Part shown: in pieces, positions 1-64,000 of the stretch
How the letters are laid out: the number at the start of each line of letters is the position of its first letter
How positions within the stretch are numbered: position 1 is the stretch's first letter
Origin: Ferrovibrio sp.
GTDB lineage: Bacteria; Pseudomonadota; Alphaproteobacteria; Ferrovibrionales; Ferrovibrionaceae
Assembly: GCF_002796975.1 (NCBI RefSeq)
Contig: NZ_PEKV01000005.1
Coordinates: 467,541 to 531,540 of the forward strand
Direction: 5' to 3'
DNA: 64,000 nucleotides
Notes under the pieces: model-generated
Databases searched by the model: none
What the model was told of the DNA's origin: nothing
What the model saw: the letters and a program-made list of their open reading frames with translations, nothing else
Made by a program: the position numbers and the translations under genes

Positions 1-2
1 AG

Positions 3-1406
3 GCTTCCCTTGCTCGGGAACGGGCCGGGGCGAAGCAATATATTCATCACATTTGCAAACTAAATATTGATGCGTTTGTCCAGGAGAATGGAATTCTTGA
101 GCATTCACCAGAGTACTTTCAGATTATATCACTTCGAGAGATCGAGGCGTCAGCACGCTTCACACTGTCACTTGCCAAGGCGCATAATCTTTTAGATTTG
201 ATCGAGAGTCTTACCGTTTTAATTCAGAGATTCCACACTGGCCCTCTGCCGCGGGATGGCGCAGATGGAAAGCGATTAAGTGCTTGGGCATTCTGGGCTG
301 ATCGGCTGTTTCAGTTTTCAATGAAAGAACGTACTGCGGTGTGGGACGATTTCGTCGCACATGCAGATGTGTCTAATTCGTTGGATTGGAATTATCTTCG
401 ACTGCATCCAACAGATATTCCCAGAGAGAAGTGGGCTATTGCATGGCAAGTGCGCACCTTCCCAAGAGATGATGCGGGCTGGCTATATGATGCTCTTTTG
501 AGTACTCCGAATTTTCTCAATGATGCTCAGGTCAGCGGTCGGACCATTACTATTGTGCGCGCAAAACTGGAGGATGCTGGTAGGCGAGAAAAGCCAAAAA
601 AAATGATTAGTTTAGCAGAGTGGGTATCGGCGCTTCAGGCGCTGTCCCCTTATGATCCTCGTAGAAGCGAATGGACTGCATTGGAAATAATACGACTTCT
701 ATTGCAGAAGGAAGTTACAGACTTTGATGTAGGAGACTTAAGGAAGTTAGACTGGTTGCATCCAGCAAATATCGAAGTACCTCAGTCCTGGCTTACGGGA
801 CCTTCAATCGATCCAACGCAGCTCGGAGTTCTGACATGGGAGCGGTGGCGATACGCAATGCAAATTGGGCCGATGCCCAAGTTCTCAGACCGGAAAATTG
901 CGGACTACCGATACCACCTAACTTCAATCAGTGCCCCCGAAGAATCTGAGACATGGCATTTGAGGCTAAGGGGTGTTGCTCAAATTATTTGGGGTTTGGT
1001 TCGTCGAAACTTTAAACTGCCTGCGCGATGGAATGTCCGCGGCCTTGAGCGAAGTCATGTGGAGTTCTTCGGTCGCGAACTTGAACATCTCAAAATATCG
1101 TCTCAGACGGTCGCTTTGCTTGAAGCTTGCGTGTTTCCGAGAGCGCACGAGACTGACTTAATTATTCGCTTCCCGTTTCTATTTGGCGGGGAGGCAGCAG
1201 ACGACACCAGGCTAGATGCAGTACCATCTATTCCAGACCCTCAGGCGCTAATTCTTGCAATTGATCGTGCGCAAAAGAAGCTCTTGTCCGAGCAGGTTAC
1301 TGTGTCAAATCATTTACCCCGACAGCTAATTCCGGTGAGCTTAATTCAGATTACCAATGCGAACGTGGCGGCAGTGCCAGAAGATGAAGAGGAGATTGTT
1401 CCGTGA
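3..1406 (+). CDS. C-terminal part of a large protein coupled to a nitrilase (5' end outside window)
   Basis: The frame is open from base 3, well upstream of the first possible start (TTG at 198), so this is the 3' part of a gene that begins left of the window. At least 467 residues are visible. They look mostly helical and contain no motif I recognise; acidic residues (PEDEEEIVP) close the protein. The stop overlaps the GTG start of the nitrilase gene (GTGA), so the two are translationally coupled. Nitrilase domains fused or coupled to a large helical protein are known from UG/DRT-class defence reverse transcriptases, so this may be the thumb and tail of such an enzyme. That is inference: no reverse transcriptase motif lies inside the window. 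Confidence 0.6.
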   Translation, partial: ASLARERAGAKQYIHHICKLNIDAFVQENGILEHSPEYFQIISLREIEASARFTLSLAKAHNLLDLIESLTVLIQRFHTGPLPRDGADGKRLSAWAFWADRLFQFSMKERTAVWDDFVAHADVSNSLDWNYLRLHPTDIPREKWAIAWQVRTFPRDDAGWLYDALLSTPNFLNDAQVSGRTITIVRAKLEDAGRREKPKKMISLAEWVSALQALSPYDPRRSEWTALEIIRLLLQKEVTDFDVGDLRKLDWLHPANIEVPQSWLTGPSIDPTQLGVLTWERWRYAMQIGPMPKFSDRKIADYRYHLTSISAPEESETWHLRLRGVAQIIWGLVRRNFKLPARWNVRGLERSHVEFFGRELEHLKISSQTVALLEACVFPRAHETDLIIRFPFLFGGEAADDTRLDAVPSIPDPQALILAIDRAQKKLLSEQVTVSNHLPRQLIPVSLIQITNANVAAVPEDEEEIVP

Positions 1407-2281
1407 CAATAGCCGCACGACTCGCTGACTTCTTAAGTGTTGGCGTAATACAGACTTCGCTTGACCATGAAGCGGCTTGGATTGGAAAACCGCGGATGGA
1501 AGTTATTGAAGAAGAGCATGCGATAACTGAGATTCGGCGTTTTACATCGGCTTTGCGTCAAGATGGTTCATCGCCGGATATAGTGTTGCTGCCGGAGCTG
1601 TCTGTGCCTAGGGGGTTTATCCCGAGGTTGCGAAGCATGTCGCGGGCGATGGAAGCGATAGTGATAGCGGGTGTCGATTATCGCGAAATAATAGATGAGA
1701 AGGGCCAGAAAGCCGTCTGCAATGAAGCCGTCATATTTGTGCCAAATCAATGGCGAAAGCGACGTATCAGCTCTCGAACTACAATGCGGGTATTGGGAAA
1801 GACATACCCGGCTCCTGGCGAGCTGAAGAATCTTACCAGCATTGGGTATGGCTTTCAGAAAGACACGTCTATCTGGCTGTTCGATGGAGACGATGTTGGG
1901 ACGTTCGCGGTAGCAATTTGCTATGATTTTTTGGATTTAGAGCGAGTTGCTGCTTATCGTGGAAAAATTCAACACTTATTTGTATTGGCGTATAATAAGG
2001 ACATCAATTCATTCAATCACGCGGCAGAAGCACTAGCTAGAATGATTTTTTGTAACGTGATTGTTTGCAATTGCGGCTACTTCGGTGGGTCGCATGCAGT
2101 TAGTCCATATCGGGATCCGCCGCTCAGGACTGTATATCAGCATAGCGGAGCAAAGCTTGCAGCAGCTCAGGTTGTGATGTTGCCGGTGCAGAGTCTATAC
2201 GCGCATCAGCGTGAAGCGCCCTTGTCGGGCGTCCCCTTGTTTAAAAGTCTGCCACCAGGATTCTCGGAATCTTTGTCATAA
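1403..2281 (+). CDS. Nitrilase / carbon-nitrogen hydrolase family protein
   Basis: This 292-residue protein has the complete Glu-Lys-Cys triad of the CN-hydrolase superfamily: E65 in VLLPELSVP, K133 in GKTYPAPGE and C173 in VAICYDFLD. The family hydrolyses nitriles, amides or N-acyl groups through a cysteine thioester. The start is a GTG that overlaps the upstream stop, so no separate ribosome site is needed. In UG1-type (DRT1) phage-defence systems a nitrilase domain is attached to a reverse transcriptase; here it is a separate, coupled gene in a defence-like neighbourhood. A housekeeping amidase is the alternative. The substrate cannot be read from the sequence. The region is visibly AT-richer than the metabolic blocks further right. 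Confidence 0.85.
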   Translation: MTIAARLADFLSVGVIQTSLDHEAAWIGKPRMEVIEEEHAITEIRRFTSALRQDGSSPDIVLLPELSVPRGFIPRLRSMSRAMEAIVIAGVDYREIIDEKGQKAVCNEAVIFVPNQWRKRRISSRTTMRVLGKTYPAPGELKNLTSIGYGFQKDTSIWLFDGDDVGTFAVAICYDFLDLERVAAYRGKIQHLFVLAYNKDINSFNHAAEALARMIFCNVIVCNCGYFGGSHAVSPYRDPPLRTVYQHSGAKLAAAQVVMLPVQSLYAHQREAPLSGVPLFKSLPPGFSESLS

Positions 2282-2392
2282 GCGTTACTCATAAAAAATC
2301 TCCAAAAAAGAGTAAGCAGCTGCAGAATTAGACGCTGCAGAGGTGGTTGACCTCTGGCCTTACAGCAGGGATATAAATGGGATCCAAGGATG

Positions 2393-2440
2393 GCGGCAGC
2401 GTTAGCGCATATTTAAGCGGCAGCGTTAGCGCATATTTAA
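2393..2440 (+). repeat. Perfect 24-bp tandem duplication upstream of the YaaC-like gene
   Basis: Two identical 24-bp units (2393-2416 and 2417-2440) stand head to tail, each beginning GCGGCAGCG and ending CATATTTAA. A third, partial GGCAGCG follows at 2450, inside the first codons of the next gene. The array ends 7 bp before the GTG start at 2448, so it occupies the leader where a promoter or ribosome site would be. Upstream, 2284-2314 contains a loose inverted repeat (TTACTC / GAGTAA). Recent duplication is likely because the copies are perfect. Confidence 0.85.
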
Positions 2441-2447
2441 TGGTGGT

Positions 2448-3536
2448 GTGGCAGCGTTCAGCGTACCCGAGCCACATCCAAGAGCTAAGAATATGCCCGC
2501 CGCCGAGCTCAGAATTAGTAATCGCTCAGCTTACTTCCGTAAGGCGATAAAGACGCCTGCGTTTGCAGGCGAGAGTGTTCTGACACGCGATGCTTTTCAG
2601 TTCACAGAGCTTTGGCTACGCCGGAACTGCAAGGAAGCCTTACCATATTGGCGGCAAGCATCGGCTTACTTCTCAGCTGCTCGGACGATGCCCACGATGG
2701 CGGCACCGCTCGCAAACTACTATTGCTTCTTGAATGCGACCAAGGCGCTTCTGACCGTAAAGAAAATCAACTTTGCGGAACGACATGGTGTGGCTGGACA
2801 GTTCAACGTCGAGGCGAAGCGCAGTCTCTCGAATGAAAAGGTCACATTCCAGGCGGCGGGAATTATGTCAGCGTTAGTCGAGTACCTTGGTGAAGCCAAG
2901 CAAGGCGAGCACACGCTGTCAGAACTGCTGGCAAACCTGCCATTCGTCCATAGGGCATACCGGCTGACTTTCAAATCGCAGCCGGAGCTCTTTATGCCGC
3001 TGCATAACTGCATCTATAGGCGGCATCCGACAGACGACTACGTGTGGTTCTCAGCCGAAATAAAGGGAAAGTTCGCCGATCAGAGGAGTTTGAAGACGCT
3101 GCCGAGCGGGTTTGAAATAGACCACGGCTTCACAGACAGGTGCATCGTTCGATCCAAGAAGCGAGTGAAATGGTATGCTCGAGGTGCTACACCGACGGTG
3201 AAAGCAGCCGCATTGGCGCGACTTCACAAGCTTCATGCCGGTATTCGACTGAATCTCGGTTTCATTTCAGCACCACTGGATCTTTGGTATTTGAAGCGAT
3301 CTATGGCGGGATCGCAATCTGTGCCTCGTTATGGAATGACCATCATTATGGCCGTGATGCACCGCTTAAGTGAGCTTTCGCGCTACGATCCAAAGGGGCT
3401 GGCTCGTTACCTTGATGGGCGCGAGAACTGGCTTCTAACGGAGTTTATTCAGTTGGCCCCGGCACAATTCATCGACGAGCTAATCTGTGAGATGACTTCG
3501 TTGGAGTTCCGCCTCCCAGGTGTTCGGCCGCAGTAG
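2448..3536 (+). CDS. YaaC-like protein
   Basis: The 362-residue product resembles the YaaC family (PF14175): an N-terminal helical part with ALPYWRQASAYFSAA (about residues 64-78) followed by the characteristic NYYCFLNATKALL (about 90-102). The molecular function of YaaC proteins is not settled; they recur in accessory and defence-like loci. The GTG at 2448 is preceded by the 24-bp tandem repeat and no convincing ribosome site. The ATG at 2493 (MPAAELRI) is an equally good start and would give 347 residues. The gene converges on the DUF4238-like gene, with 78 bp between the stops. Confidence 0.7.
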   Translation: MAAFSVPEPHPRAKNMPAAELRISNRSAYFRKAIKTPAFAGESVLTRDAFQFTELWLRRNCKEALPYWRQASAYFSAARTMPTMAAPLANYYCFLNATKALLTVKKINFAERHGVAGQFNVEAKRSLSNEKVTFQAAGIMSALVEYLGEAKQGEHTLSELLANLPFVHRAYRLTFKSQPELFMPLHNCIYRRHPTDDYVWFSAEIKGKFADQRSLKTLPSGFEIDHGFTDRCIVRSKKRVKWYARGATPTVKAAALARLHKLHAGIRLNLGFISAPLDLWYLKRSMAGSQSVPRYGMTIIMAVMHRLSELSRYDPKGLARYLDGRENWLLTEFIQLAPAQFIDELICEMTSLEFRLPGVRPQ

Positions 3537-3614
3537 AGCGGCTGAAGAAAGCGCCGAACATATGTAGGTGCGTTTGTGGGTATAGCGCCTTTTACCCGTT
3601 GATAATCACGGATA

Positions 3615-4643
3615 CTAATCTTCTGTAGATTCTCCGTGAACATTGGCCAGCGCATTGATGACCCACAATTCCTCATTGCCGCTTTTATGAAGAATTTTAT
3701 TGTACTTGGTTTGAGACCGTAAGCGTTCGTATCGCTTTCTAAATTCTGGCGCGCTTCTCCAGAACTCAAGTGTCTCTTTCCGGCCAATTATTTCTCGAAA
3801 TGTATTCCCTATGGTGCGGACTCGATAATCTTTGAGGCCGCTTCCAGACAATTTTCTCGCGGGATAAATCTCGTTTCTTTGGCTTGGAATGTTCTTGTGA
3901 ATCTTCAATAGGAGACGAGGGGAAAGCGCGACTAAAATATCGGACTTTGCGATTAAAATTGGAGAGTCGCAAAGTGCTAGATCGGCTTCCTCAGTAAAGA
4001 ATAGAGACCATTTAGAATTGATGAGGGGCATTACGAGCTTCATCATAAATACCGGATCAGACAGCATCCACTTCAGCATGATTAAGTGCTCGAATTTTGG
4101 CGACCCAATTTCATCGCCCCATTCAATCATCGCATTCATAACGGAATGACTACGCATATTCTGAATGGCTATGAAATTCGCCAGGAATGTCTTTTCTTCT
4201 AACGAATCGATGCGGTGCTTCTTCGTCACTTCAAGCAGTGTTTTATACACCGGGGTATTCTCAATCGCTGTGAATACGTTTTCAAAATCAAGGTAGATCG
4301 GATACTCCTCATGTGTATTCTCTAAGAGGAATTTCTCATACATTTCTGGGCGGTGGCGCTGGCAGAAAGCTTCGGCTTGCTCCTTGGATATCTCTGCAAT
4401 GCCCATTCCTTTGTCGACGTGCACGTTTTCAGTTATCTGAGCGATGATTGAATCGGATTTTATATTAAGTGCATGTACAGCTTGTCGCCGCGCTTTCCCG
4501 GGCAATGGAGTTCCGGTGACGAAGGCTTGATAGTATTCGCGATTCCACAACGCGGTCCAAAGGCAAGGATTGTAGTGGGTGCGTGATGTTATCTGAACGG
4601 TTTTGCCCAAGATTTTCTCTGCTTGCTCTGGGGGTGCAATCAA
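3615..4643 (-). CDS. DUF4238-like protein
   Basis: The 342-residue protein shows the outline of DUF4238. There is an N-terminal THYNPCLWTALWN (about 22-34) at the place of the usual HYVPQFYLRNF, a central FLANFIAIQNMRSH (about 153-166), and a C-terminal LCDSPILI and LSPRLLLKI segment matching the family's CDNPVV and PLSP region. The function is unknown; members often sit in defence islands. TTG at 4643 is the only usable start, because an in-frame stop lies at 4680-4682 and no ATG or GTG intervenes. The divergent 150-bp space to the large gene at 4793 must hold both promoters. Confidence 0.6.
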   Translation of the reverse strand: MIAPPEQAEKILGKTVQITSRTHYNPCLWTALWNREYYQAFVTGTPLPGKARRQAVHALNIKSDSIIAQITENVHVDKGMGIAEISKEQAEAFCQRHRPEMYEKFLLENTHEEYPIYLDFENVFTAIENTPVYKTLLEVTKKHRIDSLEEKTFLANFIAIQNMRSHSVMNAMIEWGDEIGSPKFEHLIMLKWMLSDPVFMMKLVMPLINSKWSLFFTEEADLALCDSPILIAKSDILVALSPRLLLKIHKNIPSQRNEIYPARKLSGSGLKDYRVRTIGNTFREIIGRKETLEFWRSAPEFRKRYERLRSQTKYNKILHKSGNEELWVINALANVHGESTED

Positions 4644-4792
4644 CGCCGGTTGAGAATGGGACCAAGCATGTGCTGCATATCAATTCCAGGTAAATGTTCA
4701 CTGGCGAGCATGATTCCAATTATGCGGTTAGGTTCGCACAAAGAGTGAGCCAGAATAAAATGTTGGATGTCCGAATCGAGTGGTGAATAGTA

Positions 4793-7700
4793 TTGTATTC
4801 TGCAATCACAGCTACCGATCTCTCTCAATGGGCTGATCGCCGCGAGGCGCAGTCCCAATTGCCGGTGTTGATACGTAGGCTGATCCATTGCAGCGGCCTC
4901 CCGCTAACAGCCATCAGCTTTCCCGGCGGCGATTCTGTTCAACTCGGAGGGTTTGATGGTGTTTTAGAGGCGGCGGCCGGAAACGTTTGGATACCGGCTG
5001 GAAAATCCATTTGGGAAATGGGCTGCGATCGCAAAATAAAACAGAAAGCTGACGACGATTACCGGAAGCGTACCGTTGGCCTTGAGGAGCCGGATCGCCA
5101 GCACTCAACTTTTATATTCGTAACTTTGCGGCGCTGGCCTGCTAAGGCGGCTTGGGTTGCAAACAGAAGGGCCGAAGGCAAGTGGGCAGATGTTCGTTGC
5201 CTAGATGCGGATGATCTTGAGCAATGGATCGAGGTAATTCCAACCGCCGCAGTATGGCTTGCCCGCGCAATGGGGAGATCCATTGATGGGCTGCTATCTG
5301 GTAGCGATTTCTGGCAGATATGGTCAGGCGCGGCACATCCGGCAATTCCAGCAAATCTTATATTGGCGGGACGGGATGATTTAATCTCACGCCTGCTGAA
5401 CTTGCTCGATAGTCGTCAATCACGAGCTATCACTGTTGCCGCAGATTCACGCCAGGAGGCAATCGCGTTTGTCTGCGCGGCGTTGGCAACGCAGCCGAAG
5501 TTAATTGATCAATTGGTCGTTGCCGAGGGCCATGCCGAGCTCGACAATCGTGGGCAGCCTGACGCGAGGATCGTTGTGCTCTCTGACGCGGTGCTGGAAG
5601 AGCGATTTGCCTATCTCGCGGCACAAGGCACGTTAGTTGCCCCGGTAGTGAGGGGGCAGGCTGGGCGCGACGTAGATATAGACCTTGAGCCGCTTGGGGG
5701 TGAGCAGTTTGAGAAAAGTCTGGAGGGCTTAGGGTTGTCATCTCATGAGGTGACTGCTGCAGCACGTGAGAGCGGCCGATCCGTCACAATCCTTCGCCGC
5801 CGCTGGGCTGTGACGCCATCCTTGGCTCAGCCCAGTTGGTCAGGCGATTCTGATATCGCTAGGAAGCTGGTACCGTTCGCATTGTGCGGAGCTTGGAATC
5901 TCGATCGGGATGGGGACATCCGTACGTTAGCGGCAATCGCCAATCTGTCAAACGAGCAGATCGAGCAGGATGGGGCTGAACTTCTAGCTCTGGATGATGC
6001 GCCAATCGAAGCGATCGGCCGCTACAATCGTGTCGTATCGCAAATCGACGCGCTATTTGCAATCGGTCGGCGAATCTTAAGTAGTGACCTGGATCGATTC
6101 TTCTCGGTAGTCGAACAAGCGATTAGCGTTCGTGATCCAGCACTTGATCTTCCTGAGGAAGAGCGGTGGATGGCCAATGTCCTGGGCAAAGAACATCCAT
6201 TCTCCGGGGCTCTCTTGAAGGGAATTGGAAATGCCCTTGTTCTGTTTTCTATCAACGGCAATGCAATTTGTGGTCAGCGGCTTGGCATAGATATACAGGG
6301 CCGTACGAGCGCACTAGTCTCGCGCCTCCTCACCGACCTCAACGAAGAGCAGTGGTTGTCCATCCGTGGCAGTCTTCGACTGCTTGCAGAGGCATCTCCC
6401 AATGCATTCCTGGCAGCGATAGAGCGAGAATTGGCCTCTGCTAGCCCAGCGATCATGGCGTTGATGCCGGTCACGAAGGGAGGGGCGGGCGGTGACTGTC
6501 GGCGGACGGAGTTGCTTTGGGCCTTGGAGCTTCTGGGCTGGAGTCCTCAAACTTATGGGCGAGTGGTGGATATTCTCGCCCGATTGAGCCGTGTTCCGCT
6601 GGACGACAACTGGAACAACAAGCCATCAAACAGCTTGCATTCCTTGTTCCGTGCCTGGTTGCCCAAAACTGCATCACCTATCGAAACACGCATTGCGACG
6701 CTTAAGCGACTGTTTGATACCGAGCCGATGATTGCCTTTGCTCAAGCGATCAGTCTAATCGACACGCGTTTTGCGTCGGCTATGGATAATGCCCGCCCAC
6801 GCTGGCGTAGTGACGCGGCAAACGCCGGACGTGGCGTCAACCAAGATGAGTATCGGGATATGATCTTGGCGGCATCGGACTTGCTGTTAAGTAGAGTCTC
6901 GTATGACCTGGGCCAATTGAAGCAGCTTTTACCGATTATTGTACGACTTACTAACGAGGATCAAGCGCGCTTCTGGAGGATCGTCGAAAGGTGGGTGGCG
7001 GAAGCATCTGATGGAGATAGGGCGGAGTTGCGGGAGACTTTGCGCCAATTTGTCTCTCGACGCAGCAAGAAGAAGCATCATGTTGCTGATGCGGAGTTGG
7101 CCTTCCGGCAGCTAGAGCCGTCTGACCTGTGTCAACGCCATAAGTGGTTGTTTGACAGCCATTGGATCGAGTTCTCCGCAGATGAACTGGCGGAAGACCT
7201 GGATCATAGCGATCGTCAGAAACGCACAGACGAGGCGCGAGTATTGGCGTTACGCGAAATTCATGCAGAACGCGGTGCTGAAATTGTTTTTGATTTTGCA
7301 TTGACGGCAAAGCAGCCAGGTCTTGTCGCTCACTATATCGCTAGGAAGCTTCAAGAATTGTTCCCGGTAGAGCAAGTCATGAAGTTCGTGAAAGAAGCCA
7401 TGCCATGCGAGGCGGTCAAGAATTTCAGAATTGGCTATTTTGCCTCGATTGAGTCAGAATCTTTACGCCAGGTTCTGCAAGAGGTTTCCGGTGAATTCAC
7501 TGAAGGGCGAATGCCGATTGAAGATTTCGTGGGTGTGCTATGTGATGCACCCACCGGAAGAGTAGTGTGGAGTATCGTTGATAGATGTATCGACGAAGTT
7601 AGGGCAGGGTATTGGTCGAAAGTGAATGTGGGTTGGTTCGATTGGAGCGAAGAAGACGTAGTCATCATCATCGAAAACCTATTAAGGGCTAAAAGGCCAC

Positions 7701-8551
7701 GCTCGGCATTTTTTGCTATCAGACTAGATAAAAAGCTAGTTTCCGCTCAATCCATGTATGACGTGTTGTATGCCCTTATGACGGTTGACCAGGAAGGTGC
7801 CTCGCTTCCGAACGCTCACGATATTGGGGATGCATTCAAAATTCTCGATCAGCAATCAGAATTTGATAGATCGTTGGTGGCGAATCTCGAATTTGGCTAC
7901 TGTCATGCCCTTGTTCAGACCAGTAGAGGATTGCGCGATCTTGGCCGCCAGCTGACGGCTGATCCTGCCCAGTATGTTCAGATGCTAAGTTATATCTACA
8001 GGCGGGATGACGACGGCACGGATCCAGAAGGTTGGCAAATAGCTGACGAACGGCAGGCTAGGAACGTTGGCGAACTGTGTCGAGAAGTTGTCGATTACTG
8101 GAACGTGGTGAAAGCCTTTACGCTCGACGAGGCATTTGATGGCCTCGCCTTTAAGGATTGGATTGTTAAGTGCAGAGCGGCGGCATCCAATGTAGCCCGC
8201 AGTGAAATTGTCGATTTCAAGATTGGTACGATGTTGGCCTGGGAGGCGCATAAGGGCATGGAAGTTTGGCCTAGACTTGATGTGTGTGATGTTCTGGAAT
8301 CTGGAATTGACTCGATGCGCAACGGCTTCGATAACGGAGTGTTCAATGCGCGCGGCATGACGAGTAGGGGTGCCTACGAAGGTGGGCAGCAAGAGAGGAA
8401 TCTAGCCCAACGGTTCGACGACTACGCTTTAGCACTCGAAGTGAGTCACCCAAAAGTGGCGGCGACGATTCATGGCCTGGCAGATGGGTATCGTCGTGAC
8501 GGGGACCGAAACGACCGCCAGGCAAGGCTAAGCCAAATCTATGATTTATGA
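4793..8551 (+). CDS. Large defence-like protein: nuclease-like N-terminus plus degenerate NTPase-like core
   Basis: The 1,252-residue protein opens with a conserved block: WADRREAQSQLPVLIRRLI (13-31), GGFDG (52-56), VWIPAGKSIWEMG (65-77), KADDDYRKRT (85-94), FIFVTLRRW (107-115) and VRCLDADDLEQWIE (134-147). The G-x-D plus W-E arrangement suggests a restriction-endonuclease fold, although a clear E-x-K is missing. Where a STAND NTPase would have its P-loop, residues 211-226 read ITVAADSRQEA with no GK[ST], so ATP binding there is unlikely. The rest is a long helical repeat region. TTG at 4793 is the only start that keeps the block; an in-frame stop lies just upstream at 4784. I do not recognise a named system. 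A hairpin and a convergent nuclease gene follow. Confidence 0.75.
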   Translation: MYSAITATDLSQWADRREAQSQLPVLIRRLIHCSGLPLTAISFPGGDSVQLGGFDGVLEAAAGNVWIPAGKSIWEMGCDRKIKQKADDDYRKRTVGLEEPDRQHSTFIFVTLRRWPAKAAWVANRRAEGKWADVRCLDADDLEQWIEVIPTAAVWLARAMGRSIDGLLSGSDFWQIWSGAAHPAIPANLILAGRDDLISRLLNLLDSRQSRAITVAADSRQEAIAFVCAALATQPKLIDQLVVAEGHAELDNRGQPDARIVVLSDAVLEERFAYLAAQGTLVAPVVRGQAGRDVDIDLEPLGGEQFEKSLEGLGLSSHEVTAAARESGRSVTILRRRWAVTPSLAQPSWSGDSDIARKLVPFALCGAWNLDRDGDIRTLAAIANLSNEQIEQDGAELLALDDAPIEAIGRYNRVVSQIDALFAIGRRILSSDLDRFFSVVEQAISVRDPALDLPEEERWMANVLGKEHPFSGALLKGIGNALVLFSINGNAICGQRLGIDIQGRTSALVSRLLTDLNEEQWLSIRGSLRLLAEASPNAFLAAIERELASASPAIMALMPVTKGGAGGDCRRTELLWALELLGWSPQTYGRVVDILARLSRVPLDDNWNNKPSNSLHSLFRAWLPKTASPIETRIATLKRLFDTEPMIAFAQAISLIDTRFASAMDNARPRWRSDAANAGRGVNQDEYRDMILAASDLLLSRVSYDLGQLKQLLPIIVRLTNEDQARFWRIVERWVAEASDGDRAELRETLRQFVSRRSKKKHHVADAELAFRQLEPSDLCQRHKWLFDSHWIEFSADELAEDLDHSDRQKRTDEARVLALREIHAERGAEIVFDFALTAKQPGLVAHYIARKLQELFPVEQVMKFVKEAMPCEAVKNFRIGYFASIESESLRQVLQEVSGEFTEGRMPIEDFVGVLCDAPTGRVVWSIVDRCIDEVRAGYWSKVNVGWFDWSEEDVVIIIENLLRAKRPRSAFFAIRLDKKLVSAQSMYDVLYALMTVDQEGASLPNAHDIGDAFKILDQQSEFDRSLVANLEFGYCHALVQTSRGLRDLGRQLTADPAQYVQMLSYIYRRDDDGTDPEGWQIADERQARNVGELCREVVDYWNVVKAFTLDEAFDGLAFKDWIVKCRAAASNVARSEIVDFKIGTMLAWEAHKGMEVWPRLDVCDVLESGIDSMRNGFDNGVFNARGMTSRGAYEGGQQERNLAQRFDDYALALEVSHPKVAATIHGLADGYRRDGDRNDRQARLSQIYDL

Positions 8552-8652
8552 GTACTGCCTATATCATGACAACGAACTCTTCGTCCTCGACAGCTTCGAG
8601 CATGCGCTCCAATCGTCGTTGCGCTTTGCCACGTCGCAATCGGCTCGTTTTT

Positions 8653-8676
8653 TAAACCCCCAGACTCATGGGTTTA
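8653..8676 (+). terminator. Hairpin terminator after the 1,252-residue gene
   Basis: TAAACCC (8653-8659) pairs with GGGTTTA (8670-8676) around a 10-nt loop, followed by TTTT. It lies between the stop of the large rightward gene and the end of the leftward nuclease gene. The T-rich side fits rightward transcription better. Confidence 0.45.
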
Positions 8677-8682
8677 TTTTAC

Positions 8683-9558
8683 CTATGGGAAGAGGCGGCA
8701 CCAGTGATTTGGTGCACCTTGTTGATCAGCGGGAACTTTGAAGTTTTTAAACAGTAGCCAATCGTGATCCCGATCAAAGCGGTGTTTGGGATTGGCATAT
8801 TCCTCAAAGCGGTGGCGGGTTCGAATCAACGGCCTATCGGTCAAAATATCCACGATTGGCGCATATACGGTCACCGCGACAATGCGGCCAGTCCCACGCA
8901 GAAATGCATTCACTACAGCCGTAATTTGATTCTGCAAGTCCGCAGTGGCGAGCCAGGTTTTAGGTACCTTGATAAAGATCATGCCGGGCTTGTCTGCAGG
9001 CAGGTTGCGCTTCCGGGCGTCATCCAGCGAGTTTCGGATTGTCGCGGGGTTGATCGTCGTTCCCTCTAGGCGGCATTTGGCGTCAGCGCAGGCAATTACT
9101 CCATTGGGGTATCGAATTTTGAAATCGTAATCCGAGCCTTTGACCTTGCTCGGTTTCACAAAACCGAAGGCAACTTTGTGCCAGTACAGGAACCGTGCAA
9201 AATCGAACTCCGCCATGCTGGCCTCCAGATCGGCGGTTTTCATGTCTTCGATCTTGTCGTAGAAGCCCGGAACGATTTGCAGATTGAACAGCGTTTCAGC
9301 CAGATCGACCAAGCGGAATGATTTCGTCTCTCGTGCCACCGAGTCGCAGAATTCTAATCTGAGAAAGGTTGGCGGCTGCTTATTGTCCTCGTCCTGGACT
9401 ACGTTCGCTTCCACCCATTCGACACCGAAGAAGTGTTTCAAAATGACGGCGGATACGTTGAACGTCAGGCGGCCATAATCCTGCACAACCTCATCCGGTA
9501 GGGTGTCCACCCACGCCTGTAGCTTTCCGAGGGTCAATAGTGAAGGGCGATTGGCCAT
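8683..9558 (-). CDS. PD-(D/E)xK nuclease-like protein
   Basis: Residues 140-161 contain KGSDYDFKI, a short spacer and VIACADAKC, which is the D...(D/E)xK signature of restriction-type nucleases: D145 as the acidic residue and D159-A-K161 as the D-x-K. An earlier E117 within EFDFARFLYW may complete the metal site. The 291-residue length fits a single nuclease domain with an N-terminal helical part. The ATG at 9558 is clear. The gene converges on the 1,252-residue gene, whose own nuclease motif is incomplete, so the pair may act together; this is inference. No methyltransferase is nearby, so it is not a classical restriction-modification pair. Confidence 0.75.
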   Translation of the reverse strand: MANRPSLLTLGKLQAWVDTLPDEVVQDYGRLTFNVSAVILKHFFGVEWVEANVVQDEDNKQPPTFLRLEFCDSVARETKSFRLVDLAETLFNLQIVPGFYDKIEDMKTADLEASMAEFDFARFLYWHKVAFGFVKPSKVKGSDYDFKIRYPNGVIACADAKCRLEGTTINPATIRNSLDDARKRNLPADKPGMIFIKVPKTWLATADLQNQITAVVNAFLRGTGRIVAVTVYAPIVDILTDRPLIRTRHRFEEYANPKHRFDRDHDWLLFKNFKVPADQQGAPNHWCRLFP

Positions 9559-9675
9559 TATTCGAATCGTGCCTTCCGACTTAATAGTTGCCGTATTCTG
9601 AGCGGACGGTAAGCGCGCATTTTCAGTGCGAACTTGTAGCTAAGGTCCGCCGAAATGCGTGAATTTCCACGCCGG

Positions 9676-9696
9676 TTTTGCAGTATTTTTGCAGTA
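9676..9696 (-). repeat. Short direct repeat beside the tRNA-Gly fragment
   Basis: TTTTGCAGTA occurs twice in a row (9676-9685 and 9687-9696), in the 304-bp gene-free stretch 9559-9863. Such short repeats near an attachment site can be integrase arm-binding sites. A small hairpin (CGGTTCC / GGAAACCG) follows near 9697-9715. Apart from these and the tRNA fragment I see nothing in the stretch. Confidence 0.4.
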
Positions 9697-9743
9697 CGGT
9701 TCCTAAAGGAAACCGCATTATTCGTTTAAGTTGTTGATTGATT

Positions 9744-9787
9744 TGGAGCGGGTGAGGGGAATCGAACCCCCGTCGTAAGCTTGGGAA
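9744..9787 (-). pseudogene. 3' fragment of tRNA-Gly(CCC): island attachment site
   Basis: On the minus strand this reads as the anticodon loop TTCCCAA, anticodon-stem 3' side GCTTA, T arm GGGGG-TTCGATT-CCCCT, acceptor CACCCGC and TCCA. That is the 3' half of tRNA-Gly with anticodon CCC. The sequence to its right has no D arm or 5' acceptor strand, so it is not a functional tRNA. Such 3' halves are left when a tyrosine integrase inserts at a tRNA gene. Because the tRNA 3' end points left, the element should lie to the right, with an intact tRNA at its far end. I did not find that intact copy in the window. Confidence 0.8.
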
Positions 9788-9863
9788 TGCCAATCGACTA
9801 AGATTCAAATTAGTACATCCGGTAATGTACGAATGATCCCGGTAGATTTCTGACGATCTCTAC

Positions 9864-10637
9864 TCAGTGATCTTCTCGCGGCCGAGCGGAAGCTGCGTTC
9901 TGCAGCCCATCTCGCTGCGCTGCCGTGAGTTTGCATCCAAAGAGATTGGCATCTCTCACGTTTGTCTTTGCAAACACCGCGCCTTCGAACACGCTTTCGG
10001 CCAGATGGGCATGGCCAAAATTCGCCTGGCGCAGGTCAGCATCCTCAAAATGCGCAGCCCCAAAGACCCCTCTGAGGTCAGCCTGACGTAAGTCGGCCGC
10101 GGTAAAGTCGACGCCGTCGATCGTGACGTTGATGCGGCTGCCGCTTAGATCGGCCTGATTGAGCTTGGCACCCGAGAGACCTTCCCCGCAGTACCAGTGC
10201 CGCCCCTCACCGAATGAGTTTGGCCAGTCGAATTGGCTATCTAGGATCTGGGCACTTGTCAGCCGCGCTCGGGTCAGATCGACGCAGCGCAAATCGCAAT
10301 CGAGCAGCATCGCGCCGGACAGGTCGCAGCCCGTCATATGCGAGCGGAAGAACCTTGTCTCGATGGCCTTGATGCTCTGCATGTTGGCGCCAGTGAAATT
10401 GGCATGTCTCAGCTCCCAGCGACCGAAGCGAAGCTCACTTAAGTCATAGCCGCCCAGGTCGGCGATTTGCCCACCAGGCTGCCGGCGGTGCCACAGGCCA
10501 TGCCGATGGGCGGTGGCCTCCAATTCAACCTGGCTGATCCGATGGGGGGCTGAGGGAGCAGGGTGTGCCTCAAGCGGCATGGGCGCGGCCAGGCTGAGGC
10601 CAGAGCTAGCAAGAAAATGACGCCGGGTGATGGGCAT
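9864..10637 (-). CDS. Tat-exported pentapeptide-repeat protein
   Basis: The first residues (MPITRRHFLASSGLSLAAP) form a twin-arginine signal, so the 257-residue protein is probably exported folded. From about residue 60 to 245 it is built of A(D/N)LXX pentapeptide repeats, such as ANFTGANMQS, ADLRQADLRG and ADLRQANFGH, which fold as a right-handed quadrilateral beta helix. Pentapeptide proteins range from DNA mimics to structural or adaptor proteins; a periplasmic location argues against a gyrase-protecting DNA mimic. It is the first gene inside the element that begins at the tRNA-Gly fragment and diverges from the recombinase. Its role is not recognised. Confidence 0.8.
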   Translation of the reverse strand: MPITRRHFLASSGLSLAAPMPLEAHPAPSAPHRISQVELEATAHRHGLWHRRQPGGQIADLGGYDLSELRFGRWELRHANFTGANMQSIKAIETRFFRSHMTGCDLSGAMLLDCDLRCVDLTRARLTSAQILDSQFDWPNSFGEGRHWYCGEGLSGAKLNQADLSGSRINVTIDGVDFTAADLRQADLRGVFGAAHFEDADLRQANFGHAHLAESVFEGAVFAKTNVRDANLFGCKLTAAQRDGLQNAASARPREDH

Positions 10638-10747
10638 AGGGGTGCCTTTCTTTACATCCTATAGGGGTGATTCGTGGTTCAGGGCGGTTGGTTCGGCACG
10701 GGCCGGGTGGGCCAGAAATCGCCTAAAATACTGGTATAATTGGGCTA

Positions 10748-10776
10748 TTGACGGTTCGCCTGCATTCTTATATTCT
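10748..10776 (+). promoter_or_regulatory. Sigma70-type promoter for the recombinase gene
   Basis: TTGACG at 10748-10753 and TATTCT at 10771-10776 are separated by exactly 17 bp. They lie about 50 bp upstream of the recombinase start, in an AT-rich stretch between two divergent genes. Confidence 0.55.
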
Positions 10777-10824
10777 ACTTATACGAGTATTTCAAGTTGA
10801 AATCTTTAACTTTTGAGAGGGGCT

Positions 10825-11412
10825 ATGCCAGGTAAACAGGCCAAAGTGCTGACACCAGGTCAGTTACAAACCGCCTTAAGGGCGGCGGGGAAGGGCAAAC
10901 ACGGGCTCAGGAACCAGGTGATGTTATTGCTATCGATCAAAGCCGGTTTGAGGGCGGGGGAGATCGCTGGGCTGACTTGGGAGATGGTCAGTACGGCCGA
11001 TGGCAAGATCGCCAGCCAGATCGGTTTAGAAGACCGTATCGCTAAGAAGCGGTCAGGGCGGGTCATCCCGATGCATGCCGAGCTCAAGACGGCCTTGCTG
11101 AAGCTCAAGAAGCAGGCTGGCCGGTTTAGCGAACCGTCTGACCGGGTGGTGCGCTCTGAGCGGGGTGAGGCGATGCGGGCCACTAGCGTGGTCAACTGGT
11201 TTCACAGCTTCTATCAGCGGGTCGGCTTCGAGGGCTGCTCGTCGCATTCTGGCCGTCGCACCTTTATTACCCGGGCAGCCCGGTTGGTCGCCAAGGCCGG
11301 GGGGAGCCTGAGAGACGTACAGATTTTGGCTGGGCACCGATCGATCGATCAGACCCAGGCCTACATTGACGGTGACGAGCGTAGCCAGCGGCGCCTAGTA
11401 GCCCTGCTGTAG
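10825..11412 (+). CDS. Short tyrosine recombinase (catalytic domain only)
   Basis: This 195-residue protein is essentially the catalytic domain of the phage-integrase family. R43 lies in KAGLRAGEIAGL, H141 and R144 in HSGRRTF, H171 in AGHRS, and the nucleophile Y180 in TQAYID. The arm-binding and core-binding N-terminal domains of usual 300-400-residue integrases are absent. I chose the ATG at 10825, preceded by GAGAGGGG. It is the only recombinase close to the tRNA-Gly fragment (about 1 kb), so it may move this element. A stand-alone catalytic domain may instead work with a partner or act as an inversion or resolution enzyme. Confidence 0.85.
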   Translation: MPGKQAKVLTPGQLQTALRAAGKGKHGLRNQVMLLLSIKAGLRAGEIAGLTWEMVSTADGKIASQIGLEDRIAKKRSGRVIPMHAELKTALLKLKKQAGRFSEPSDRVVRSERGEAMRATSVVNWFHSFYQRVGFEGCSSHSGRRTFITRAARLVAKAGGSLRDVQILAGHRSIDQTQAYIDGDERSQRRLVALL

Positions 11413-11512
11413 CCTTCCAGAGGCTGGCCCTATGGCTGGGGCCTAAAAGCAGCCCACGCGTCCTGCAAGGGCGCCCCTTAGTACCCCACCCAACCTGACA
11501 ATTGAGGACGAT

Positions 11513-12502
11513 ATGACCCGGCAGACCGTACGGTCGGCGCGGCTTGTCTCTGTGTGCCTACTCGGCAAGAAGGCAATCCGCGTTAGACAGAACCGCATCA
11601 GAACAGAGTTTGCCCTAGCGGTGATCAGAGCCATGCAGGCGGCCGACTGGCCCCCCATCGATGCCATAGTTTTCCCAGGCGGCTATCTGAGGGCAAAGGG
11701 CTTCATCGGTCATCAAACCCACCGGGAGCGCTGCTGGGCACTGGCCAACGAGGGTTTCTGGTCTGGCCTGAAGGATGTCTCCAAGGCGCTGGAACGTCAC
11801 TCCAAAGGGGCGGTGCTCGCCATGGGCTGCGACTCTGCCGCGCCCAACTCCGTCGAGATTGGTGACCAATGCTGTCTGGCTCTAACGGCCGGCAAGCTGG
11901 TGGGCCTAGCTCGCAAGATCTTCCCTGCACCCTTGGATACGGTTGGCGACTATCTGCCGATCGTGCCGGCGCTGCCCGACTACAGCAGCCGATATAGGTT
12001 TGTCGGCCTGCCGAATGGCCAACAGGCCATGCTGGCAGCTTGTTACGACCTATTTGGCCTGTCGGAGGATCGGCCGAAACCTGGTGCTCGGTCGCGGCAT
12101 ATTCGGGCGCTGTGGGATGATGGGCGGTACTTTGATGGCCATCAGGCCAGACGAACAAGAGAACAAGCTGTCTCAGCCTGGCGCGGCTTGCTGGTGGCGC
12201 AAAGGCCACGGCTAGCGCTCTGTGCGATTCATGGCTTCAAGCGCCCTGGCTTAGATGGCTTTTGGCAACGGCACGGTATTGCGACGGCCTCTGCAGCCCT
12301 CAAAGGCGGGTTGGTGGTAGGGGCAGCGCATTTTGCCGCCAATCTGCCCAAGCCCGAGGCCTCAACCCTCGCGTCAGTCCGGGTGCCAGCCTGGCATATC
12401 GAGGCCGGGCTCAACCGGCAGGCCAGGCGGCTGACGCCCGTTGATGCCTTTGAGCTCCATCACGCTGGCCTAAGTGCCTTAGTGCGGCTTTTCGAGCGCT
12501 AA
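11513..12502 (+). CDS. Nitrilase-fold protein lacking the catalytic glutamate
   Basis: The 329-residue protein follows the CN-hydrolase layout: a strand ending DAIVFPGGYL (50-59), then ARKIFPAP with K135, then MLAACYDLFGL with C177. In active nitrilases the first motif reads FPE, but here it is FPGG, so the general-base Glu is replaced by glycine at about residue 56. K and C are kept. It may therefore be a binding or scaffold protein, or use another acid. The start ATG follows GGACGAT. The gene is about 100 bp after the recombinase and about 80 bp before the DUF3768 gene, probably in one transcript. The family call rests on motif spacing and is moderate. Confidence 0.55.
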   Translation: MTRQTVRSARLVSVCLLGKKAIRVRQNRIRTEFALAVIRAMQAADWPPIDAIVFPGGYLRAKGFIGHQTHRERCWALANEGFWSGLKDVSKALERHSKGAVLAMGCDSAAPNSVEIGDQCCLALTAGKLVGLARKIFPAPLDTVGDYLPIVPALPDYSSRYRFVGLPNGQQAMLAACYDLFGLSEDRPKPGARSRHIRALWDDGRYFDGHQARRTREQAVSAWRGLLVAQRPRLALCAIHGFKRPGLDGFWQRHGIATASAALKGGLVVGAAHFAANLPKPEASTLASVRVPAWHIEAGLNRQARRLTPVDAFELHHAGLSALVRLFER

Positions 12503-12580
12503 GGCCTAAACCCACCTAGTCACAACACATCCGATCACAGCAATCGACCAGCCCTGCTGGCCGAAATGGAGACTTATGTC

Positions 12581-12907
12581 ATGAACAAAACTGACCGTAT
12601 CCGTGAGCTCAATGATGCGTTCCGCCGCACCATGCTGGGCGGGCGCTTTGTCATCACCAATGGCGTGCGCAGCTTAGGGCAAACCCAACTCTCAAAAGTG
12701 GTGCAACTCGTGCAGGCCTTTGATGCATTCGAAGCCAGTAATGACCCGCATCAGGAGCACGACTTTGGATCTGTGGACTTCGACGGTAAGAAGATCTTCT
12801 GGAAGATCGACTATTACGACAGGCAGTTGAAATACGGGTCTGAGAATCCGGCTAACCCGGCGATCACCATGCGTGTGATGACTATAATGCTAGCGGAGGA
12901 GTATTAG
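12581..12907 (+). CDS. DUF3768 family protein
   Basis: The 108-residue protein matches DUF3768 along its length: RIRELNDAFRRT near the start, then GGRFVITNGVRSLG, EHDFGSVDFDGKKIFWKIDYYD and a C-terminal MTIMLAEEY. These small proteins of unknown function are common on alphaproteobacterial plasmids and integrated elements, and they mark this stretch as mobile DNA. I chose the ATG at 12581 because GGAG lies at the right distance; an upstream in-frame ATG at 12566 would add five residues but contains that GGAG. The stop overlaps by 4 bp the end of the convergent XRE gene. Confidence 0.85.
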   Translation: MNKTDRIRELNDAFRRTMLGGRFVITNGVRSLGQTQLSKVVQLVQAFDAFEASNDPHQEHDFGSVDFDGKKIFWKIDYYDRQLKYGSENPANPAITMRVMTIMLAEEY

Positions 12908-13269
12908 CGCTTACGCGAAGTAGCCTTCACGATCGCCGTATTTATCTCCGCGACATCAGTTGGCGTTGCTGAGTGATCACCCCGGATAATTTTTCGGAAA
13001 CGACTGACAAGCTCTTCTTGCCTAACTTCGTCAGGCGATAGCTTGCGAGGTGAAACCCAGTCGAATAAGTCGAGCAGGCTTACCTTCAGAGCATCTGCAA
13101 TATCAAACAACGTCGATAATCGGGTCGAGGTGGTGCCTGTCTCGATGTTTGAGATCACTTCATCGGTTTTGCTGATTAGCTCGCCAAGCTCTTCCTGAGT
13201 TAGAGCTCGTTCTTTGCGGAGCTCTCTAATGCGGCGTCCTAAAAGCTTGTTCCGTTCACCAGGTTTCAT
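12904..13269 (-). CDS. XRE-family helix-turn-helix repressor
   Basis: From ATG 13269 the product is 121 residues. An XRE/Cro helix-turn-helix occupies about residues 7-62 (LGRRIRELRKERALTQEELGELI followed by VISNIETGTTSTRLSTLFDIADAL), and a short C-terminal tail follows. Longer readings up to 13383 would run through the operator array, so I reject them. The gene is divergent from a secreted hydrolase gene, and four palindromic boxes with one consensus fill the space. This makes the protein the probable binder of those boxes and a repressor of itself and of the hydrolase. No membrane segment or peptidase domain is attached, so the inducing signal is unknown. Confidence 0.85.
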   Translation of the reverse strand: MKPGERNKLLGRRIRELRKERALTQEELGELISKTDEVISNIETGTTSTRLSTLFDIADALKVSLLDLFDWVSPRKLSPDEVRQEELVSRFRKIIRGDHSATPTDVAEINTAIVKATSRKR

Positions 13270-13272
13270 ATA

Positions 13273-13401
13273 CCGACTTTGAGTCGGCGCGGTTGTTAAA
13301 ACCATCGACGCAAAATCGATAACAAATGTTGACTGGCTTGGAATATCGACTTTAAATCGATGCGATGTCTCGAAGCATTTCAAATGCCGACTTTATCTCG
13401 G
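13273..13401. promoter_or_regulatory. Array of four palindromic operators with embedded promoter
   Basis: Four 15-bp boxes share the form YCGA-N7-TCGR: CCGACTTTGAGTCGG (13273-13287), TCGACGCAAAATCGA (13305-13319), TCGACTTTAAATCGA (13346-13360) and CCGACTTTATCTCGG (13387-13401). Their starts are spaced 32, 41 and 41 bp, close to three and four helical turns, so they face the same side of the DNA. A rightward promoter, TTGACT (13329-13334) with TTAAAT (13352-13357) and a 17-bp spacer, has its -10 inside the third box. The first box abuts the XRE start codon. Binding by the XRE protein is inferred from position. Confidence 0.8.
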
Positions 13402-13425
13402 TATCCACACAAAATTGGGGGGATA

Positions 13426-14403
13426 ATGTATAAGTGGCTTATCGCTGCCTTGGTGGCGGCTCACGCTGCGGCTTTGCCGGTCAAAGCTGAAACCTTATCC
13501 ACATTAGAAGCAGGTCAGACCGGCAAGCTGACCTTCATGGGTGAGACACCCAAAAACTACGATTACCTCATTCGTGGCCTGTTAGATGCGACGCCGCTGA
13601 CCGGCACACTAGTGATGCCGAAAAATGCAAAAAGCAAAGTACCCGCGGTGGTCATCATCCACGGCAGCGGTGGCCTGTCAGACCGCGAGACCGACTGGGC
13701 TGAATTCTTCGTTCAAAACGGCTGGGCAGCCTTCTATATCGACAGTTTCACCGATCGCGGCCTCAAAGGCACCGGCAGCAACCAAAGCGCTCTTAGTTAT
13801 TCAGCCGGGATTGCCGACGCCTATTCAGGGCTGCGGCTATTGGCCACCCATCCAGGCATCGACCCCAAGCGCATCGCCCTCATTGGCTTCTCGCGAGGTG
13901 GCACCGCTGCGGCCTACAGCATCTTTGACAAACTGCGTCGGCCGGTATCGCCCGATCATAAATTCGCGGCGCATGTGGCGCTCTACCCAGGTTGTTCCAT
14001 GTGGTCAGAACAGACCACCGGCGCGCCGATGCGCATCTATGTTGGCGACCAAGACGATTACGAGCGGCCAGAGACATGTCAGCGATTTGCCGAAATGCTC
14101 AGAGCTAAGGGTGTCGACGCCCAGGTCACCATCTACCCAAGTGTACGTCACGGCTTTGACCGCCAGCTGTATCGGCCTGAATACAGCGGTAAAGCAGAGC
14201 AGTGGAAGGCCTGCAATATGATGACCTTCATGGATAATTGGACCTACAAGCGCTTTGACACGGGTGAGGTGAGGCCGATTTCAGAAGTGGGCTCGTATCT
14301 GTCGACCTGCAAAGGTCTTGGCGCCGGCTCACTGGGCAATAAGCAGGCGCGTGAGCAAGTGCGGCTAGACGTGCAAAAGTTCTTAAGCGAAGTGTTCAAG
14401 TAA
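13426..14403 (+). CDS. Secreted dienelactone-hydrolase-like alpha/beta hydrolase
   Basis: The ATG at 13426 follows a GGGGGGAT ribosome site and starts a signal peptide (MYKWLIAALVAAHAAALPVKAE), so the 325-residue enzyme is periplasmic or secreted. It has the alpha/beta-hydrolase elements: the HGSGG oxyanion region at 79-83, the nucleophile S156 in GFSRGG, an acid in YVGDQDD near 208 and H242 in SVRHGFD. Dienelactone-hydrolase-family members cleave esters and lactones. It sits downstream of the four-operator array and is probably repressed by the XRE protein. A tightly regulated exported esterase inside a mobile element is unusual. An upstream ATG in the same frame (13360) lies inside the operators and is unlikely. 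Confidence 0.8.
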   Translation: MYKWLIAALVAAHAAALPVKAETLSTLEAGQTGKLTFMGETPKNYDYLIRGLLDATPLTGTLVMPKNAKSKVPAVVIIHGSGGLSDRETDWAEFFVQNGWAAFYIDSFTDRGLKGTGSNQSALSYSAGIADAYSGLRLLATHPGIDPKRIALIGFSRGGTAAAYSIFDKLRRPVSPDHKFAAHVALYPGCSMWSEQTTGAPMRIYVGDQDDYERPETCQRFAEMLRAKGVDAQVTIYPSVRHGFDRQLYRPEYSGKAEQWKACNMMTFMDNWTYKRFDTGEVRPISEVGSYLSTCKGLGAGSLGNKQAREQVRLDVQKFLSEVFK

Positions 14404-14442
14404 CAGCTGACTGCCTGCGACACGCTCAGCAGAATCTCACCA

Positions 14443-14534
14443 GTAGATTTTCCCTCTTCAGGCTCCGCGGAGGTGAAATACATCCCGAGTAGGTTTCCTC
14501 AGATGAACTCCAGATGTGAGGTTAATTGGGACTG
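14443..14534 (+). repeat. Two copies of a 46-bp repeat (locus A)
   Basis: GTAGATTTT at 14443 and the related GTAGGTTTC at 14489 start units exactly 46 bp apart. The first unit contains the palindrome CTCCGCGGAG followed by GTGAAATAC. The same unit family occurs at 17907-18090 and 43170-43282. The 262-bp stretch between the hydrolase and the nuclease genes otherwise holds nothing I recognise. Confidence 0.65.
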
Positions 14535-14665
14535 TAGGCTGCACGCCACCGCATACAAAAATATTCACTGCAATAGCCTATGGTCGCGCCAATCTGAAAA
14601 ATCGCTCCCAGCCAATGATCTACCCACTATAGTGACATGGGGGGTGTCGGGGGGATTGCCAATAC

Positions 14666-15535
14666 ATGGTGACCGCGCGACATGGCAGGCAGGGCAACAT
14701 GACATACGGTGCAGACACGGAAGGAGAGCGGTCAACGCAATCTCCAAAAACCGCAATCATCCATATCCGCGGCATCTATATCGGCTTGATGCTATTGGCG
14801 CCGAGCTATGCACACGCTGATATCAATTGTTTGCAAGAGTGCCCTATAGGATCACCGGCCCACAATACATTGCTATCACGGCCTACTCATACATTGAGCA
14901 ACAATCCGGAGACAAAATTTTCCGATTGGGTAGCCTACCGCGTAAACCCTAAGAACTTTGGGAGAGGACAACGTCGAAATTGGCAGCGTGATCCAGATCT
15001 AGCTGAAGATAGTACATTGGCGCCGGCTGACTATAAGGGAATAGGCACAAATCTACGTGCAGACCGCGGCCACCAGGCCCCGCTCGCATCATTCTCTGCA
15101 AATGCGGAGTGGTATAAAACAAACTACCTGTCGAACATCACACCCCAGTACAAACAGCTTAATCGCGGGCCCTGGAAGCATCTTGAGGATGCTGAGAGGA
15201 AGTTCGCGATGAACAACAAAAAGATCGCTCTCTATGTGGTGACGGGGCCTCTCTATGAGAGGCATATGCCACCTCTACCCAACGCAAAGAAACCTCACAG
15301 GGTGCCGAGCGGCTACTGGAAGTTCATTGGTTTTCAAGAAGGCACTCAGGTCTCTTGGGCCTCCTTTGTATTTGACCAACGGACGAAATCGTCAGGGCGC
15401 TATTGCGATCACTTGGAGAGTTTAAAATCGTTGGAGCAGCGAGCGGGACTTTCGGTTCTAAGCGTAGATGTACCAGATCATATGCGGCGACTACCTAGCA
15501 CAACGGATCTAGCTAAGGGCTTGGGCTGTAAATAA
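14666..15535 (+). CDS. DNA/RNA non-specific endonuclease (NUC1 family)
   Basis: The catalytic signature DRGHQAPLASF (DRGH at about 133-136) and the following ITPQYKQLNRGPWKHLE block, with the metal-binding Asn and the N-x-G-x-W-x-x-LE motif, place this 289-residue protein in the NUC1/endonuclease G family, which cuts DNA and RNA without sequence preference. A hydrophobic segment ending in MLLAPSYAHA near residue 50 looks like a signal peptide preceded by an unusually long N-region. The true start could be the ATG at 14699 or a later one. Export would make it a secreted or periplasmic nuclease. It is 33 bp upstream of a membrane protein gene. Confidence 0.85.
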   Translation: MVTARHGRQGNMTYGADTEGERSTQSPKTAIIHIRGIYIGLMLLAPSYAHADINCLQECPIGSPAHNTLLSRPTHTLSNNPETKFSDWVAYRVNPKNFGRGQRRNWQRDPDLAEDSTLAPADYKGIGTNLRADRGHQAPLASFSANAEWYKTNYLSNITPQYKQLNRGPWKHLEDAERKFAMNNKKIALYVVTGPLYERHMPPLPNAKKPHRVPSGYWKFIGFQEGTQVSWASFVFDQRTKSSGRYCDHLESLKSLEQRAGLSVLSVDVPDHMRRLPSTTDLAKGLGCK

Positions 15536-15568
15536 GAACTAAATCTTGGCCTGTTAGGTGAGGGTGTA

Positions 15569-16753
15569 ATGATAGACATCGGGGACTCTGTATCTCTTTA
15601 TTTATATATGATCGTTTCAGTCATATTGTTCTTCGCAATTGTGCTTTTGCCACTCATTCCCGTCACAAGGTTCACCGTGTATGGATGGGGTGAGCGCAGA
15701 AATGAGATTCTACAAAAGATAGATCCTGACGTGATCGAAGCTTATGTTGATAGGTTTATGCCCGTAAGTTCATTTTGGGACGTACTGCGTGATCCCTCAG
15801 GTGGCTGGGAGCGCCACAAGCCAGGGTTTAGCGGCGGCTTTTTCGAAACGCGAGATGTTTATCTGAATCTTTTTTCAAAGCACTACGACAGCTTCTACGG
15901 AATGAACCGTTATAAGCTCCCGATTTTCTTACTTGGTTACACTCTCATAGCCGTTGCCATTACTATTACAGCCACTGTTTTGCCGAGAATTACGAATGCT
16001 GAAACCGATGCAATAATAGCATTCGTAGATGCCATTTCTGTTTTTGACCTGCCGCCAATAGTAATTTCCTCTCTATGTGGATCTTACATTTGGGTTACGT
16101 ACGATTTAATTGCCCGAGCTCACCGACGAGATATGCCGCCCACGGCGATAACTCGAGCAGCGGTTCGAATTATTGTATTCATCCCCGTGGGGTATGCTTT
16201 TAGCGAAGCTTTATCTGCGCTCAATCTGTCGATCGACAATGCGATAGCAATATGTTTGGGGGCCTTCCCTCTTGAGTCAGTGTTTCGATTCATGAGGCGA
16301 ATTGTGACTGTCAATCTTGGTCTCGGTAGGCAGGCTCGCGATGAGTCAGATGAGCTACAGAACCTTCAGGGCATTGATGTGAATATATCTGAACGGCTCC
16401 ATGATGAGGGCATTACGACAATATTGCAGCTTGCCTACTCTAACCCTATCGATATCTCGATGCGGTGTAATCTCAGCTTCAGTACTGCCATTGATATCGT
16501 TGGCCAAGCACTGGCGTGGCTTTATATAGGCGAAAAGTTGCCGCTACTTTATAAGCTCGGCCTGAGGGGTGCCCAAGAGATAGGTGGACTTGTAGACGAC
16601 TTAAAAGCAACCGGGTCCCTGCGAAAGGCCGCGCAGCTTACGCTCAATGAAGCAGCAATTATAATGGGGGTGTCGCCGACAGCCCTTTACGGGACGTTGA
16701 AAGCGATCGATGACGATCCATATGCCAATTTCCTGTTCACGGTATGGTATTAA
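15569..16753 (+). CDS. Multi-spanning membrane protein with helical C-terminal domain
   Basis: The 394-residue protein has an N-terminal membrane helix (about 9-32), a soluble stretch to about 115, then hydrophobic segments near 117-140, 158-175, 195-215 and 220-240. The C-terminal 140 residues are soluble. They contain ISERLHDEGITTILQLAYSN, similar to helix-hairpin-helix or DUF4332-like modules that follow membrane anchors. I do not recognise the family. It follows the NUC1 nuclease by 33 bp in the same direction, so the two may be co-transcribed, as nuclease-membrane protein pairs sometimes are. Confidence 0.65.
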   Translation: MIDIGDSVSLYLYMIVSVILFFAIVLLPLIPVTRFTVYGWGERRNEILQKIDPDVIEAYVDRFMPVSSFWDVLRDPSGGWERHKPGFSGGFFETRDVYLNLFSKHYDSFYGMNRYKLPIFLLGYTLIAVAITITATVLPRITNAETDAIIAFVDAISVFDLPPIVISSLCGSYIWVTYDLIARAHRRDMPPTAITRAAVRIIVFIPVGYAFSEALSALNLSIDNAIAICLGAFPLESVFRFMRRIVTVNLGLGRQARDESDELQNLQGIDVNISERLHDEGITTILQLAYSNPIDISMRCNLSFSTAIDIVGQALAWLYIGEKLPLLYKLGLRGAQEIGGLVDDLKATGSLRKAAQLTLNEAAIIMGVSPTALYGTLKAIDDDPYANFLFTVWY

Positions 16754-16903
16754 GGTGTCTCGTGTGAAAATAACGCCTTTGATCTAGAAAAGTGAGATAA
16801 CGCCCTTCGTCACCGCCAGGCCGATAATCTACTGGCCAATAGAGAAGACGTGAGATGTCCCGGAGAGGTGTGCGGTAAGCTGGCGGGATGACAAGGAGGG
16901 GGT

Positions 16904-17776
16904 ATGACTGGAAATCCAAGTCTTGATGACATCATGGGCGCAATTCACGAGTCTGGCTATCTCATGGAGCAGGAGGTGGCCACACAATTCGAACGACGCG
17001 GCTTTCATGTCAGAACCAATGTGGCGTTCGAAGATTTAGACGAAGGGAAATCTCGTGAGCTTGATGTAAAGGCTATCAAACGGGTTTCATTTGACGATAG
17101 CGCTAGGCTCTCGGCCTATATCGAGTTGCTAGTTGAATGCAAGAACAATACGAATCCGTTTGTATTTATTGCGCGCCCGAAGAGTGACTGGGATCGGCGC
17201 CAGTGCCCGGAAGAGTTTACCTTCCCCTATCGATATCAGATGAAAAAAAATTTAGGCGGCGGTCGCAGCATGACGCGAGATATTAACGCTTTCCATCATC
17301 TCGGATTCGACCAAGTCTACCAAGCACATGTTAATGCATGGAAGGCGGTACAATTTTGCAGGATCGATCGCAAGGGGAACGGCTGGCATGCCAATCATGG
17401 TGGTCTTTATGACGCCATCTTTTATCCGATGGCTAAGGCGCTCAATGCTCGACGGAGTGCGGTGCCACAGCCATCGAGGCCGGACGATTGGCGCTACATT
17501 TGGTTGTTCTTTCCGCTTGTTGTTACATCAGGTGATTTGTTTCTGATTGACTCTAGTGCGGAGGTGCCGCGACCAACTCCTGTAGATCATGTTTCGTTTG
17601 AGCGCGAACTGAAATCAGGAAAGCTCTCGGGGTCATTTATGGTGACATTTGTACGGAGGGCGGCGTTGGAGGCCTTTCTCGACAGTGTGGTCGATCCGCT
17701 AGCTATGCTTTCGATAAGTCTTATCGAAAAGCGTCAAGAATTTTTAAAGACAACAGACCTGGACTGGTCCGACTGA
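16904..17776 (+). CDS. PD-(D/E)xK nuclease-like protein, stand-alone
   Basis: The N-terminal part of this 290-residue protein has an Mrr-like order: GYLMEQEVATQFERRGFHV with E23, then RELDVKA with D54, then AYIELLVECKN with E78 and K80. That is the E...D...ExK core of restriction-type nucleases. The remaining 200 residues, with aromatic-rich WRYIWLFFPLVVTSGDLFLID, are unassigned. The start ATG has a strong ribosome site (AAGGAGGGGG). No methyltransferase, helicase or ATPase gene accompanies it, so it is a solitary nuclease at the right end of the element, just before the 46-bp repeat cluster. Its role (defence, or DNA repair as in some Mrr relatives) is open. Confidence 0.75.
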   Translation: MTGNPSLDDIMGAIHESGYLMEQEVATQFERRGFHVRTNVAFEDLDEGKSRELDVKAIKRVSFDDSARLSAYIELLVECKNNTNPFVFIARPKSDWDRRQCPEEFTFPYRYQMKKNLGGGRSMTRDINAFHHLGFDQVYQAHVNAWKAVQFCRIDRKGNGWHANHGGLYDAIFYPMAKALNARRSAVPQPSRPDDWRYIWLFFPLVVTSGDLFLIDSSAEVPRPTPVDHVSFERELKSGKLSGSFMVTFVRRAALEAFLDSVVDPLAMLSISLIEKRQEFLKTTDLDWSD

Positions 17777-17794
17777 TTCTGTACGGGACAGAAT
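17776..17794 (+). terminator. Hairpin at the end of the nuclease gene
   Basis: ATTCTGT (17776-17782) pairs perfectly with ACAGAAT (17788-17794) around a 5-nt loop, starting at the last base of the stop codon. There is no T run, so termination is only probable. Confidence 0.4.
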
Positions 17795-17906
17795 GAACGC
17801 CATGTTGAGGCACATGATCCGACTATAAGCCGTCCATGGGTAAATGGGGGAGGGCGACTGGCCGGCTAGCTACGTTACCCGAAAGGTTAGATGATATCTC
17901 ATCTTT

Positions 17907-18090
17907 ATAGATTCCGTGAGATGGCCTCCCGCAGTGAGGCTGACTCGGCTAGTAGATTTTGCGACTTAGCCTCCAGCGGAGGTAAAATACCTGGTTGGTA
18001 GATTTTACGACTTGGCCTCCGGCGGAGACAAAATGCCTGATCAGTAGATTTTTCAAGTTCTCCACTGGCCAGTAGAGTTTAGCGCCGACG
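17907..18090 (+). repeat. Tandem 46-bp repeats (locus B)
   Basis: Units begin at 17952, 17998 and 18044, each GTAGATTTT, exactly 46 bp apart. A diverged unit starts 45 bp earlier (17907) and a truncated one at 18072. Each full unit carries a palindromic CCTCC-n-GCGGAG core and an AAAAT(A/G)CC tail. The two best copies (17952 and 17998) differ at nine positions, all transitions. The array fills most of the 361-bp gene-free stretch 17777-18138 and marks the junction between the accessory element and the catabolic cluster. Confidence 0.8.
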
Positions 18091-18105
18091 TTCGGCGTTG
18101 CCTCA

Positions 18106-18124
18106 AGCTGCCAATGTGGCAGCT
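18106..18124 (-). terminator. Perfect hairpin after the leftward catabolic operon
   Basis: AGCTGCCA (18106-18113) pairs perfectly with TGGCAGCT (18117-18124) around ATG. It lies 15 bp beyond the stop of the SDR gene. A second hairpin (CGCCGA / TCGGCG, 18083-18097) follows. Neither has a T run, so they could act as Rho-independent-like ends or as mRNA protection. Confidence 0.45.
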
Positions 18125-18138
18125 CAGAAGCTATCGGC

Positions 18139-18993
18139 TTATCGCCTAAGTTGAGCCGCCCGTAGCTGGCCCGTTAGAGATGACCAGGCAATCGGGGCGC
18201 CCGCCCGCTCGGCGGCCTCGGCCCCTGGAAGGTTTTGGTCCCAAAGGTTGGCGCGAAACCGGCGCGCAGTCACGCCTTCGGCTTCAGATCCAAGCAACCA
18301 GGCAATCGGCGGTACCATGACCTCTGGCGGCAGCATTGAGGATCGTAGGATCGGGGCGTCTTGGGGAATAAAGGCCGTATCAGTCACGCCACCTGGCACC
18401 ACGACGTTGACTGTGATGCCAGTTCCAAGAAGGTCCTGTGCTGCGATTGCCGACAACGATTCTGTCGCTGCCTTAGACGCCCCGTAGCCAGCACTTCCCG
18501 CGACCAGCATAGAATCCAGCGAAGTGGTGACGTTGATGATTCGGCCTTTGCCCTGACGACGAAAGATCGGAATTGCCGCTCGCATCAAGCGAAAGGCAGC
18601 TGTAGTGTTGACCGAAAGAAAAATGTCCCAAACTGGATCTGTCATCTCCCAGAACTTTGGCGGGTTCTCTAAGAAATTTTTGCGGATGATATTGCGGCCG
18701 ACGCCCGCATTGTTGATCAAGGCCGTGACTGGGCCAAATTCACTAACGGCGAAGCCTACGATCTTCTCGCTCGCTTCGGGTTGCCGGAGATCGACCCGAA
18801 TGAATCTGCACGCCTTTGCGAATGGCGTCTCGCTCAGCTCAGCCCTGAAAGTCTTGATAGACGTTTCAGATACATCTGCCACGACCACCGAAGCCCCACG
18901 GTGCAGCAGGCCCGTTGCGATGGCCTTACCTATCCCGGCCGCCGCGCCTGTGACGATGACGGTCTCGTCTAAGCTGTCTGCTGCGCGGCTCAT
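18139..18993 (-). CDS. Short-chain dehydrogenase/reductase
   Basis: A classical SDR of 284 residues: a nucleotide-binding TGAAAGIG near the start, NNAG in ALINNAGVG, an active-site serine in NVTTSLDSM and the YGASK tyrosine-lysine pair. The start I chose is the ATG at 18993, which overlaps the stop of the SnoaL-like gene as ATGA; the longer reading to 19059 would overlap that gene heavily. It is the last gene of the leftward operon with two acyl-CoA dehydrogenases. A dehydrogenase acting on a hydroxyacyl-CoA or alcohol intermediate is likely, but the substrate is unknown. Confidence 0.85.
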   Translation of the reverse strand: MSRAADSLDETVIVTGAAAGIGKAIATGLLHRGASVVVADVSETSIKTFRAELSETPFAKACRFIRVDLRQPEASEKIVGFAVSEFGPVTALINNAGVGRNIIRKNFLENPPKFWEMTDPVWDIFLSVNTTAAFRLMRAAIPIFRRQGKGRIINVTTSLDSMLVAGSAGYGASKAATESLSAIAAQDLLGTGITVNVVVPGGVTDTAFIPQDAPILRSSMLPPEVMVPPIAWLLGSEAEGVTARRFRANLWDQNLPGAEAAERAGAPIAWSSLTGQLRAAQLRR

Positions 18994-19364
18994 GAGCGAA
19001 AAGTCGAGGGGGAGGATTGCCAGGAGACCAGGTGAGTTGAGCGTGCCTCGGCATACCAAGTAGCTGAGAACATGATGGTTGCGTCGTTGGATGTCCCGCG
19101 GGCAATGTAAGAAATATCCATCTCACCTGTAATGATGAATATTTCGCCGAATCGGCGAACATCGCTCTTGCGTGGCGCAAGCTTGGTATATTTCCGCATG
19201 CCGTCGGCGATCGATTTGATCAGAGACTGCTTGCTATCGCAGATACCATTGGTGTGAATGTATACGAGCGTGTCGCCCAAATATTCATCAAGGGCTTGCA
19301 GATTGCCGCCAATCGTGGCCTCTAGGCGCTTCGCCTCAAGATCAAGAATGCCTTGTTCGTTCAC
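18990..19364 (-). CDS. SnoaL/DUF4440-like NTF2-fold protein
   Basis: The 124-residue protein has the pattern of small NTF2-fold proteins: an N-terminal helix LEAKRLEATIGGNLQALDEYL, then DTLVYIHTNGICDSKQSLIKSI and beta strands ending MFSATWYAE. Such proteins are ketosteroid-isomerase-like isomerases, dehydratases or scaffolds. The gene overlaps the SDR start (ATGA) and the end of the upstream small gene, so it is translationally coupled in the operon. A small isomerase would fit a steroid- or isoprenoid-type pathway, but catalytic residues are not evident enough to assign a reaction. Confidence 0.7.
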   Translation of the reverse strand: MNEQGILDLEAKRLEATIGGNLQALDEYLGDTLVYIHTNGICDSKQSLIKSIADGMRKYTKLAPRKSDVRRFGEIFIITGEMDISYIARGTSNDATIMFSATWYAEARSTHLVSWQSSPSTFRS

Positions 19365-19569
19365 TCTGATGTCCTTCCTCGATGTCGGAATGGCAGGTTA
19401 AGCCTTTCGAATGGGCTTTTACCTTCTTGCCGAAGCGCGATCGGAAAAATTCATCAATGCCAGCGGCGAGTAAGAGCCACGGCTCGTAGCTGAGATATCC
19501 ATAGGCTTCCGAAGCGCTGGGGTAAGTCGTGGGCGCTGCGGTTGGCCTCTCTCGTACCTCAGGCGACAT
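19342..19569 (-). CDS. Small hypothetical protein in the catabolic operon
   Basis: About 75 residues from ATG 19569 (MSPEVRERPTAAPTTYPSAS), which is preceded by GGGGAG; an upstream ATG at 19584 lacks a ribosome site. It overlaps the start of the SnoaL-like gene by 23 bp and fills the gap after the racemase-like gene, so translation is plausible. The middle part YGYLSYEPWLLLAAGIDEFF is rich in aromatic residues. I recognise no family. It could be a remnant of a larger gene. Confidence 0.5.
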   Translation of the reverse strand: MSPEVRERPTAAPTTYPSASEAYGYLSYEPWLLLAAGIDEFFRSRFGKKVKAHSKGLTCHSDIEEGHQSERTRHS

Positions 19570-19596
19570 GACGTCTCCCCTCATGCTGACGACCCT

Positions 19597-20748
19597 CTAT
19601 TTCCCGTCAAAACTGGCGCCGGCTGCACACAAAGCCGAAATTTTAGACTCATCAAAGCCCCACTCCATCAGCGCTTCCGTGGCGCCTTCACCAATCCGCG
19701 GGGGCGGACCCGAGATCCCGCTGGGGGTACGCGAAAATCGCGGTGCAGGTGCTGGTTGTGGTACGCCGTTGATGTCGACAAAGGTTTGGCGTTCTCGATT
19801 GTGGGGATGCGACAGCGCCTCTGTCATCGACAGGATCGGCGTTAGGCAGGCATCGACGCCCTTGAAGATCGCCGCCCATTCGTCACGCGTCTTCCGTTTG
19901 ATCGCCGCCGTAAAGGCCGTCTTCAGGACCGGCCATTGCGGCCTGTCGCGCTGTGCCGGCAGGGCTGCCGGATCGAGGCCGATCCGCGTCACGAATTCCG
20001 CATAGAACTGCGCCTCGATGGCGCCGACCGCGACAAACTTGCCGTCGGCCGTCTCATAGACGCCGTACCAGGGCGCGCCACCATCGAGCACGTTGGCGGC
20101 CCGGCGATCGGCCCAGGCGCCAGACGCCAGACGGCCGAAATGCGGCGCCATCAGGCTGGCCGATCCGTCGGTCATTGCGGCGTCGATTACCTGGCCCTGG
20201 CCGGACTGCCTTGCCTCCAGCAAGGCCGCGACAATGCCCAAAGCGAGATACACGCCGCCGCCGCCGAAATCGCCGACCAGGTTCAGCGGCGGCACCGGCC
20301 TGTCGCCGCCGATCGCATGCAGTGCGCCCGACAGGGCGATGTAATTGATGTCATGGCCCGCCACCGGCGCCATCGGGCCGTTTTGGCCCCAGCCGGTCAT
20401 GCGGCCATAGACCAGACGCGGATTGCGTGCGAGGCAGGCGTCAGGTCCGATGCCCAGCCGCTCCGTGACGCCGGGCCGGAAGCCTTCGATCAGCGCATCG
20501 GCCTTTTCCACCAGCTGCAGCACGACGTCTGCCGCGCCGGGCGCCTTGAGGTCGAGCATCATGGAACGCCGGCCGCGGCTCATCACCTCGAACCGGTCTG
20601 CCGGTGTGTCGGGATTCGCCGGCTGCAGGCGATCGACCCGCAGCAGGTCGGCGCCCATGTCGGCCAGCAGCATGCCGCAGAACGGCCCCGGACCCATGGA
20701 GGCGATTTCCAGGATTTTTATGCCCTGCAGCGGACCCGTGCGTTTCAT
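19597..20748 (-). CDS. CaiB/BaiF family protein, alpha-methylacyl-CoA racemase-like
   Basis: The 383-residue protein has the class III CoA-transferase fold. The N-terminal [22 protein letters not shown] (residues 19-40) matches alpha-methylacyl-CoA racemases better than transferases. The racemase catalytic pair can be placed at H in [13 protein letters not shown] (about 130) and D in [10 protein letters not shown] (about 158). Racemases of this type invert the 2-methyl centre of branched acyl-CoA thioesters, which is needed before oxidation of isoprenoid and steroid side chains. The gene is 9 bp after the flavin oxidoreductase gene in the leftward operon. A CoA-transferase role cannot be excluded. 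Confidence 0.8.
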
Positions 20749-20757
20749 CTCGGGATC

Positions 20758-21702
20758 CTAGGCGGCCAGCAAGGCTTTCGCAGCGCGATATTCGGCATCG
20801 ATGCGATCGACGAATTCGGCAACGCTAGGGATATCCTTCACGGCGCCGATGCCCTGGCCGGCAGCCCAGATATCGCGCCAGACCTTCTTGGCGCCGGTGT
20901 TATAGGGCGTACCGCGCGGGGGTAGATTTTCCGGGTCGAGGCCTGCGTCGCGGATCGAAGGCTTGAGGTAATTGCCGTTCACGCCGCTGAAGAGGTCGGT
21001 ATAGATGACGTCGGTGGCGCTTGAATCAACCACCATCTGCTTGTGGGCCAGTGGCGCACCGGCTTCCTTGGTGGCGATGAAGGCGGAACCGATATAGGCA
21101 AGATCGCAACCCATCGCCTGCGCCGCCAGGACCGAGCGGCCGTTGGCGATGGCGCCTGACAGGATCAGCAGGCCATCGAACCACTCGCGGATTTCCTGCA
21201 CCAGCGCGAAAGGCGAGAGGCGGCCGCCATGGCCACCGGCACCTGCGGCCACGGCGATCAGGCCGTCGACGCCGGCACTCGCTGCCTTGCGCGCATGCAC
21301 GATATTGGTGACATCGTGAATCACCAGGCCACCGTAGGAATGTATGGCATCGATCAGCGGCTTCTGCACACCCAGCGCCGTGATCACGATCGGCACGCGA
21401 TGCTTCACGCAGCTGGCCAGATCGGCCTGAAGCCGCTCGTTGGTCTTGTGAACGATCAGGTTGACGGCATAGGGCGCCGACGGCCGCGACGGGTGCGCCT
21501 TGTCATGGGCCGCCAGTTCCGCGTTCAGATTCGACAGCCATTCGTCCAGCACTTCGGCCGGTCGCGCACTCAGGGCCGGGAAGGTGCCGATGACACCGGC
21601 CTTGCACTGCGCGAGCGCTAGATTGTAGTCGGAGGCGATCAGCATCGGAGCGCCGACCAGAGGTACGCGCAGGCGGCCCTGCAGGGCATGTGGCAATGCC
21701 AT
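20758..21702 (-). CDS. Nitronate monooxygenase-family flavin oxidoreductase
   Basis: The 314-residue TIM-barrel protein starts with RVPLVGAPMLIASDYNLALAQCKAGVIGTFPAL and carries the FMN-phosphate segment GRSVLAAQAMGCDLAYIGSAFIAT, typical of the nitronate monooxygenase (2-nitropropane dioxygenase) family. HGG in GAGGHGGRLSPFALVQEI sits where the family has its catalytic His. In acyl-CoA pathways such proteins can act on cyclic CoA thioesters; mycobacterial IpdC of steroid C/D-ring catabolism is a member. Its position between an acyl-CoA dehydrogenase and a racemase suggests such a role rather than nitronate detoxification. This is inference. Confidence 0.8.
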   Translation of the reverse strand: MALPHALQGRLRVPLVGAPMLIASDYNLALAQCKAGVIGTFPALSARPAEVLDEWLSNLNAELAAHDKAHPSRPSAPYAVNLIVHKTNERLQADLASCVKHRVPIVITALGVQKPLIDAIHSYGGLVIHDVTNIVHARKAASAGVDGLIAVAAGAGGHGGRLSPFALVQEIREWFDGLLILSGAIANGRSVLAAQAMGCDLAYIGSAFIATKEAGAPLAHKQMVVDSSATDVIYTDLFSGVNGNYLKPSIRDAGLDPENLPPRGTPYNTGAKKVWRDIWAAGQGIGAVKDIPSVAEFVDRIDAEYRAAKALLAA

Positions 21703-21764
21703 TTCTCTTTCCTTCCCTATGAAATTTATCTGCCGGTCCGGCGCAGCCGTGGCGCCTTCGGCAC

Positions 21765-22991
21765 TTACTGCTTTGCGAGGTCCTTGAACGGAATGTCCTT
21801 GTCCACGCGGATTTCCGCCGGCATGCCCAGAACGCGCTCGGCAATGACGGTGCGGAGAATCTCTTCGGTGCCGCCGCCGATACGCGTTCCCGGCGCATCC
21901 AGCAGCGCCTGCTGCATGACCGCTTTCAGCGGGCTTAAGCCGGGATCGACCAGCGAGCCGGTCATTTCCAGCAATTCGCTGCCGAAACGTGCAATGGCCT
22001 GACGCTTGTTGGCGTTGACGATTTTCAGCATCGAACTTTCCGGCCCGGGCGTCTGGCCGCGGGACAGCGCCGTCATGGTGCGGAACCTGGTGAACCGCAT
22101 GCCCTGCTGCTGCACATACCAGTCCGCCAGCTTGTCGCGGATCAGTGCATTGCGCAGGGCGGGGCCGTCTTCCAGCTCAAGCTGCCGGCACAGCCGGAAC
22201 AGATCGGCGAAATTGGGCTCGCGGGATTCGCCGACGGCCAGCCGTTCGTTCATCAGCGTGGCGACGGCCACCTTCCAGCCATCGCCCACCGCACCCAGGC
22301 GCTGTGCATCGGGGATGCGGACATCGGTGAAGAAGACTTCATTGAAGTTGGAGGAATCAGAAATCTGCCGGATCGGCTTGATGGTGATGCCCGGCGACTT
22401 CATGTTGAGGAAGAAGAATGTCAGGCCCTTGTGTTTCGGCAGCGAGGGATCGCTGCGGGTGACCAGGACGCCCCAGTCGGAGAAATGTGCCCCTGACGTC
22501 CAGATTTTCTGGCCGTTGATCACCCAGTCGTCACCGTCCTTCACGGACCTGGTCTGCAGTGCAGCCACATCCGATCCGGCAGCCGGCTCGGAGAAAAGCT
22601 GGCACCAGATTTCCTCGCCGCGCACGGCCGGGCCCACGAAGCGGGTCTTCTGCTCCTCGGTGGCGAAGGTCATCATGGTGGGAATGCACATGCCCAGGCC
22701 GATGTCGAAGACGCTGTGCGGCACCAGATAGTTCGATTGTTCCTGGTCGAAGATCACTTGGTAGATCTGCGGCAGGGCGCGGCCGCCATACTGTTTCGGC
22801 CAACTCAGGCCGACCAGGCCGGCTTCGGCCTTCTTGCGCTGCCATTCGCGGGCCAGCGGCAGCATGTCCAGCGACCCATAGGAGACCGGATACACCGTCC
22901 GGGTCTCGCTTTTCGGTTCGGCATTGGCTTCCAGAAAGGCGCGCACTTCGGCGCGGAACGCCGCTTCTTCGGGAGTATCGCTGAAATCCAT
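21765..22991 (-). CDS. Acyl-CoA dehydrogenase (subunit with TEEI motif)
   Basis: The 408-residue protein is a full-length acyl-CoA dehydrogenase. The flavin-binding segment reads WCQLFSEPAAGSDVA (about residues 130-145), followed by WVINGQKIWTSGAH and a C-terminal RIGGGTEEILRTVIAERVLG. Enzymes of this family introduce a 2,3 double bond in acyl-CoA, with electrons passed to ETF. It is followed on the mRNA by the flavin oxidoreductase and preceded, 9 bp away, by a second acyl-CoA dehydrogenase of different type. Adjacent unequal pairs form alpha2beta2 enzymes in steroid side-chain degradation (FadE28-FadE29 type), so a heteromer is likely. Confidence 0.9.
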   Translation of the reverse strand: MDFSDTPEEAAFRAEVRAFLEANAEPKSETRTVYPVSYGSLDMLPLAREWQRKKAEAGLVGLSWPKQYGGRALPQIYQVIFDQEQSNYLVPHSVFDIGLGMCIPTMMTFATEEQKTRFVGPAVRGEEIWCQLFSEPAAGSDVAALQTRSVKDGDDWVINGQKIWTSGAHFSDWGVLVTRSDPSLPKHKGLTFFFLNMKSPGITIKPIRQISDSSNFNEVFFTDVRIPDAQRLGAVGDGWKVAVATLMNERLAVGESREPNFADLFRLCRQLELEDGPALRNALIRDKLADWYVQQQGMRFTRFRTMTALSRGQTPGPESSMLKIVNANKRQAIARFGSELLEMTGSLVDPGLSPLKAVMQQALLDAPGTRIGGGTEEILRTVIAERVLGMPAEIRVDKDIPFKDLAKQ

Positions 22992-23000
22992 GACTGTTCC

Positions 23001-24110
23001 TCAGGCGGCGTTGCGTTGTTCGAGAGTCTGGATGAGGCGGTCCTTCCAGATGCGGGGACTGCCGAGCATGACCGCCAGCAGCGCTGCGCGCCGGTAATAC
23101 AGGTGGCAGTCAAACTCCCAGGTGAAGCCGACGCCGCCATGCGTCTGGATATTTTCCTTGGAGGCGAACCAGTAAGCCTCGCAGGCTGAAATACGGGCCG
23201 CCGCTGCTGCGACAGGCAGTTCGGCTGGCCCGTTCTGCAGCGCCCACGCGCCGTAATAGGCATTTGACCGCGCCGTCTCGATGGCGATCCACATATCGGC
23301 GAGCTTGTGCTTGATCGCCTGATACGAGCCGATCTGTCGCCCGAAGGAGCGTCGCTGCAGCGAATAGTCCCGCGCCATCTCAAGCGAGCGCTGCGCACCG
23401 CCGATCTGTTCGAAGGACACCAGGACCGCGGCGCCATCGATCAGGGTTTCGATCACGCTCCAGCCAGTCTGGCCAGCCAGAAGCTCGGCTGGCGCACGGT
23501 TGAAGGTCACTTTTGCATGGCCGCGGCTGTCGTCGACGCTGTCCACGGCTTCGATGGCGACAGCCGGCTGGCGCAGGTCGGCGCGGCAGAGCACGATCCG
23601 GCCCTGGCTGTCACGTGCGACGACGATGGCGAAATCAGCGCAATCCGCGTCGATGACCGGCAGTTTGGTCCCGGACAGCGTCTTGCCGTCGAATGTCGTG
23701 CCGATGGTCTTGGCCGATGGCGCCGCTGTGCCCTCCGAAAGGGCAAAGGTGCCGATCACGCTGCCATCGGCGAGGCCCGGCAGCCAAGCTGTCTTCTGCC
23801 GTTCGTCGGCGGCCTGCAGGATCGCATTGGTGGCGAGATAGGCCGAAGACGAGAAGGGGACGGGTGCGACGCAGCGCCCCAGTTCCTCTGCGATGACGCA
23901 AAGGTCGATATAGCTCAGTCCAAGGCCGCCGTATTCCTCCGGGATGGCAGTGCCCATCCAGCCCATATCGGCAATTGCCTGCCAGAGCGTGCGATCGAAC
24001 GGAGCGCCATCCAGCCGTGCGTTGACCTTGGCCGGGGTGCAGTGCTTTTCCAGAAAGCGGCGCGCTTGGCTCCGCAGCTCCTGCTGCTCGTCAGAGAAAT
24101 CAAAATTCAT
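23001..24110 (-). CDS. Acyl-CoA dehydrogenase (second subunit)
   Basis: From ATG 24110 the product is 369 residues (MNFDFSDEQQELRSQARRF). The N-terminal and C-terminal helical domains are recognisable, with SYQAIKHKLADMWI and IQTHGGVGFTWEFDCHLYYRR. The middle domain is less conserved than in the neighbour (GTFALSEGTAAPSA in place of the usual ALTEPxAGSD), as expected for the partner subunit of a heteromeric enzyme. It is the first gene of the leftward operon. A FadR-type operator sits about 90 bp upstream of the start, overlapping the probable promoter. The longer frame upstream of 24110 has no ribosome site. Confidence 0.88.
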   Translation of the reverse strand: MNFDFSDEQQELRSQARRFLEKHCTPAKVNARLDGAPFDRTLWQAIADMGWMGTAIPEEYGGLGLSYIDLCVIAEELGRCVAPVPFSSSAYLATNAILQAADERQKTAWLPGLADGSVIGTFALSEGTAAPSAKTIGTTFDGKTLSGTKLPVIDADCADFAIVVARDSQGRIVLCRADLRQPAVAIEAVDSVDDSRGHAKVTFNRAPAELLAGQTGWSVIETLIDGAAVLVSFEQIGGAQRSLEMARDYSLQRRSFGRQIGSYQAIKHKLADMWIAIETARSNAYYGAWALQNGPAELPVAAAAARISACEAYWFASKENIQTHGGVGFTWEFDCHLYYRRAALLAVMLGSPRIWKDRLIQTLEQRNAA

Positions 24111-24199
24111 GTTTGGTCTGTTTCCGCCCTGAAATTTCCGCAGGGCGAGGCACACGCGTGGCGGCCTCGATGCGGCGTCGCTTAATTTTTCAAATCCAA

Positions 24200-24227
24200 T
24201 GGTAGTGCCATTAATAATTGTGAGTCA
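24200..24227 (-). promoter_or_regulatory. FadR-type operator and -35 for the leftward catabolic operon
   Basis: TGGTAGTGCCA at 24200-24210 lies within the palindrome AATGGTAGTGCCATT. On the minus strand a TTGACT (24222-24227) precedes it, so the site covers the probable -10 region of the acyl-CoA dehydrogenase operon. The core GGTNNNNCC matches the sites at 24353, 37408, 41479, 41635 and 41746. Confidence 0.7.
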
Positions 24228-24343
24228 AGACGGAAAAAATACGGCGAAGTCAGACCGATAAGGGCCGCTAATTAACGCAACATAATATGGATAAAAACGC
24301 ATATTTTCGCATGTGCACCCTTCTGAGTGTGGCGGAAAGTGTG

Positions 24344-24363
24344 TTGACTTAATGGTCCTACCA
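24344..24363 (+). promoter_or_regulatory. FadR-type operator and -35 for the rightward catabolic operon
   Basis: TTGACT (24344-24349) is followed three bases later by TGGTCCTACCA (24353-24363), a perfect GGT-n3-ACC operator core. Bound regulator would occupy the -35/-10 spacer and block the promoter of the enoyl-CoA hydratase operon. A clear -10 is not visible. Confidence 0.7.
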
Positions 24364-24419
24364 TGGCAGAAGGCGGCAACAACGGCGATTTGTTCAGCGC
24401 CCGCCTGCAGGGAGGAAAA

Positions 24420-25283
24420 ATGGATTACACCAGTCTCAAATACGAAATCGCCAAAGGTATTCTGACGATTACCCTGAACCGGCCGGCCAAGCTGAATGCC
24501 GTCACCTGGCAGATGCGCGACGAACTGATCCACGCGCTCGACCAGGCGGATGCCGATGACGGCGTGCGTGTTGTGATCATCACCGGCGAAGGCCGCGCCT
24601 TCTCCGCCGGTGCGGACCTGTCGAGCGGCGCCGACCACTGGAATTTCGACAAGCGCAACGAACCTGCCGACACCTTCCCGACGAATCGGGATGGCGGCGG
24701 CGCCGTCACCCTGCGGCTGTTCGATCTCAAAAAGCCCGTCATTGCCGCCGTGAACGGCGCCGCCACAGGCTTTGGCGCCACCATGCTGCTGCCGATGGAT
24801 ATCCGCCTGGCGTCGATCAATGCCCGGGTCGGCTTTGTGTTCACGCGCCGCGGTGTGGTGATGGAGGCCGCGAGTTCGTGGTTCCTGCCGCGCGTCATCG
24901 GCATCAACCATGCGATGGAATGGGTGATGTCCGGCCGCCTGGTCGGTGCGCAGGAAGCCGCAGATGCGGGCCTGTTCAACAGCGTGCATGCGCCGGAAGA
25001 CCTGTTGCCGGAAGCGCGCCGGATCGCTGCCGAAATCCGCGACAATGCTGCCCCCGTCTCTGTCGCGCTTTGCCGCCAGATGATGTGGAAAATGCTGACG
25101 GCCGATCATCCGATGGAAGCGCACAAGATCGATTCACGCGGCATGCGCGCGCTCGGGAAGACCACCGATGCCCGCGAAGGCATCGCCTCCTTCCTGGAAA
25201 AGCGCCCGCCGCAATTCTCCAACAGGCCCTCGGCCGACATGCCGGATTTCTATCCGTGGTGGCAGCCCCGCGAATTTAGCTGA
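24420..25283 (+). CDS. Enoyl-CoA hydratase/isomerase family protein
   Basis: The ATG at 24420 follows GGAGG and starts a 287-residue crotonase-fold protein: LTITLNRPAKLNAV, the oxyanion-hole GRAFSAGADLSSG (about 60-72) and NGAATGFGATMLLPMDIRLAS. The position of the first catalytic Glu is taken by FVFTRRGVVMEAASSWFLPRVIG, which keeps a Glu. Crotonases hydrate or isomerise enoyl-CoA or cleave C-C bonds. It is the first gene of the long rightward operon and is followed by an aldehyde dehydrogenase. A hydratase-lyase releasing an aldehyde is therefore also possible. Confidence 0.88.
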   Translation: MDYTSLKYEIAKGILTITLNRPAKLNAVTWQMRDELIHALDQADADDGVRVVIITGEGRAFSAGADLSSGADHWNFDKRNEPADTFPTNRDGGGAVTLRLFDLKKPVIAAVNGAATGFGATMLLPMDIRLASINARVGFVFTRRGVVMEAASSWFLPRVIGINHAMEWVMSGRLVGAQEAADAGLFNSVHAPEDLLPEARRIAAEIRDNAAPVSVALCRQMMWKMLTADHPMEAHKIDSRGMRALGKTTDAREGIASFLEKRPPQFSNRPSADMPDFYPWWQPREFS

Positions 25284-25361
25284 CAGCTGGGCATTGCAGA
25301 CCTCGAGAGACGCGTTGTCCCGGTCGGGATGACGTCCCCCGCACGTAAAGGGAATAACCAG

Positions 25362-26870
25362 ATGACAGTCTTCAAACCGGTGGATCCGGCCTCGCTGACG
25401 CCGCACAAGCATCCGTTCATCGACGGCAAGCCGAAGCAGATGCTGATCGGCGGGCAATGGCGCGACGCCCTGTCGGGCAAGACCTTCAAGTCGATCAATC
25501 CGTCTACCGGCATGCCGATCGCTGAAATCGCCGATGCCGGCGCCGAAGACATCGATGCGGCAGTCGCCGCCGCACGCCAGGCCTTTGAAACCACCTGGCG
25601 CAAAGTCAAGCCGCTGGACCGGCAGGCCATCCTTCTTGCCGCCGCCGACCTGTTCGAAAAGCGCTACGAGGAGTTCGCCTGGCTCGACACCATCGATTAC
25701 GGCGGGCCGATCAGCCGCACGCGCTCGGGCCAGCGCCGCCATGTCGGCCTGCTGCGCTATTACGCGGCACAGGCCGTCAGCCTGCATGGCGAGACCATCG
25801 AAAACTCGCTGCCCGGCGATTTCCTGACCTACACGCTGAAAGAGCCTGTCGGCGTGGTGGGCGCGATCACGCCCTGGAACGGGCCGATCGGCAATTCGAT
25901 CTGGAAAATCGGTCCGGCACTGGCAGCCGGCTGTACCTTAGTGCTGAAACCATCGGAGCATGCCTCGCTGTCGACCCTGATGTTCGGCCAGCTGATGCTC
26001 GATGCCGGCCTGCCGCCGGGCGTGCTGAATATCGTCACCGGTGCGGGCGCAGCAGGCGCAGCGATCGCTGCGCATCCCGGCATCGACAAGATTTCGTTCA
26101 CCGGATCCACCGCTACGGGTCAGGCGATCGTGCGCGCGTCCGCGGGCAACCTGAAGCGGCTCTCGCTGGAGCTGGGCGGCAAGTCGCCCAACATCGTGTT
26201 CGCGGATGCCGATCTCGATGCCGCCGCACCGGGCTCGGCAATGGCGGTCTTCGCCAATTCGGGTCAGATATGCAGCGCCGGCACGCGGCTATTTGTCGAA
26301 CGCCCGATCTACGACGAATTCGTGGAGCGCGTGTCCGCCATCGGCAAGGCCACAAAGGTCGGCGATGTCTTCGATCCGGAAACGGTCATGGGCCCGCTGG
26401 TTTCGGAAGCCCAGCTGACACGCGTCTGTGGCTATCTGGACGCCGGCCGCAATGAAGGCGCACGCGTGCTGGCAGGTGGCGCGCGGCTGCAGGACGGCGA
26501 CCTGGCCGCCGGCTATTTCGTACCGCCGACGGTGTTTGGCGATGTTCGCGATGACATGAAGATCGCGCGAGAAGAAATCTTCGGCCCGGTCATTTCCGCC
26601 ATTCCTTTTGACAGCGTCGAGGAGGTTGTCGCCCGCGGCAATGCCACGTCCTTCGGACTCGGCGCCGGTGTGTGGACTAAAGATCTGTCGAAGGCACACA
26701 GGGTAAGCCGGGAACTCCAGTCAGGCAGCGTATGGGTGAATTGCTACCAGGCGATGGATCCGGCCGTGCCCTTCGGTGGCTACAAGATGAGCGGCTATGG
26801 CCGCGAGTCCGGCATCCAGCATGTCGAGGAATATCTCAACGTCAAGGCGGTGACCATCAAGGTTGCCTGA
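25362..26870 (+). CDS. NAD(P)-dependent aldehyde dehydrogenase
   Basis: The ATG at 25362 gives 502 residues with all aldehyde-dehydrogenase marks: TPWNGP in the cofactor domain, FTGSTATGQ, LELGGKSPN containing the general-base Glu, and the catalytic Cys in NSGQICSAGTRLF. The family oxidises aldehydes to acids with NAD(P)+. Located between the enoyl-CoA hydratase and the transporter genes, it probably oxidises an aldehyde released by C-C cleavage in this pathway, for example by the aldolase-like protein downstream. The chemical identity of the substrate cannot be read. Confidence 0.93.
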   Translation: MTVFKPVDPASLTPHKHPFIDGKPKQMLIGGQWRDALSGKTFKSINPSTGMPIAEIADAGAEDIDAAVAAARQAFETTWRKVKPLDRQAILLAAADLFEKRYEEFAWLDTIDYGGPISRTRSGQRRHVGLLRYYAAQAVSLHGETIENSLPGDFLTYTLKEPVGVVGAITPWNGPIGNSIWKIGPALAAGCTLVLKPSEHASLSTLMFGQLMLDAGLPPGVLNIVTGAGAAGAAIAAHPGIDKISFTGSTATGQAIVRASAGNLKRLSLELGGKSPNIVFADADLDAAAPGSAMAVFANSGQICSAGTRLFVERPIYDEFVERVSAIGKATKVGDVFDPETVMGPLVSEAQLTRVCGYLDAGRNEGARVLAGGARLQDGDLAAGYFVPPTVFGDVRDDMKIAREEIFGPVISAIPFDSVEEVVARGNATSFGLGAGVWTKDLSKAHRVSRELQSGSVWVNCYQAMDPAVPFGGYKMSGYGRESGIQHVEEYLNVKAVTIKVA

Positions 26871-26946
26871 GTTTCGGATCGCGAGCCGGCGGCAGTCTCG
26901 CGGCCGGCTCGCGGCCAGCAAAAAAAAGAAGGGGAGGAGGCATAAA

Positions 26947-27390
26947 ATGTTGGCTGTAAAGAATTCGCGGGATCTCGTTGCCGGCAGCATTCTTGCCATC
27001 GTCGGCTTGACGACGGCCTATCTGGGCAAGGGCCTGTCGTTCGGAACCCTATCGCGCATGGGGTCGGGGTTCCTGCCCAACACGCTAAGTTGGATCGTGG
27101 TCGGACTGGGCGCGCTGATCCTGCTGCGCAGCCTGTTTGTGACTGATGACGCACCGGAATGGCCGCGGCTGCGACCATTTGCCTTCATCTGCCTTGGCCC
27201 GGTTCTGTTTGCGCTGCTGATCGGCCCGCTGGGCCTGATGCCCACCATCATGGTGGTGGCGGCCTTCGTCCGTTGCGCGACCCCGCAGAAGATCACGCCC
27301 CGTACTTTCGTGTTCCCGGCTGCGCTGGCCGCCGGATGCGCCTTCGTATTCGTCTACCTGCTCAATCTTCCCATTCCGCTGTGGTTCTGA
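26947..27390 (+). CDS. tctB: Tripartite tricarboxylate transporter small subunit TctB
   Basis: The ATG at 26947 follows GGGGAGGAGG and starts a 147-residue protein with four hydrophobic segments, the topology of TctB (DUF1468). The motif MGSGFLPNTLSWIVVGLGALIL, with the G-x-x-P pattern, is typical. With TctA and a periplasmic TctC protein it forms a secondary carboxylate transporter. The stop lies 3 bp before the TctA start, so the two are coupled. This transporter probably brings in the carboxylate substrate of the pathway. Confidence 0.88.
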   Translation: MLAVKNSRDLVAGSILAIVGLTTAYLGKGLSFGTLSRMGSGFLPNTLSWIVVGLGALILLRSLFVTDDAPEWPRLRPFAFICLGPVLFALLIGPLGLMPTIMVVAAFVRCATPQKITPRTFVFPAALAAGCAFVFVYLLNLPIPLWF

Positions 27391-27393
27391 GCC

Positions 27394-28893
27394 ATGGAGA
27401 CCTTGCAGAATCTCGTGATGGGCATGGGGCTGGCGATTACGCCGACCAACCTGTTGTTTGCCTTTATCGGCTCCCTGCTCGGAACGCTGATCGGTGTCCT
27501 GCCCGGCATCGGACCGCTTGCCACGATATCGATGCTGCTGTCACTGACAGTGGCACTCGATCCGGTCACGTCCCTGATCATGCTATCTGCCATCTTCTAT
27601 GGCGCGCAGTATGGCGGATCCACGACGGCAATCCTGTGCAACCTGCCGGGAGAGGCGACCTCGGTCATCACGGCGGTAGATGGCCATCAAATGGCCCTGA
27701 AAGGCCGCGCCGGAGCGGCACTGGCAACCGCAGCGCTGTCCTCGCTGATCGCCGGCTGCATCGCCACCGCGCTGATCGCTTTGCTGGCGCCGCCGCTCGC
27801 ACGCTTCGCGCTGAACTTCAATGCGCCCGAGATTTTCGCCCTCATGTCGCTCGGCCTGCTGGCCTGCGTCATTTTCAGCCCCGGCTCCTTCCTCAAGGCA
27901 TTGGCAATGGCCTTGCTGGGCGTATTGCTCGGCCTCGTCGGCTCCGATGTCGAAACGGGCGCGCAGCGCATGACGCTTGGTCTGGCCGAACTTTCTGACG
28001 GCCTGAGCGTGGTGTCGCTGGCGATCGGCCTGTTCGGCCTGAACGAGATCATCTCGAACCTGAGCCGCCCGGACGGCCGGCAGGTGGCGACCCAGTCGCT
28101 CAACCGGCTCTGGCTGAGCCGCAAGGATTTCGGCGCCATGCTTCCTGCAGCCCTGCGCGGCACAGCGCTGGGCTCGATTCTGGGTGTCCTGCCGGGCGGC
28201 GGCATGACGCTCAGCACCTTCGCCTCCTACATGCTGGAACGGCGTATCGCCAAAGATCCGGGTGAGTTCGGTCAGGGTGCGATCCAGGGCGTTGCCGGCC
28301 CCGAGGCCGCGAATAATGCGGCAGCCCAGACCTCCTTTATTCCCCTCCTGACACTCGGCATCCCGGCCAGCCCCATCATGGCGCTGCTGCTGGGCGCCAT
28401 GATCATCCAGGGCATCCAGCCGGGCGCCGACGTGATGATCAAACGTCCGGACCTATTCTGGGGGTTGATTGCCAGCATGTGGGTCGGCAACGCGATGCTG
28501 GTGATCATCAACCTGCCGATGATCGGCATGTGGGTGCGCCTGCTGCGGGTGCCCTACGACATCCTGTTCCCCGCAATCGTGATCTTCTGCTGCATCGGTT
28601 CCTATTCGATCGGCGCCTCGGCGCTCGATCTGGTGATCATGGCGGCGTTCACCGGCGTCGGCACGTTTGCACTGGCTGTCGGATATCCGCTCGTGCCGCT
28701 GCTGCTCGGGTTTGTGCTCGGCCCGCTTGCCGAAGAGAACCTGCGGCGTGCGATGTCGCTGGCGAATGGCGATGTCGCGGTCTTCATCGAGCGCCCGGTT
28801 TCCGCCGCCATCATCGCCGTGATGGTCCTGCTGATGCTCTCGTTTGTCATTCCAATGCTCCGGCGTGCCCGAAGCGCCAATTCAGAAGCCTGA
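27394..28893 (+). CDS. tctA: Tripartite tricarboxylate transporter large subunit TctA
   Basis: The 499-residue integral membrane protein shows the TctA repeat signature: VLPGIGPLATISMLL in the first half and VLPGGGMTLSTFASYMLER in the second. YGGSTTAILCNLPGEATSV and NNAAAQTSFIPLLTLGIPAS are further family marks. About twelve membrane segments are visible. TctA carries the transport path and works with TctB and a TctC solute-binding protein. Two TctC genes follow directly and a third lies at 41772, so one membrane part may serve several binding proteins. Confidence 0.93.
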   Translation: METLQNLVMGMGLAITPTNLLFAFIGSLLGTLIGVLPGIGPLATISMLLSLTVALDPVTSLIMLSAIFYGAQYGGSTTAILCNLPGEATSVITAVDGHQMALKGRAGAALATAALSSLIAGCIATALIALLAPPLARFALNFNAPEIFALMSLGLLACVIFSPGSFLKALAMALLGVLLGLVGSDVETGAQRMTLGLAELSDGLSVVSLAIGLFGLNEIISNLSRPDGRQVATQSLNRLWLSRKDFGAMLPAALRGTALGSILGVLPGGGMTLSTFASYMLERRIAKDPGEFGQGAIQGVAGPEAANNAAAQTSFIPLLTLGIPASPIMALLLGAMIIQGIQPGADVMIKRPDLFWGLIASMWVGNAMLVIINLPMIGMWVRLLRVPYDILFPAIVIFCCIGSYSIGASALDLVIMAAFTGVGTFALAVGYPLVPLLLGFVLGPLAEENLRRAMSLANGDVAVFIERPVSAAIIAVMVLLMLSFVIPMLRRARSANSEA

Positions 28894-28912
28894 GAAATCC
28901 TGGGAGGGAATC

Positions 28913-29902
28913 ATGAAAAACTCTGCAACCCGACGTTCATTCCTGCGCTGGTCGATGGCCGGTGCCGCAGCACTCAGTGCCGGTTCGCTGCGCGCCCAGT
29001 CGAATTTCCCGAACAAGCCGATCAATGTGATCCTGGGTTTCGCACCGGGCGGTGCGATTGACGCGCAGATGCGCATGGTAGCGCCAGCCATGTCGGCCTT
29101 CCTGGGGCAGCCGATCGTCATCGACAACAAGCCTGGGGCCGGCGGCAACCTGGCCACCGAGCTGGTCGCCAAGGCTGCGCCGGATGGCTACACAGTGCTG
29201 TTCTCTGGTAGCAGCGCGATGACGGTCAATCCCGCCACCTATCCCGCGATCCGCTACGACCCGCTGAAGGATTTCACCCATATCGGGTCGCTGACCAACA
29301 CGGACCTGATGATTGCGATCAACGCCGATGTTCCCGCCAAAACGGTGCGGGAGTTCGTCGAGCTGACCCATAAGGACCCGACACGTTACAAATACGGCGA
29401 TGCCGGCGCGGGCGGTTCGCCGCATGTGCTGCTCGAACTGTTCAAGCAGAAATCCGGCGCCAAGATCCAGGGCGTACATTACCGGGGCAGTGGCCCGATG
29501 CTGCCAGATCTGCTGGCCAACCAGATCCAGATTTCCTGCGATGTGCCGGCAACTTTCAGGTCGCATATCGAAAGCGGAAAGCTACGCGGCCTGATGATGG
29601 TCTCCAACGAGCGCAATCCGCTGTTCCCCAGCGTGCCGACGGCTGCCGAAGCCGGGATTCCCGACATGGCGCTGCCGGGCTTCTTCGGCTTCCACGGTCC
29701 GCGCGGCATTCCCGCCGAGGTCGTCGAGAAGCTGCGTGCGGCGATCAGCAAGGCGCAGACCGACGCCGCTATTGCCGAGAAGCTGACCGGACTTGGCCTG
29801 GCGCTCTCGGTCGAAAGCCAGCAGAGCTTTGTTGCCCGCATCGAAAAGAACCTCAGGCTTTTCCAGGCTGTGGCGCGGGACGCCAACATCCGCATCGAGT
29901 GA
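28913..29902 (+). CDS. tctC: TctC-family solute-binding protein (first copy)
   Basis: The ATG at 28913 follows GGGAGGG. The N-terminus (ATRRSFLRWSMAGAAALSAGSLRA) is a Tat-type signal, unlike the usual Sec signal of this family. The mature part has the TctC/Bug marks INVILGFAPGGAIDAQMRM, IVIDNKPGAGGNLATELVA and PDGYTVLF. Bug proteins bind small carboxylates in the periplasm through backbone and water contacts. It shares much sequence with the next gene, indicating a tandem duplication followed by divergence and so possibly two ligands. Confidence 0.92.
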   Translation: MKNSATRRSFLRWSMAGAAALSAGSLRAQSNFPNKPINVILGFAPGGAIDAQMRMVAPAMSAFLGQPIVIDNKPGAGGNLATELVAKAAPDGYTVLFSGSSAMTVNPATYPAIRYDPLKDFTHIGSLTNTDLMIAINADVPAKTVREFVELTHKDPTRYKYGDAGAGGSPHVLLELFKQKSGAKIQGVHYRGSGPMLPDLLANQIQISCDVPATFRSHIESGKLRGLMMVSNERNPLFPSVPTAAEAGIPDMALPGFFGFHGPRGIPAEVVEKLRAAISKAQTDAAIAEKLTGLGLALSVESQQSFVARIEKNLRLFQAVARDANIRIE

Positions 29903-29945
29903 TCACAACGATAATGAAAACCTATTCGATAGGGAGATAAACACG

Positions 29946-30935
29946 ATGAAATGCATGATTGCTCGACGCGCCTTTCTTGGTGCCGCTCTGGCCGGCGCCA
30001 TTGCATTACAAATAAGCCCTGCTTTTGCGCAGGCAGAATATCCGAACCAACCCATCCGGATGATCCTCGGTTTCGCCCCCGGTGCGTCACTGGATGCCAT
30101 GGCCCGGCTCATGGCTGAGCCAATGGCAGAGTATCTGGGCCAGCCGGTCATTGTCGAAAACCGGACGGGGGCCAGCGGAAACCTGGCCGCCGAATATGTC
30201 GCGCGATCCAAGCCCGATGGCTACACGATCCTGTTCACCGGCAGCGGCGGCATTGTGGTCAATCCGGCCACCTATACCAACTTGAACTTCGATCCGATCA
30301 AGGACTTCACGCACATCGGGTCGCTGGGCAATGCCGATATCATGATGGCGGTGCACCCGTCGGTTCCGGCCAAGACGATCAGCGAGCTGGTCGATCTGAC
30401 CAAGCAGGATCCGAAGCGTTACAAATACGGCACGTCGGGCGCAGGCAATACCATGCATGTCGTGACAGAGCTGTTCAAACAGCGCACCGGCGCGCAGATC
30501 GAAGGCGTGCATTATCGCGGTCAGGGCCCGTTGACCCCCGATCTTCTCGCCAACCAGGTGCAGATTTCATTCGGCACGCCGGGCGACTTCCGCTCGCATA
30601 TCGAGGCTGGCGCCTTGCGTGGCCTGTTCGTCATGTCGCCACGCCGGATCGCTGTCCTGCCGGATGTGGCGACCGCCAGCGAAATGGGCTTCCCGGAGCT
30701 GAACCGGCGCGGCTGGTGGGGTTGGCATGCCGCTCGTGGCGTTCCGCAACCGATCGTAGACAAGATTCGTGCTGCGATTGCCAGGGGCCAGACCCATCCC
30801 GTGGTCTCGGAGAAGCTCCGTGCCATGGGTGTCGAGCTCGAGCCTGAAGCGCAGGCCGACTTCATCCGCCGCATCGAAGACACCCTGAAAGCCTACAAGG
30901 ATATCGCGAGCGCGGCGAACATCCGCATCCAGTGA
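29946..30935 (+). CDS. tctC: TctC-family solute-binding protein (second copy)
   Basis: The ATG at 29946 follows AGGGAGAT. The product starts with a signal peptide (CMIARRAFLGAALAGAIALQISPAFAQA) that also contains an RR pair. Family marks are IRMILGFAPGASLDAMARL, IVENRTGASGNLAAEYVA and YRGQGPLTPDLLANQVQIS. It is clearly a paralogue of the preceding gene: both have DFTHIGSL followed by a short variable part, then TISEL or TVREF and KYG. The catabolic operon therefore has two binding proteins for one TctAB pair. Confidence 0.92.
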   Translation: MKCMIARRAFLGAALAGAIALQISPAFAQAEYPNQPIRMILGFAPGASLDAMARLMAEPMAEYLGQPVIVENRTGASGNLAAEYVARSKPDGYTILFTGSGGIVVNPATYTNLNFDPIKDFTHIGSLGNADIMMAVHPSVPAKTISELVDLTKQDPKRYKYGTSGAGNTMHVVTELFKQRTGAQIEGVHYRGQGPLTPDLLANQVQISFGTPGDFRSHIEAGALRGLFVMSPRRIAVLPDVATASEMGFPELNRRGWWGWHAARGVPQPIVDKIRAAIARGQTHPVVSEKLRAMGVELEPEAQADFIRRIEDTLKAYKDIASAANIRIQ

Positions 30936-30986
30936 TGATCCCGTCGCCGCTCAGTCTTTGAATACAACACCAGGAAGGAACTCTTT

Positions 30987-32168
30987 ATGGGAGTCAGAAC
31001 ACTACGGGGAAAGGTTGCTGTCGCCGGTATCGGCGAGACGACCTATTACAAGCACGGCAAAGCTCCGGATGCCGAGTTCAAGCTGGCGCTGCAGGCCATT
31101 CTGGCGGCGGCACAGGATGCGGGCATCGATCCGCGTGAGATCGACGGCTTTGCTTCCTACAGCAACGATCGCAACGATCCGTCCCGTATCGCCGCGGCAC
31201 TGGGCACGCGCGAACTGCGCTTCTCCAACATGCAGTGGGGCGGCGGCGGCGGCGGCGGTGGCGCGGCCGTCGGCAATGCGGCTGCGGCAGTCGCCACCGG
31301 CCTGGCGGATTGCGTAGTGGTTTTCCGTGCACTGGCGCAGGGCCAGTTCGCCCGCTTCGGACAAGGTCCGCAGACCAAGACGATCTCCGGCAACAAGGCG
31401 TATGAAGCGCCCTACGGCATGATGTCGCCCGGGCAGCAATATGCCATGAAGGTCATGCGTTTCATGCACGAGCATGGCGTCAAGCAGGAAGCGCTGCGCG
31501 CCATCGCGCTCGCGTCCTATCACCATGCGCAGGCCAATCCGCGCGCCGTCATGCACGGCCGTCCGCTGGACGAGGCGACATATGACGCCTCGCGCTGGAT
31601 CGTCGAGCCTTTCCATCTGTTCGACTGCTGCATGGAGAATGACGGTGCGGCGGCGCTGATCTTGGTCTCGGCCGAGCGCGCCAAGGATCTGAAGCAGAAG
31701 CCGACCTACGTTCTGGCATCTGCCGGCGGATCGCACCACCGTTGCGGGGCGCCGTCGCATAACGACCCGATCTACGCGACCTCGAACTTCACCACGGTTG
31801 CACCGCATCTCTATGACATGGCGGGAATCTCGGCGCGCGATGTCGATGTCCTGCAGTGTTACGAGAACTTCACCGGCGGCGTGCTGATGAGTCTGGTCGA
31901 GCATGGCTTCTTCCCGGCCGAAGCGGCGAACGACTTCCTGAAGCCGGAAAACCTGTTCGCCAAGGGCGGCAAGCTGCCGCTCAACACCAGCGGCGGCAAC
32001 CTGGCCGAATGCTACATGCACGGTCTGGAACTTCAGATCGAAGCCGTTCGCCAGCTGCGCGGCCAGTCGACCAGCCAGGTCGCCGATGTTGACGTCTCGA
32101 TGGTGGTGGCGGGCCCGATGGTGACGCCGGTCAGTTCCTGCATTTTCGGTTCGGAGGCAACCCTATGA
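30987..32168 (+). CDS. Thiolase-fold protein without the nucleophilic cysteine (Ltp2-like aldolase candidate)
   Basis: The 393-residue protein has the thiolase fold of the SCP-x/lipid-transfer group, with VAVAGIGETTYYKHG at the start and NTSGGNLAECYMHG near the end. The usual thiolase Cys near residue 90 is missing: the segment reads NMQWGGGGGGGGAAVG with eight glycines. Such Cys-less proteins include Ltp2, which performs retro-aldol cleavage of beta-hydroxyacyl-CoA in steroid side-chain degradation and uses tyrosines. A Tyr is present in LQCYENFTGG (about 292). Ltp2 needs a DUF35 partner, and a DUF35 gene overlaps this stop by 4 bp. Assignment as an aldolase rather than a thiolase is inference. 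Confidence 0.82.
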   Translation: MGVRTLRGKVAVAGIGETTYYKHGKAPDAEFKLALQAILAAAQDAGIDPREIDGFASYSNDRNDPSRIAAALGTRELRFSNMQWGGGGGGGGAAVGNAAAAVATGLADCVVVFRALAQGQFARFGQGPQTKTISGNKAYEAPYGMMSPGQQYAMKVMRFMHEHGVKQEALRAIALASYHHAQANPRAVMHGRPLDEATYDASRWIVEPFHLFDCCMENDGAAALILVSAERAKDLKQKPTYVLASAGGSHHRCGAPSHNDPIYATSNFTTVAPHLYDMAGISARDVDVLQCYENFTGGVLMSLVEHGFFPAEAANDFLKPENLFAKGGKLPLNTSGGNLAECYMHGLELQIEAVRQLRGQSTSQVADVDVSMVVAGPMVTPVSSCIFGSEATL

Positions 32169-32611
32169 GTCAAGTGAACAAGAGTTATCTGCCCGAAGGG
32201 CTGCCGATTCCCGCCGCAGAGCCCCTGGACGAACCGTTCTGGAGCGGCCTCCGCAAGAACAAGATCCGCGTGCAGCGCTGCAAGGCCTGCAGCAACTGGC
32301 AGTGGGGACCGGAATGGGTCTGCCACAAATGCCATTCCTTCGATATCGGCTGGGAAGAGATCGAGGGTAAGGGCCGCATCTTCAGCTGGACCAGGATGTG
32401 GCATCCGGTTCATCCGGCGCTCAATGGCCATGGCGCCTATATCACGGTGCTGGTTGAAATCCCGCATGCCGGAAATATCCGGATGATCGGCAATCTTCTT
32501 GGCGATCCGATGCAGAAGGTCGAGATCGGCGCGATGGTCGAGGCGTCCTTCGAACACCACGAGGCATCCGATCCGCCTTTCTCACTGCTGCACTGGAAAT
32601 GCGCGGCCTAG
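32165..32611 (+). CDS. DUF35 (Zn-ribbon/OB-fold) acyl-CoA-associated protein
   Basis: The 148-residue protein has a zinc ribbon with CKAC and CHKC (VQRCKACSNWQWGPEWVCHKCHS, about residues 37-58) followed by an OB-fold (GKGRIFSWTRMWHPVHPAL). DUF35 proteins bind and stabilise thiolase-like enzymes and help hold the CoA thioester. The start overlaps the stop of the thiolase-like gene (ATGA), which supports a stoichiometric complex. In actinobacterial steroid catabolism the same domain is fused to MaoC in ChsH2; here the MaoC gene follows separately. Confidence 0.9.
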   Translation: MSQVNKSYLPEGLPIPAAEPLDEPFWSGLRKNKIRVQRCKACSNWQWGPEWVCHKCHSFDIGWEEIEGKGRIFSWTRMWHPVHPALNGHGAYITVLVEIPHAGNIRMIGNLLGDPMQKVEIGAMVEASFEHHEASDPPFSLLHWKCAA

Positions 32612-32631
32612 GCGGGAAGGAGACCCAGATA

Positions 32632-33141
32632 TTGCCCAAGATCACTTTTCCTGTCGAGGCCACGCATATCATGATGTTTGCGCGCGCGCTCGACGACACA
32701 AACCCCGCCTATCACGACGCTGAAGCGGCCCGTCGCAGCGAGGCCGGCGGAATCGTTGCGCCTCCCACCTTCACGACCGCGGTGGCGCAGTTCGATCCTG
32801 ATTACCCGCTTCGCCCCAAGCATGGCGAGTCCTGGTTCGGCAGCGCCAAAGAGGCAAGCGGGATCACCGGTAAGCCGGCCACCAGCGGCGGCCTGCATGG
32901 CGAACAGCATTTCGAATACCTGCGCTATCCCAAACCCGGTGACGTGCTGACCGCTGAGGTCAAGCCGGGCAAGGAGTGGAGCAAGGAAAGCCGGCGTGCC
33001 GGCAAGCTCATCTTCCGCGAGCGCATCACCGAGTTTCGCGACCAGGCGGGCGATCTGGTGCTGGTCGCCCGCAGCGTCGGGATCACGACCGAGCGTCCGG
33101 TCGAACAGACGGGAGGGGCCAATGGCACTGCGCAGGGCTGA
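32632..33141 (+). CDS. MaoC-like dehydratase, N-terminal type
   Basis: The start I chose is TTG 32632, eight bases after GGAAGGAGA; the ATG at 32599 lies inside the preceding gene. The 169-residue product has the hot-dog fold of the MaoC_dehydrat_N family (FARALDDTNPAYHDAEAARR, APPTFTTAVAQFD, GLHGEQHFEYLRYPKPGD). It is followed by a second MaoC gene that overlaps by 20 bp. Heteromeric pairs of this kind (ChsH1-ChsH2 type) hydrate bulky 2-enoyl-CoA. In such pairs one subunit carries the catalytic D-x-N-P-x-H set; here that is the downstream partner. Confidence 0.82.
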   Translation: MPKITFPVEATHIMMFARALDDTNPAYHDAEAARRSEAGGIVAPPTFTTAVAQFDPDYPLRPKHGESWFGSAKEASGITGKPATSGGLHGEQHFEYLRYPKPGDVLTAEVKPGKEWSKESRRAGKLIFRERITEFRDQAGDLVLVARSVGITTERPVEQTGGANGTAQG

Positions 33142-33544
33142 GTTGAAGGTTGGCGACACGCATCGCGAACGGGTGGTCGAGAATCTGTCACGCACCCAGC
33201 TGGTGATGTATTCCGGCGCCGGCGGCGATTACAACCCGCTGCATTCCGATGAGATGTACACCGTGCAGGTGGCCGGCTACCCCACGGTCTTCTCTCACGG
33301 CATGCTGACCATGGGGCTGACCGGAAAGATGCTGACGAACTATGTCGGCATTGCCCGCCTGACCAAATTCGGCGTGCGCTTCACCAATCAGGTCTGGCCC
33401 GGAGACTCGCTCGACGCCATCGCTACCGTGGAGGCAATCCGCGAAGAGGACGGCCTGCATCTGGTCGATCTCGCGCTCTCAACGGTCAATCAGGACGGCA
33501 AGGACGTCCTGAGCGGATATGCGACGGCTCGCATCGACCCGTAA
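33122..33544 (+). CDS. MaoC-like enoyl-CoA hydratase, catalytic type
   Basis: The ATG at 33122 follows GGGAGGGG and gives 140 residues. The hydratase-2 motif is complete: YSGAGGDYNPLHSDEMYT contains the catalytic Asp and His, and FSHGMLTMGLTGKML follows. R-specific hydratases of this type add water to 2-enoyl-CoA. With the preceding MaoC gene it probably forms a heteromer that prepares the beta-hydroxyacyl-CoA for the aldolase-like protein. The 20-bp overlap with the upstream gene supports coupled synthesis. Confidence 0.88.
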   Translation: MALRRAELKVGDTHRERVVENLSRTQLVMYSGAGGDYNPLHSDEMYTVQVAGYPTVFSHGMLTMGLTGKMLTNYVGIARLTKFGVRFTNQVWPGDSLDAIATVEAIREEDGLHLVDLALSTVNQDGKDVLSGYATARIDP

Positions 33545-33584
33545 CCCGTATGCCCGGAATGAAGACATCCCTGAGGAGGGAATG

Positions 33585-34808
33585 ATGGACCAGAAGAGAG
33601 TGCTTGAGGGTGTTAAGGTCATCGATCTGAGCGGGGGCGTCGCCGGGCCGCTCTGCGCGATGATGCTGGCACAGCATGGCGCGGATGTGATCAAGGTTGA
33701 AACGCCGGATGGCGGTGACTGGTCCCGCATCCTGGGCAAGCGATACAACGATCACTCCGCCTACTCCGTCTTCGCCACGCTTGGCAAACGCAGCATTGCC
33801 CTCAATCTCAAGACCGAGAAGGGCAAGGCGGTGCTGTGGCGACTGCTGAAGGGGGCCGACGTCTTCATTGAAGGCTTCCGCCCGGGCACGATCGGGCGTC
33901 TCGGCTTCGGCCAGGACGCCGTGCGCGCACGCGAGCCGCAACTGATCTATTACTCGATATCGGGCTTCGGGCAGACCGGGCCGTTATCCGATCGGCCGGC
34001 GATGGACCCCATCCTGCAGGCCTATACCGGCATCATGAACGAGAACCGTGGCGAGTTCGATCGCCACCCGCACCGGGTCGCGGTCTCGATGATCGACATG
34101 TTCACCGGCCTGCTGGGTTTCCAGGCTGTCGCCATGGCGTTGATCGGCCAGCGTGGCCAGCAGCAGCGCGGCGGATATCTCGATCTCAGCCTGATGCAGG
34201 GTGCCGGCATCCTGGCCGCAACCACCATGATCGGCGGCTATCTGGAAGGCGGGATCGCAGCGCGGTCGGGCTATCCGAACGGCGCCTACGATACAGCGGA
34301 TGGGCGGATCGCCTTCAACATGGTGCGACCCAAGGACTGGGCCATGTTCTGCGATGCGTTGGAGCGGCCGGAGCTGGCCAATGACCCACGCTACGCCGAA
34401 GCTGCCGACCGGGAGAAAGATCTGGCGGGCGTTGCGGCAATGCTGCGTCCCATCTTCGCCACCAAGACGACAGCCGTGCTGGCCGACCGGCTGACCGAAC
34501 GCGGCATCATGAATACCCGCGTCAACAGCTATACCGAGTTCCTGAAGGAAGAGCAGGTCCGTGCCACCGGCATGATTGCCTGGCTCGACCAGCCCGGGAT
34601 GCCGGACAAGATTCCGATGGCCAATATTCCCGGCCTTCCGCCGTTCCAGAACGGCACGCGCCATGCCCATGCCCCCACCATCGGCGAGCATACGGCGGAG
34701 GTGTTGCGCGAGCATGGCTTCTCGGCATCCGAAATCGAGTCGCTGTTCGAACAGGCCATCGCATCCGGCCCTGCTGGAAATGCCGGCACATTGAAAGCGG
34801 CGTCCTGA
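33585..34808 (+). CDS. CaiB/BaiF CoA-transferase
   Basis: Two ATGs lie at 33582 and 33585 after GAGGAGGG; the second has the better spacing and gives 407 residues. Family marks are VIDLSGGVAGPLCAMMLAQHGADVIKVE, with the Asp nucleophile expected further on in SVSMIDMFTG, and GADVFIEGFRPGTIGRLGFG. Class III transferases move CoA from one acyl-CoA (often succinyl-CoA) to an acid. In this operon it likely activates the carboxylate imported by the Tct transporter. It resembles transferases more than the racemase-like protein at 19597. Confidence 0.88.
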   Translation: MDQKRVLEGVKVIDLSGGVAGPLCAMMLAQHGADVIKVETPDGGDWSRILGKRYNDHSAYSVFATLGKRSIALNLKTEKGKAVLWRLLKGADVFIEGFRPGTIGRLGFGQDAVRAREPQLIYYSISGFGQTGPLSDRPAMDPILQAYTGIMNENRGEFDRHPHRVAVSMIDMFTGLLGFQAVAMALIGQRGQQQRGGYLDLSLMQGAGILAATTMIGGYLEGGIAARSGYPNGAYDTADGRIAFNMVRPKDWAMFCDALERPELANDPRYAEAADREKDLAGVAAMLRPIFATKTTAVLADRLTERGIMNTRVNSYTEFLKEEQVRATGMIAWLDQPGMPDKIPMANIPGLPPFQNGTRHAHAPTIGEHTAEVLREHGFSASEIESLFEQAIASGPAGNAGTLKAAS

Positions 34809-34907
34809 CCGAACGTATGCCGCAGACTTTCCCACTCCCGCACTTGTACCCGGTGCATGTTCCAAACCGCGGCAAGACCGAATGGATCGACCAGAAGGGC
34901 TCTGAAC

Positions 34908-35966
34908 ATGACCATCACCGCTGAACGCAGTTCCGACGCCAGTGCACGAGAAAATCTGCGCGATCTTCTCGCCAAGTATCACTGCCGGGTACATCAGCCC
35001 AGCGATCCGCCGCTGTTTTCGCGGGAGCCGAAATCGCCCATGCAGTCGCATCACTGGAAATGGGCTGAGCTTCGCCCGTTGCTGAATGCGATCGGGCAGG
35101 GCATCGATCTGAACGCCGATGGCCCTCGCCGGACGCTGCGTCTGGCAAGTCCGGGTCTGGAGAGCGGCACGACCCCCACCTTCTGGGCATCGATCCAGGT
35201 GATCCTGCCAGGTGAAGTTGCCGGCGCACACCGGCATTCTGCCAGCGCCTTCCGGTTTGTGATGGAGGGCGGCGGCGCGAATACGACGGTGAATGGCGAG
35301 TCCTATGAAATGAACACCGGCGACCTGGTTCTTACGCCGGCCTGGGCCTGGCATGACCATACCTATAACGGTTCCACGCCGATGATATGGCTGGATATCC
35401 TGGACATCCCGCTGATGCATGTCCTGCATGCGACATTCTTCGAGTCCTATGACAGCCCGACGCAGCCGGTCTCCAATGTTCCGGATCGTTCCTCCCGGCG
35501 ATACGGCAGTGGGCTGATGCGCCCAACAGAACCGTCGCGGGATGAGCAGACATTAAATCCGTTGCTGGCCTACAAAAAGCAGATGGCGGAAGAGGCGCTG
35601 CATCAGGCAGAGGGCGTCGTCGCAGATCCGGTGGATGACGTCATCCTGGAGTATCAGAATCCGGTCAATGGCAAGAGCGCACTGCCTACCCTGTCTTTGC
35701 GCCTGCAGAAGCTGCGTCCTAGCATGCGTGGCGCGAAGCGGCGGAACACAGGCTGCCGCCTGTACTATGTGGTCCGGGGAAAGGGTGTGACGCGGGCCGG
35801 CGAGGCAGAGTTCCGCTGGTCGGCCGGGGATTTCATCGTAATCGCACCCTGGAACTGGCATTCGCACGCCAATCTTTCGGAGACGGAAGAGGCCGTGCTG
35901 TTTCAGGTCACTGACGCGCCGACGCTGAAGGCGTTGGGCTTCTATCGCGAGGAGCTGGAAAAGTGA
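34908..35966 (+). CDS. Gentisate 1,2-dioxygenase-like bicupin
   Basis: From ATG 34908 the product is 352 residues with two cupin domains. The first has the iron ligands in GEVAGAHRHSASAFRFVMEG and AWAWHDHTYN; the second (YYVVRGKGVTRAGEAEFRW, NWHSHAN) is degenerate. This is the architecture of gentisate, salicylate and 1-hydroxy-2-naphthoate dioxygenases, which open a hydroxylated aromatic ring next to the carboxyl group. The stop overlaps the start of the FAH-type hydrolase, matching the order ring cleavage then hydrolysis in gentisate pathways. No maleylpyruvate isomerase gene is seen. The real substrate may be another hydroxyaromatic acid. Confidence 0.85.
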   Translation: MTITAERSSDASARENLRDLLAKYHCRVHQPSDPPLFSREPKSPMQSHHWKWAELRPLLNAIGQGIDLNADGPRRTLRLASPGLESGTTPTFWASIQVILPGEVAGAHRHSASAFRFVMEGGGANTTVNGESYEMNTGDLVLTPAWAWHDHTYNGSTPMIWLDILDIPLMHVLHATFFESYDSPTQPVSNVPDRSSRRYGSGLMRPTEPSRDEQTLNPLLAYKKQMAEEALHQAEGVVADPVDDVILEYQNPVNGKSALPTLSLRLQKLRPSMRGAKRRNTGCRLYYVVRGKGVTRAGEAEFRWSAGDFIVIAPWNWHSHANLSETEEAVLFQVTDAPTLKALGFYREELEK

Positions 35967-36820
35967 AACTCTGCATCTTTGCGAAAGACCGGATCGGCGC
36001 GATCTCGGATTCTTCCGTCACGGACATTACCGATCTGGTGCCGCAGCCATACCGGGATGACCCCGGCATGGCGATGAATGTCCTGATCAGGAACTGGGCA
36101 AATGTCCGGCAGGAGATATCCCGGGCGCTTTCCTCGCTGCCGAAGCTGCCGCTGGACTCGGTTCAGCTCAGCGCGCCGGTCTGTGCTCCGCCGCATGTCT
36201 TTGCCGCGCCGGCAAACTACCGCAAGCATATCGGCGAGCTTGGTGCGCAGGCTGTCACCAAGACCACGCGGACCGCCCGCGAACAGGGCTTTTTCCTGAA
36301 AGCGCCGGGATCGATCACCGGCATGGCGGAAGGAATCACCCTGCCGGATCGCCCCGGCCGCCGCTTCGATCATGAATCGGAGCTTGCCGTCATCATCGGC
36401 ACCGGCGGGAAGAATATTCCGCGACGTGAAGCGCTGTCGCATGTCTTCGGCTACAGCTGCCTGGTGGATCTCACGATGCGGATCGAGCCGGGGACGCATG
36501 AAGAAGAGCGCTCCATGCGCAAATCCTTCTCCACCTTCACGCCCATCGGGCCGTGGATCGTGACGGCCGATGAGATCCCCCAACCGCAGGGCCTGTCGAA
36601 CCGGCTGTGGGTGAATGGTCAGCTGAAACAGCAGGCCAACACCGCCGAAATGATTGTCGCCGTCGATGAACTGATCGAGCTGGTCTCCGGCGTGATCGAG
36701 CTGTCGCCCGGCGATGTGATCGCCAGCGGGACCCCGGAGGGCGTCGGTCCGGTGGTCAAAGGCGACAGCGTAGAGATCGAAATCGAGAAGATCGGCCGCA
36801 TGACGCTGCAGGTCCGGTAA
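35963..36820 (+). CDS. Fumarylacetoacetate hydrolase-family protein
   Basis: The 285-residue protein has the FAH metal-binding HESELAVIIG motif (about 136-145) and the C-terminal SPGDVIASGTPEGVGPV. It overlaps the dioxygenase by 4 bp. Family members hydrolyse fumaryl- or maleylpyruvate, decarboxylate or isomerise 2-oxo acids. After a gentisate-type dioxygenase, a fumarylpyruvate or maleylpyruvate hydrolase is the simplest reading. It is the last gene of the long rightward operon and is followed by a strong terminator. Confidence 0.88.
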   Translation: MKLCIFAKDRIGAISDSSVTDITDLVPQPYRDDPGMAMNVLIRNWANVRQEISRALSSLPKLPLDSVQLSAPVCAPPHVFAAPANYRKHIGELGAQAVTKTTRTAREQGFFLKAPGSITGMAEGITLPDRPGRRFDHESELAVIIGTGGKNIPRREALSHVFGYSCLVDLTMRIEPGTHEEERSMRKSFSTFTPIGPWIVTADEIPQPQGLSNRLWVNGQLKQQANTAEMIVAVDELIELVSGVIELSPGDVIASGTPEGVGPVVKGDSVEIEIEKIGRMTLQVR

Positions 36821-36857
36821 CGGCTATAGCGCGCCATATCCGCCTCGCCAACAAATC

Positions 36858-36888
36858 AGGGCCCGCTTCAGGAAATGAAGCGGGCCCT
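36858..36888. terminator. Strong bidirectional terminator
   Basis: AGGGCCCGCTTCA (36858-36870) pairs perfectly with TGAAGCGGGCCCT (36876-36888) around GGAAA, followed by GCATTTTT. It separates the end of the long rightward operon from the convergent EthD-like gene. Confidence 0.9.
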
Positions 36889-36911
36889 GCATTTTTGCGT
36901 CGATGCGGTGG

Positions 36912-37277
36912 TCAGTTCTTATCGAGCGGGATTACGACCTCTTCCATGACGACATAGGTCATCCGGGTGTAGTCCATGAATTTGGTGCTGCTGGCTTTGC
37001 GCTCATCACTCATCCAGGCGCTGCCGGTCATCGCGGCGGTGAGGTCTTCCAGAGTATCGAAATGCAGTTCGACGATCGCGTCGCACTGCATCTGCTGGCC
37101 GCCGCCCGGCTGCTTCACATCCGACTGAGGCGACTGCACCGGGAAATTCCCGACATACTTGCGCAATTTGGGCAGGCGCGACTTCACCACGCGATTATGC
37201 ACGTCCTTCCAGTACTGGACCGTCTCTTCATGCGTCTTGTTCGGCGGACGGTAAATGATGCTGATATGCTTGAACAC
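36912..37277 (-). CDS. EthD-like dimeric alpha/beta-barrel protein
   Basis: The 121-residue protein fits the EthD family (ferredoxin-like dimer): MFKHISIIYRPPNKTHEETVQYWKDVH at the start, LPKLRKYVGNFPVQ, and ELHFDTLEDLTAAMTGSAW in the second half. EthD-like proteins are found with ether, aromatic and polyketide catabolism and act as small oxygenases, decarboxylases or uncharacterised helpers. The gene is transcribed leftward into the strong terminator and shares its 185-bp upstream space with the divergent SDR operon, which carries a FadR-type operator. Confidence 0.8.
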   Translation of the reverse strand: MFKHISIIYRPPNKTHEETVQYWKDVHNRVVKSRLPKLRKYVGNFPVQSPQSDVKQPGGGQQMQCDAIVELHFDTLEDLTAAMTGSAWMSDERKASSTKFMDYTRMTYVVMEEVVIPLDKN

Positions 37278-37304
37278 AGGCTTCCTCCGGAATTTCTAAT
37301 GGAC

Positions 37305-37320
37305 CCCGTATTAATACGGG
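37305..37320. promoter_or_regulatory. Perfect 16-bp palindrome upstream of the EthD gene
   Basis: CCCGTATTAATACGGG is self-complementary over all 16 bases and lies 28 bp upstream of the EthD-like start codon. A GC-rich near-palindrome (GGGCCCGGGGCCC) follows at once. It does not match the FadR-type site 90 bp further right, so it may be the operator of another regulator. Confidence 0.5.
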
Positions 37321-37396
37321 CCCGGGGCCCCACGCACAATACGAATACTCCATATATTATGAAGTATATGAGATTTGCGGTGGGGCATCTTTTGAT

Positions 37397-37423
37397 TTGA
37401 CATCTAATGGTGCTACCAATAAA
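37397..37423 (+). promoter_or_regulatory. Promoter with FadR-type operator for the SDR operon
   Basis: TTGACA (37397-37402) is followed by TGGTGCTACCA (37408-37418) and AATAAA (37418-37423) as a possible -10 with a 15-16-bp spacer. The operator core GGT-n3-ACC sits in the spacer. It is the same element as at 24353 and 41746. Confidence 0.75.
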
Positions 37424-37462
37424 AAAGAAACCAATCAAAAACGATCTGTGAATGGAGGAACT

Positions 37463-38209
37463 ATGACCCACTTCGTGCGCCGTGCGCTAGTGACCGGAGC
37501 GGCATCTGGAATCGGAGCGGCGACAGTTGAACTGCTGGCCCGCCGCGGCATTCATGTCCTGATGGCGGATCGCGATCCGACCGTGGTTGAGAAAGCCGGC
37601 AAGGTCTCCGGTGCTGTCGGATATGTGATGGATCTTGGCCGCGAGGACGAGATCGTCGCCCTGGCAGATTACGCCAAGCAGAAATTTGGCGGTTGCGACA
37701 TTCTGATCAACAATGCCGGAATCGCACCCAAGAAGGACGGGCGCGGATACAAGGTAACGGAGATCGATTCCGCGCTCTGGAATCAGGTCATGATGATCAA
37801 TTTGACCGCTCCGTTCCTGCTGTGCCGTGAATTGCTGCCGGCTATGCAGGTCAACAAATGGGGCAGGGTGATCAATGTCTCCTCCCGCGCGGGCCGCACC
37901 CAGGTCGGTGGAGTGTCGAGCTTCTATTCCGCATCGAAGGCCGGGCTTATCGGTTTCACCCGGCAGCTGGCCAATGAGTATGTGGCCGACGGCGTCACGG
38001 TAAACTGTGTTGCACCGGGCCCGGTGCAGACCCCGCTGGCGACGCAGAGTTCGGAAGCCCAGAAGCAGCGCGTGCTGGACGGGATTCCGATGAAGCGCCC
38101 GGCGACGGCGATGGAAATTGCGGTGGCGATCGATTTCCTGTCTACCCCGGAAGCGGCCTACGTGACAGGGACCTGCATGGATGTGAACGGCGGCGGCTAT
38201 ATGGCCTGA
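37463..38209 (+). CDS. Short-chain dehydrogenase/reductase
   Basis: The ATG at 37463 follows GGAGGA. The 248-residue classical SDR has TGAASGIG, NNAGIAPKK, the catalytic Ser in NVSSRAG, YSASK, and a C-terminal YVTGTCMDVNGGGYM. Acidic residues after the second strand (MADRD) favour NAD(H) over NADP(H). It opens a three-gene set with a CoA-transferase-like and an ornithine-cyclodeaminase-like gene, 3 bp from the next start. It probably oxidises a hydroxy intermediate of the pathway. Confidence 0.88.
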   Translation: MTHFVRRALVTGAASGIGAATVELLARRGIHVLMADRDPTVVEKAGKVSGAVGYVMDLGREDEIVALADYAKQKFGGCDILINNAGIAPKKDGRGYKVTEIDSALWNQVMMINLTAPFLLCRELLPAMQVNKWGRVINVSSRAGRTQVGGVSSFYSASKAGLIGFTRQLANEYVADGVTVNCVAPGPVQTPLATQSSEAQKQRVLDGIPMKRPATAMEIAVAIDFLSTPEAAYVTGTCMDVNGGGYMA

Positions 38210-38211
38210 GC

Positions 38212-39645
38212 ATGCTGCCGGAACAGATAGAGGCGCATGCGCTCGCGCTGCTTTCGCAGATGGGGCTCGATGCCGCATCATTTCCGGCGCGGCATCCACT
38301 CAGGATCATCGGTGATGTGCCGGCCTTCGACACCCAGCACCGGATTGTCGAGGCGGCTGCCATATCGCTTGCAGCCTATGCCATCGCGGTGGACTGCTTC
38401 TGGCAGGAGAATCGCGGTCGGGCGCAAAGGCTCTCCATCGATCTGCTGCAGGCTGCCGCGGCGATCTATCCGGTGCGATATCAGAAGCAGAACGGCTATC
38501 CGATGCCGCTGCTGCCCGGTGCGGAACTGGCGCAGGATTTCTTCCCGACCCGGGATGAACGCTGGTTTTATCCGGTGGCGTCGTATCCCCATCTCCGGAA
38601 CAGGGCACTGGAGATTCTCGACTGCGCCAACACCAAAGCTGCATTGGGTCGGGCGATCGCCGGCCATAAAGCCGATGAACTGGAAGCGCTGTTTACCGCG
38701 CACAAGATACCGGCGGCCTATGTACGGACCAAACCCGAGTGGCAGGCCCATCCGCAGGGACAGATTCTCGCCAGACTTCCGGCCGTGCAGGTCAGGCAGG
38801 TTGGAGACGCCGGATATGTTGCGCCGGCATCAGCGCCTTCGCGGCCGCTGGAAGGTATCCGGGTTCTGGATTTTTCACATGTGATCGCCGGTCCGGTGAC
38901 AGCCCGCACACTGGCCGAGCACGGTGCGGATGTCTTGCGGGTCTCCGCGCCGCATCAGCCGGATCCCCTGATCCAGATCATGGATACCGGGATCGGCAAG
39001 CGCACCGCCTTCCTCGATATCCGCAATCCGGCGGATCTCGACAGACTCAAGGCGCTGTGCCGCACTGCGGATGTGTTCGTCGATTCCTGGCGGCCGGGCG
39101 TTCTGGCAAAATACGGACTGACGCCGGAGCAGCTGTCAGACATTCAGCCCAACCTGATCTACGTGACGATCAATACCTTCGGTCCGCATGGTCCATGGGC
39201 GGATCGTGGCGGGTTTGAGCAGATCGGTCAGCTTGTTTCGGGAATCTGCCACACCGAAAGCCGCGGCGGCCGGCCGCGCCTGGTGCCGACGCATTTTCTC
39301 AATGATTACCTGACCGGTTATCTGGCCGCCGCCGGCGTGGTGGCCGCGCTGACGCGCAGGTTCCGGACTGGTGGCAGCTACCATGTCGCCGCGTCCCTGA
39401 CCCAGACATCGATGTGGGTGCAAAGCCTAGGCGAGGCCGAGCCGGGTCGGGACACAGTAAATCCGTTCGAGATTTCACCCGTGCTGGAGAAGCGCGCGTC
39501 GCCCTTTGGCATGCTGGAGCAGCTGCCTCCCGTAGTGGGGTTCTCTGACACTCCGGCACGCTGGGATCTGCCGCCGCATCCGCTCGGCGCGCATTTGCCG
39601 CACTGGCGCAATGACGACGTAATGGCGAGAAGGGCCGAGGCGTAA
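38212..39645 (+). CDS. CaiB/BaiF CoA-transferase with extra N-terminal half-domain
   Basis: The 477-residue protein is longer than usual and arranged differently. The first 210 residues contain pieces resembling the C-terminal part of the family (LPGAELAQDFFPTRDERWFYPV, AALGRAIAGHKADELEALFTAHKIPAAYVRT). The canonical start of the fold follows only at about residue 220 (GIRVLDFSHVIAGPVTARTLAEHGADVLRV). It looks like a fusion or circular rearrangement within the class III CoA-transferase family. Such long forms are annotated as CoA-transferases elsewhere. The reaction is unknown. It overlaps the next gene as TAATG. Confidence 0.78.
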   Translation: MLPEQIEAHALALLSQMGLDAASFPARHPLRIIGDVPAFDTQHRIVEAAAISLAAYAIAVDCFWQENRGRAQRLSIDLLQAAAAIYPVRYQKQNGYPMPLLPGAELAQDFFPTRDERWFYPVASYPHLRNRALEILDCANTKAALGRAIAGHKADELEALFTAHKIPAAYVRTKPEWQAHPQGQILARLPAVQVRQVGDAGYVAPASAPSRPLEGIRVLDFSHVIAGPVTARTLAEHGADVLRVSAPHQPDPLIQIMDTGIGKRTAFLDIRNPADLDRLKALCRTADVFVDSWRPGVLAKYGLTPEQLSDIQPNLIYVTINTFGPHGPWADRGGFEQIGQLVSGICHTESRGGRPRLVPTHFLNDYLTGYLAAAGVVAALTRRFRTGGSYHVAASLTQTSMWVQSLGEAEPGRDTVNPFEISPVLEKRASPFGMLEQLPPVVGFSDTPARWDLPPHPLGAHLPHWRNDDVMARRAEA

Positions 39646-40598
39646 TGCTCTATCTGAAAGAAGCAGAGATCAGGACCCTCATCACCATGGAGGAGGCGAT
39701 CGCGGCGACCGAGAGTGCATTCGTGGCCAGGGCGCGGCAACGTGCTTACGACGTTCCGCGACAACGCGTCAGATTACCGGAAGCCTCCCTCAACATCATG
39801 CAGGGTGCATCGCTGGATCATGATGTCCTGGGCTTCAAGGTTTATTACGTCCTGCCGACCGGCCACACCTCCCTGATCCAGTTGATCGACCGGCACAGCG
39901 GACAGCTGGAGGCCATCCTGGAGGCACATTGGCTGGGCCGGCTGCGGACCGGCGCGGCCACAGCGGTTGCGGTGAAGCATCTCGGTAAAAGAAATGCCCG
40001 GGTTGTGGGAATGTTCGGTTCGGGCCGCCAGGCCGTCAGCCAGCTGCAGGCTCTCCGGGCGGTCATGGATGTTGCGGTCGCCAAGGTCTTCAGTCGCGAC
40101 AGGGAAAAGCTGCAGCAATTCTGCACCACCATGTCTGCAGAACTCGAGATGGATGTCCGTCCGGCGGGATCACCGCGCGAGGTGGTCGAGGGCGCCGATG
40201 TGATCGTGACCATCACAAGAGGCGGGGCCCCGGTCTTCGATGGAAACTGGCTTGAAAGCGGTCAGTTCATTTCATGCGCCGGGGTCAATACCCTGGCGAA
40301 GCATGAAATCGATCTGACGACAGTGCGGCGCGCTGAGGTGGTTGTCGCCGATTCCCGGGATACGGCAAGAACCGAAAGCGGTGACCTGTTTCAGGCCGTG
40401 GAGGCAGGGATTCTGAGTTGGGAGAATGTCATCGACTTCGGCGATGTGGCCGCAGGACTCAGAAAAGGCAGAACCAGCGAAACCGATATCGTGCTGTTCG
40501 AATCCCATGGCATGGCGCTGCAGGATATCTATTGCGCTATGCATGTCGTGCGAGCGGCCAGGGAACGTGGCGTCGGCTCGGCGCATTATCCGGGTTGA
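39645..40598 (+). CDS. Ornithine cyclodeaminase/mu-crystallin family protein
   Basis: The 317-residue protein has the family's N-terminal LYLKEAEIRTLITMEEAIAATE, the substrate region LGFKVYYVLP and the Rossmann motif VVGMFGSGRQAVSQLQAL (about 120-137). Members deaminate ornithine or act as NAD(P)H-dependent imine/ketimine or amino-acid dehydrogenases. In an acyl-CoA catabolic cluster it may be a reductase of a small keto or imino intermediate. The catalytic Asp of true cyclodeaminases would lie near DSRDTARTESGD. The product is unknown. Confidence 0.8.
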   Translation: MLYLKEAEIRTLITMEEAIAATESAFVARARQRAYDVPRQRVRLPEASLNIMQGASLDHDVLGFKVYYVLPTGHTSLIQLIDRHSGQLEAILEAHWLGRLRTGAATAVAVKHLGKRNARVVGMFGSGRQAVSQLQALRAVMDVAVAKVFSRDREKLQQFCTTMSAELEMDVRPAGSPREVVEGADVIVTITRGGAPVFDGNWLESGQFISCAGVNTLAKHEIDLTTVRRAEVVVADSRDTARTESGDLFQAVEAGILSWENVIDFGDVAAGLRKGRTSETDIVLFESHGMALQDIYCAMHVVRAARERGVGSAHYPG

Positions 40599-40620
40599 CC
40601 GCGAAGGCGCGGATACAAGA

Positions 40621-41442
40621 CTAGCGGGCGGTGTCCGTTTTGCTGCGGGAACTCTTCGGTGCCGGTTTGGCACGAGTGGGTGCCGGCGACGCGGCGCCAG
40701 ACGTGGGAACGGGTTTCGCGCCTTTCTTAGTGGCGAGATCGACATGCACGGTGTGCAGGCGCAGCAGGCTCGCTTCCATTTCCTTCACGGCCGCTTCGAC
40801 ATCGCGAGCAACAAATGCCTTCATGAACAGCCGCCTCGAACGCACCGTCGTGCTGGCAGGATCCGGACCGATGTTTCTGGCGAAATACGCAGCCATATCC
40901 GTCAGCGACTTCATCAGGATCGTCAATGTCGGATTCTTGGTGGCTGCGGCCAGCAGGTTGTGGAATTCTATATTCTTGAAAGTCTTTTCAACCATTCGGC
41001 CTTCATCGAACAGCCTTTCGACTTCCTCAATATTCCGTTCAAGCGCCTCGATGTCGTCTTCGGTGTGGCGCACGCAGGCTGCCCTGACGACCACGGAGCC
41101 AATCCAGATGCGGGCCTCGATGACGCTCGCATATGAAACGCCGCCCATGCGCAGCAGATCGGTCATTTGCTCTGCGACGACGCGCGATGGACGGCTGGCC
41201 ACGAAGGCGCCACCCCATTTGCCCCTGCGCATTTCGATCAGCCCGATCGTTTCGAGTGACCGCAGAGCCTCACGCAGAACGTTGCGACCCACGCCAAGGT
41301 GTTCCGCGAACTCGCGTTCAGGTGGCAGCTTCTCGCCTGGCTTCAAACGCCCGTCGACCACCATTTCGCGGATATTTGCAGCTATGTCTTCATATGCGCG
41401 CCGGCCTTTGACCGGAATGAAGCTGCTGAGATTTTTGTCCAT
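40621..41442 (-). CDS. GntR/FadR-family transcriptional regulator of the catabolic cluster
   Basis: The 273-residue protein has an N-terminal winged helix (IREMVVDGRLKPGEKLPPEREFAEHLGVGRNVLREALRSLETIGLI) and a helical FCD effector domain with the metal-site histidines (IEFHNLLAAATKNP). The C-terminal tail is rich in Ala, Pro and Lys. FadR-type proteins bind T-GTnnnAC-A sites, usually as acyl-CoA- or acid-responsive repressors. Six such sites lie in the promoters of this cluster, one of them 37 bp upstream of this gene, so it probably regulates the whole cluster and itself. The ligand is likely a pathway acid or its CoA ester. Confidence 0.88.
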   Translation of the reverse strand: MDKNLSSFIPVKGRRAYEDIAANIREMVVDGRLKPGEKLPPEREFAEHLGVGRNVLREALRSLETIGLIEMRRGKWGGAFVASRPSRVVAEQMTDLLRMGGVSYASVIEARIWIGSVVVRAACVRHTEDDIEALERNIEEVERLFDEGRMVEKTFKNIEFHNLLAAATKNPTLTILMKSLTDMAAYFARNIGPDPASTTVRSRRLFMKAFVARDVEAAVKEMEASLLRLHTVHVDLATKKGAKPVPTSGAASPAPTRAKPAPKSSRSKTDTAR

Positions 41443-41478
41443 GCCGCATGATATGCGACTTTAAATATACCTAGCAAT

Positions 41479-41756
41479 AGGTAGGACCAATGAAGGGCGA
41501 ACGACGGTTCTCACGGATGGCGATCGGTCTTGCCGCAACGAGGGGCGTTGGTTGAGGTATCGTGGAGAAGCAGTCGGCGGATAATCGGGTGATCTGATCC
41601 GAGGCCTGACGACGCGCCTGCATAGTAATTTTAAAGGACCTACCACTATAGGTGATATGCGCATGCTAAAATCTTTAGAATCTTAAAAATAGCGATTATT
41701 ACGGCAATAGACATCGGATTGTGACGAGGCTATGTTTCTTTTTAATGGTAGTACCA
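41479..41756. promoter_or_regulatory. Three FadR-type sites between the regulator and the third TctC gene
   Basis: Sites are AGGTAGGACCA (41479-41489), AGGACCTACCA (41635-41645, two mismatches to TGGTCCTACCA) and TGGTAGTACCA (41746-41756). The first is close to the regulator start and suggests autoregulation. The last follows TTTAAT, a possible -10 with TTGTGA (41719-41724) as -35, ahead of the TctC gene. The 329-bp stretch 41443-41771 has no gene; besides these sites it holds only AT-rich sequence. Confidence 0.68.
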
Positions 41757-41771
41757 AAAAGGGAGGAAGCA

Positions 41772-42752
41772 ATGCGGATTGATAGATATCTGCCTGTTCT
41801 GGCGGTTCTTGCGGCTTTTGTCATTGGTGCTGTAGCGCCGGCGAAGGCCAATGATGCATTTGGCTCGAAACCCATTCAACTGATCGTTGGCTTCACGCCG
41901 GGCGGTGGGTCCGATACCGCGGCAAGAGTGATTGCGCCGATCCTCGCCAAGGAACTCCGCGCCACCGTCATTGTCGACAACAAGCCGGGCGCAGCCGGCA
42001 TTATCGCATCCGATTTCGTGGCAAAGGCGAAGCCGGATGGACACACGCTGTTGGTCGCATCGCCCGGCGCTTTTACAATTGCTCCATACCTGAACAAGCT
42101 GCCGTACGATCCTGTGAAAGACTTCACGCCGGTTTCCCAGCTGACCTTCTACCCGAATATCATGGTGGCTGGCGCTGAGACGGGCATCACGAGCGTGTCT
42201 GAACTGATCGCCAAGACCAAGGCGGCACCGGGGAAATACAATTTTGCCTCGACGGGCGTGGGCGCGACGCCGCATCTCGCATTTGCGTATTTCAGCATGC
42301 TAACGGGGATCGACCTCAATCACGTCCCCTATAAGGGAAATCCGCAAGCGGTGGCTGACGTTCTGGGTGGCCGTGTTGAATTCTACGTAGCTGATCCTGC
42401 CGCGGTTCTGCCACATATTCAGACCGGTAAACTGCGCGCGCTCGCGCTTTCGACCAAAGATAAGTCCCGTCTGTTCCCAGATATTCCTTCGATGACAGAA
42501 GCTGGCGTGCCGAAGTTCGATGTGCCGTTCTGGCACGGTCTGATGGCTCCTAAAGGGCTGCCCGATGACATCGTGAAGAAGCTGCTGGCTGCGTTAAGCG
42601 TCATTGGCGCCGATCGCGAAGTGAATGCTGCGATTGAGAAGGCGGGAATGGAACTGAGACTCAGCAATCCAAAGGATTTCGCGCAGATGATGGATGGCGA
42701 GCGAGCACGTTGGAAATACGTGATCGAGACTAACAATATTAAAGCCGAATAG
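41772..42752 (+). CDS. tctC: TctC-family solute-binding protein (third copy)
   Basis: The ATG at 41772 follows GGGAGGAAGC. The 326-residue protein has a Sec signal peptide (YLPVLAVLAAFVIGAVAPAKA) and TctC/Bug marks: IQLIVGFTPGGGSDTAARV, VIVDNKPGAAGIIASDFVA and KPDGHTLLVAS. It is the third binding protein of the cluster and is expressed from its own FadR-type-operator promoter, away from TctAB. A perfect terminator hairpin follows. It may provide a different specificity or a signal-sensing function. Confidence 0.9.
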   Translation: MRIDRYLPVLAVLAAFVIGAVAPAKANDAFGSKPIQLIVGFTPGGGSDTAARVIAPILAKELRATVIVDNKPGAAGIIASDFVAKAKPDGHTLLVASPGAFTIAPYLNKLPYDPVKDFTPVSQLTFYPNIMVAGAETGITSVSELIAKTKAAPGKYNFASTGVGATPHLAFAYFSMLTGIDLNHVPYKGNPQAVADVLGGRVEFYVADPAAVLPHIQTGKLRALALSTKDKSRLFPDIPSMTEAGVPKFDVPFWHGLMAPKGLPDDIVKKLLAALSVIGADREVNAAIEKAGMELRLSNPKDFAQMMDGERARWKYVIETNNIKAE

Positions 42753-42764
42753 TCTTTAAGAATG

Positions 42765-42804
42765 AGTGTTATTGGCCTGTCTAAATCGGCAGGCCAATAA
42801 CACT
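42765..42804 (+). terminator. Terminator of the third TctC gene
   Basis: AGTGTTATTGGCCTG (42765-42779) pairs perfectly over 15 bp with CAGGCCAATAACACT (42790-42804). The T run after it is weak (TTCAG). Confidence 0.75.
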
Positions 42805-42852
42805 TTCAGTACCGTTGATTTAATCGAAGCAGCAAATTCCCATCCGATTAAA

Positions 42853-43131
42853 ATGAATATCACACAGCTTGAGACATTGGTTTGGCTGAGCCGACTGAGA
42901 AGCTTTAGGAAAGTAGCTCAGCAACTCGGCACGTCGCAGCCAGCGATATCGATGCGCATTCGCCAGCTTGAGCGCGAGCTTGGGGTCACTCTATTTCGAC
43001 GTAGCCCAACCCGAACTCAACTGACAGAGAACGGCCGTCAATTGCTGGAATATGCTGTGGCAATAACTGATCTCGCGTCGCAGCTCGTGCAAAAGGCGGC
43101 CAAAACATCTGGCCATATGACGCACCCATAA
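42853..43131 (+). pseudogene. LysR-family regulator, truncated after the DNA-binding domain
   Basis: From ATG 42853 the reading encodes only 92 residues. They are a LysR winged helix (QLETLVWLSRLRSFRKVAQQLGTSQPAISMRIRQLEREL and LFRRSPTRTQLTENGRQLL) and the start of the linker helix. The 200-residue effector-binding domain is missing: the frame stops at 43131, only 39 bp before the first 46-bp repeat. The truncation point marks the boundary between the catabolic block and the mobile island. A free winged-helix protein could still bind DNA, but loss of function is more likely. Confidence 0.75.
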
Positions 43132-43169
43132 TTTTTCGATTGGTGCGGCGAAAAGCTAATTCACGGTCA

Positions 43170-43282
43170 GTAGAATTGGCTACTAGCTACTGGTCGGGAG
43201 TAAAATGCCTAGTGAGTAGATTTTACGAACTTAGGCTCGGCGAGTAGGTTATGCCGGGCGTAGACGGCCTCTAAAAAGAGGC
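43170..43282 (+). repeat. 46-bp repeat units (locus C) and hairpin
   Basis: GTAGAATTG at 43170 and GTAGATTTT at 43216 start units exactly 46 bp apart; a third start, GTAGACGG, follows 44 bp later at 43260. The AAAATGCCT tail and the GCTCGGCGAG core are shared with loci A and B. A hairpin GCCTCT-AAAA-AGAGGC (43267-43282) follows. The rest of the gene-free stretch to 43422 is GC-rich with no recognised feature. Confidence 0.65.
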
Positions 43283-43422
43283 AAGATGGGCTCCGCACGG
43301 GTTCGCCGCCATCCCCATCCCCGCGCTCGATCCGCCTCACAGTGCGGCGTCTCCCGCGGTCCCCGCGCTTCTGGGTCCGGGTCCCCATATAGAAAAGCAG
43401 GCTAGCTCGAAGACGGCCTGGA

Positions 43423-44331
43423 TCACGCACTGGTCGGGCCGGTTGCCTCGAGATCGGTAATCTTCTGAAATTCTGCCAAGATCTCTTGGTGCCACTGGGC
43501 CAGGTAACGAACCACCTTGGCGTTGCTCAGCAAGCGCCCGAGGTAGCCCTTGATCAACACCAGGTCGAGGTGGTCTGTGCCGTAGCTTTGCTCAGCGATC
43601 TTGAGTTCGCGGTCGAGATTGCCCGCTTCACGCTCCATAAGCGCAATCTGCTCGCCACTAAGACCCTTCGTAGATCGTGGCTTGCGGCCAGCGACCAGAT
43701 TTGCAGCTGGGGTTGCCGCCACCAACGACCGTACATAGCCGATGGTAAATTTATTCATCGCAATCATGATCTCGGCGGCTTCGATCTGCCGCATCGGCAC
43801 CATCTTCTTGAGCTCCCAGAAGGCATTCAGGGCGATATGTTTGTCTTTGAGCAATTCGGCGGCTTCTGGGCAAATGCCGTCCAGTAGCCTTCGTTTTCTC
43901 TTAATGCTGCCGACATCGACATTGAGGGCGCGCGCAATACGCTCTTCTGATGCGCCCCGCTCCAGCGCCTTCAAGATCATGCGATGCTCTTGGATGATCG
44001 CGAGGCGGTTGACGCGTTTGTTGTAGGTAAAGGCTTCGTCGTCGGTCGAAACGAGGCAGATCACGCTTGTTTCGCCCATGGCTTGCAGGACGTCGAGGCG
44101 TAGGTGGCCGTCCAGCAGAATGTATTTTGCCGTGTCACGCGGGTCATGGGCGACGATCGGGGGTTCTACCAGGCCGACTTCCTGAATGGATGCCACGATC
44201 TGGGCATACTTTGCGCTAGTGCGTATTTGGTCTGTCACGGGGTGCAGCGCCCGGATATCCGCGATGCTGATACGCACTCCGGTTGCCTCGAAGCCCATCG
44301 CGATCGCCTGGCGATATGCGGATTCAGGCAT
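43423..44331 (-). CDS. RepB-like ParB-family protein
   Basis: From ATG 44331 the product is 302 residues. The N-terminal ParB/Srx domain is visible (IRALHPV, YAQIVASIQEVGLVEPPIVA, KYILLDGHLRLDVLQAMG), followed by a helix-turn-helix (ERGASEERIARALNVDVGSIKRKRRLL) and a helical C-terminal domain like that of plasmid partition protein RepB. The DGHLR motif replaces the GHRR of CTPase-type ParB. The start overlaps the stop of the upstream ParB gene by 8 bp, so the two are coupled. No ParA gene is nearby, so classical partition is unlikely. Confidence 0.85.
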   Translation of the reverse strand: MPESAYRQAIAMGFEATGVRISIADIRALHPVTDQIRTSAKYAQIVASIQEVGLVEPPIVAHDPRDTAKYILLDGHLRLDVLQAMGETSVICLVSTDDEAFTYNKRVNRLAIIQEHRMILKALERGASEERIARALNVDVGSIKRKRRLLDGICPEAAELLKDKHIALNAFWELKKMVPMRQIEAAEIMIAMNKFTIGYVRSLVAATPAANLVAGRKPRSTKGLSGEQIALMEREAGNLDRELKIAEQSYGTDHLDLVLIKGYLGRLLSNAKVVRYLAQWHQEILAEFQKITDLEATGPTSA

Positions 44332-45211
44332 TCCAAAGGCCCTTTCCGCCGAGTAAGCGATCGGCCAGGTTCTTCGGAAGGGTGTCGAGGCCCTCGGCCC
44401 GCAGCAGAGTGACAAAGTTCTCGTCCGCGAAAAGTTTGCGAATCGCCTCGGTCATAAAGACTAAGCGGTCGCGGGTGGCCTCGGCCTTACGTACGAGTAG
44501 GCGCTTTTTTTCGGCGTCATCACGGTATGCACGTAGCAGGGCATCCGAAGTGACCAGGCCTGTACGATGGTAGCTGCCGCGCAACCCCTTGCCCCGCCGG
44601 CGTCGGCTTTCGATCAAGCGTTTGGCCATTAATAGCCGGCGACCGCGCAGCTGGCGGCTCTCATAGGCCTTTTGCAGAATATCTTGAACGCCGGCATCAT
44701 CTGTATCGGCGATGGAAACCGCTACGCTTACCGGTATCAAGCCAGTTTCTACAGAGCGCAAAAGCCTGGTTTCACCATTTTCCAATAGTTTAAGGACGCC
44801 CTTCGCGTATTCGAGGGTTAGGCCGGTCTTGGTGGCGATTTCGTATTCACTGTAGCCACGCTGTTTCAGGCCTGAGATGTCGCGCAGCAGGTCGATGGCG
44901 CGATGCTGCCGCCGTGCGAGGTTTTCAACCAAGCTCATAACTAGTGAATCTTCTTCGCCCGCCTCTACAATCAGGGCAGGGATCTCAACCTGACCAAGCG
45001 CTTGATAGGCCTCTAATCGTCCCTGGCCACAGACCAGGTCATACCGGTCACCGTTGTCGCGGCGAATAACGGTGACGGGGCGCTTGAGGCCGAGTTGAGC
45101 GATGTTGTCGGTGATTTCTCGGAAGACCTTGCGATTGCGCACCCGGGGGTTGACCACGGTGATGCGATCGATTGGCACCATCTCAACCTGCGGCACTTGG
45201 TCGGGCTGCAT
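44324..45211 (-). CDS. ParB-family protein coupled to a serine recombinase
   Basis: The 295-residue protein has the ParB N-terminal domain (VEMVPIDRITVVNPRVRNRKVFREITDNIAQLGLKRPVTV and LVCGQGRLEAYQALG) and a helix-turn-helix segment (LKQRGYSEYEIATKTGLTLEYAKGVLKLL). GQGRLEA stands in place of the usual GERRLRA. It overlaps the recombinase stop as TGATG and the next ParB-like start by 8 bp, giving a tight three-gene operon. A role in positioning or regulating the recombinase, or a nuclease role as in some Srx/ParB relatives, is possible. Confidence 0.87.
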   Translation of the reverse strand: MQPDQVPQVEMVPIDRITVVNPRVRNRKVFREITDNIAQLGLKRPVTVIRRDNGDRYDLVCGQGRLEAYQALGQVEIPALIVEAGEEDSLVMSLVENLARRQHRAIDLLRDISGLKQRGYSEYEIATKTGLTLEYAKGVLKLLENGETRLLRSVETGLIPVSVAVSIADTDDAGVQDILQKAYESRQLRGRRLLMAKRLIESRRRRGKGLRGSYHRTGLVTSDALLRAYRDDAEKKRLLVRKAEATRDRLVFMTEAIRKLFADENFVTLLRAEGLDTLPKNLADRLLGGKGLWNA

Positions 45212-46794
45212 CAGGCCATCTCCATAAGCTGCGACCGCATGGCCATGACATAGAGGTGGTCCAATGTGTCAAACCGGTAGGCATCAAACGAGAGGCCATT
45301 GTCTTGGGCAAGCCGAAGCCTAGGTGGCGACACATCAATGCGCGGCAGCAGGTAATAGTCGATCGGCTGGCGGTTTAATTCGTCCATGCGAACAGCCACG
45401 GTAATATCGGGCGAGAGGCTAGTGTCGAACCGAATATGCCAGCGCAATGCGCCGCCCCAGGTTTCGCGACAGCGCGATATGACAATCGATGCTGTGAACT
45501 CGCGGTTGACGCTGAGAAGGTCGGTATCGGGGTCTCGCTGAATCTCACCACCAACCCGGGCGATTTCACGGCTCGTGTCATCGACCACCTGGTGGTGCAT
45601 TTGCCGTAGTATCTTGTTGATTTCGACGTAATCGTAGTCGCGATCGGGCCGAAATCCGACCATGTGATAGGCGCGTAAGAGGCTGCCGAACCTGGTGCGA
45701 TAGGCGCTACTTGAAGGCAAGCGCTCAGATTCATCGATGATCAGGCCAGACAGGTAGCCGCGGTCATCGAACGTAGCGCGGAGAAGCTGCAGCATTTCGT
45801 CGTTTGACAGACGGTCTGATCTGCTCGCGATGCGATCTTGAGCAGCTGCGAAAAGCTCAGGCGCGACCAGTGGCTCAAATGCGCCATCGGCACGCACCCA
45901 CATGGCTGGTACGTTCTGAATTCTGCGCCCCTTGAGCTTGCACGAGACCCGGTTCCAAACATTGTTCCCGGCATACTTCTCGTTAATAAGTACCTGATGC
46001 ACGGTGCCTCGGTTCCATGGGCGGTCAAGATCAGTGCGCAGACCCCTTAAGTTGAGTGCTGCCGCGATGTCGCGCTCTGAGCGGCCCTCTTGGACGAAGG
46101 CGTGGTACATCCAACGGACGGTTTCGACTTCTTCTTCTGGGCCTGGCACCAAGATGATGCGGTCTGTTTGGATGCTTTTGTGCTCGCCCCGCGTCAGCAC
46201 GCCTTTTTGCTCACCCCCCTGGTCGATCAACATGCGCCTCAGGCCGTATCCTGGCGGCCCGCCTTGGCGATACCCGAGCTCGATGAGATGGCATTGACCC
46301 GTAAAAACCTTGACTGAGAGCTCTCTGCTGTATTCGCCGGCCATTGCCCGCTTTACGCCCTTAACGATCGTCGATACTGGGCTTCCGTCATTCTCGAACT
46401 GCTCGGCACAGTACAGGACCCTGATGCCTGCCCGGCGGCAGATATATTCGTAGTAGGCGCTTTCATCCGCATCTTGGAAGCGACCCCACCGACTGACGTC
46501 GTAGACAAGAATTGCTGAGAAATCCGCCAAGTGCTCTTGGACATCAGAGATGAGCTTCTGAAGAGAAGCGCGACCATCTAGGCTTAATCCGCTCTTGCCT
46601 TCATCAGCGTAGGTTCTGACAATGCGGTAGCCCTTGCCGTCAGCGTATTTCTGTATGATCTCGGCTTGGTTTTGAGTTGAATATTTTTGATGTTCGGTAG
46701 ACATTCTTACGTACTGAGCGGCCCGCGTGAGGGTCGCTAGCGTGCCTCGATTGTCTAAGCCAACATCTACTGTCTCAGTGAGCATGGCGGGCAT
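45211..46794 (-). CDS. Large serine recombinase
   Basis: The 527-residue protein begins with a resolvase domain: AAQYVRMSTEHQKYSTQNQ with the nucleophile S32, then AILVYDVSRWGRF and GVKRAMAGEYSRELSVKV. A recombinase domain follows (GGPPGYGLRRM, EVETVRWMYHAFVQEGRSERDIAAALNLRGL). The long cysteine-rich zinc ribbon and coiled coil of phage integrases are not evident: the C-terminal 150 residues are different and unassigned. It heads an operon with two ParB-like genes and is divergent from a small gene at 46810. It is the main candidate for mobilising this island, together with the P4-type integrase. Confidence 0.9.
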   Translation of the reverse strand: MPAMLTETVDVGLDNRGTLATLTRAAQYVRMSTEHQKYSTQNQAEIIQKYADGKGYRIVRTYADEGKSGLSLDGRASLQKLISDVQEHLADFSAILVYDVSRWGRFQDADESAYYEYICRRAGIRVLYCAEQFENDGSPVSTIVKGVKRAMAGEYSRELSVKVFTGQCHLIELGYRQGGPPGYGLRRMLIDQGGEQKGVLTRGEHKSIQTDRIILVPGPEEEVETVRWMYHAFVQEGRSERDIAAALNLRGLRTDLDRPWNRGTVHQVLINEKYAGNNVWNRVSCKLKGRRIQNVPAMWVRADGAFEPLVAPELFAAAQDRIASRSDRLSNDEMLQLLRATFDDRGYLSGLIIDESERLPSSSAYRTRFGSLLRAYHMVGFRPDRDYDYVEINKILRQMHHQVVDDTSREIARVGGEIQRDPDTDLLSVNREFTASIVISRCRETWGGALRWHIRFDTSLSPDITVAVRMDELNRQPIDYYLLPRIDVSPPRLRLAQDNGLSFDAYRFDTLDHLYVMAMRSQLMEMA

Positions 46795-46809
46795 TCCTGG
46801 CGGAAAACC

Positions 46810-47241
46810 ATGACCGTGATGGCGTTATTGAAGAGGGGCTTTGAAGCACTCCCTCTCAGGCCATCAATTGACCGCATGTTAGTCCTGAGGTGCGGAATGT
46901 GGTTGCAAAAGACGGGCAATGTCTTTCCCACCAAAGCGAGCCCTGTATCTGCGGCTCTCTATGCCAGCGCCATTTCTCAAGCACTTCGGCATGAGCTTGG
47001 TGAAACACCGAATGCCGTAAAGATTGTTGCGCGATGGACTGGGGCCAGTGAGCGTACCGTAAAGAATTGGTTCTCTGCTCGCTGCGGTCCTAGTGGCGAG
47101 CATCTAATCGCTTTAGCTCAGCATTCTTCCGATGTGTTGGAAGTATTTCTTTTGTTATCTGGGCATGAACGTCGTGTGAGCTCGGCAAAATTGGACTTAA
47201 TAAAGACCCGGCTCAGTGAGATTCTCAAGTTACTCGAATGA
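46810..47241 (+). CDS. Small regulator-like protein divergent from the recombinase
   Basis: The reading of 143 residues includes a helical core LYASAISQALRHELGETPNAVKIVARWTGASERTVKNWFSARCGPSGEHLIALAQHS, which resembles a helix-turn-helix found beside integrases of alphaproteobacterial elements. The true start may be a later ATG (46876 or 46897), because the first 25 residues look unstructured. It stands only 15 bp from the recombinase start in the opposite direction, so it may repress or activate that gene. The assignment as DNA-binding is inference. Confidence 0.65.
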   Translation: MTVMALLKRGFEALPLRPSIDRMLVLRCGMWLQKTGNVFPTKASPVSAALYASAISQALRHELGETPNAVKIVARWTGASERTVKNWFSARCGPSGEHLIALAQHSSDVLEVFLLLSGHERRVSSAKLDLIKTRLSEILKLLE

Positions 47242-47249
47242 AGAGGCCT

Positions 47250-47897
47250 TCAATTCTTAAAGGAGCCCCAGAGTTCAGTGTTGGAGGCCGATAAATCAAA
47301 CAGACGTTCGTTCCTGGTCGGGTCAAGTTGGTTCGCTTGGCTGAGAGCCCATTCACGCCATGCCGCAAATTCAACGGGCTGTAGCTTAGGCCTATCGCTT
47401 TCTGCGACGCGGCTTACAAAATCTCTTATCTCGCATGCTGTACGATGGTCGCGGGCCTGTTGAACCAAGCGATCAACTCGTATTGCGTCCTTCTTCTGGT
47501 CGATTTCGACCGTGCGCTGCTCTTCTGTCATACGATCGAGGGGGTACGGCTCGTTCAGCTGCGTTTCGACATGATGCTTTTCGTTGGTTTGATGAACCTG
47601 CGTGGTCAGCGAGAGCAGTTGGTTGAGTAGCCGCGGCGCTGGTGGACGAATGGTCACGCGTTCAGGTGTTGCCGCAGTCGGCGCAGGCAGCGGCGACTTT
47701 GCTGCTGTTTGACCGGCCTGGACGCGCGCCCAGTATCCCCGTTCAGGTACGGGCACTTCGGCTTTTGCGCATATCTTAGCAATCCCTCGATCTGACATGC
47801 CAAACTTTTCAGCCAGCTTGCTAATTGGCGAGGCCCACACCAGCTCATAAAGCTCTTGTCGCGTCATATGCACGATAGCGACCTGAGGCACCTTCAT
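47250..47897 (-). CDS. Hypothetical protein with N-terminal helix-turn-helix-like motif
   Basis: The 215-residue protein starts with MTRQELYELVWASPISKLAEKFGMSDRGIAKICAKAEVPVPERGYWAR from residue 11. This pattern is seen at the start of many uncharacterised bacterial proteins and looks like a helix-turn-helix for DNA recognition. The remainder is hydrophilic and helical (EEQRTVEIDQKKDAIRVDRLVQQARDHR). Start choices are ATG 47897, 2 bp after the integrase stop, or ATG 47867. It is co-directional with the integrase and probably in the same transcript. Its role is unknown. Confidence 0.7.
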   Translation of the reverse strand: MKVPQVAIVHMTRQELYELVWASPISKLAEKFGMSDRGIAKICAKAEVPVPERGYWARVQAGQTAAKSPLPAPTAATPERVTIRPPAPRLLNQLLSLTTQVHQTNEKHHVETQLNEPYPLDRMTEEQRTVEIDQKKDAIRVDRLVQQARDHRTACEIRDFVSRVAESDRPKLQPVEFAAWREWALSQANQLDPTRNERLFDLSASNTELWGSFKN

Positions 47898-47899
47898 CT

Positions 47900-49210
47900 C
47901 TAAGCTGCCTTTTGAATTTGATGATATTCTGCGTCAGCTTCATCAGCGCCGGCCTGCAGAAGGTCTGCGATATGCTGCGAGACTTTTGTTGCTGCGGCGA
48001 CCAAGCTGGAATCCAGGTGGTGAATATAGCGGCTGGTGATGGTGCCAAGCCGATGTCCAAGCATCGAGGCGATTGTAGCTTCAGTGAAGCCAAGCTCATT
48101 GGCCATCGTCGCGAATGAATGCCTCAGCGTATGCAAAGTCACATTGAAGCGGCCCTCTTCATCGCGGTCATCGAGTTTGGCGGTGTCACGCACAAGGTTC
48201 ATGATCTTGGGCGTGCCGTCATAATGCGGTCCGCGATCACCAGGCAAGATGGCATCTGTATTGTTGTATCGCGGCAAGGTCTGTAACAGACCAAGTACGA
48301 CTTGGCCCAAGGGGCGAATGCTTTTGCCGGTCTTGGTCGCCGGCAGGCGTAAGCAGCTACGCGGGAAATCGATATAGGACCAGTGAAGGGTCTGGATTTC
48401 GTTCTTGCGGCAGCCGGTGAGGGCGAGAAGCCGAATAACGGTTAGGCCCTTTTGATTGGCGCCGCTGATCTCAGCAAAGCGCAGGGCTTTGCCTAGGGCC
48501 CGGTATTCCTCAGGGGTCAAATACCGATCGCGCACCCGGTCGCGCCGCCGCTCGACGCCGTGCGCTGGGTTGTCGGCTCTCAGGCCGTTGCGGACCCCAT
48601 ATTGCAAGATAGCCCCGAGCAGCCCGACGGTACGCGTAGCAGTGCCCCAGCCGCCGTCAACAATGGCCTTACCGCGCTTTTTGGTGACAACCACCGCCTT
48701 GGTCTTGCCGGCGACGATGTCGTTCATAAAACGACGGACATCGACCTTGGTGAGGTCTTTGACCTTCTTGCGACCCAGCAGGGGCTTGATATGGCGCTCT
48801 GCCCTGCCGACGTCTGTAGCGAGGGTGGAGGGGCGTTTCGGCACCCCGGCGCGGGTCAATATCCGGCCAGCCAGAGCGTCTTTAAAATACATGTCACAAA
48901 GCTCGCCGACCGTCTGGGCGGCTTTCTCGTCGCGCTTGGCTTGCGCGGGGTCGCCACCCTGCGCAATGGTCCCTAAAAGCTTCAGGGCTTCGTTACGGGC
49001 CATTTCGGCGGTGAACGGGGATCCGTGCTTCCCAATGGTCAGCCATTGCTGCTGCCCCTTCACGATGCTTTTCAGAAAATAGACGGTTTTAGACTTCTGG
49101 CAGCGGGCTCCAAGCCCGACCACTTCGGTGTCGAAAATGGTCTCGCCTGGACGTAGTGCGTCGACTGCTCGTTTGGTGATTCGAACTTTTGACACCTGCT
49201 GTCCTTCCAA
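47900..49210 (-). CDS. P4-type tyrosine integrase
   Basis: The 436-residue protein has the P4/DUF4102 arrangement: an N-terminal arm-binding domain (VRITKRAVDALRPGETIFDTEVVGLGAR), a core-binding domain (about 100-210) and a catalytic domain with R268 (TGCRKNEI), H360 and R363 (LHTLRHSF), H386 (LGHRLG) and the nucleophile Y395 (TSRYIH). It begins 145 bp from a 3' fragment of tRNA-Arg(CCG), the usual site of such enzymes. A decayed homologue occupies the same position next to the second tRNA-Arg fragment at 56885. Confidence 0.93.
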   Translation of the reverse strand: MEGQQVSKVRITKRAVDALRPGETIFDTEVVGLGARCQKSKTVYFLKSIVKGQQQWLTIGKHGSPFTAEMARNEALKLLGTIAQGGDPAQAKRDEKAAQTVGELCDMYFKDALAGRILTRAGVPKRPSTLATDVGRAERHIKPLLGRKKVKDLTKVDVRRFMNDIVAGKTKAVVVTKKRGKAIVDGGWGTATRTVGLLGAILQYGVRNGLRADNPAHGVERRRDRVRDRYLTPEEYRALGKALRFAEISGANQKGLTVIRLLALTGCRKNEIQTLHWSYIDFPRSCLRLPATKTGKSIRPLGQVVLGLLQTLPRYNNTDAILPGDRGPHYDGTPKIMNLVRDTAKLDDRDEEGRFNVTLHTLRHSFATMANELGFTEATIASMLGHRLGTITSRYIHHLDSSLVAAATKVSQHIADLLQAGADEADAEYHQIQKAA

Positions 49211-49354
49211 TGGGTTAGCTGGTTTTGTAGCTACAGCGTAGCTACATCCAGAACGAGAAACCCATAGAATGACGCAGAAGTTGGATCAACAAAAATGTTG
49301 GAAAACCGGGTAAAATAGTAACTCGTAGTAATAGAAAGAAATGGTTAACGACCA

Positions 49355-49403
49355 CTCCGAAGGCAGAGGCCACAAGTTCGAATCTTGTCGGGTGCACCAT
49401 TTT
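49355..49403 (+). pseudogene. 3' fragment of tRNA-Arg(CCG): attachment site copy 1
   Basis: The sequence reads anticodon loop CTCCGAA, stem GGCAG, variable AGGCC, T arm ACAAG-TTCGAAT-CTTGT, acceptor CGGGTGC and ACCA, followed by TTTT. No D arm or 5' acceptor strand precedes it, so it is only the 3' half of tRNA-Arg with anticodon CCG. The 49 bases are identical to 56885-56933. The P4-type integrase lies directly to its left. Confidence 0.85.
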
Positions 49404-49673
49404 TTCAAATACTTACTGATTTCTGAATGGGCAGAGAGCGCTGTAGCTGCAGCCTGGCTGCCGACGGATCATGCCTTTTTCAGATGCTGTGAGCTGGCGT
49501 TAAACCGAATCCTCACAGGTGGCTGGAGTGATTCGATGATCACGGAGCCGGTTCGGAGAGCGGTGCCGCAAATCCGCAAATCCTTTGCTGCGTCCAATGG
49601 GGCAAAAGCCCCCCTGTCCGCTGCGGGCGTCCCGCGGGATTCCCGGCCGCCGGACAAACCGCCGGTTTGTATT

Positions 49674-49863
49674 TGGTCCTACAAATAACGGATGTCTCTT
49701 GGCCGGGTCAATTCACGCCTAGCGGGTCGGAAAATCTGAGGCTGGCGTAATATATCATTGTTTCAGGCATGTTAAGCCATTTTCCGGATTGCGCGAGCGG
49801 GATGGAAGCGACGGAGTTGACAGGCAGTCCGGGGATCACTAGGGATTCTGGTCCAACAAATAG
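49674..49863 (+). promoter_or_regulatory. Promoter and paired operator-like sites for the second GntR gene
   Basis: TTGACA (49817-49822) and TAGGGA (49840-49845) are 17 bp apart. Two direct repeats, TGGTCCTACAAATAA (49674-49688) and TGGTCCAACAAATAG (49849-49863), share 13 of 15 bases; the second overlaps the probable start point. They resemble FadR-type half sites. This is the only content I see in the 508-bp gene-free stretch 49404-49911. A coding reading from 49341 across the tRNA fragment is not credible. Confidence 0.55.
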
Positions 49864-49911
49864 AGCGGGCGGTATCTGGCTGACCCGATACTCTGACCGA
49901 AGACAGAAGCC

Positions 49912-50643
49912 GTGGTGAAATCAAAGACGCGCATACCGGCACAGAAAACCAGAGCGATTGGTGGATCGGCGGTCGATGCGATCGTCGAGCAGATCCGTGC
50001 CCTCATCGCCAATGCCGGGTTGAAAGTTGGCGACAACCTGCCGACGGAACGTGAACTCTGCATTCAGTTCAATGCCAGCCGGAATACGGTGCGCGAAGCT
50101 ATGCGCATCGTGAAGGCCTATGGCCTGGTGGATGTGCGGCCCAAGGTTGGTGCGACGATCACCGACAACCGCCTGTCGCGCGCGTTCGAACTGTTTTCCT
50201 TCAACACCATGGAGGTCTCGCGCAAGACCTTCAGCGATGTGCAGGCCTTCCGCGACCTTCTCGAAGTCGGTTCGGCGGACCGGCTGCTCGACCGGCTGAC
50301 CGACCGGGATGTCGAGGATCTCTACGGGATCAACAACCGGCTGGCCGAAATCAGCGACATCCAGGAAGCCTCCGAGGTGGACTACGATTTCCACACCCGG
50401 CTGATCTCGATCCTCGGCAACGACGCGATCATGGATGTCTACAAGGTGATAAAGCCGGTCGTCCTGCGGATCATGCAGAAAGGCAAGACCCGCCGGTCAT
50501 ACAAGACCGAAACCTATTCCGAGCATGCCGGGGTGATCGACGCGCTGGCCGCGCGGGACCGCCTGGCATTCCAGTATCGCCTGCGGAGCCACCTGATGAT
50601 CGGCTTCAGGAATTTCAGTGAAGAGATGGAGGCGACGGTCTGA
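49912..50643 (+). CDS. GntR/FadR-family regulator of the sugar transporter
   Basis: The 243-residue protein starts at GTG 49912 or the adjacent GTG 49915. The winged helix is VEQIRALIANAGLKVGDNLPTERELCIQFNASRNTVREAMRIVKAYGLV, and an FCD-type helical domain follows (VDYDFHTRLISILGNDAIMDVY). It is 97 bp upstream of a sugar-binding protein gene and co-directional with the transporter, so it probably controls it in response to the sugar or its acid. It is distinct from the regulator at 40621. Confidence 0.88.
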   Translation: MVKSKTRIPAQKTRAIGGSAVDAIVEQIRALIANAGLKVGDNLPTERELCIQFNASRNTVREAMRIVKAYGLVDVRPKVGATITDNRLSRAFELFSFNTMEVSRKTFSDVQAFRDLLEVGSADRLLDRLTDRDVEDLYGINNRLAEISDIQEASEVDYDFHTRLISILGNDAIMDVYKVIKPVVLRIMQKGKTRRSYKTETYSEHAGVIDALAARDRLAFQYRLRSHLMIGFRNFSEEMEATV

Positions 50644-50740
50644 CGGAGACGTGAACATCAAGGCAGATCCGAAATAACGGAGACGTGGACCGCAGTCCGA
50701 AGAATTCCGAACGGATGCTTTAACAGAGGGAGGAACCACC

Positions 50741-51877
50741 ATGAAATCAGTTCTCAAATTCTCGGCCGTCGTGATGGCGGCGGCGCTGTCGGCGCAACTG
50801 GCCTATGCCGGCCCCAAGGTTGTTTCGGGCCCCGGCGCCGATCCGGCCTGTTTCAAGCCCTGGTCCAACAGCACCAAATACTTCCAGTGGGCGGCCCGTC
50901 CGGGCCCGTATCGCATCGCCGTGGTCAACGGCTTTGTCGGCAACACCTGGCGTATCCAGATGATCAAGACGGCCAAGGCTTTCGCCGAGGATCCGTCGAT
51001 GAAGGGCAAGATCAAAGAGTTCAAGGTCGTTTCGACCGGAACCGACGCACCGGCGCAGCTGGGCGCCATCGAGGATTTCATCAACCAGGGCTATGACGCC
51101 ATTGTCACCATCGCGGTGTCGCCGGATGGTTTCGACCGCGTCATCCGCCTGGCCGACCGAAATAACGTGGTGCTGGTGCCGTTCGACAATGTGCTCGACA
51201 CCGACAAGGTCATGCAGGTGAACGAAGACCAGCTGGCCATGGGCAAGACCTGGGCCGAATTTCTGCTCAAGGAACTGAAGGCGGCGGGCAAGACCTCGGG
51301 CAAGATCCTGGAAGTGCGCGGCCTGCCCGGCAATTCGGTCGACCGCGACCGTTCGGTCGGCATCCACAAGGCGCTCGAGGCATCGGGCGGCAAGTGGGAG
51401 GTTGTCCAGGTCGTTGGAAACTGGGATGACGGCACCGCGCAGAAGGTGACGGCCGATGCCATCGCCGTGCACAGCAAGTTCGATGCGATCGCGGCGCAGG
51501 GCGGCACCACTGGCGTGGTCCGGGCGATGCTGGATGCCAAGCACCCGATGGTTCCGATTGCCGGCGAGTCCGAGAACGGCTTCCGCAAGCTCGTCGCCAA
51601 ACATGCGGGCGAGGGCCTGAAGGGCATCTCGATCGGCCAGTCGCCCGGCCTGGTCGCGATCGCCATGAAGGCGGCCGTCACCGCGCTGGAAGGCAAGGCC
51701 ATGCCGCAGCTCATCTCGGTGCCGCTGCCGGTGGCCGACTACACGCAGTTGAAGGACGGCGTGAACTTCTGGACCAGCCTTCCGGACAACTTCTTCACGG
51801 TCAACGAGTTTCCGCCCTGCGGCGTGAACGTCTCCGGCCCCGCGATCATGTCGAAGACCGAAGCGGACGTGAAATAA
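50741..51877 (+). CDS. Periplasmic sugar-binding protein of an ABC transporter
   Basis: The ATG at 50741 follows GGGAGGAACC. The 378-residue protein has a signal peptide (MKSVLKFSAVVMAAALSAQLAYA) and the type I periplasmic-binding fold of ribose/xylose binders: YRIAVVNGFVGNTWR, QLGAIEDFINQGYDAIVTIAVSPDGFDRVI, FDAIAAQGGTTGVVRAML and PIAGESENGFRKL. It binds the sugar or sugar acid and delivers it to the two permeases. A hairpin between this gene and the ATPase gene probably protects its mRNA, so the binding protein is made in excess. Confidence 0.9.
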   Translation: MKSVLKFSAVVMAAALSAQLAYAGPKVVSGPGADPACFKPWSNSTKYFQWAARPGPYRIAVVNGFVGNTWRIQMIKTAKAFAEDPSMKGKIKEFKVVSTGTDAPAQLGAIEDFINQGYDAIVTIAVSPDGFDRVIRLADRNNVVLVPFDNVLDTDKVMQVNEDQLAMGKTWAEFLLKELKAAGKTSGKILEVRGLPGNSVDRDRSVGIHKALEASGGKWEVVQVVGNWDDGTAQKVTADAIAVHSKFDAIAAQGGTTGVVRAMLDAKHPMVPIAGESENGFRKLVAKHAGEGLKGISIGQSPGLVAIAMKAAVTALEGKAMPQLISVPLPVADYTQLKDGVNFWTSLPDNFFTVNEFPPCGVNVSGPAIMSKTEADVK

Positions 51878-51894
51878 CTGCCATCCCGGATCGA

Positions 51895-51927
51895 ACAGGG
51901 CCCCGGCGTTAACATCCGGGGCCCTGT
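51895..51927 (+). terminator. Intra-operon hairpin between binding protein and ATPase
   Basis: ACAGGGCCCCGG (51895-51906) pairs perfectly with CCGGGGCCCTGT (51916-51927) around a 9-nt loop, followed by CTTCTC. A hairpin in this position often terminates part of the transcripts or protects the upstream mRNA end. Confidence 0.75.
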
Positions 51928-51989
51928 CTTCTCAGGAATTGTCCTCTCCTATGCAAGGGCGACCGGCCTTGGCCGGATGCAGCACAGGC

Positions 51990-53513
51990 ATGACCGACGC
52001 CATCATCGAATATCGCGGCATATCGAAACATTTTTCGGGCATCCGGGCGCTGGAGAACGTCGATTTCGCCTGCTCGGCCGGATCCATCCACGGCATCCTC
52101 GGGGAAAACGGGGCAGGCAAGTCGACTCTGATCAAGATCATGTCCGGCGTGCTGCAACCCGATGCCGGGGAAATTCGTCTTGAAGGCAGACCGGTTGCCT
52201 TCGCATCGCCGCGGGCCGCCGGCGATGCGGGTATCATCTGCATGTTCCAGGAGCTCTCGCTGATCCCCGACCTGACGGTCGCCGACAACCTGTCTATTTC
52301 AGATCCGCCGCGCCGACTGGGCCTGATCGACAGACGCGCCCAGAAGGCGCGCGCGGAGAAACTGCTTGCCAGGGTGCGCTGCGAAGATGTCGATCCGAAT
52401 GCCCTGGTGCGCGAACTGTCGCTGTCGCGCCGCCAGATGATCGAGATCGCCAAGGCGCTCGGCCGCGATCCGAAGGTGCTGATCCTGGATGAGGCCACAT
52501 CGGCGCTCACCGCCCGCGACGTGCAGACGGTCTACGACCTTCTCGCCGATCTGAAATCCAAAGGCGTGGCCAGCCTGTTCATCTCGCATCGCATGCACGA
52601 GGTCGATGCCCTCTGCGATACCCTGTCGGTCTTCCGCAACGGCCGGCATATCGAGACCTTCGCCAAGGGCGCCAAAAACGGCCGCGAGATCGTGAAACTG
52701 ATGATCGGGCGCGATGTCGAGGCGCAGTTCCCGCCCCGGCCGCCGGCCCGGCCGGAAGCGCGGGAGGACCGGCCGCTGCTGCAAGTGAGCGGCCTGACAT
52801 GGGAAGACCGGCTGAATGGCATCGACCTGTCCGTCCGGCGCGGCGAGATCGTCGGTCTCGGCGGCCTCGACGGGCAGGGGCAGAAGGAGCTGCTGCTCGC
52901 GCTGTTCGGCGTGCTGGAGCAGGTCGGGGGCGAGATCGCGATTGCTGGGCAATCTGGCGGCCCGGCCTCGCCGGCGGCCGCGAAATCGGGGCGCACCCGC
53001 ATGGCCCTGGTCCCGGAAGACCGCAAGACCGAAGGCCTGATGCTGGGCATGTCGATTGCCGATAACCTTCTGGCCGCCTGCCAGGCCCGGATATCGCGCG
53101 GCCCCTTCATCGATCCGCAGCGCGCCCGCCAGGCCGTGGCAGATGGCATCGCCAAGCTGCAGATCAAGGTCGGCTCTCCCCAGGATGCCGTGATGACGCT
53201 TTCGGGCGGCAACCAGCAGAAGGTGGTGATCGCCAAATGGCTGATGATCGACCCGGACATCATCCTGCTGAACGATCCGACCCGCGGCATCGATGTGGGT
53301 ACCAAGCAGGAAATCTACCGGCTGATGCGCGACCTGGCCGATGCGGGCAAGGCCATCCTCTTCTATTCCTCGGATTACGCGGAACTGATCGGCTGCTGCG
53401 ACCGCGTCGCGGTGCTGTATGGCGGACGGGTGGTCAGCGAACAATCCGGCGACGGCATCACCGAGGAAAGCCTGGTCGCCGCCTCGCTCAACATCGACCC
53501 ACGGGCCGCCTGA
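51990..53513 (+). CDS. Sugar ABC transporter ATP-binding protein (two ABC domains)
   Basis: The product from ATG 51990 is 507 residues; in-frame starts at 51939 (TTG) and 51951 (ATG) would add a short tail that homologues lack. The first ABC domain has Walker A GENGAGKST and Walker B VLILDEATSALT, but its signature is the unusual LSLSRRQ. The second has a degenerate Walker A (GLGGLDGQGQKE) and an intact signature LSGGNQQKV. This is normal for the ribose/xylose-type duplicated ATPases, which energise two identical or similar permeases. The stop overlaps the permease start as TGATG. Confidence 0.93.
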   Translation: MTDAIIEYRGISKHFSGIRALENVDFACSAGSIHGILGENGAGKSTLIKIMSGVLQPDAGEIRLEGRPVAFASPRAAGDAGIICMFQELSLIPDLTVADNLSISDPPRRLGLIDRRAQKARAEKLLARVRCEDVDPNALVRELSLSRRQMIEIAKALGRDPKVLILDEATSALTARDVQTVYDLLADLKSKGVASLFISHRMHEVDALCDTLSVFRNGRHIETFAKGAKNGREIVKLMIGRDVEAQFPPRPPARPEAREDRPLLQVSGLTWEDRLNGIDLSVRRGEIVGLGGLDGQGQKELLLALFGVLEQVGGEIAIAGQSGGPASPAAAKSGRTRMALVPEDRKTEGLMLGMSIADNLLAACQARISRGPFIDPQRARQAVADGIAKLQIKVGSPQDAVMTLSGGNQQKVVIAKWLMIDPDIILLNDPTRGIDVGTKQEIYRLMRDLADAGKAILFYSSDYAELIGCCDRVAVLYGGRVVSEQSGDGITEESLVAASLNIDPRAA

Positions 53514-54559
53514 TGTCGGGGAAGTTTTTGACGCGCTGGCTGCAGCAGAATCTGGGTTTCGCCGCCGCCATCCTGCTGCTGGTCGTGCTGTATCTGGTCT
53601 ACAACATCCTGCATCCGCGCGGCTTCTCCTCGGCCGTGGCGATCCAGAATTCAAACGAGGCCGTCGCCATCGTCTTCGTCGCCATGGCGCAGACCCTGCC
53701 CGTGCTGCTGGGTGGCCTCGACCTTTCGGTCGGCGCGGTGATGACACTGACCAACTGCATCGCCTCCGAGCTGCTGCACGGTTCTCCGGCGCAGATCCTG
53801 CTGGGCATGATCGTGACGCTGCTGTCCGGCACGGCCTTCGGGCTGATGAACGGCTGCATCGTGGTCTATGGCCGGATCCAGCCGATCATCGCCACGCTCG
53901 CGACCGGGGCGATCGCCATCGGCCTTGCCCTGCTGGTGCGGCCGAAGCCGGGCGGCGACGTCGACGAGGATCTGAGCTGGGCGCTGACCAATGCGGTGGC
54001 CGATTTCGCCGAAACCTATGGCATCGCCGATGACGGCCAGGCTTGGTGGCTGTCGCCCTTCGCCGATATCCCGGTGCCCGTCATCCTGGTCGTGATCGTG
54101 GCGGCCTTGGTCTGGATTCCGTTCCGCCGTTCGGTCACCGGGCGCACCGTCTATGCCATCGGCTCGGCCGAGGGCTCGGCCTATATGTCTGGCCTGCCGA
54201 TCAACAGGGCCAAGATCGCCGCCTTCACGCTGGGCGGCTTACTCGCGGCCTGCGGCGGGCTCTATCTCGCCATCCAGACCTCCTCGGGCAATGCAGACAT
54301 CCAGCAGGCCGGCGCCTATACCCTGAACTCCATCGCGGCGGTGGTGCTGGGCGGCACATCGCTGCTGGGGGGCAGCGGCGGCGCCATCGGCAGCCTGGTC
54401 GGCGCGCTGATCCTGCGGGTGATCTCGTTCTATTTCCGCATCCTCGACATCGATCCGCTGCTGCAGCCGCTGATCGAGGGCGTGGTACTGCTCACCGCCG
54501 TGTCGTTCGGCGCGTTCCGCACCCTTCGGGTGAAGAACAAACTCGATCTGTTCAGGTGA
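53513..54559 (+). CDS. Sugar ABC transporter permease 1
   Basis: From the ATG at 53513, which overlaps the ATPase stop, the product is 348 residues with about ten hydrophobic segments. Family marks of ribose-type permeases are LLGGLDLSVGAVMTLTNC, NGCIVVYGRIQPIIATLATG, and GRTVYAIGSAEGSAYMSGLPINRAKIAAFTLGG. A hydrophilic insertion near 135-170 (RPKPGGDVDEDLSWAL) is longer than usual. The longer reading upstream lies in the ATPase gene and is not credible. It works with the second permease as a heterodimer. Confidence 0.92.
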   Translation: MSGKFLTRWLQQNLGFAAAILLLVVLYLVYNILHPRGFSSAVAIQNSNEAVAIVFVAMAQTLPVLLGGLDLSVGAVMTLTNCIASELLHGSPAQILLGMIVTLLSGTAFGLMNGCIVVYGRIQPIIATLATGAIAIGLALLVRPKPGGDVDEDLSWALTNAVADFAETYGIADDGQAWWLSPFADIPVPVILVVIVAALVWIPFRRSVTGRTVYAIGSAEGSAYMSGLPINRAKIAAFTLGGLLAACGGLYLAIQTSSGNADIQQAGAYTLNSIAAVVLGGTSLLGGSGGAIGSLVGALILRVISFYFRILDIDPLLQPLIEGVVLLTAVSFGAFRTLRVKNKLDLFR

Positions 54560-54563
54560 CACC

Positions 54564-55514
54564 ATGCAGAGGCTTGTCTCGGCCGAAAACAAACCGATCG
54601 CCATCGCCCTGGCCTTCATCCTGGTGATCCTGCTGATCGGCACCGGCTATACCCTGTCCACCACCGGCACCGCGCCCCTGCTGTCGCCGAACTACCTGCT
54701 GCAGCAGCTGCAGATCGGCGCTTTCTTAGGCATCTGCGCGGCAGGCATCATGATGGTGATCCTGCTCGGCCATATCGACCTGTCGATCCCCTGGACCCTG
54801 ACGGCCGCCGCCATGACCGCCACTGCCATCGGCGGCGACCTGGCCGTGCCCACGGCACTGGCCGTCGGCGTGGCGGTCGGCCTGGTGAACGGCATCGGGG
54901 TGGCCTGGCTGCGCATCCCGTCGATGATCTTCACGCTCGGCGTCGATACCGTGCTGCGCGGCCTGATGGTGGCGCAGACCGGCGGTTTCGCACCGCAGGA
55001 TACCGCCACGCCGCTGATGGTGTTCCTCGCCAAGGAACGCCTGCTGGGCATTCCTGCGGCGATCTTCGTCTGGGCCGCCGTGTCGCTGGCCATCGTCGTG
55101 ATCCTGACCCGCACCGGCTTCGGCCGCGCGATCTATGCCACCGGCTCGCGCGAGGCCGCGGCCTATCTCTCGGGTATCCGCACGCGCTGGGTGATCGTTG
55201 GCGCCTTCGTGGTGTCGGGCGTCTGCGCCGCCATCGCCGGCATCCTGCTGGCCGGCTATTCCGCCAAGGCCTACCAGGGCATGGGCAATGTCTACCTGCT
55301 GCCGGCGATTGCCGCCGTGGTGCTGGGCGGCACGCATATCCTCGGCGGGCGCGGGCGTTATGTTGGCACGCTGATCGGCGTGATTCTGATCGTGTTGCTC
55401 AATTCGGTTTTGTCTATCATGCAGATGCCGGAGGCGGGCCGCCAGATCATCTATGGCGGAGTGATCATCGCCATGCTGCTGGTCTATGGCCGGAACCAGC
55501 GCGTGCTGTCGTGA
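54564..55514 (+). CDS. Sugar ABC transporter permease 2
   Basis: The 316-residue membrane protein starts 4 bp after permease 1. It has the same family marks: MMVILLGHIDLSIPWTLT, NGIGVAWLRIPSMIFTLG, GRAIYATGSREAAAYLSGI and GGTHILGGRGRYVGTLIG. Two different permeases with one duplicated ATPase are typical of part of this transporter group. It is followed at 55558 by the SMP-30-type gene, so the imported sugar or lactone is probably processed by that enzyme. Confidence 0.92.
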   Translation: MQRLVSAENKPIAIALAFILVILLIGTGYTLSTTGTAPLLSPNYLLQQLQIGAFLGICAAGIMMVILLGHIDLSIPWTLTAAAMTATAIGGDLAVPTALAVGVAVGLVNGIGVAWLRIPSMIFTLGVDTVLRGLMVAQTGGFAPQDTATPLMVFLAKERLLGIPAAIFVWAAVSLAIVVILTRTGFGRAIYATGSREAAAYLSGIRTRWVIVGAFVVSGVCAAIAGILLAGYSAKAYQGMGNVYLLPAIAAVVLGGTHILGGRGRYVGTLIGVILIVLLNSVLSIMQMPEAGRQIIYGGVIIAMLLVYGRNQRVLS

Positions 55515-55557
55515 AGCATCAATGTCGTAAGGCATCAATGCCGTAAAGGATCGAGCC

Positions 55558-56466
55558 ATGGCGGGAGAGCATTACGATATCCGCGACGAACGTTTCCGCA
55601 GCCTGATCCATGGCAATGCGCAGATCGACACACTGTGGAGCGGCGGCCGCTGGGCCGAGGGGCCGGCCTATTTCGCCGCCGGGCGTTACCTGGTCTGGTC
55701 GGATATCCCGAACGACCGCCTGCTGCGCTGGGACGAGGCGAGCGGCGCGGTCGCCGTCTTCGAGCAGCCCTGCCGCAACCAGAACGGCCACACCGTCGAC
55801 CAGCTGGGGCGCATGATTGCCTGCGAGCATCGTGGCCGCTGCGTCAGCCGCTACGAGATCGACGGCAGCCGCACCATCCTGGCCGACAGCTATGCCGGAA
55901 AGCGCCTGAACTCGCCCAACGACGTGGTGGTGAAATCCGACGGCTCGATCTGGTTCACCGATCCGTCCTACGGCATCGACAGCGATTACGAGGGCGATGC
56001 CGCGCCGATGGAGCAGGATGGCCGGCATGTCTACTGCATCGATCCGGCCTCGGGCGCCATCACCCGCGTGGTCGACGACATGAAACAGCCCAACGGCCTG
56101 GCTTTTTCGCCCGATGAATCGATGCTGTTCGTGGCCGATACCGGCCGCACGCATTTCCCCGACTGCCAGCCGAAAATCCGCCGCTATCCGCTTAGGGCCG
56201 ACGGCCGCAGCCTGTGCCAAGGCGAGGATTTCATCGTCTGCGACACCGGCCTGTTCGACGGCTTCCGCCTCGACAGCGAAGGCAACATCTGGGCCTCGGC
56301 CGGCGACGGCGTGCATTGCTACGCGCCGGACAGCACGCTGCTGGGCAAAATCCTGCTGGATGAAGTGGTGGCCAACCTGTGTTTCGGCGGCCCGAAGCGC
56401 AACCGGCTGTTCATCTGCGCCACCACGACGCTGCGCGCCATCTATGTAAGAGCGCGCGGGGCGTGA
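55558..56466 (+). CDS. SMP-30/gluconolactonase-type lactonase
   Basis: The 302-residue beta-propeller protein carries the metal site of SMP-30/Gnl proteins: a Glu in WAEGPAYFAAG, the Asn in RLNSPNDVVVKSDGSIWFTDPSYGI and an Asp in ADTGRTHFPD after FSPDESMLFVA. These enzymes open sugar lactones such as gluconolactone. It is the last gene of the sugar transporter operon, so the substrate is probably the lactone of the imported sugar after oxidation. A sugar dehydrogenase is not seen in the window. Confidence 0.88.
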   Translation: MAGEHYDIRDERFRSLIHGNAQIDTLWSGGRWAEGPAYFAAGRYLVWSDIPNDRLLRWDEASGAVAVFEQPCRNQNGHTVDQLGRMIACEHRGRCVSRYEIDGSRTILADSYAGKRLNSPNDVVVKSDGSIWFTDPSYGIDSDYEGDAAPMEQDGRHVYCIDPASGAITRVVDDMKQPNGLAFSPDESMLFVADTGRTHFPDCQPKIRRYPLRADGRSLCQGEDFIVCDTGLFDGFRLDSEGNIWASAGDGVHCYAPDSTLLGKILLDEVVANLCFGGPKRNRLFICATTTLRAIYVRARGA

Positions 56467-56509
56467 GGTGCTGTATGGCTGTGCGGGCGGGTATCAGATT
56501 GTAGGTCGC

Positions 56510-56755
56510 GCGAAGCGGGCATGGACTGCGTCTTGGCGTAGCCGCTGCGGGTTAGGATATTTCCAGCCAGGGCCTCTTTGTAATATTGGTCGCAGAGGTC
56601 GGCGACCGTCGAAGCCAGCCGCTCTTCTCTTCGGGCTTGCGGCGGGGACGCCGTGCGCCAAAGTCCTTAACTGCGATATCGAATAAGCTTTGACCGACAG
56701 CAACGCTTCACCGCCTGCTTGGTGATTTTCCCTTTGGCGCGCGAACTTGGCCCTT
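56510..56755 (-). pseudogene. Decayed N-terminal part of a P4-type integrase
   Basis: On the minus strand this stretch encodes fragments matching the intact integrase at 47900-49210. ITKQAV matches ITKRAV. LRTLAHGVP matches LLGTIAQGGDP in another frame. TVADLCDQYYKEALAGNILTR matches TVGELCDMYFKDALAGRILTR. The parts are joined by a frameshift and an internal deletion of about 35 codons, and homology stops about 130 residues in. It lies just left of the second tRNA-Arg fragment, in the same place and direction as the intact integrase beside the first. It therefore marks an older, immobile element. Confidence 0.82.
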
Positions 56756-56884
56756 GCCTATGAATCCGTAGCTACAGCGGGAGAGAGAATTCAAGCAGAG
56801 GGGAGGGAAGGCGATAGAACGGAAATCCCGGAAATAGGGGAATAACAGTAGCCTGGAGTGGTTCGTAGAAATCGGTCTTTCATG

Positions 56885-56933
56885 CTCCGAAGGCAGAGGC
56901 CACAAGTTCGAATCTTGTCGGGTGCACCATTTT
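56885..56933 (+). pseudogene. 3' fragment of tRNA-Arg(CCG): attachment site copy 2
   Basis: These 49 bases are identical to 49355-49403. As there, no D arm or 5' acceptor strand precedes them, so no functional tRNA is encoded here. The copies bound a 7.5-kb unit with the sugar-transporter operon and a decayed integrase. The rest of the gene-free stretch 56467-57053 holds the integrase remnant, a GTAGCTACA motif at 56768 shared with the leader of the intact integrase, and nothing else I recognise. Confidence 0.85.
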
Positions 56934-57053
56934 CTCTGGAATTTCCGCCCATTACCGCAGCCGTGACCGCTGCCTTTCGCGACCGGTGCCTCGTCGTGCC
57001 GGGCGTTGCGGCTATACTCGTTAACCACCGAATCGAGGTTCAGCCGGTCCCCC

Positions 57054-58130
57054 ATGCGCGTCGTCTATGCGGTCAACACCACGCCCCATGCCCCGCCGGA
57101 CCAGATGACCCGACTGGCCAGCACGCGCTATCGCGGCTTCATCCCCGCCGGGCAGCTCCAGCATGACGGCCACCGCGCCGGGGTGGTTGCGGTGATGGAA
57201 CTGTTCCGGCCGGATTTCGACACCCGGATCGACCTGCTGGTGCTGCATCAGCCCAAGCACGACATCCTGATGCTGGCCAATGTGATCAAGGTGCTGTTCG
57301 ACCGGCTCGAGGCGATCCGTCGCCAGGGCGGCCGGATCGTGGTGGATGTCTCGGATTTCAAACTCTCGGCCCAGGTGCTGGAGGCGATGGCGAAGGCCTT
57401 CGGGCCCGACCGGGCGCAGACCTATCGCAACATCCTGGAGGCGATATTTGCCAGCTGCGACGCCGTCACTGCGCCGACCGCGGCGCTGGCCCAGCAGATG
57501 CGCGAGACGCTCGGCGATGCCAAACCGGTCTTTGTGATCGAGGATGTGGTGGAGGTGGCGTCGCAGCCGGCGAAATTCGCGCCGGCACAGGCGCTGAACC
57601 TGCTGTGGTTCGGTTTCCTCTCGGCGCATGTCGCCGCCGTGCGCCAACTGGTGCAGGACGACTTGCCGAAACTCCGCCAGCGCTATCCGGTCGTGCTGAA
57701 GCTTGTTTGCGAGCAGTTGCCGACCCCCGACAGCCAGAAGATCTTCGGTGCCGCCGAACCGGCCAGCTTCGGTGTCGACTGCAAACAATGGTCGGTGCCG
57801 GTGCTGGAGGCCGCACTGGCGGATTGCGATCTGGTGGTGCTGCCCTTCGATGCCGATGCTGTCTCGTCCAGGGGCAAGAGCAACAATCGCGCATTGCAGG
57901 CGCTCGCCGCCGGGCGTTATGTAGTGGCGCATCCGATCGAGAGCTACCGCATGCTCGGCGATGTCATCGGGCTGGATGCTTCGATCGCCCAGGCCGTCGA
58001 GACGGCGGTGCGCGATCCGGCCGCCACGCTGGCGCGACTGCAGGCCGGGCAGGCTTTCGTGCAGGCGCGCTACAGCCCGGCCGCCAATGCGGCGCGCTGG
58101 CTCGCTGTGCTCGGCGAGTTGAAGAGATGA
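57054..58130 (+). CDS. Glycosyltransferase-like protein
   Basis: From ATG 57054 the product is 358 residues. It has a GT-B-like outline: an N-terminal Rossmann part (MRVVYAVNTTPHAPPDQMTR), IVVDVSDFKLSA and CDAVTAPTAALAQQMRET in the middle, and a C-terminal VLPFDADAVSSRGKSNNRALQALAAGRYVVAHPIESY, which resembles the donor-binding part of family 4-like enzymes. The next glycosyltransferase-like gene overlaps as ATGA. It probably adds a sugar to a surface glycan; donor and acceptor are unknown. Confidence 0.7.
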   Translation: MRVVYAVNTTPHAPPDQMTRLASTRYRGFIPAGQLQHDGHRAGVVAVMELFRPDFDTRIDLLVLHQPKHDILMLANVIKVLFDRLEAIRRQGGRIVVDVSDFKLSAQVLEAMAKAFGPDRAQTYRNILEAIFASCDAVTAPTAALAQQMRETLGDAKPVFVIEDVVEVASQPAKFAPAQALNLLWFGFLSAHVAAVRQLVQDDLPKLRQRYPVVLKLVCEQLPTPDSQKIFGAAEPASFGVDCKQWSVPVLEAALADCDLVVLPFDADAVSSRGKSNNRALQALAAGRYVVAHPIESYRMLGDVIGLDASIAQAVETAVRDPAATLARLQAGQAFVQARYSPAANAARWLAVLGELKR

Positions 58131-59203
58131 ACGCACCCGTCACCATTCTGGCGCTCTCCGCCAGCGTCTCGCCGACCTTGGCGATCCACCTGTTGCGTCC
58201 GCTGCAGGGCCTGCCGGGCATCAATATCCAGATGCTGACGCAGGAGGCGCTGGCACAGATCGTCAAGAACGCGCCGCCCGGCGTCGACGGCCTGTCGCTC
58301 GCTGCCATGATCCTCAACCAGGTGCGGCCGGCGCTGGTGTTTTCCAGCCGCTACAATGGCGCGATGGCCGAGGACTTCCTCGCCGCCAGCCGCAGGATGG
58401 GTCTGCCTTTCGTGTTCCATCTCGACGACAACCTGATGGAAGTCTCGGCCGACCAGGGTGCCGAGAAGGTCGCCTATTACAGTCACCCGAAGCGTCTGCA
58501 GGCGTTGCGGGCGCAGATGGAGCAGGCCAGCGTCGCCTATTTCAGCACCGAGGCTTTGCGCGACCGCATGCTGGAACTGGGGATCGAGGTGGCAAAGCCG
58601 CATGTCGGGCCGATCTGTGCTGCCGTCGACCTGCTGCCGCTCGGGCCGGTGTCTGCATCGCTGACATTCGGTTATGCGGCGAGCGGCGGACATAACGAGG
58701 ATCTGAAACTGGCGTTGCCCGGCATTGTCGCGGCGCTGGAGCAGCATCCGCAGGCGCGGTTCGAGCTGATCGGGTCGCTGGAACATATGCCGCCAGAACT
58801 AGTGCGCTTCGGTGAGCGCGTGAAGCATGAACGCCGTTTCATCGCCTATGACGATTACCTGCGCGACCTGCAGCGCCGCAACTGGGTGCTCGGCCTGACG
58901 CCGCTCTGCGACAACCCCTTCACCCGCATGAAGACCTATACCAAATGGGTGGAATACACCGCGGCCGGACTGCCGGTGATTGCCTCCGACCATCCGATTT
59001 ATCGCGACTGCTGCGCCGATGGTGCGGCTTTGCTCGTGAAAGACGCCGACTGGGCGAGTGCGCTGCCCGGCCTGCTGGGCGATGTGTCGGCGCGGCAGGC
59101 GATGGTGGCAAAGGCACGCGCGCGCGTCGGGCAGGAGTATTCGGTGGCGCGGCTGCGCGCGCAGCTGCTGGAGGTATTCAGACTGGCGGGGCTGACGCTT
59201 TAG
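58127..59203 (+). CDS. Glycosyltransferase-like protein
   Basis: The start I chose is ATG 58127, which overlaps the preceding stop; the longer reading upstream lies inside that gene. The 358-residue product contains FVFHLDDNLMEVS, ASVAYFSTEALRDRMLELGIEV, RFELIGSLEHMP and the C-terminal TKWVEYTAAGLPVIASDHPIYRDCCADGAALLVKD. This last segment is the typical GT-B donor site with a Glu and a glycine-rich turn. It is coupled to the preceding gene and convergent with the GNAT-like gene, which ends 4 bp inside it. Confidence 0.78.
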   Translation: MNAPVTILALSASVSPTLAIHLLRPLQGLPGINIQMLTQEALAQIVKNAPPGVDGLSLAAMILNQVRPALVFSSRYNGAMAEDFLAASRRMGLPFVFHLDDNLMEVSADQGAEKVAYYSHPKRLQALRAQMEQASVAYFSTEALRDRMLELGIEVAKPHVGPICAAVDLLPLGPVSASLTFGYAASGGHNEDLKLALPGIVAALEQHPQARFELIGSLEHMPPELVRFGERVKHERRFIAYDDYLRDLQRRNWVLGLTPLCDNPFTRMKTYTKWVEYTAAGLPVIASDHPIYRDCCADGAALLVKDADWASALPGLLGDVSARQAMVAKARARVGQEYSVARLRAQLLEVFRLAGLTL

Positions 59204-60129
59204 GGCAGCAGGATCTCGTAATGGTCCAGCGTGACCGTGCGGGCGCCGAAACCTTCCTTGTAGTCGATCAGGCCGTGATTGAGCAGGCGGCCGTCACCCT
59301 CGTTGGAAATGCCGAAGTCGAACCAGCGGTCGCGGTATTCCTCCAGCAGCATGAAGAACAGCAGGTCGAGCGCATTGGCCTCGCGCCCGGCCGGATTGCT
59401 GGCGGTATACTGCACATGGGCGCAGCGTGGCGTCAGATACATCACCGCACCGCCGACCACGACATCATTCTGCGTCACGCAGTATAGCTTGATAGCGTCA
59501 GGGAAGCGGCCGTGCAGCAGGCGGATCTCCCCGACGCTGTGCACCGGTTTCAGATTGTGCCGCTCGGTCAGATTCTGCGCCAGGATGGCCCAGAAGTCGT
59601 CCCAGCGGTCGCTGGGGCCGACTGTCAGTCCGGCTTTGGCGGCAGCTTTCATGCCGCGCTTGCGTCGGGTCTGCGCGGGCGCGGGGAATTGCGGATCGAT
59701 CGCGGTGGTAAGGTCGCGGCGTTTCAGTACAGCCTTGTGGATGAAGAGGGCGAAGAGATCCTCGTCGGAAGGCTGGCGATGGTAGAAGCGCGGGATGGTC
59801 TTGTAATACAGCCCGCGCAGGCCCTCGCTTTTGATATGCGCCAGCAGGGCGTCGAACAGGCCGAGCATCTTCAGCGGCGTCATGGCGGCATCGCTGACCA
59901 CGCCGCCATAGGTCAGGCCGCCATGGCTGACCAGCAGGCCGTCGCGGCGATGCGCCGGGATCACGGCCAGCAGCGCGCCATCTGTATCGAAGGCGAGCAG
60001 CGAATGATCGTCGAAGCGCGCGCGGTGATAATCCATGTAGTTGCGGTCCAGCAGAAACGTGCCGTTCTTGCTGGCGGCGACGAAGCGGTTCCAGCTTTCG
60101 GCATCGCTGTCGCTGTAGCGGCGCAGCAT
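59200..60129 (-). CDS. FemAB/GNAT-like acyltransferase
   Basis: From ATG 60129 (MLRRYSDSDAESWNRFVAASKNGTFL) the product is 309 residues. Two weak GNAT repeats are visible. The C-terminal one is VGGAVMYLTPRCAHVQYTASNPAGREANALDLLFFMLLEEYRDRWFDFGISNEG, the pattern of FemAB-like proteins often seen in exopolysaccharide clusters. Upstream possible starts lie inside the methyltransferase gene. It probably attaches an acyl or aminoacyl group to a glycan. The gene follows the methyltransferase gene by 14 bp in the same direction. Confidence 0.78.
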   Translation of the reverse strand: MLRRYSDSDAESWNRFVAASKNGTFLLDRNYMDYHRARFDDHSLLAFDTDGALLAVIPAHRRDGLLVSHGGLTYGGVVSDAAMTPLKMLGLFDALLAHIKSEGLRGLYYKTIPRFYHRQPSDEDLFALFIHKAVLKRRDLTTAIDPQFPAPAQTRRKRGMKAAAKAGLTVGPSDRWDDFWAILAQNLTERHNLKPVHSVGEIRLLHGRFPDAIKLYCVTQNDVVVGGAVMYLTPRCAHVQYTASNPAGREANALDLLFFMLLEEYRDRWFDFGISNEGDGRLLNHGLIDYKEGFGARTVTLDHYEILLP

Positions 60130-60143
60130 GACGGGCGGATGGG

Positions 60144-60923
60144 TCACGGCCGGCGGATCAGGATGTCTTCGCGGCGGCTCGCCTGCGGCAGTTCCGGCGC
60201 CTGCGGCAGCACGAAGGCGTCGAAGCCGGCCAGCCGCATGCGCTGCAGGATGGCAAAGACCACCGCATCGTCGATCTGGCCGGGTTCGGCGCGGTTGAAG
60301 TCCACAACGGGATCGCTGTGCGGATCGACATGGCGGCGATGGTGGGCGCGGCCGGCCGCACTGGCCAGGAAACGCTTGCGCAGGCTGGCATTGGGCAGGT
60401 CGCCGATCAGCAGCGTGCCGCCCGGATTGAGCAGGCCGGCCGCCAGGTCGACGAAGGACCACAGGTTGGCTTCGGCGAAGACATACTGCGCCACGCTGTA
60501 GACCAGGATGGCGTCGTATCCGGCCGAAGCCTTCTGCACGGCAGGCAGCGTGGCGGGGAAGGCACCGGCGATTTTGGTGATCGCGGCATGGTCGGGCAGC
60601 AGGCCGAGCATCTCGGCGGAATCGACCAGCGTGAGACGATGCTGCTGGCGGATGCAATGTTCGATCAGTGCCATCGGCAGGCTGGAACTACCCGGGCCGA
60701 TATCGAGCACCTGTTGGCCGCGGTCGCAGAGCGGCGGCATCTTGCTCAGGATGTCGTTCAGGATGGTGCCGCCGCGGCCCTCGCGATAGAGATCGGGGAA
60801 ACCGGATTTCTCATGCGGGCTGAGTCTGGGATCGGCAGCGCGACGACGAAAGTCTTCGAAGCCCGCGACGGTATAGGCCGCGGGGTCGATGCCGGTTCCC
60901 GGGATGCCGTCACGCTGGGTCAT
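60144..60923 (-). CDS. SAM-dependent methyltransferase
   Basis: The 259-residue class I methyltransferase has motif [13 protein letters not shown] (about 73-84), an acidic motif II in [13 protein letters not shown] and motif IV-like [14 protein letters not shown]. The gene order suggests modification of a sugar or glycan end. It diverges from the DegT aminotransferase gene, whose start is about 70 bp away, so the short space holds both promoters. Confidence 0.82.
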
Positions 60924-60995
60924 GCGCGGAAAACTAGGTGTGATTTATTAACAATCGGTGATCTACTTTGGGCGCAAATGCCGGATCGCCGCCCC

Positions 60996-62126
60996 ATGAA
61001 CGTGCCGTTCTTCGATATCGGACCGACTCACGCCGCCATCGCAGCCGAGCTGGATGCCGCCTGGCGCGCAACGCTGGACGGTCGCCAGTTCATCCTCGGC
61101 GAGCGCGTGTCCGCTTTCGAATCTGAATTCGCCACCTACTGCGCGACGGGCCACGGCATCGGCGTTGCCAACGGCCTCGATGCGCTGACCCTGATCCTGG
61201 AGGGCTTAGGTGTCAGCGCCGGCGACGAGGTGATTGTGCCAGCGCATACCTTCATCGCCACCTGGCTCGGTGTCACCCGCACCGGTGCGAAGCCTGTTCC
61301 GGTGGATTGTATTGCCAGCACCGGCAATATCGACCCGGAGCTGGTGCCGGCGGCGATCACCGCGCGCACGAAGGCGCTGATCGCCGTGCATCTCTACGGC
61401 ATGCCGGCCGAGATGGCGCCACTGCAGGCACTGGCGGCCAGGCATAACTTCCATCTGATTGAAGACGCCGCGCAGGCACATGGCGCCAGTTATCGCGGCG
61501 GCAAGGTTGGCAGCCTCGGTACGGCGGCCGGCTTCAGCTTCTATCCGACCAAGAATCTCGGTGCGCTGGGCGACGGCGGTGCGGTGGTCGCCCATGATGC
61601 CGCGCTGGCCAGGCGCATCCGGCTGATCCGCAATTACGGCTCGGAAAAGAAATACGAACACCAGATCGTCGGCTGCAATTCGCGGCTGGATGAATTGCAG
61701 GCCGCCATCCTGTCGGTGAAGCTGCGCCGTCTGGATGAATGGAATGCCGATCGCCGCCGCATCGCTGCGCGATATATGAACGGGCTGTTCGGCCTGCCGG
61801 GACTGGAACTGCCGGGCGTGACGGAAGGCGCGGAGCCGGTCTGGCATCTGTTTTCGGTGCGCCATGCCGCGCGCGATGCGCTGGCAGATGCGCTCAACGC
61901 CGCCAGTGTACAGACCATGGTGCATTATCCGGTGCCGCCGCATCTGCAGCCGGCCTATGCGGCGCTGGGCTACCGCACCGGCCAGTTCCCGCTGGCAGAA
62001 ACTATCGCGGGCACGACGCTGAGCTTGCCGATCTGGCCCGGCCTGGGCGATGCACAGATCGACCATGTCTGCACCATGATCGGCCAGGCGCTGGCACAGC
62101 CGCTCAAACGTGAGGCGAGGGGCTGA
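60996..62126 (+). CDS. DegT/DnrJ/EryC1 sugar aminotransferase (FdtB/QdtB-like)
   Basis: From ATG 60996 (an ATG at 60978 is also possible) the product is 376 residues. It has the family order [26 protein letters not shown], the cofactor Asp in [12 protein letters not shown], and the PLP lysine in [17 protein letters not shown]. The closest enzyme class by context makes 3-amino-3,6-dideoxyhexoses from the 3-keto sugar, as FdtB and QdtB do, because an FdtA-like ketoisomerase and a hexapeptide acyltransferase are in the same cluster. The next gene starts 4 bp later. Confidence 0.88.
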
Positions 62127-62130
62127 GGTC

Positions 62131-62808
62131 GTGGCACAGAAACGCAAACTGGTTCTGGTCGGCGACAGCGCTTTTGCCGAGATCGCCTGCGAGTATTTCG
62201 GCGCCGGCGATGAGTATGAGGTGGTCGCCTTCGCTGTCGAACAGGCCTATCTGAAGCGCGACAGCCTGCTGGGCCGGCCGGTTGTCGCCTTCGAAAATCT
62301 GGCGACACTCTATCCGCCGGCCGAGCATGATATCCATGTCGCCGTGGTCTACACGCAGCTGAACCGTCTGCGTGCCCGGCTGCTGGCAGCAGCCAGAGCG
62401 ATGGGCTACCGCCCGGCCAGCTACATCAGCCCGCAGGCCTTTGTCTGGAAAAACGCCAGGCTGGGCGAGCATTGCTTCATCTTCGAGAACAACGTGGTGC
62501 AGCCGTTTGCGACCATCGGCGACAATGTGGTGCTGTGGAGCGGCAACCATATCGGTCATCACTCCGTGATCGGGGACAATGTCTTCGTCTCCTCGCATGT
62601 GGTGATCTCGGGTTACTGCAACATCGGCAGCGGCAGTTTCCTCGGCGTGAATGCTGCGCTGGCCAACAACATCACGCTGGGCCGGGACAACTGGGTCGGG
62701 CCGGGCTGCGTGATCTCGAAGGATACCGAAGCGGGCCAACTGTTCCGCCCGGCCGAAGCGGAGGTCGCCAGGCTGATGACCTGGCGTTTCTTCAAGGTAC
62801 CGGAGTAG
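62131..62808 (+). CDS. Hexapeptide-repeat sugar acetyltransferase
   Basis: The start is GTG 62131, 4 bp after the aminotransferase stop; ATG 62110 lies inside that gene. The 225-residue product begins with a nucleotide-binding-like part (KRKLVLVGDSAFAEIACEYF). It then forms a left-handed beta helix (NARLGEHCFIFENNVVQPFATIGDNVVLWSGNHIGHHSVIG) with a catalytic-type His in IGHHS, as in PglD and related N-acetyltransferases. It probably acylates the amino sugar made by the aminotransferase. Confidence 0.85.
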   Translation: MAQKRKLVLVGDSAFAEIACEYFGAGDEYEVVAFAVEQAYLKRDSLLGRPVVAFENLATLYPPAEHDIHVAVVYTQLNRLRARLLAAARAMGYRPASYISPQAFVWKNARLGEHCFIFENNVVQPFATIGDNVVLWSGNHIGHHSVIGDNVFVSSHVVISGYCNIGSGSFLGVNAALANNITLGRDNWVGPGCVISKDTEAGQLFRPAEAEVARLMTWRFFKVPE

Positions 62809-62812
62809 CGCC

Positions 62813-63727
62813 ATGCGCTGGCGCAAGCTCGGCTGCATCTATGCGCCGGACGGCAATGAGGCCTGGGCGCGCAGCCATGCAATGATCCCGACGCCGGTGC
62901 AGATGCCCGATGGCGGGTTGCGCGTCTATTTCGCCTCCTGCGACGACAAGGGTATCGGACGCATCGGTTATGCCGATCTCGATCCGCGCGATCCGACCCG
63001 CGTCCTGCGTCGCGCGGCAAAACCCGTGCTGGATATCGGTCGGCCGGGCTGTTTCGATGACAACGGCGTCAACCCCACCTGCGCGATCTGGCGCGGCGCT
63101 GAACTCTGGCTCTATTACGTCGGTTACCAGCTTGGCGTGCAGATCCGCTACACGCTGTTCAGCGGCCTGGCGATCAGCCGCGATGGCGGCGAAAGCTTCA
63201 CCCGCGTATCGGAGGCGCCGATCCTGGAGCGCTGCGACGGCGAGTTGCTGTATCGCACCGCGCCTTTCGTGCTGCCTGAGAAGGAAGGCTGGCGCATGCT
63301 GTATATCGCCGGCGACCGTGAAGTGACGGTCGGCGGCAAGGCGGTGCCGAGTTATCACATGCGCGAAGTGCAGTCCGCCGATGGGCGGCACTGGAACGGC
63401 CCCGGCCACTTCGTGCTCGGGCCCGACGAGGCGGTGGAGCACGGCCTCGGCCGCCCCTTCGTGGTGTCGTCGCCGGCCGGATACGAACTGTACTTCTCGA
63501 CCCGCACACTGCGTCACGGCTACCGGCTGGCCTATGCCACCTCGGCGGACGGTTGCAACTGGCGGCGCAACGACGCCGCACTCGGCCTGGATGTCTCGGT
63601 GGACGGTTGGGATTCGGAAGCCATCAGTTTCAGCGCGGTGGCGGCACTGCCCGGCGGCACGTATCTTTTCTACAATGGCAACGGCTTCGGCCGGACCGGC
63701 TTTGGCGTCGCCGTCCGAGAAGGCTGA
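62813..63727 (+). CDS. Beta-propeller glycosidase-like protein
   Basis: The 304-residue protein starts 4 bp after the acyltransferase. It has the look of five-bladed propellers of the GH32/43/68 type: HAMIPTPVQMPDGGLRVYFASCD, GCFDDNGVNPTCAIWRGAELWLYYVG, AISRDGGESFTRVSEAPIL and FVVSSPAGYELYFSTRT. Acidic residues in GCFDDNG and DGELLYRTAPF are in plausible catalytic places. Cytoplasmic homologues occur in surface-polysaccharide clusters with unclear roles. No signal peptide is seen, so extracellular hydrolysis is unlikely. Confidence 0.7.
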   Translation: MRWRKLGCIYAPDGNEAWARSHAMIPTPVQMPDGGLRVYFASCDDKGIGRIGYADLDPRDPTRVLRRAAKPVLDIGRPGCFDDNGVNPTCAIWRGAELWLYYVGYQLGVQIRYTLFSGLAISRDGGESFTRVSEAPILERCDGELLYRTAPFVLPEKEGWRMLYIAGDREVTVGGKAVPSYHMREVQSADGRHWNGPGHFVLGPDEAVEHGLGRPFVVSSPAGYELYFSTRTLRHGYRLAYATSADGCNWRRNDAALGLDVSVDGWDSEAISFSAVAALPGGTYLFYNGNGFGRTGFGVAVREG

Positions 63728-63815
63728 GTGGCTTCCCCCTTTTTGCTGAGGGCATTTGTTAATAAATCCCCGGCTAGACTCACGCCGAAGGAAATCTGTC
63801 GCCGGACGCCGAGGC

Positions 63816-64000
63816 ATGAGCGAGAACGACAAAAACTGGGATGTGATCGACCTGCCGGTCGTGCATGACCTGCGCGGCAATCTGACGGTGGTGGAAGCCG
63901 AGCGGCAAGTACCGTTCGACATCCGCCGTGTCTACTATCTCTACGATGTTCCCTCGGGCTCCGAACGCGCCGGCCATGCGCATCGCACGCTGCAGCAGCT
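63816..64000 (+). CDS. FdtA/QdtA-like sugar 3,4-ketoisomerase (5' part)
   Basis: The ATG at 63816 starts a reading that runs off the window after about 61 residues. It contains VIDLPVVHDLRGNLTVVEAE, IRRVYYLYDVPSGSERAGHAHRTLQQ, the N-terminal part of the WxcM-like cupin family that includes FdtA and QdtA. These convert dTDP-4-keto-6-deoxyglucose into the 3-keto isomer. RAGHAH corresponds to the family RGxHAH motif with the catalytic His. It fits the aminotransferase and acyltransferase upstream. Confidence 0.85.
   Translation, partial: MSENDKNWDVIDLPVVHDLRGNLTVVEAERQVPFDIRRVYYLYDVPSGSERAGHAHRTLQQ

Follow-up and report, generated by a model that had tools for sequence, protein, structure and literature searches.

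The window analysed here, i.e. the whole stretch of 64,000 nt to which all coordinates refer, is derived from Ferrovibrio sp. (NZ_PEKV01000005.1, positions 467,541-531,540) and was shown to harbour a compact unit of three minus-strand ORFs. These encode a large serine recombinase (45211..46794; 527 aa, with resolvase and recombinase domains), a ParB_N- and RepB-domain protein designated here as P1 (44324..45211; 295 aa) and a second RepB-domain protein with a predicted ParB fold, designated P2 (43423..44331; 302 aa). The original prediction that the three genes overlap was borne out by the sequence: the recombinase stop and the P1 start have 1 bp in common (TGATG), and the overlap between P1 and P2 amounts to 8 bp (44324-44331), given a P2 start at ATG 44331, which is likelier than the TTG at 44415 that opens the longest P2 ORF. 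That prediction had overlooked two adjoining features, namely a divergent small gene next to the recombinase gene (46810..47241, plus strand; 143 aa) and a conserved non-coding element that immediately follows P2 on its 3' side (class A; 43262..43387, minus strand). DNA similarity between the window and a congener (G001) is limited by the stop codon of the divergent gene on one side and a point ~150 bp past P2 on the other, thereby comprising exactly the four genes and these ~150 bp.

The recombinase matches Pfam families PF00239 (E 2.8e-21) and PF07508 (E 3.8e-21), with residues S32 (the catalytic-type serine) and R30 being invariant in 36 relatives. Its structural model resembles large serine integrases (best match 9dxd, E 4.3e-15), the C-terminal part (~330-527) being modelled as helices followed by a strand-rich domain. 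A zinc-ribbon family match was absent in Pfam at E 0.001, as were CxxC pairs from the sequence, which makes this protein less phiC31-like and leaves its superfamily membership unaffected, as some members may lack a zinc ribbon.

P1 and P2 are paralogous in build, each consisting of an N-terminal ParB-like part and a C-terminal PF07506 (RepB) part. P1 matches PF02195 (ParB_N, E 6.8e-10) and PF07506 (E 4.2e-20), its best solved relative being Spo0J (1vz0, E 5.9e-20). ParB_N was recognised by Pfam in P1 only; P2 matches PF07506 (E 5.1e-46), and a ParB fold for this protein is supported by a structural model (mean pLDDT 76), for which Foldseek returned KorB as the best match (8qa8, E 5.5e-9) and KorB, ParB and Noc proteins in the top rows (E 1e-9 to 1e-7), as well as by a profile match to Noc (7ol9, E 3.3e-9). 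With regard to the CTP-binding motifs of the ParB family, the usual box is of the GERR type, in place of which P1 carries GQGR and P2 carries DGHLR. These altered motifs, pointed out originally, are conserved across relatives, with G62, G64 and R65 of P1 invariant in 34 sequences and D74, G75 and R78 of P2 invariant in 30. P1 furthermore possesses an ENxARR stretch with invariant E96, N97 and R100 (ENxxR), and a comparable stretch was not found in the P2 alignment. In agreement with the absence of ParA noted previously, no such gene was found in the unit or among the 16 ORFs of the window that were scanned with Pfam. P1 scores below the NCBIfam partition_RepB cut-off (25.9 versus 201.5 bits), and P2 was not listed.

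To assess the distribution of this cassette, relatives were gathered from plasmids, genomes and viral contigs. In 72 of the 73 distinct cassettes, defined as loci with all three proteins detected, identical recombinases being counted once (so that the frequency of solitary recombinases was not measured), the order recombinase-P1-P2 is maintained on one strand, the exception (L016) being a 4-kb contig. Among 385 alphaproteobacterial genomes, recombinase matches at E 1e-60 or better were identified in 21, at 27 places. The cassette is present in large chromosome-sized contigs (L009 and L026/L075). Furthermore, 34 IMG/VR viral-contig loci were identified, 28 of which contain all three genes; the six incomplete loci are represented by a recombinase alone (L171), a P1 fragment only (L162) and matches that are partial or truncated at a contig end (L163, L170, L173 and L175). 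P1 is matched by 198 plasmid records, of which 47 cover 80% or more of the query. The cassette is found in many proteobacteria, on plasmids, chromosomal contigs and viral contigs. With regard to the earlier proposal that a survey would reveal whether the trio is merely a component of conjugative plasmids with a separate ParA, the trio proved to be a conserved unit not confined to such plasmids, although several carrier plasmids (L029, L057 and L058) do encode a separate ParA. Recombinase relatives without P1 and P2 (L123, L124 and L171; ~39-46% identity) indicate that the recombinase fold can work alone.

The protein encoded by the divergent small gene is HTH-like by appearance, and matches were absent in both Pfam and NCBIfam. 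Relatives of this gene were detected in 43 plasmid records, and it was detected in divergent orientation within 700 bp of the recombinase gene in 44 of the 72 distinct cassettes for which 700 bp or more of upstream sequence was available, a lower bound, as the protein of the window was the only query. Its conserved part starts near residue 29-35 of the 143-aa ORF. A conserved non-coding element was also looked for between this gene and the recombinase gene, and none was found.

The element 3' of P2 encompasses ~105 bp (core ~43286-43387, followed by a hairpin) and is 75-94% identical among distant cassettes, with both the spacer preceding it and the DNA following it differing between cassettes. 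An alignment of 23 copies (A1) revealed a common fold of 29 pairs, in which paired cells represent 96.8% in the 23 sequences, compared with 87.7% when shuffled and 31-45% when slid. Changes on both sides were observed for 13 pairs, amounting to 59 such cells compared with 15.3 in shuffles, and the covariation score was 0.322 compared with 0.151, such scores being prone to inflation by kinship and the cell counts not being independent, as the sequences are related. A measure based on further pair types was less clear (31 versus 26.6, with 11 of 500 shuffles equally high). G-U combinations occupy 37 cells at 11 pairs and A-C combinations 5 cells at 3 pairs, an excess which favours an RNA read from the operon strand. 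Taken from this covariation, the element is predicted, and likely, to behave as a structured RNA of operon sense. A coding role was rejected, as one- and two-base length differences between copies break any frame.

Within the element, helices 2 and 3 (43322..43358, minus strand; columns 33-69 of A1, centred at ~43339/43340) form an inverted repeat of ~37 bp. The variable 3' hairpin (43267..43282, minus strand), represented by GCCTCT and AGAGGC in the window, corresponds to helix 6 of A1, in which all five pairs have changed on both sides and 84.3% of cells are paired. Three further stems of changing sequence follow the element, and for 13 of 15 chosen loci (the exceptions being L127 and L128) these tails fold at z -2.1 or lower; by eye, the later hairpins are missing in the copies of the window and its congeners. 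The core of the window copy alone folds no better than shuffles (z +0.34), and only six of the nine full-length copies tested fold at z -2. In all nine, the fold of the operon strand is more stable than that of the complementary strand. A search against Rfam yielded no match in the window at E 1, and weak sub-threshold matches only in L122 and L057.

A covariance model (R1) scored the window element at 125.8 bits, representing the sole strong match in that genome. Across the 385 alphaproteobacterial genomes, 18 strong matches in 15 genomes and three weak matches (E 0.001-0.009) were obtained. All 18 strong matches are located just 3' of P2 (13 full and five partial copies, one of the latter near a contig start), with the qualification that most of these loci also fed the model, having first been found by a P2-blind DNA search (17 places). 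A reading of the element as a target host gene is unsupported, given its exclusive location beside a complete or partial P2 among the strong matches. On the plasmids pTAV1 (L078) and p1318-6 (L080), the element occurs without a detectable P2, whereas plasmid pSF1 of the soil bacterium Sphingobium fuliginis ATCC 27551 carries both cassette and element. Class A RNA was identified in 32 of the 70 distinct cassettes whose downstream sequence extends over 300 bp or more, the other 38 being devoid of it. On the recombinase tree, it is scattered over 19 of 44 rows, corresponding to eight changes, at least four of which are forced by well-supported branches; in this count, L077 was scored as lacking the RNA, though its contig ends there. 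Such a scattered distribution fits an old component with many losses, or a component that is swapped at its boundary.

Other conserved stretches were observed at the same position. Five betaproteobacterial-type viral contigs (L147, L148, L151, L153 and L155) share, 3' of P2, a conserved stretch of ~200 nt that is unrelated to the element, and L164 and L172 contain yet another. For the betaproteobacterial stretch, 4 of 53 predicted pairs in five sequences have changed on both sides, the covariation term is unfavourable (+1.32) and folding ranges from z -0.65 to -3.34; a plasmid search with one such stretch returned nothing. A second RNA class in betaproteobacterial-type cassettes is therefore only a lead.

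The genomic context of the window is one of tRNA-Arg(CCG) islands: the tRNA gene is located in intact form at C35:416195, and copies of ~52 bp of its 3' end are found at window positions 49355-49406 and 56885-56936. A P4-type tyrosine integrase gene (47900-49210) is situated beside the first of these copies. The island is accounted for by the tyrosine integrase and the tRNA ends, with the serine recombinase unit representing either cargo or a second mobile layer. A LysR gene situated left of the element (42766-43131) encodes the DNA-binding domain only.

A comparison of near-identical cassettes pointed to the element itself as a site of exchange. Two species of one genus (G210 and G302) carry cassettes without a mismatch over at least 4,371 bp, an identity that reaches column 50 of the element and is followed by nine differences in the next 60 bases and by differing flanks beyond. 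The switch at column 51 coincides with the centre of helices 2 and 3, although the exchange may lie anywhere in columns 1-50, since relatives hardly differ over this range. The copy of the element in Pseudorhodobacter turbinis (L082) stops short near column 57. Searches of the G210 and G302 genomes with the right flanks as queries revealed no empty or reciprocal site, the only matches being parts of the RNA. This was the only near-identical cassette pair among 38 compared contexts, and the break could therefore be due to homologous recombination. The location of the switch inside the RNA gene suggests, at the level of sequence comparison, that the DNA of the element is an exchange point. A self-contained transposon with two fixed ends is unsupported, as the similarity to G001 ends at the stop codon of the divergent gene and ~150 bp past P2 and no matching outer ends were seen.

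We propose, with a probability of roughly one half, that the locus represents a site-specific recombination module of mobile elements, in which a large serine recombinase acts together with a pair of ParB-fold proteins and with a structured RNA or its gene. In such a module, the recombinase would cut and join DNA at or near the element, and P1 and P2 would assemble on the DNA close to the exchange site and select the sites to be paired, by analogy with the accessory proteins of resolvases and serine integrases. The RNA gene would contain the exchange site, as otherwise identical cassettes switch inside it and the inverted repeat of its inner helices is centred on the switch, and the RNA may also belong to the complex. 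The divergent small protein could act as a regulator or directionality factor. The module as a whole would serve to move, fuse or resolve its carrier, be it a plasmid, an island or a virus-like element, rather than to partition it. Counting against this proposal are the 38 of 70 cassettes devoid of class A RNA and its eight changes on the recombinase tree, the weak folding of the window core and of three of the nine full-length copies, the missing empty or reciprocal site, the single near-identical cassette pair and the recombinase relatives without P1 and P2.

The core of the element is more conserved than the adjoining P2 coding DNA, is kept beside decayed P2 copies (5 of 18) and coincides with the sequence switch described above, all of which speak against an ordinary serine integrase module with ParB-like regulators, whose RNA would be a 3' regulatory RNA without a role in recombination, acting on the operon or on plasmid copy number through stability, termination or antisense control. 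This explanation is doubtful, yet deserves serious consideration: the element closes the operon at its 3' end in the same orientation as the genes, many of its copies terminate in strong hairpins, and more than half of the cassettes examined (38 of 70) manage without class A RNA. RepB-family genes are moreover known from plasmid replication and partition loci, and PF07506 is present here.

Alternatively, the element could be a DNA site only, its several inverted repeats serving dimers of the recombinase and of the ParB-like proteins and its covariation reflecting co-evolving half-sites in the absence of a functional RNA. Serine-integrase sites are similar in size to the ~37-bp repeat centred on the switch point; nevertheless, the asymmetry between G-U and A-C cells, the consistently greater stability of the operon strand (nine of nine) and the three further stems of changing sequence render this alternative unlikely.

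Within the proposed recombination module, a stronger version is that of an RNA-dependent serine recombinase, in which RNA carried by P1 and P2 would be present in the synapse, where it would help to choose or pair sites, and in which integration would rebuild a hybrid RNA gene in each new host; we consider this quite improbable, and if true it would constitute the first serine recombinase with an RNA subunit. Plasmid maintenance, whereby the recombinase would resolve multimers and the ParB-like proteins would partition with a ParA from elsewhere, could draw on the frequency of the unit on plasmids (198 P1-matching records) and on the RepB-type C-terminal domains of both proteins, but is highly improbable and a partition system was rejected as the main reading, because the unit lacks ParA, several carrier plasmids own ParA/ParB or ParA genes, such that the trio is not their partition system, and the trio also occurs in chromosome-sized contigs and in the island of the window.

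A published description of the recombinase-P1-P2 unit was not found in a search of the titles and starts of abstracts of open-access articles. Passages of one article on phage WO mention a methylase/ParB gene in prophages with a large serine recombinase, and not this operon (PMC9203015). What is new is the combination of parts and the RNA, the chemistry being that of serine recombinases, and the interest is carried by the RNA and not by the trio alone. A module with two ParB-fold proteins and an RNA would represent a new way to control DNA exchange, would connect recombination with DNA sliding or clamping of the ParB type and would contribute an RNA family amenable to genetic testing. Genome engineering makes wide use of large serine recombinases, whose accessory control has, to our knowledge, been little characterised beyond a few phages. 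Even if regulatory, the RNA would be an uncatalogued marker of a mobile unit in plasmids, chromosomes and virus-like contigs.

Compared with known systems, the recombinase shares its resolvase and recombinase domains and invariant serine with large serine integrases such as those of phiC31, Bxb1 and SPbeta (YokA), and its model aligns with the YokA, Bxb1 and phiC31 complexes. It differs in the lack of a Pfam zinc ribbon, in its two co-transcribed ParB-like proteins and in the RNA at the end of the operon. P1 and P2 resemble the ParB/KorB/Noc family in their ParB fold and helix-turn-helix region, whereas they are encoded by two adjacent paralogous genes without ParA and are fused to PF07506. 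This C-terminal domain is in common with RepB of repABC plasmids, in which a small RNA is located next to repB; in contrast, the present unit lacks repA and repC, its P1 falls below the partition_RepB cut-off, and its RNA is on the sense strand and without an Rfam match. The bridge RNA of IS110 and the omega RNA of IscB/TnpB are likewise structured RNAs encoded beside the DNA-processing enzyme of a mobile element, although the enzyme class is a different one here and no variable guide segment was noticed in an unsystematic look at the core. Finally, Tn554-type and tripartite recombinase elements, which encode tyrosine recombinases in an overlapping operon with helper genes, share the overlapping arrangement of recombinase and helpers with the present unit, in which a single serine recombinase is accompanied by two ParB-fold helpers.

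An island of ~100 kb has its right end in the window, which also takes in a second island of ~7.5 kb and holds two copies (49355-49406 and 56885-56936) of the 3' end of a tRNA-Arg(CCG) gene, the intact form of which is located on contig C35 of the same genome (G000:C35:416195). Of a LysR-type regulator, the DNA-binding domain alone is left (42766-43131), this gene having probably been shortened by insertion, with the edge near 43100-43130.

At cassette locus L117, an apparent tRNA gene 3' end was observed by eye within ~60 bp past P2, the ParB-fold and RepB protein gene; ARAGORN detected no complete tRNA just after P2 at this locus.

Genes annotated as defence-type (restriction, Abi, McrBC and phosphorothioation) were found near the cassette on plasmids L001, L003, L005, L007, L029, L057, L058, L061 and L062. 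The Agrobacterium cassettes L062 and L063 are flanked by ScpB/DUF1403 genes and TniQ-TniB-Mu-type transposase genes, together forming a larger composite unit.

L164 and L172 have in common a conserved non-coding stretch, the third of its kind beside the class A element and the stretch in the following cassettes. The betaproteobacterial-type cassettes L147, L148, L151, L153 and L155, from viral contigs, carry a conserved non-coding stretch of ~200 nt after P2, possibly representing a second RNA class, which occupies the same place as the class A structured RNA element, but is unrelated to it.
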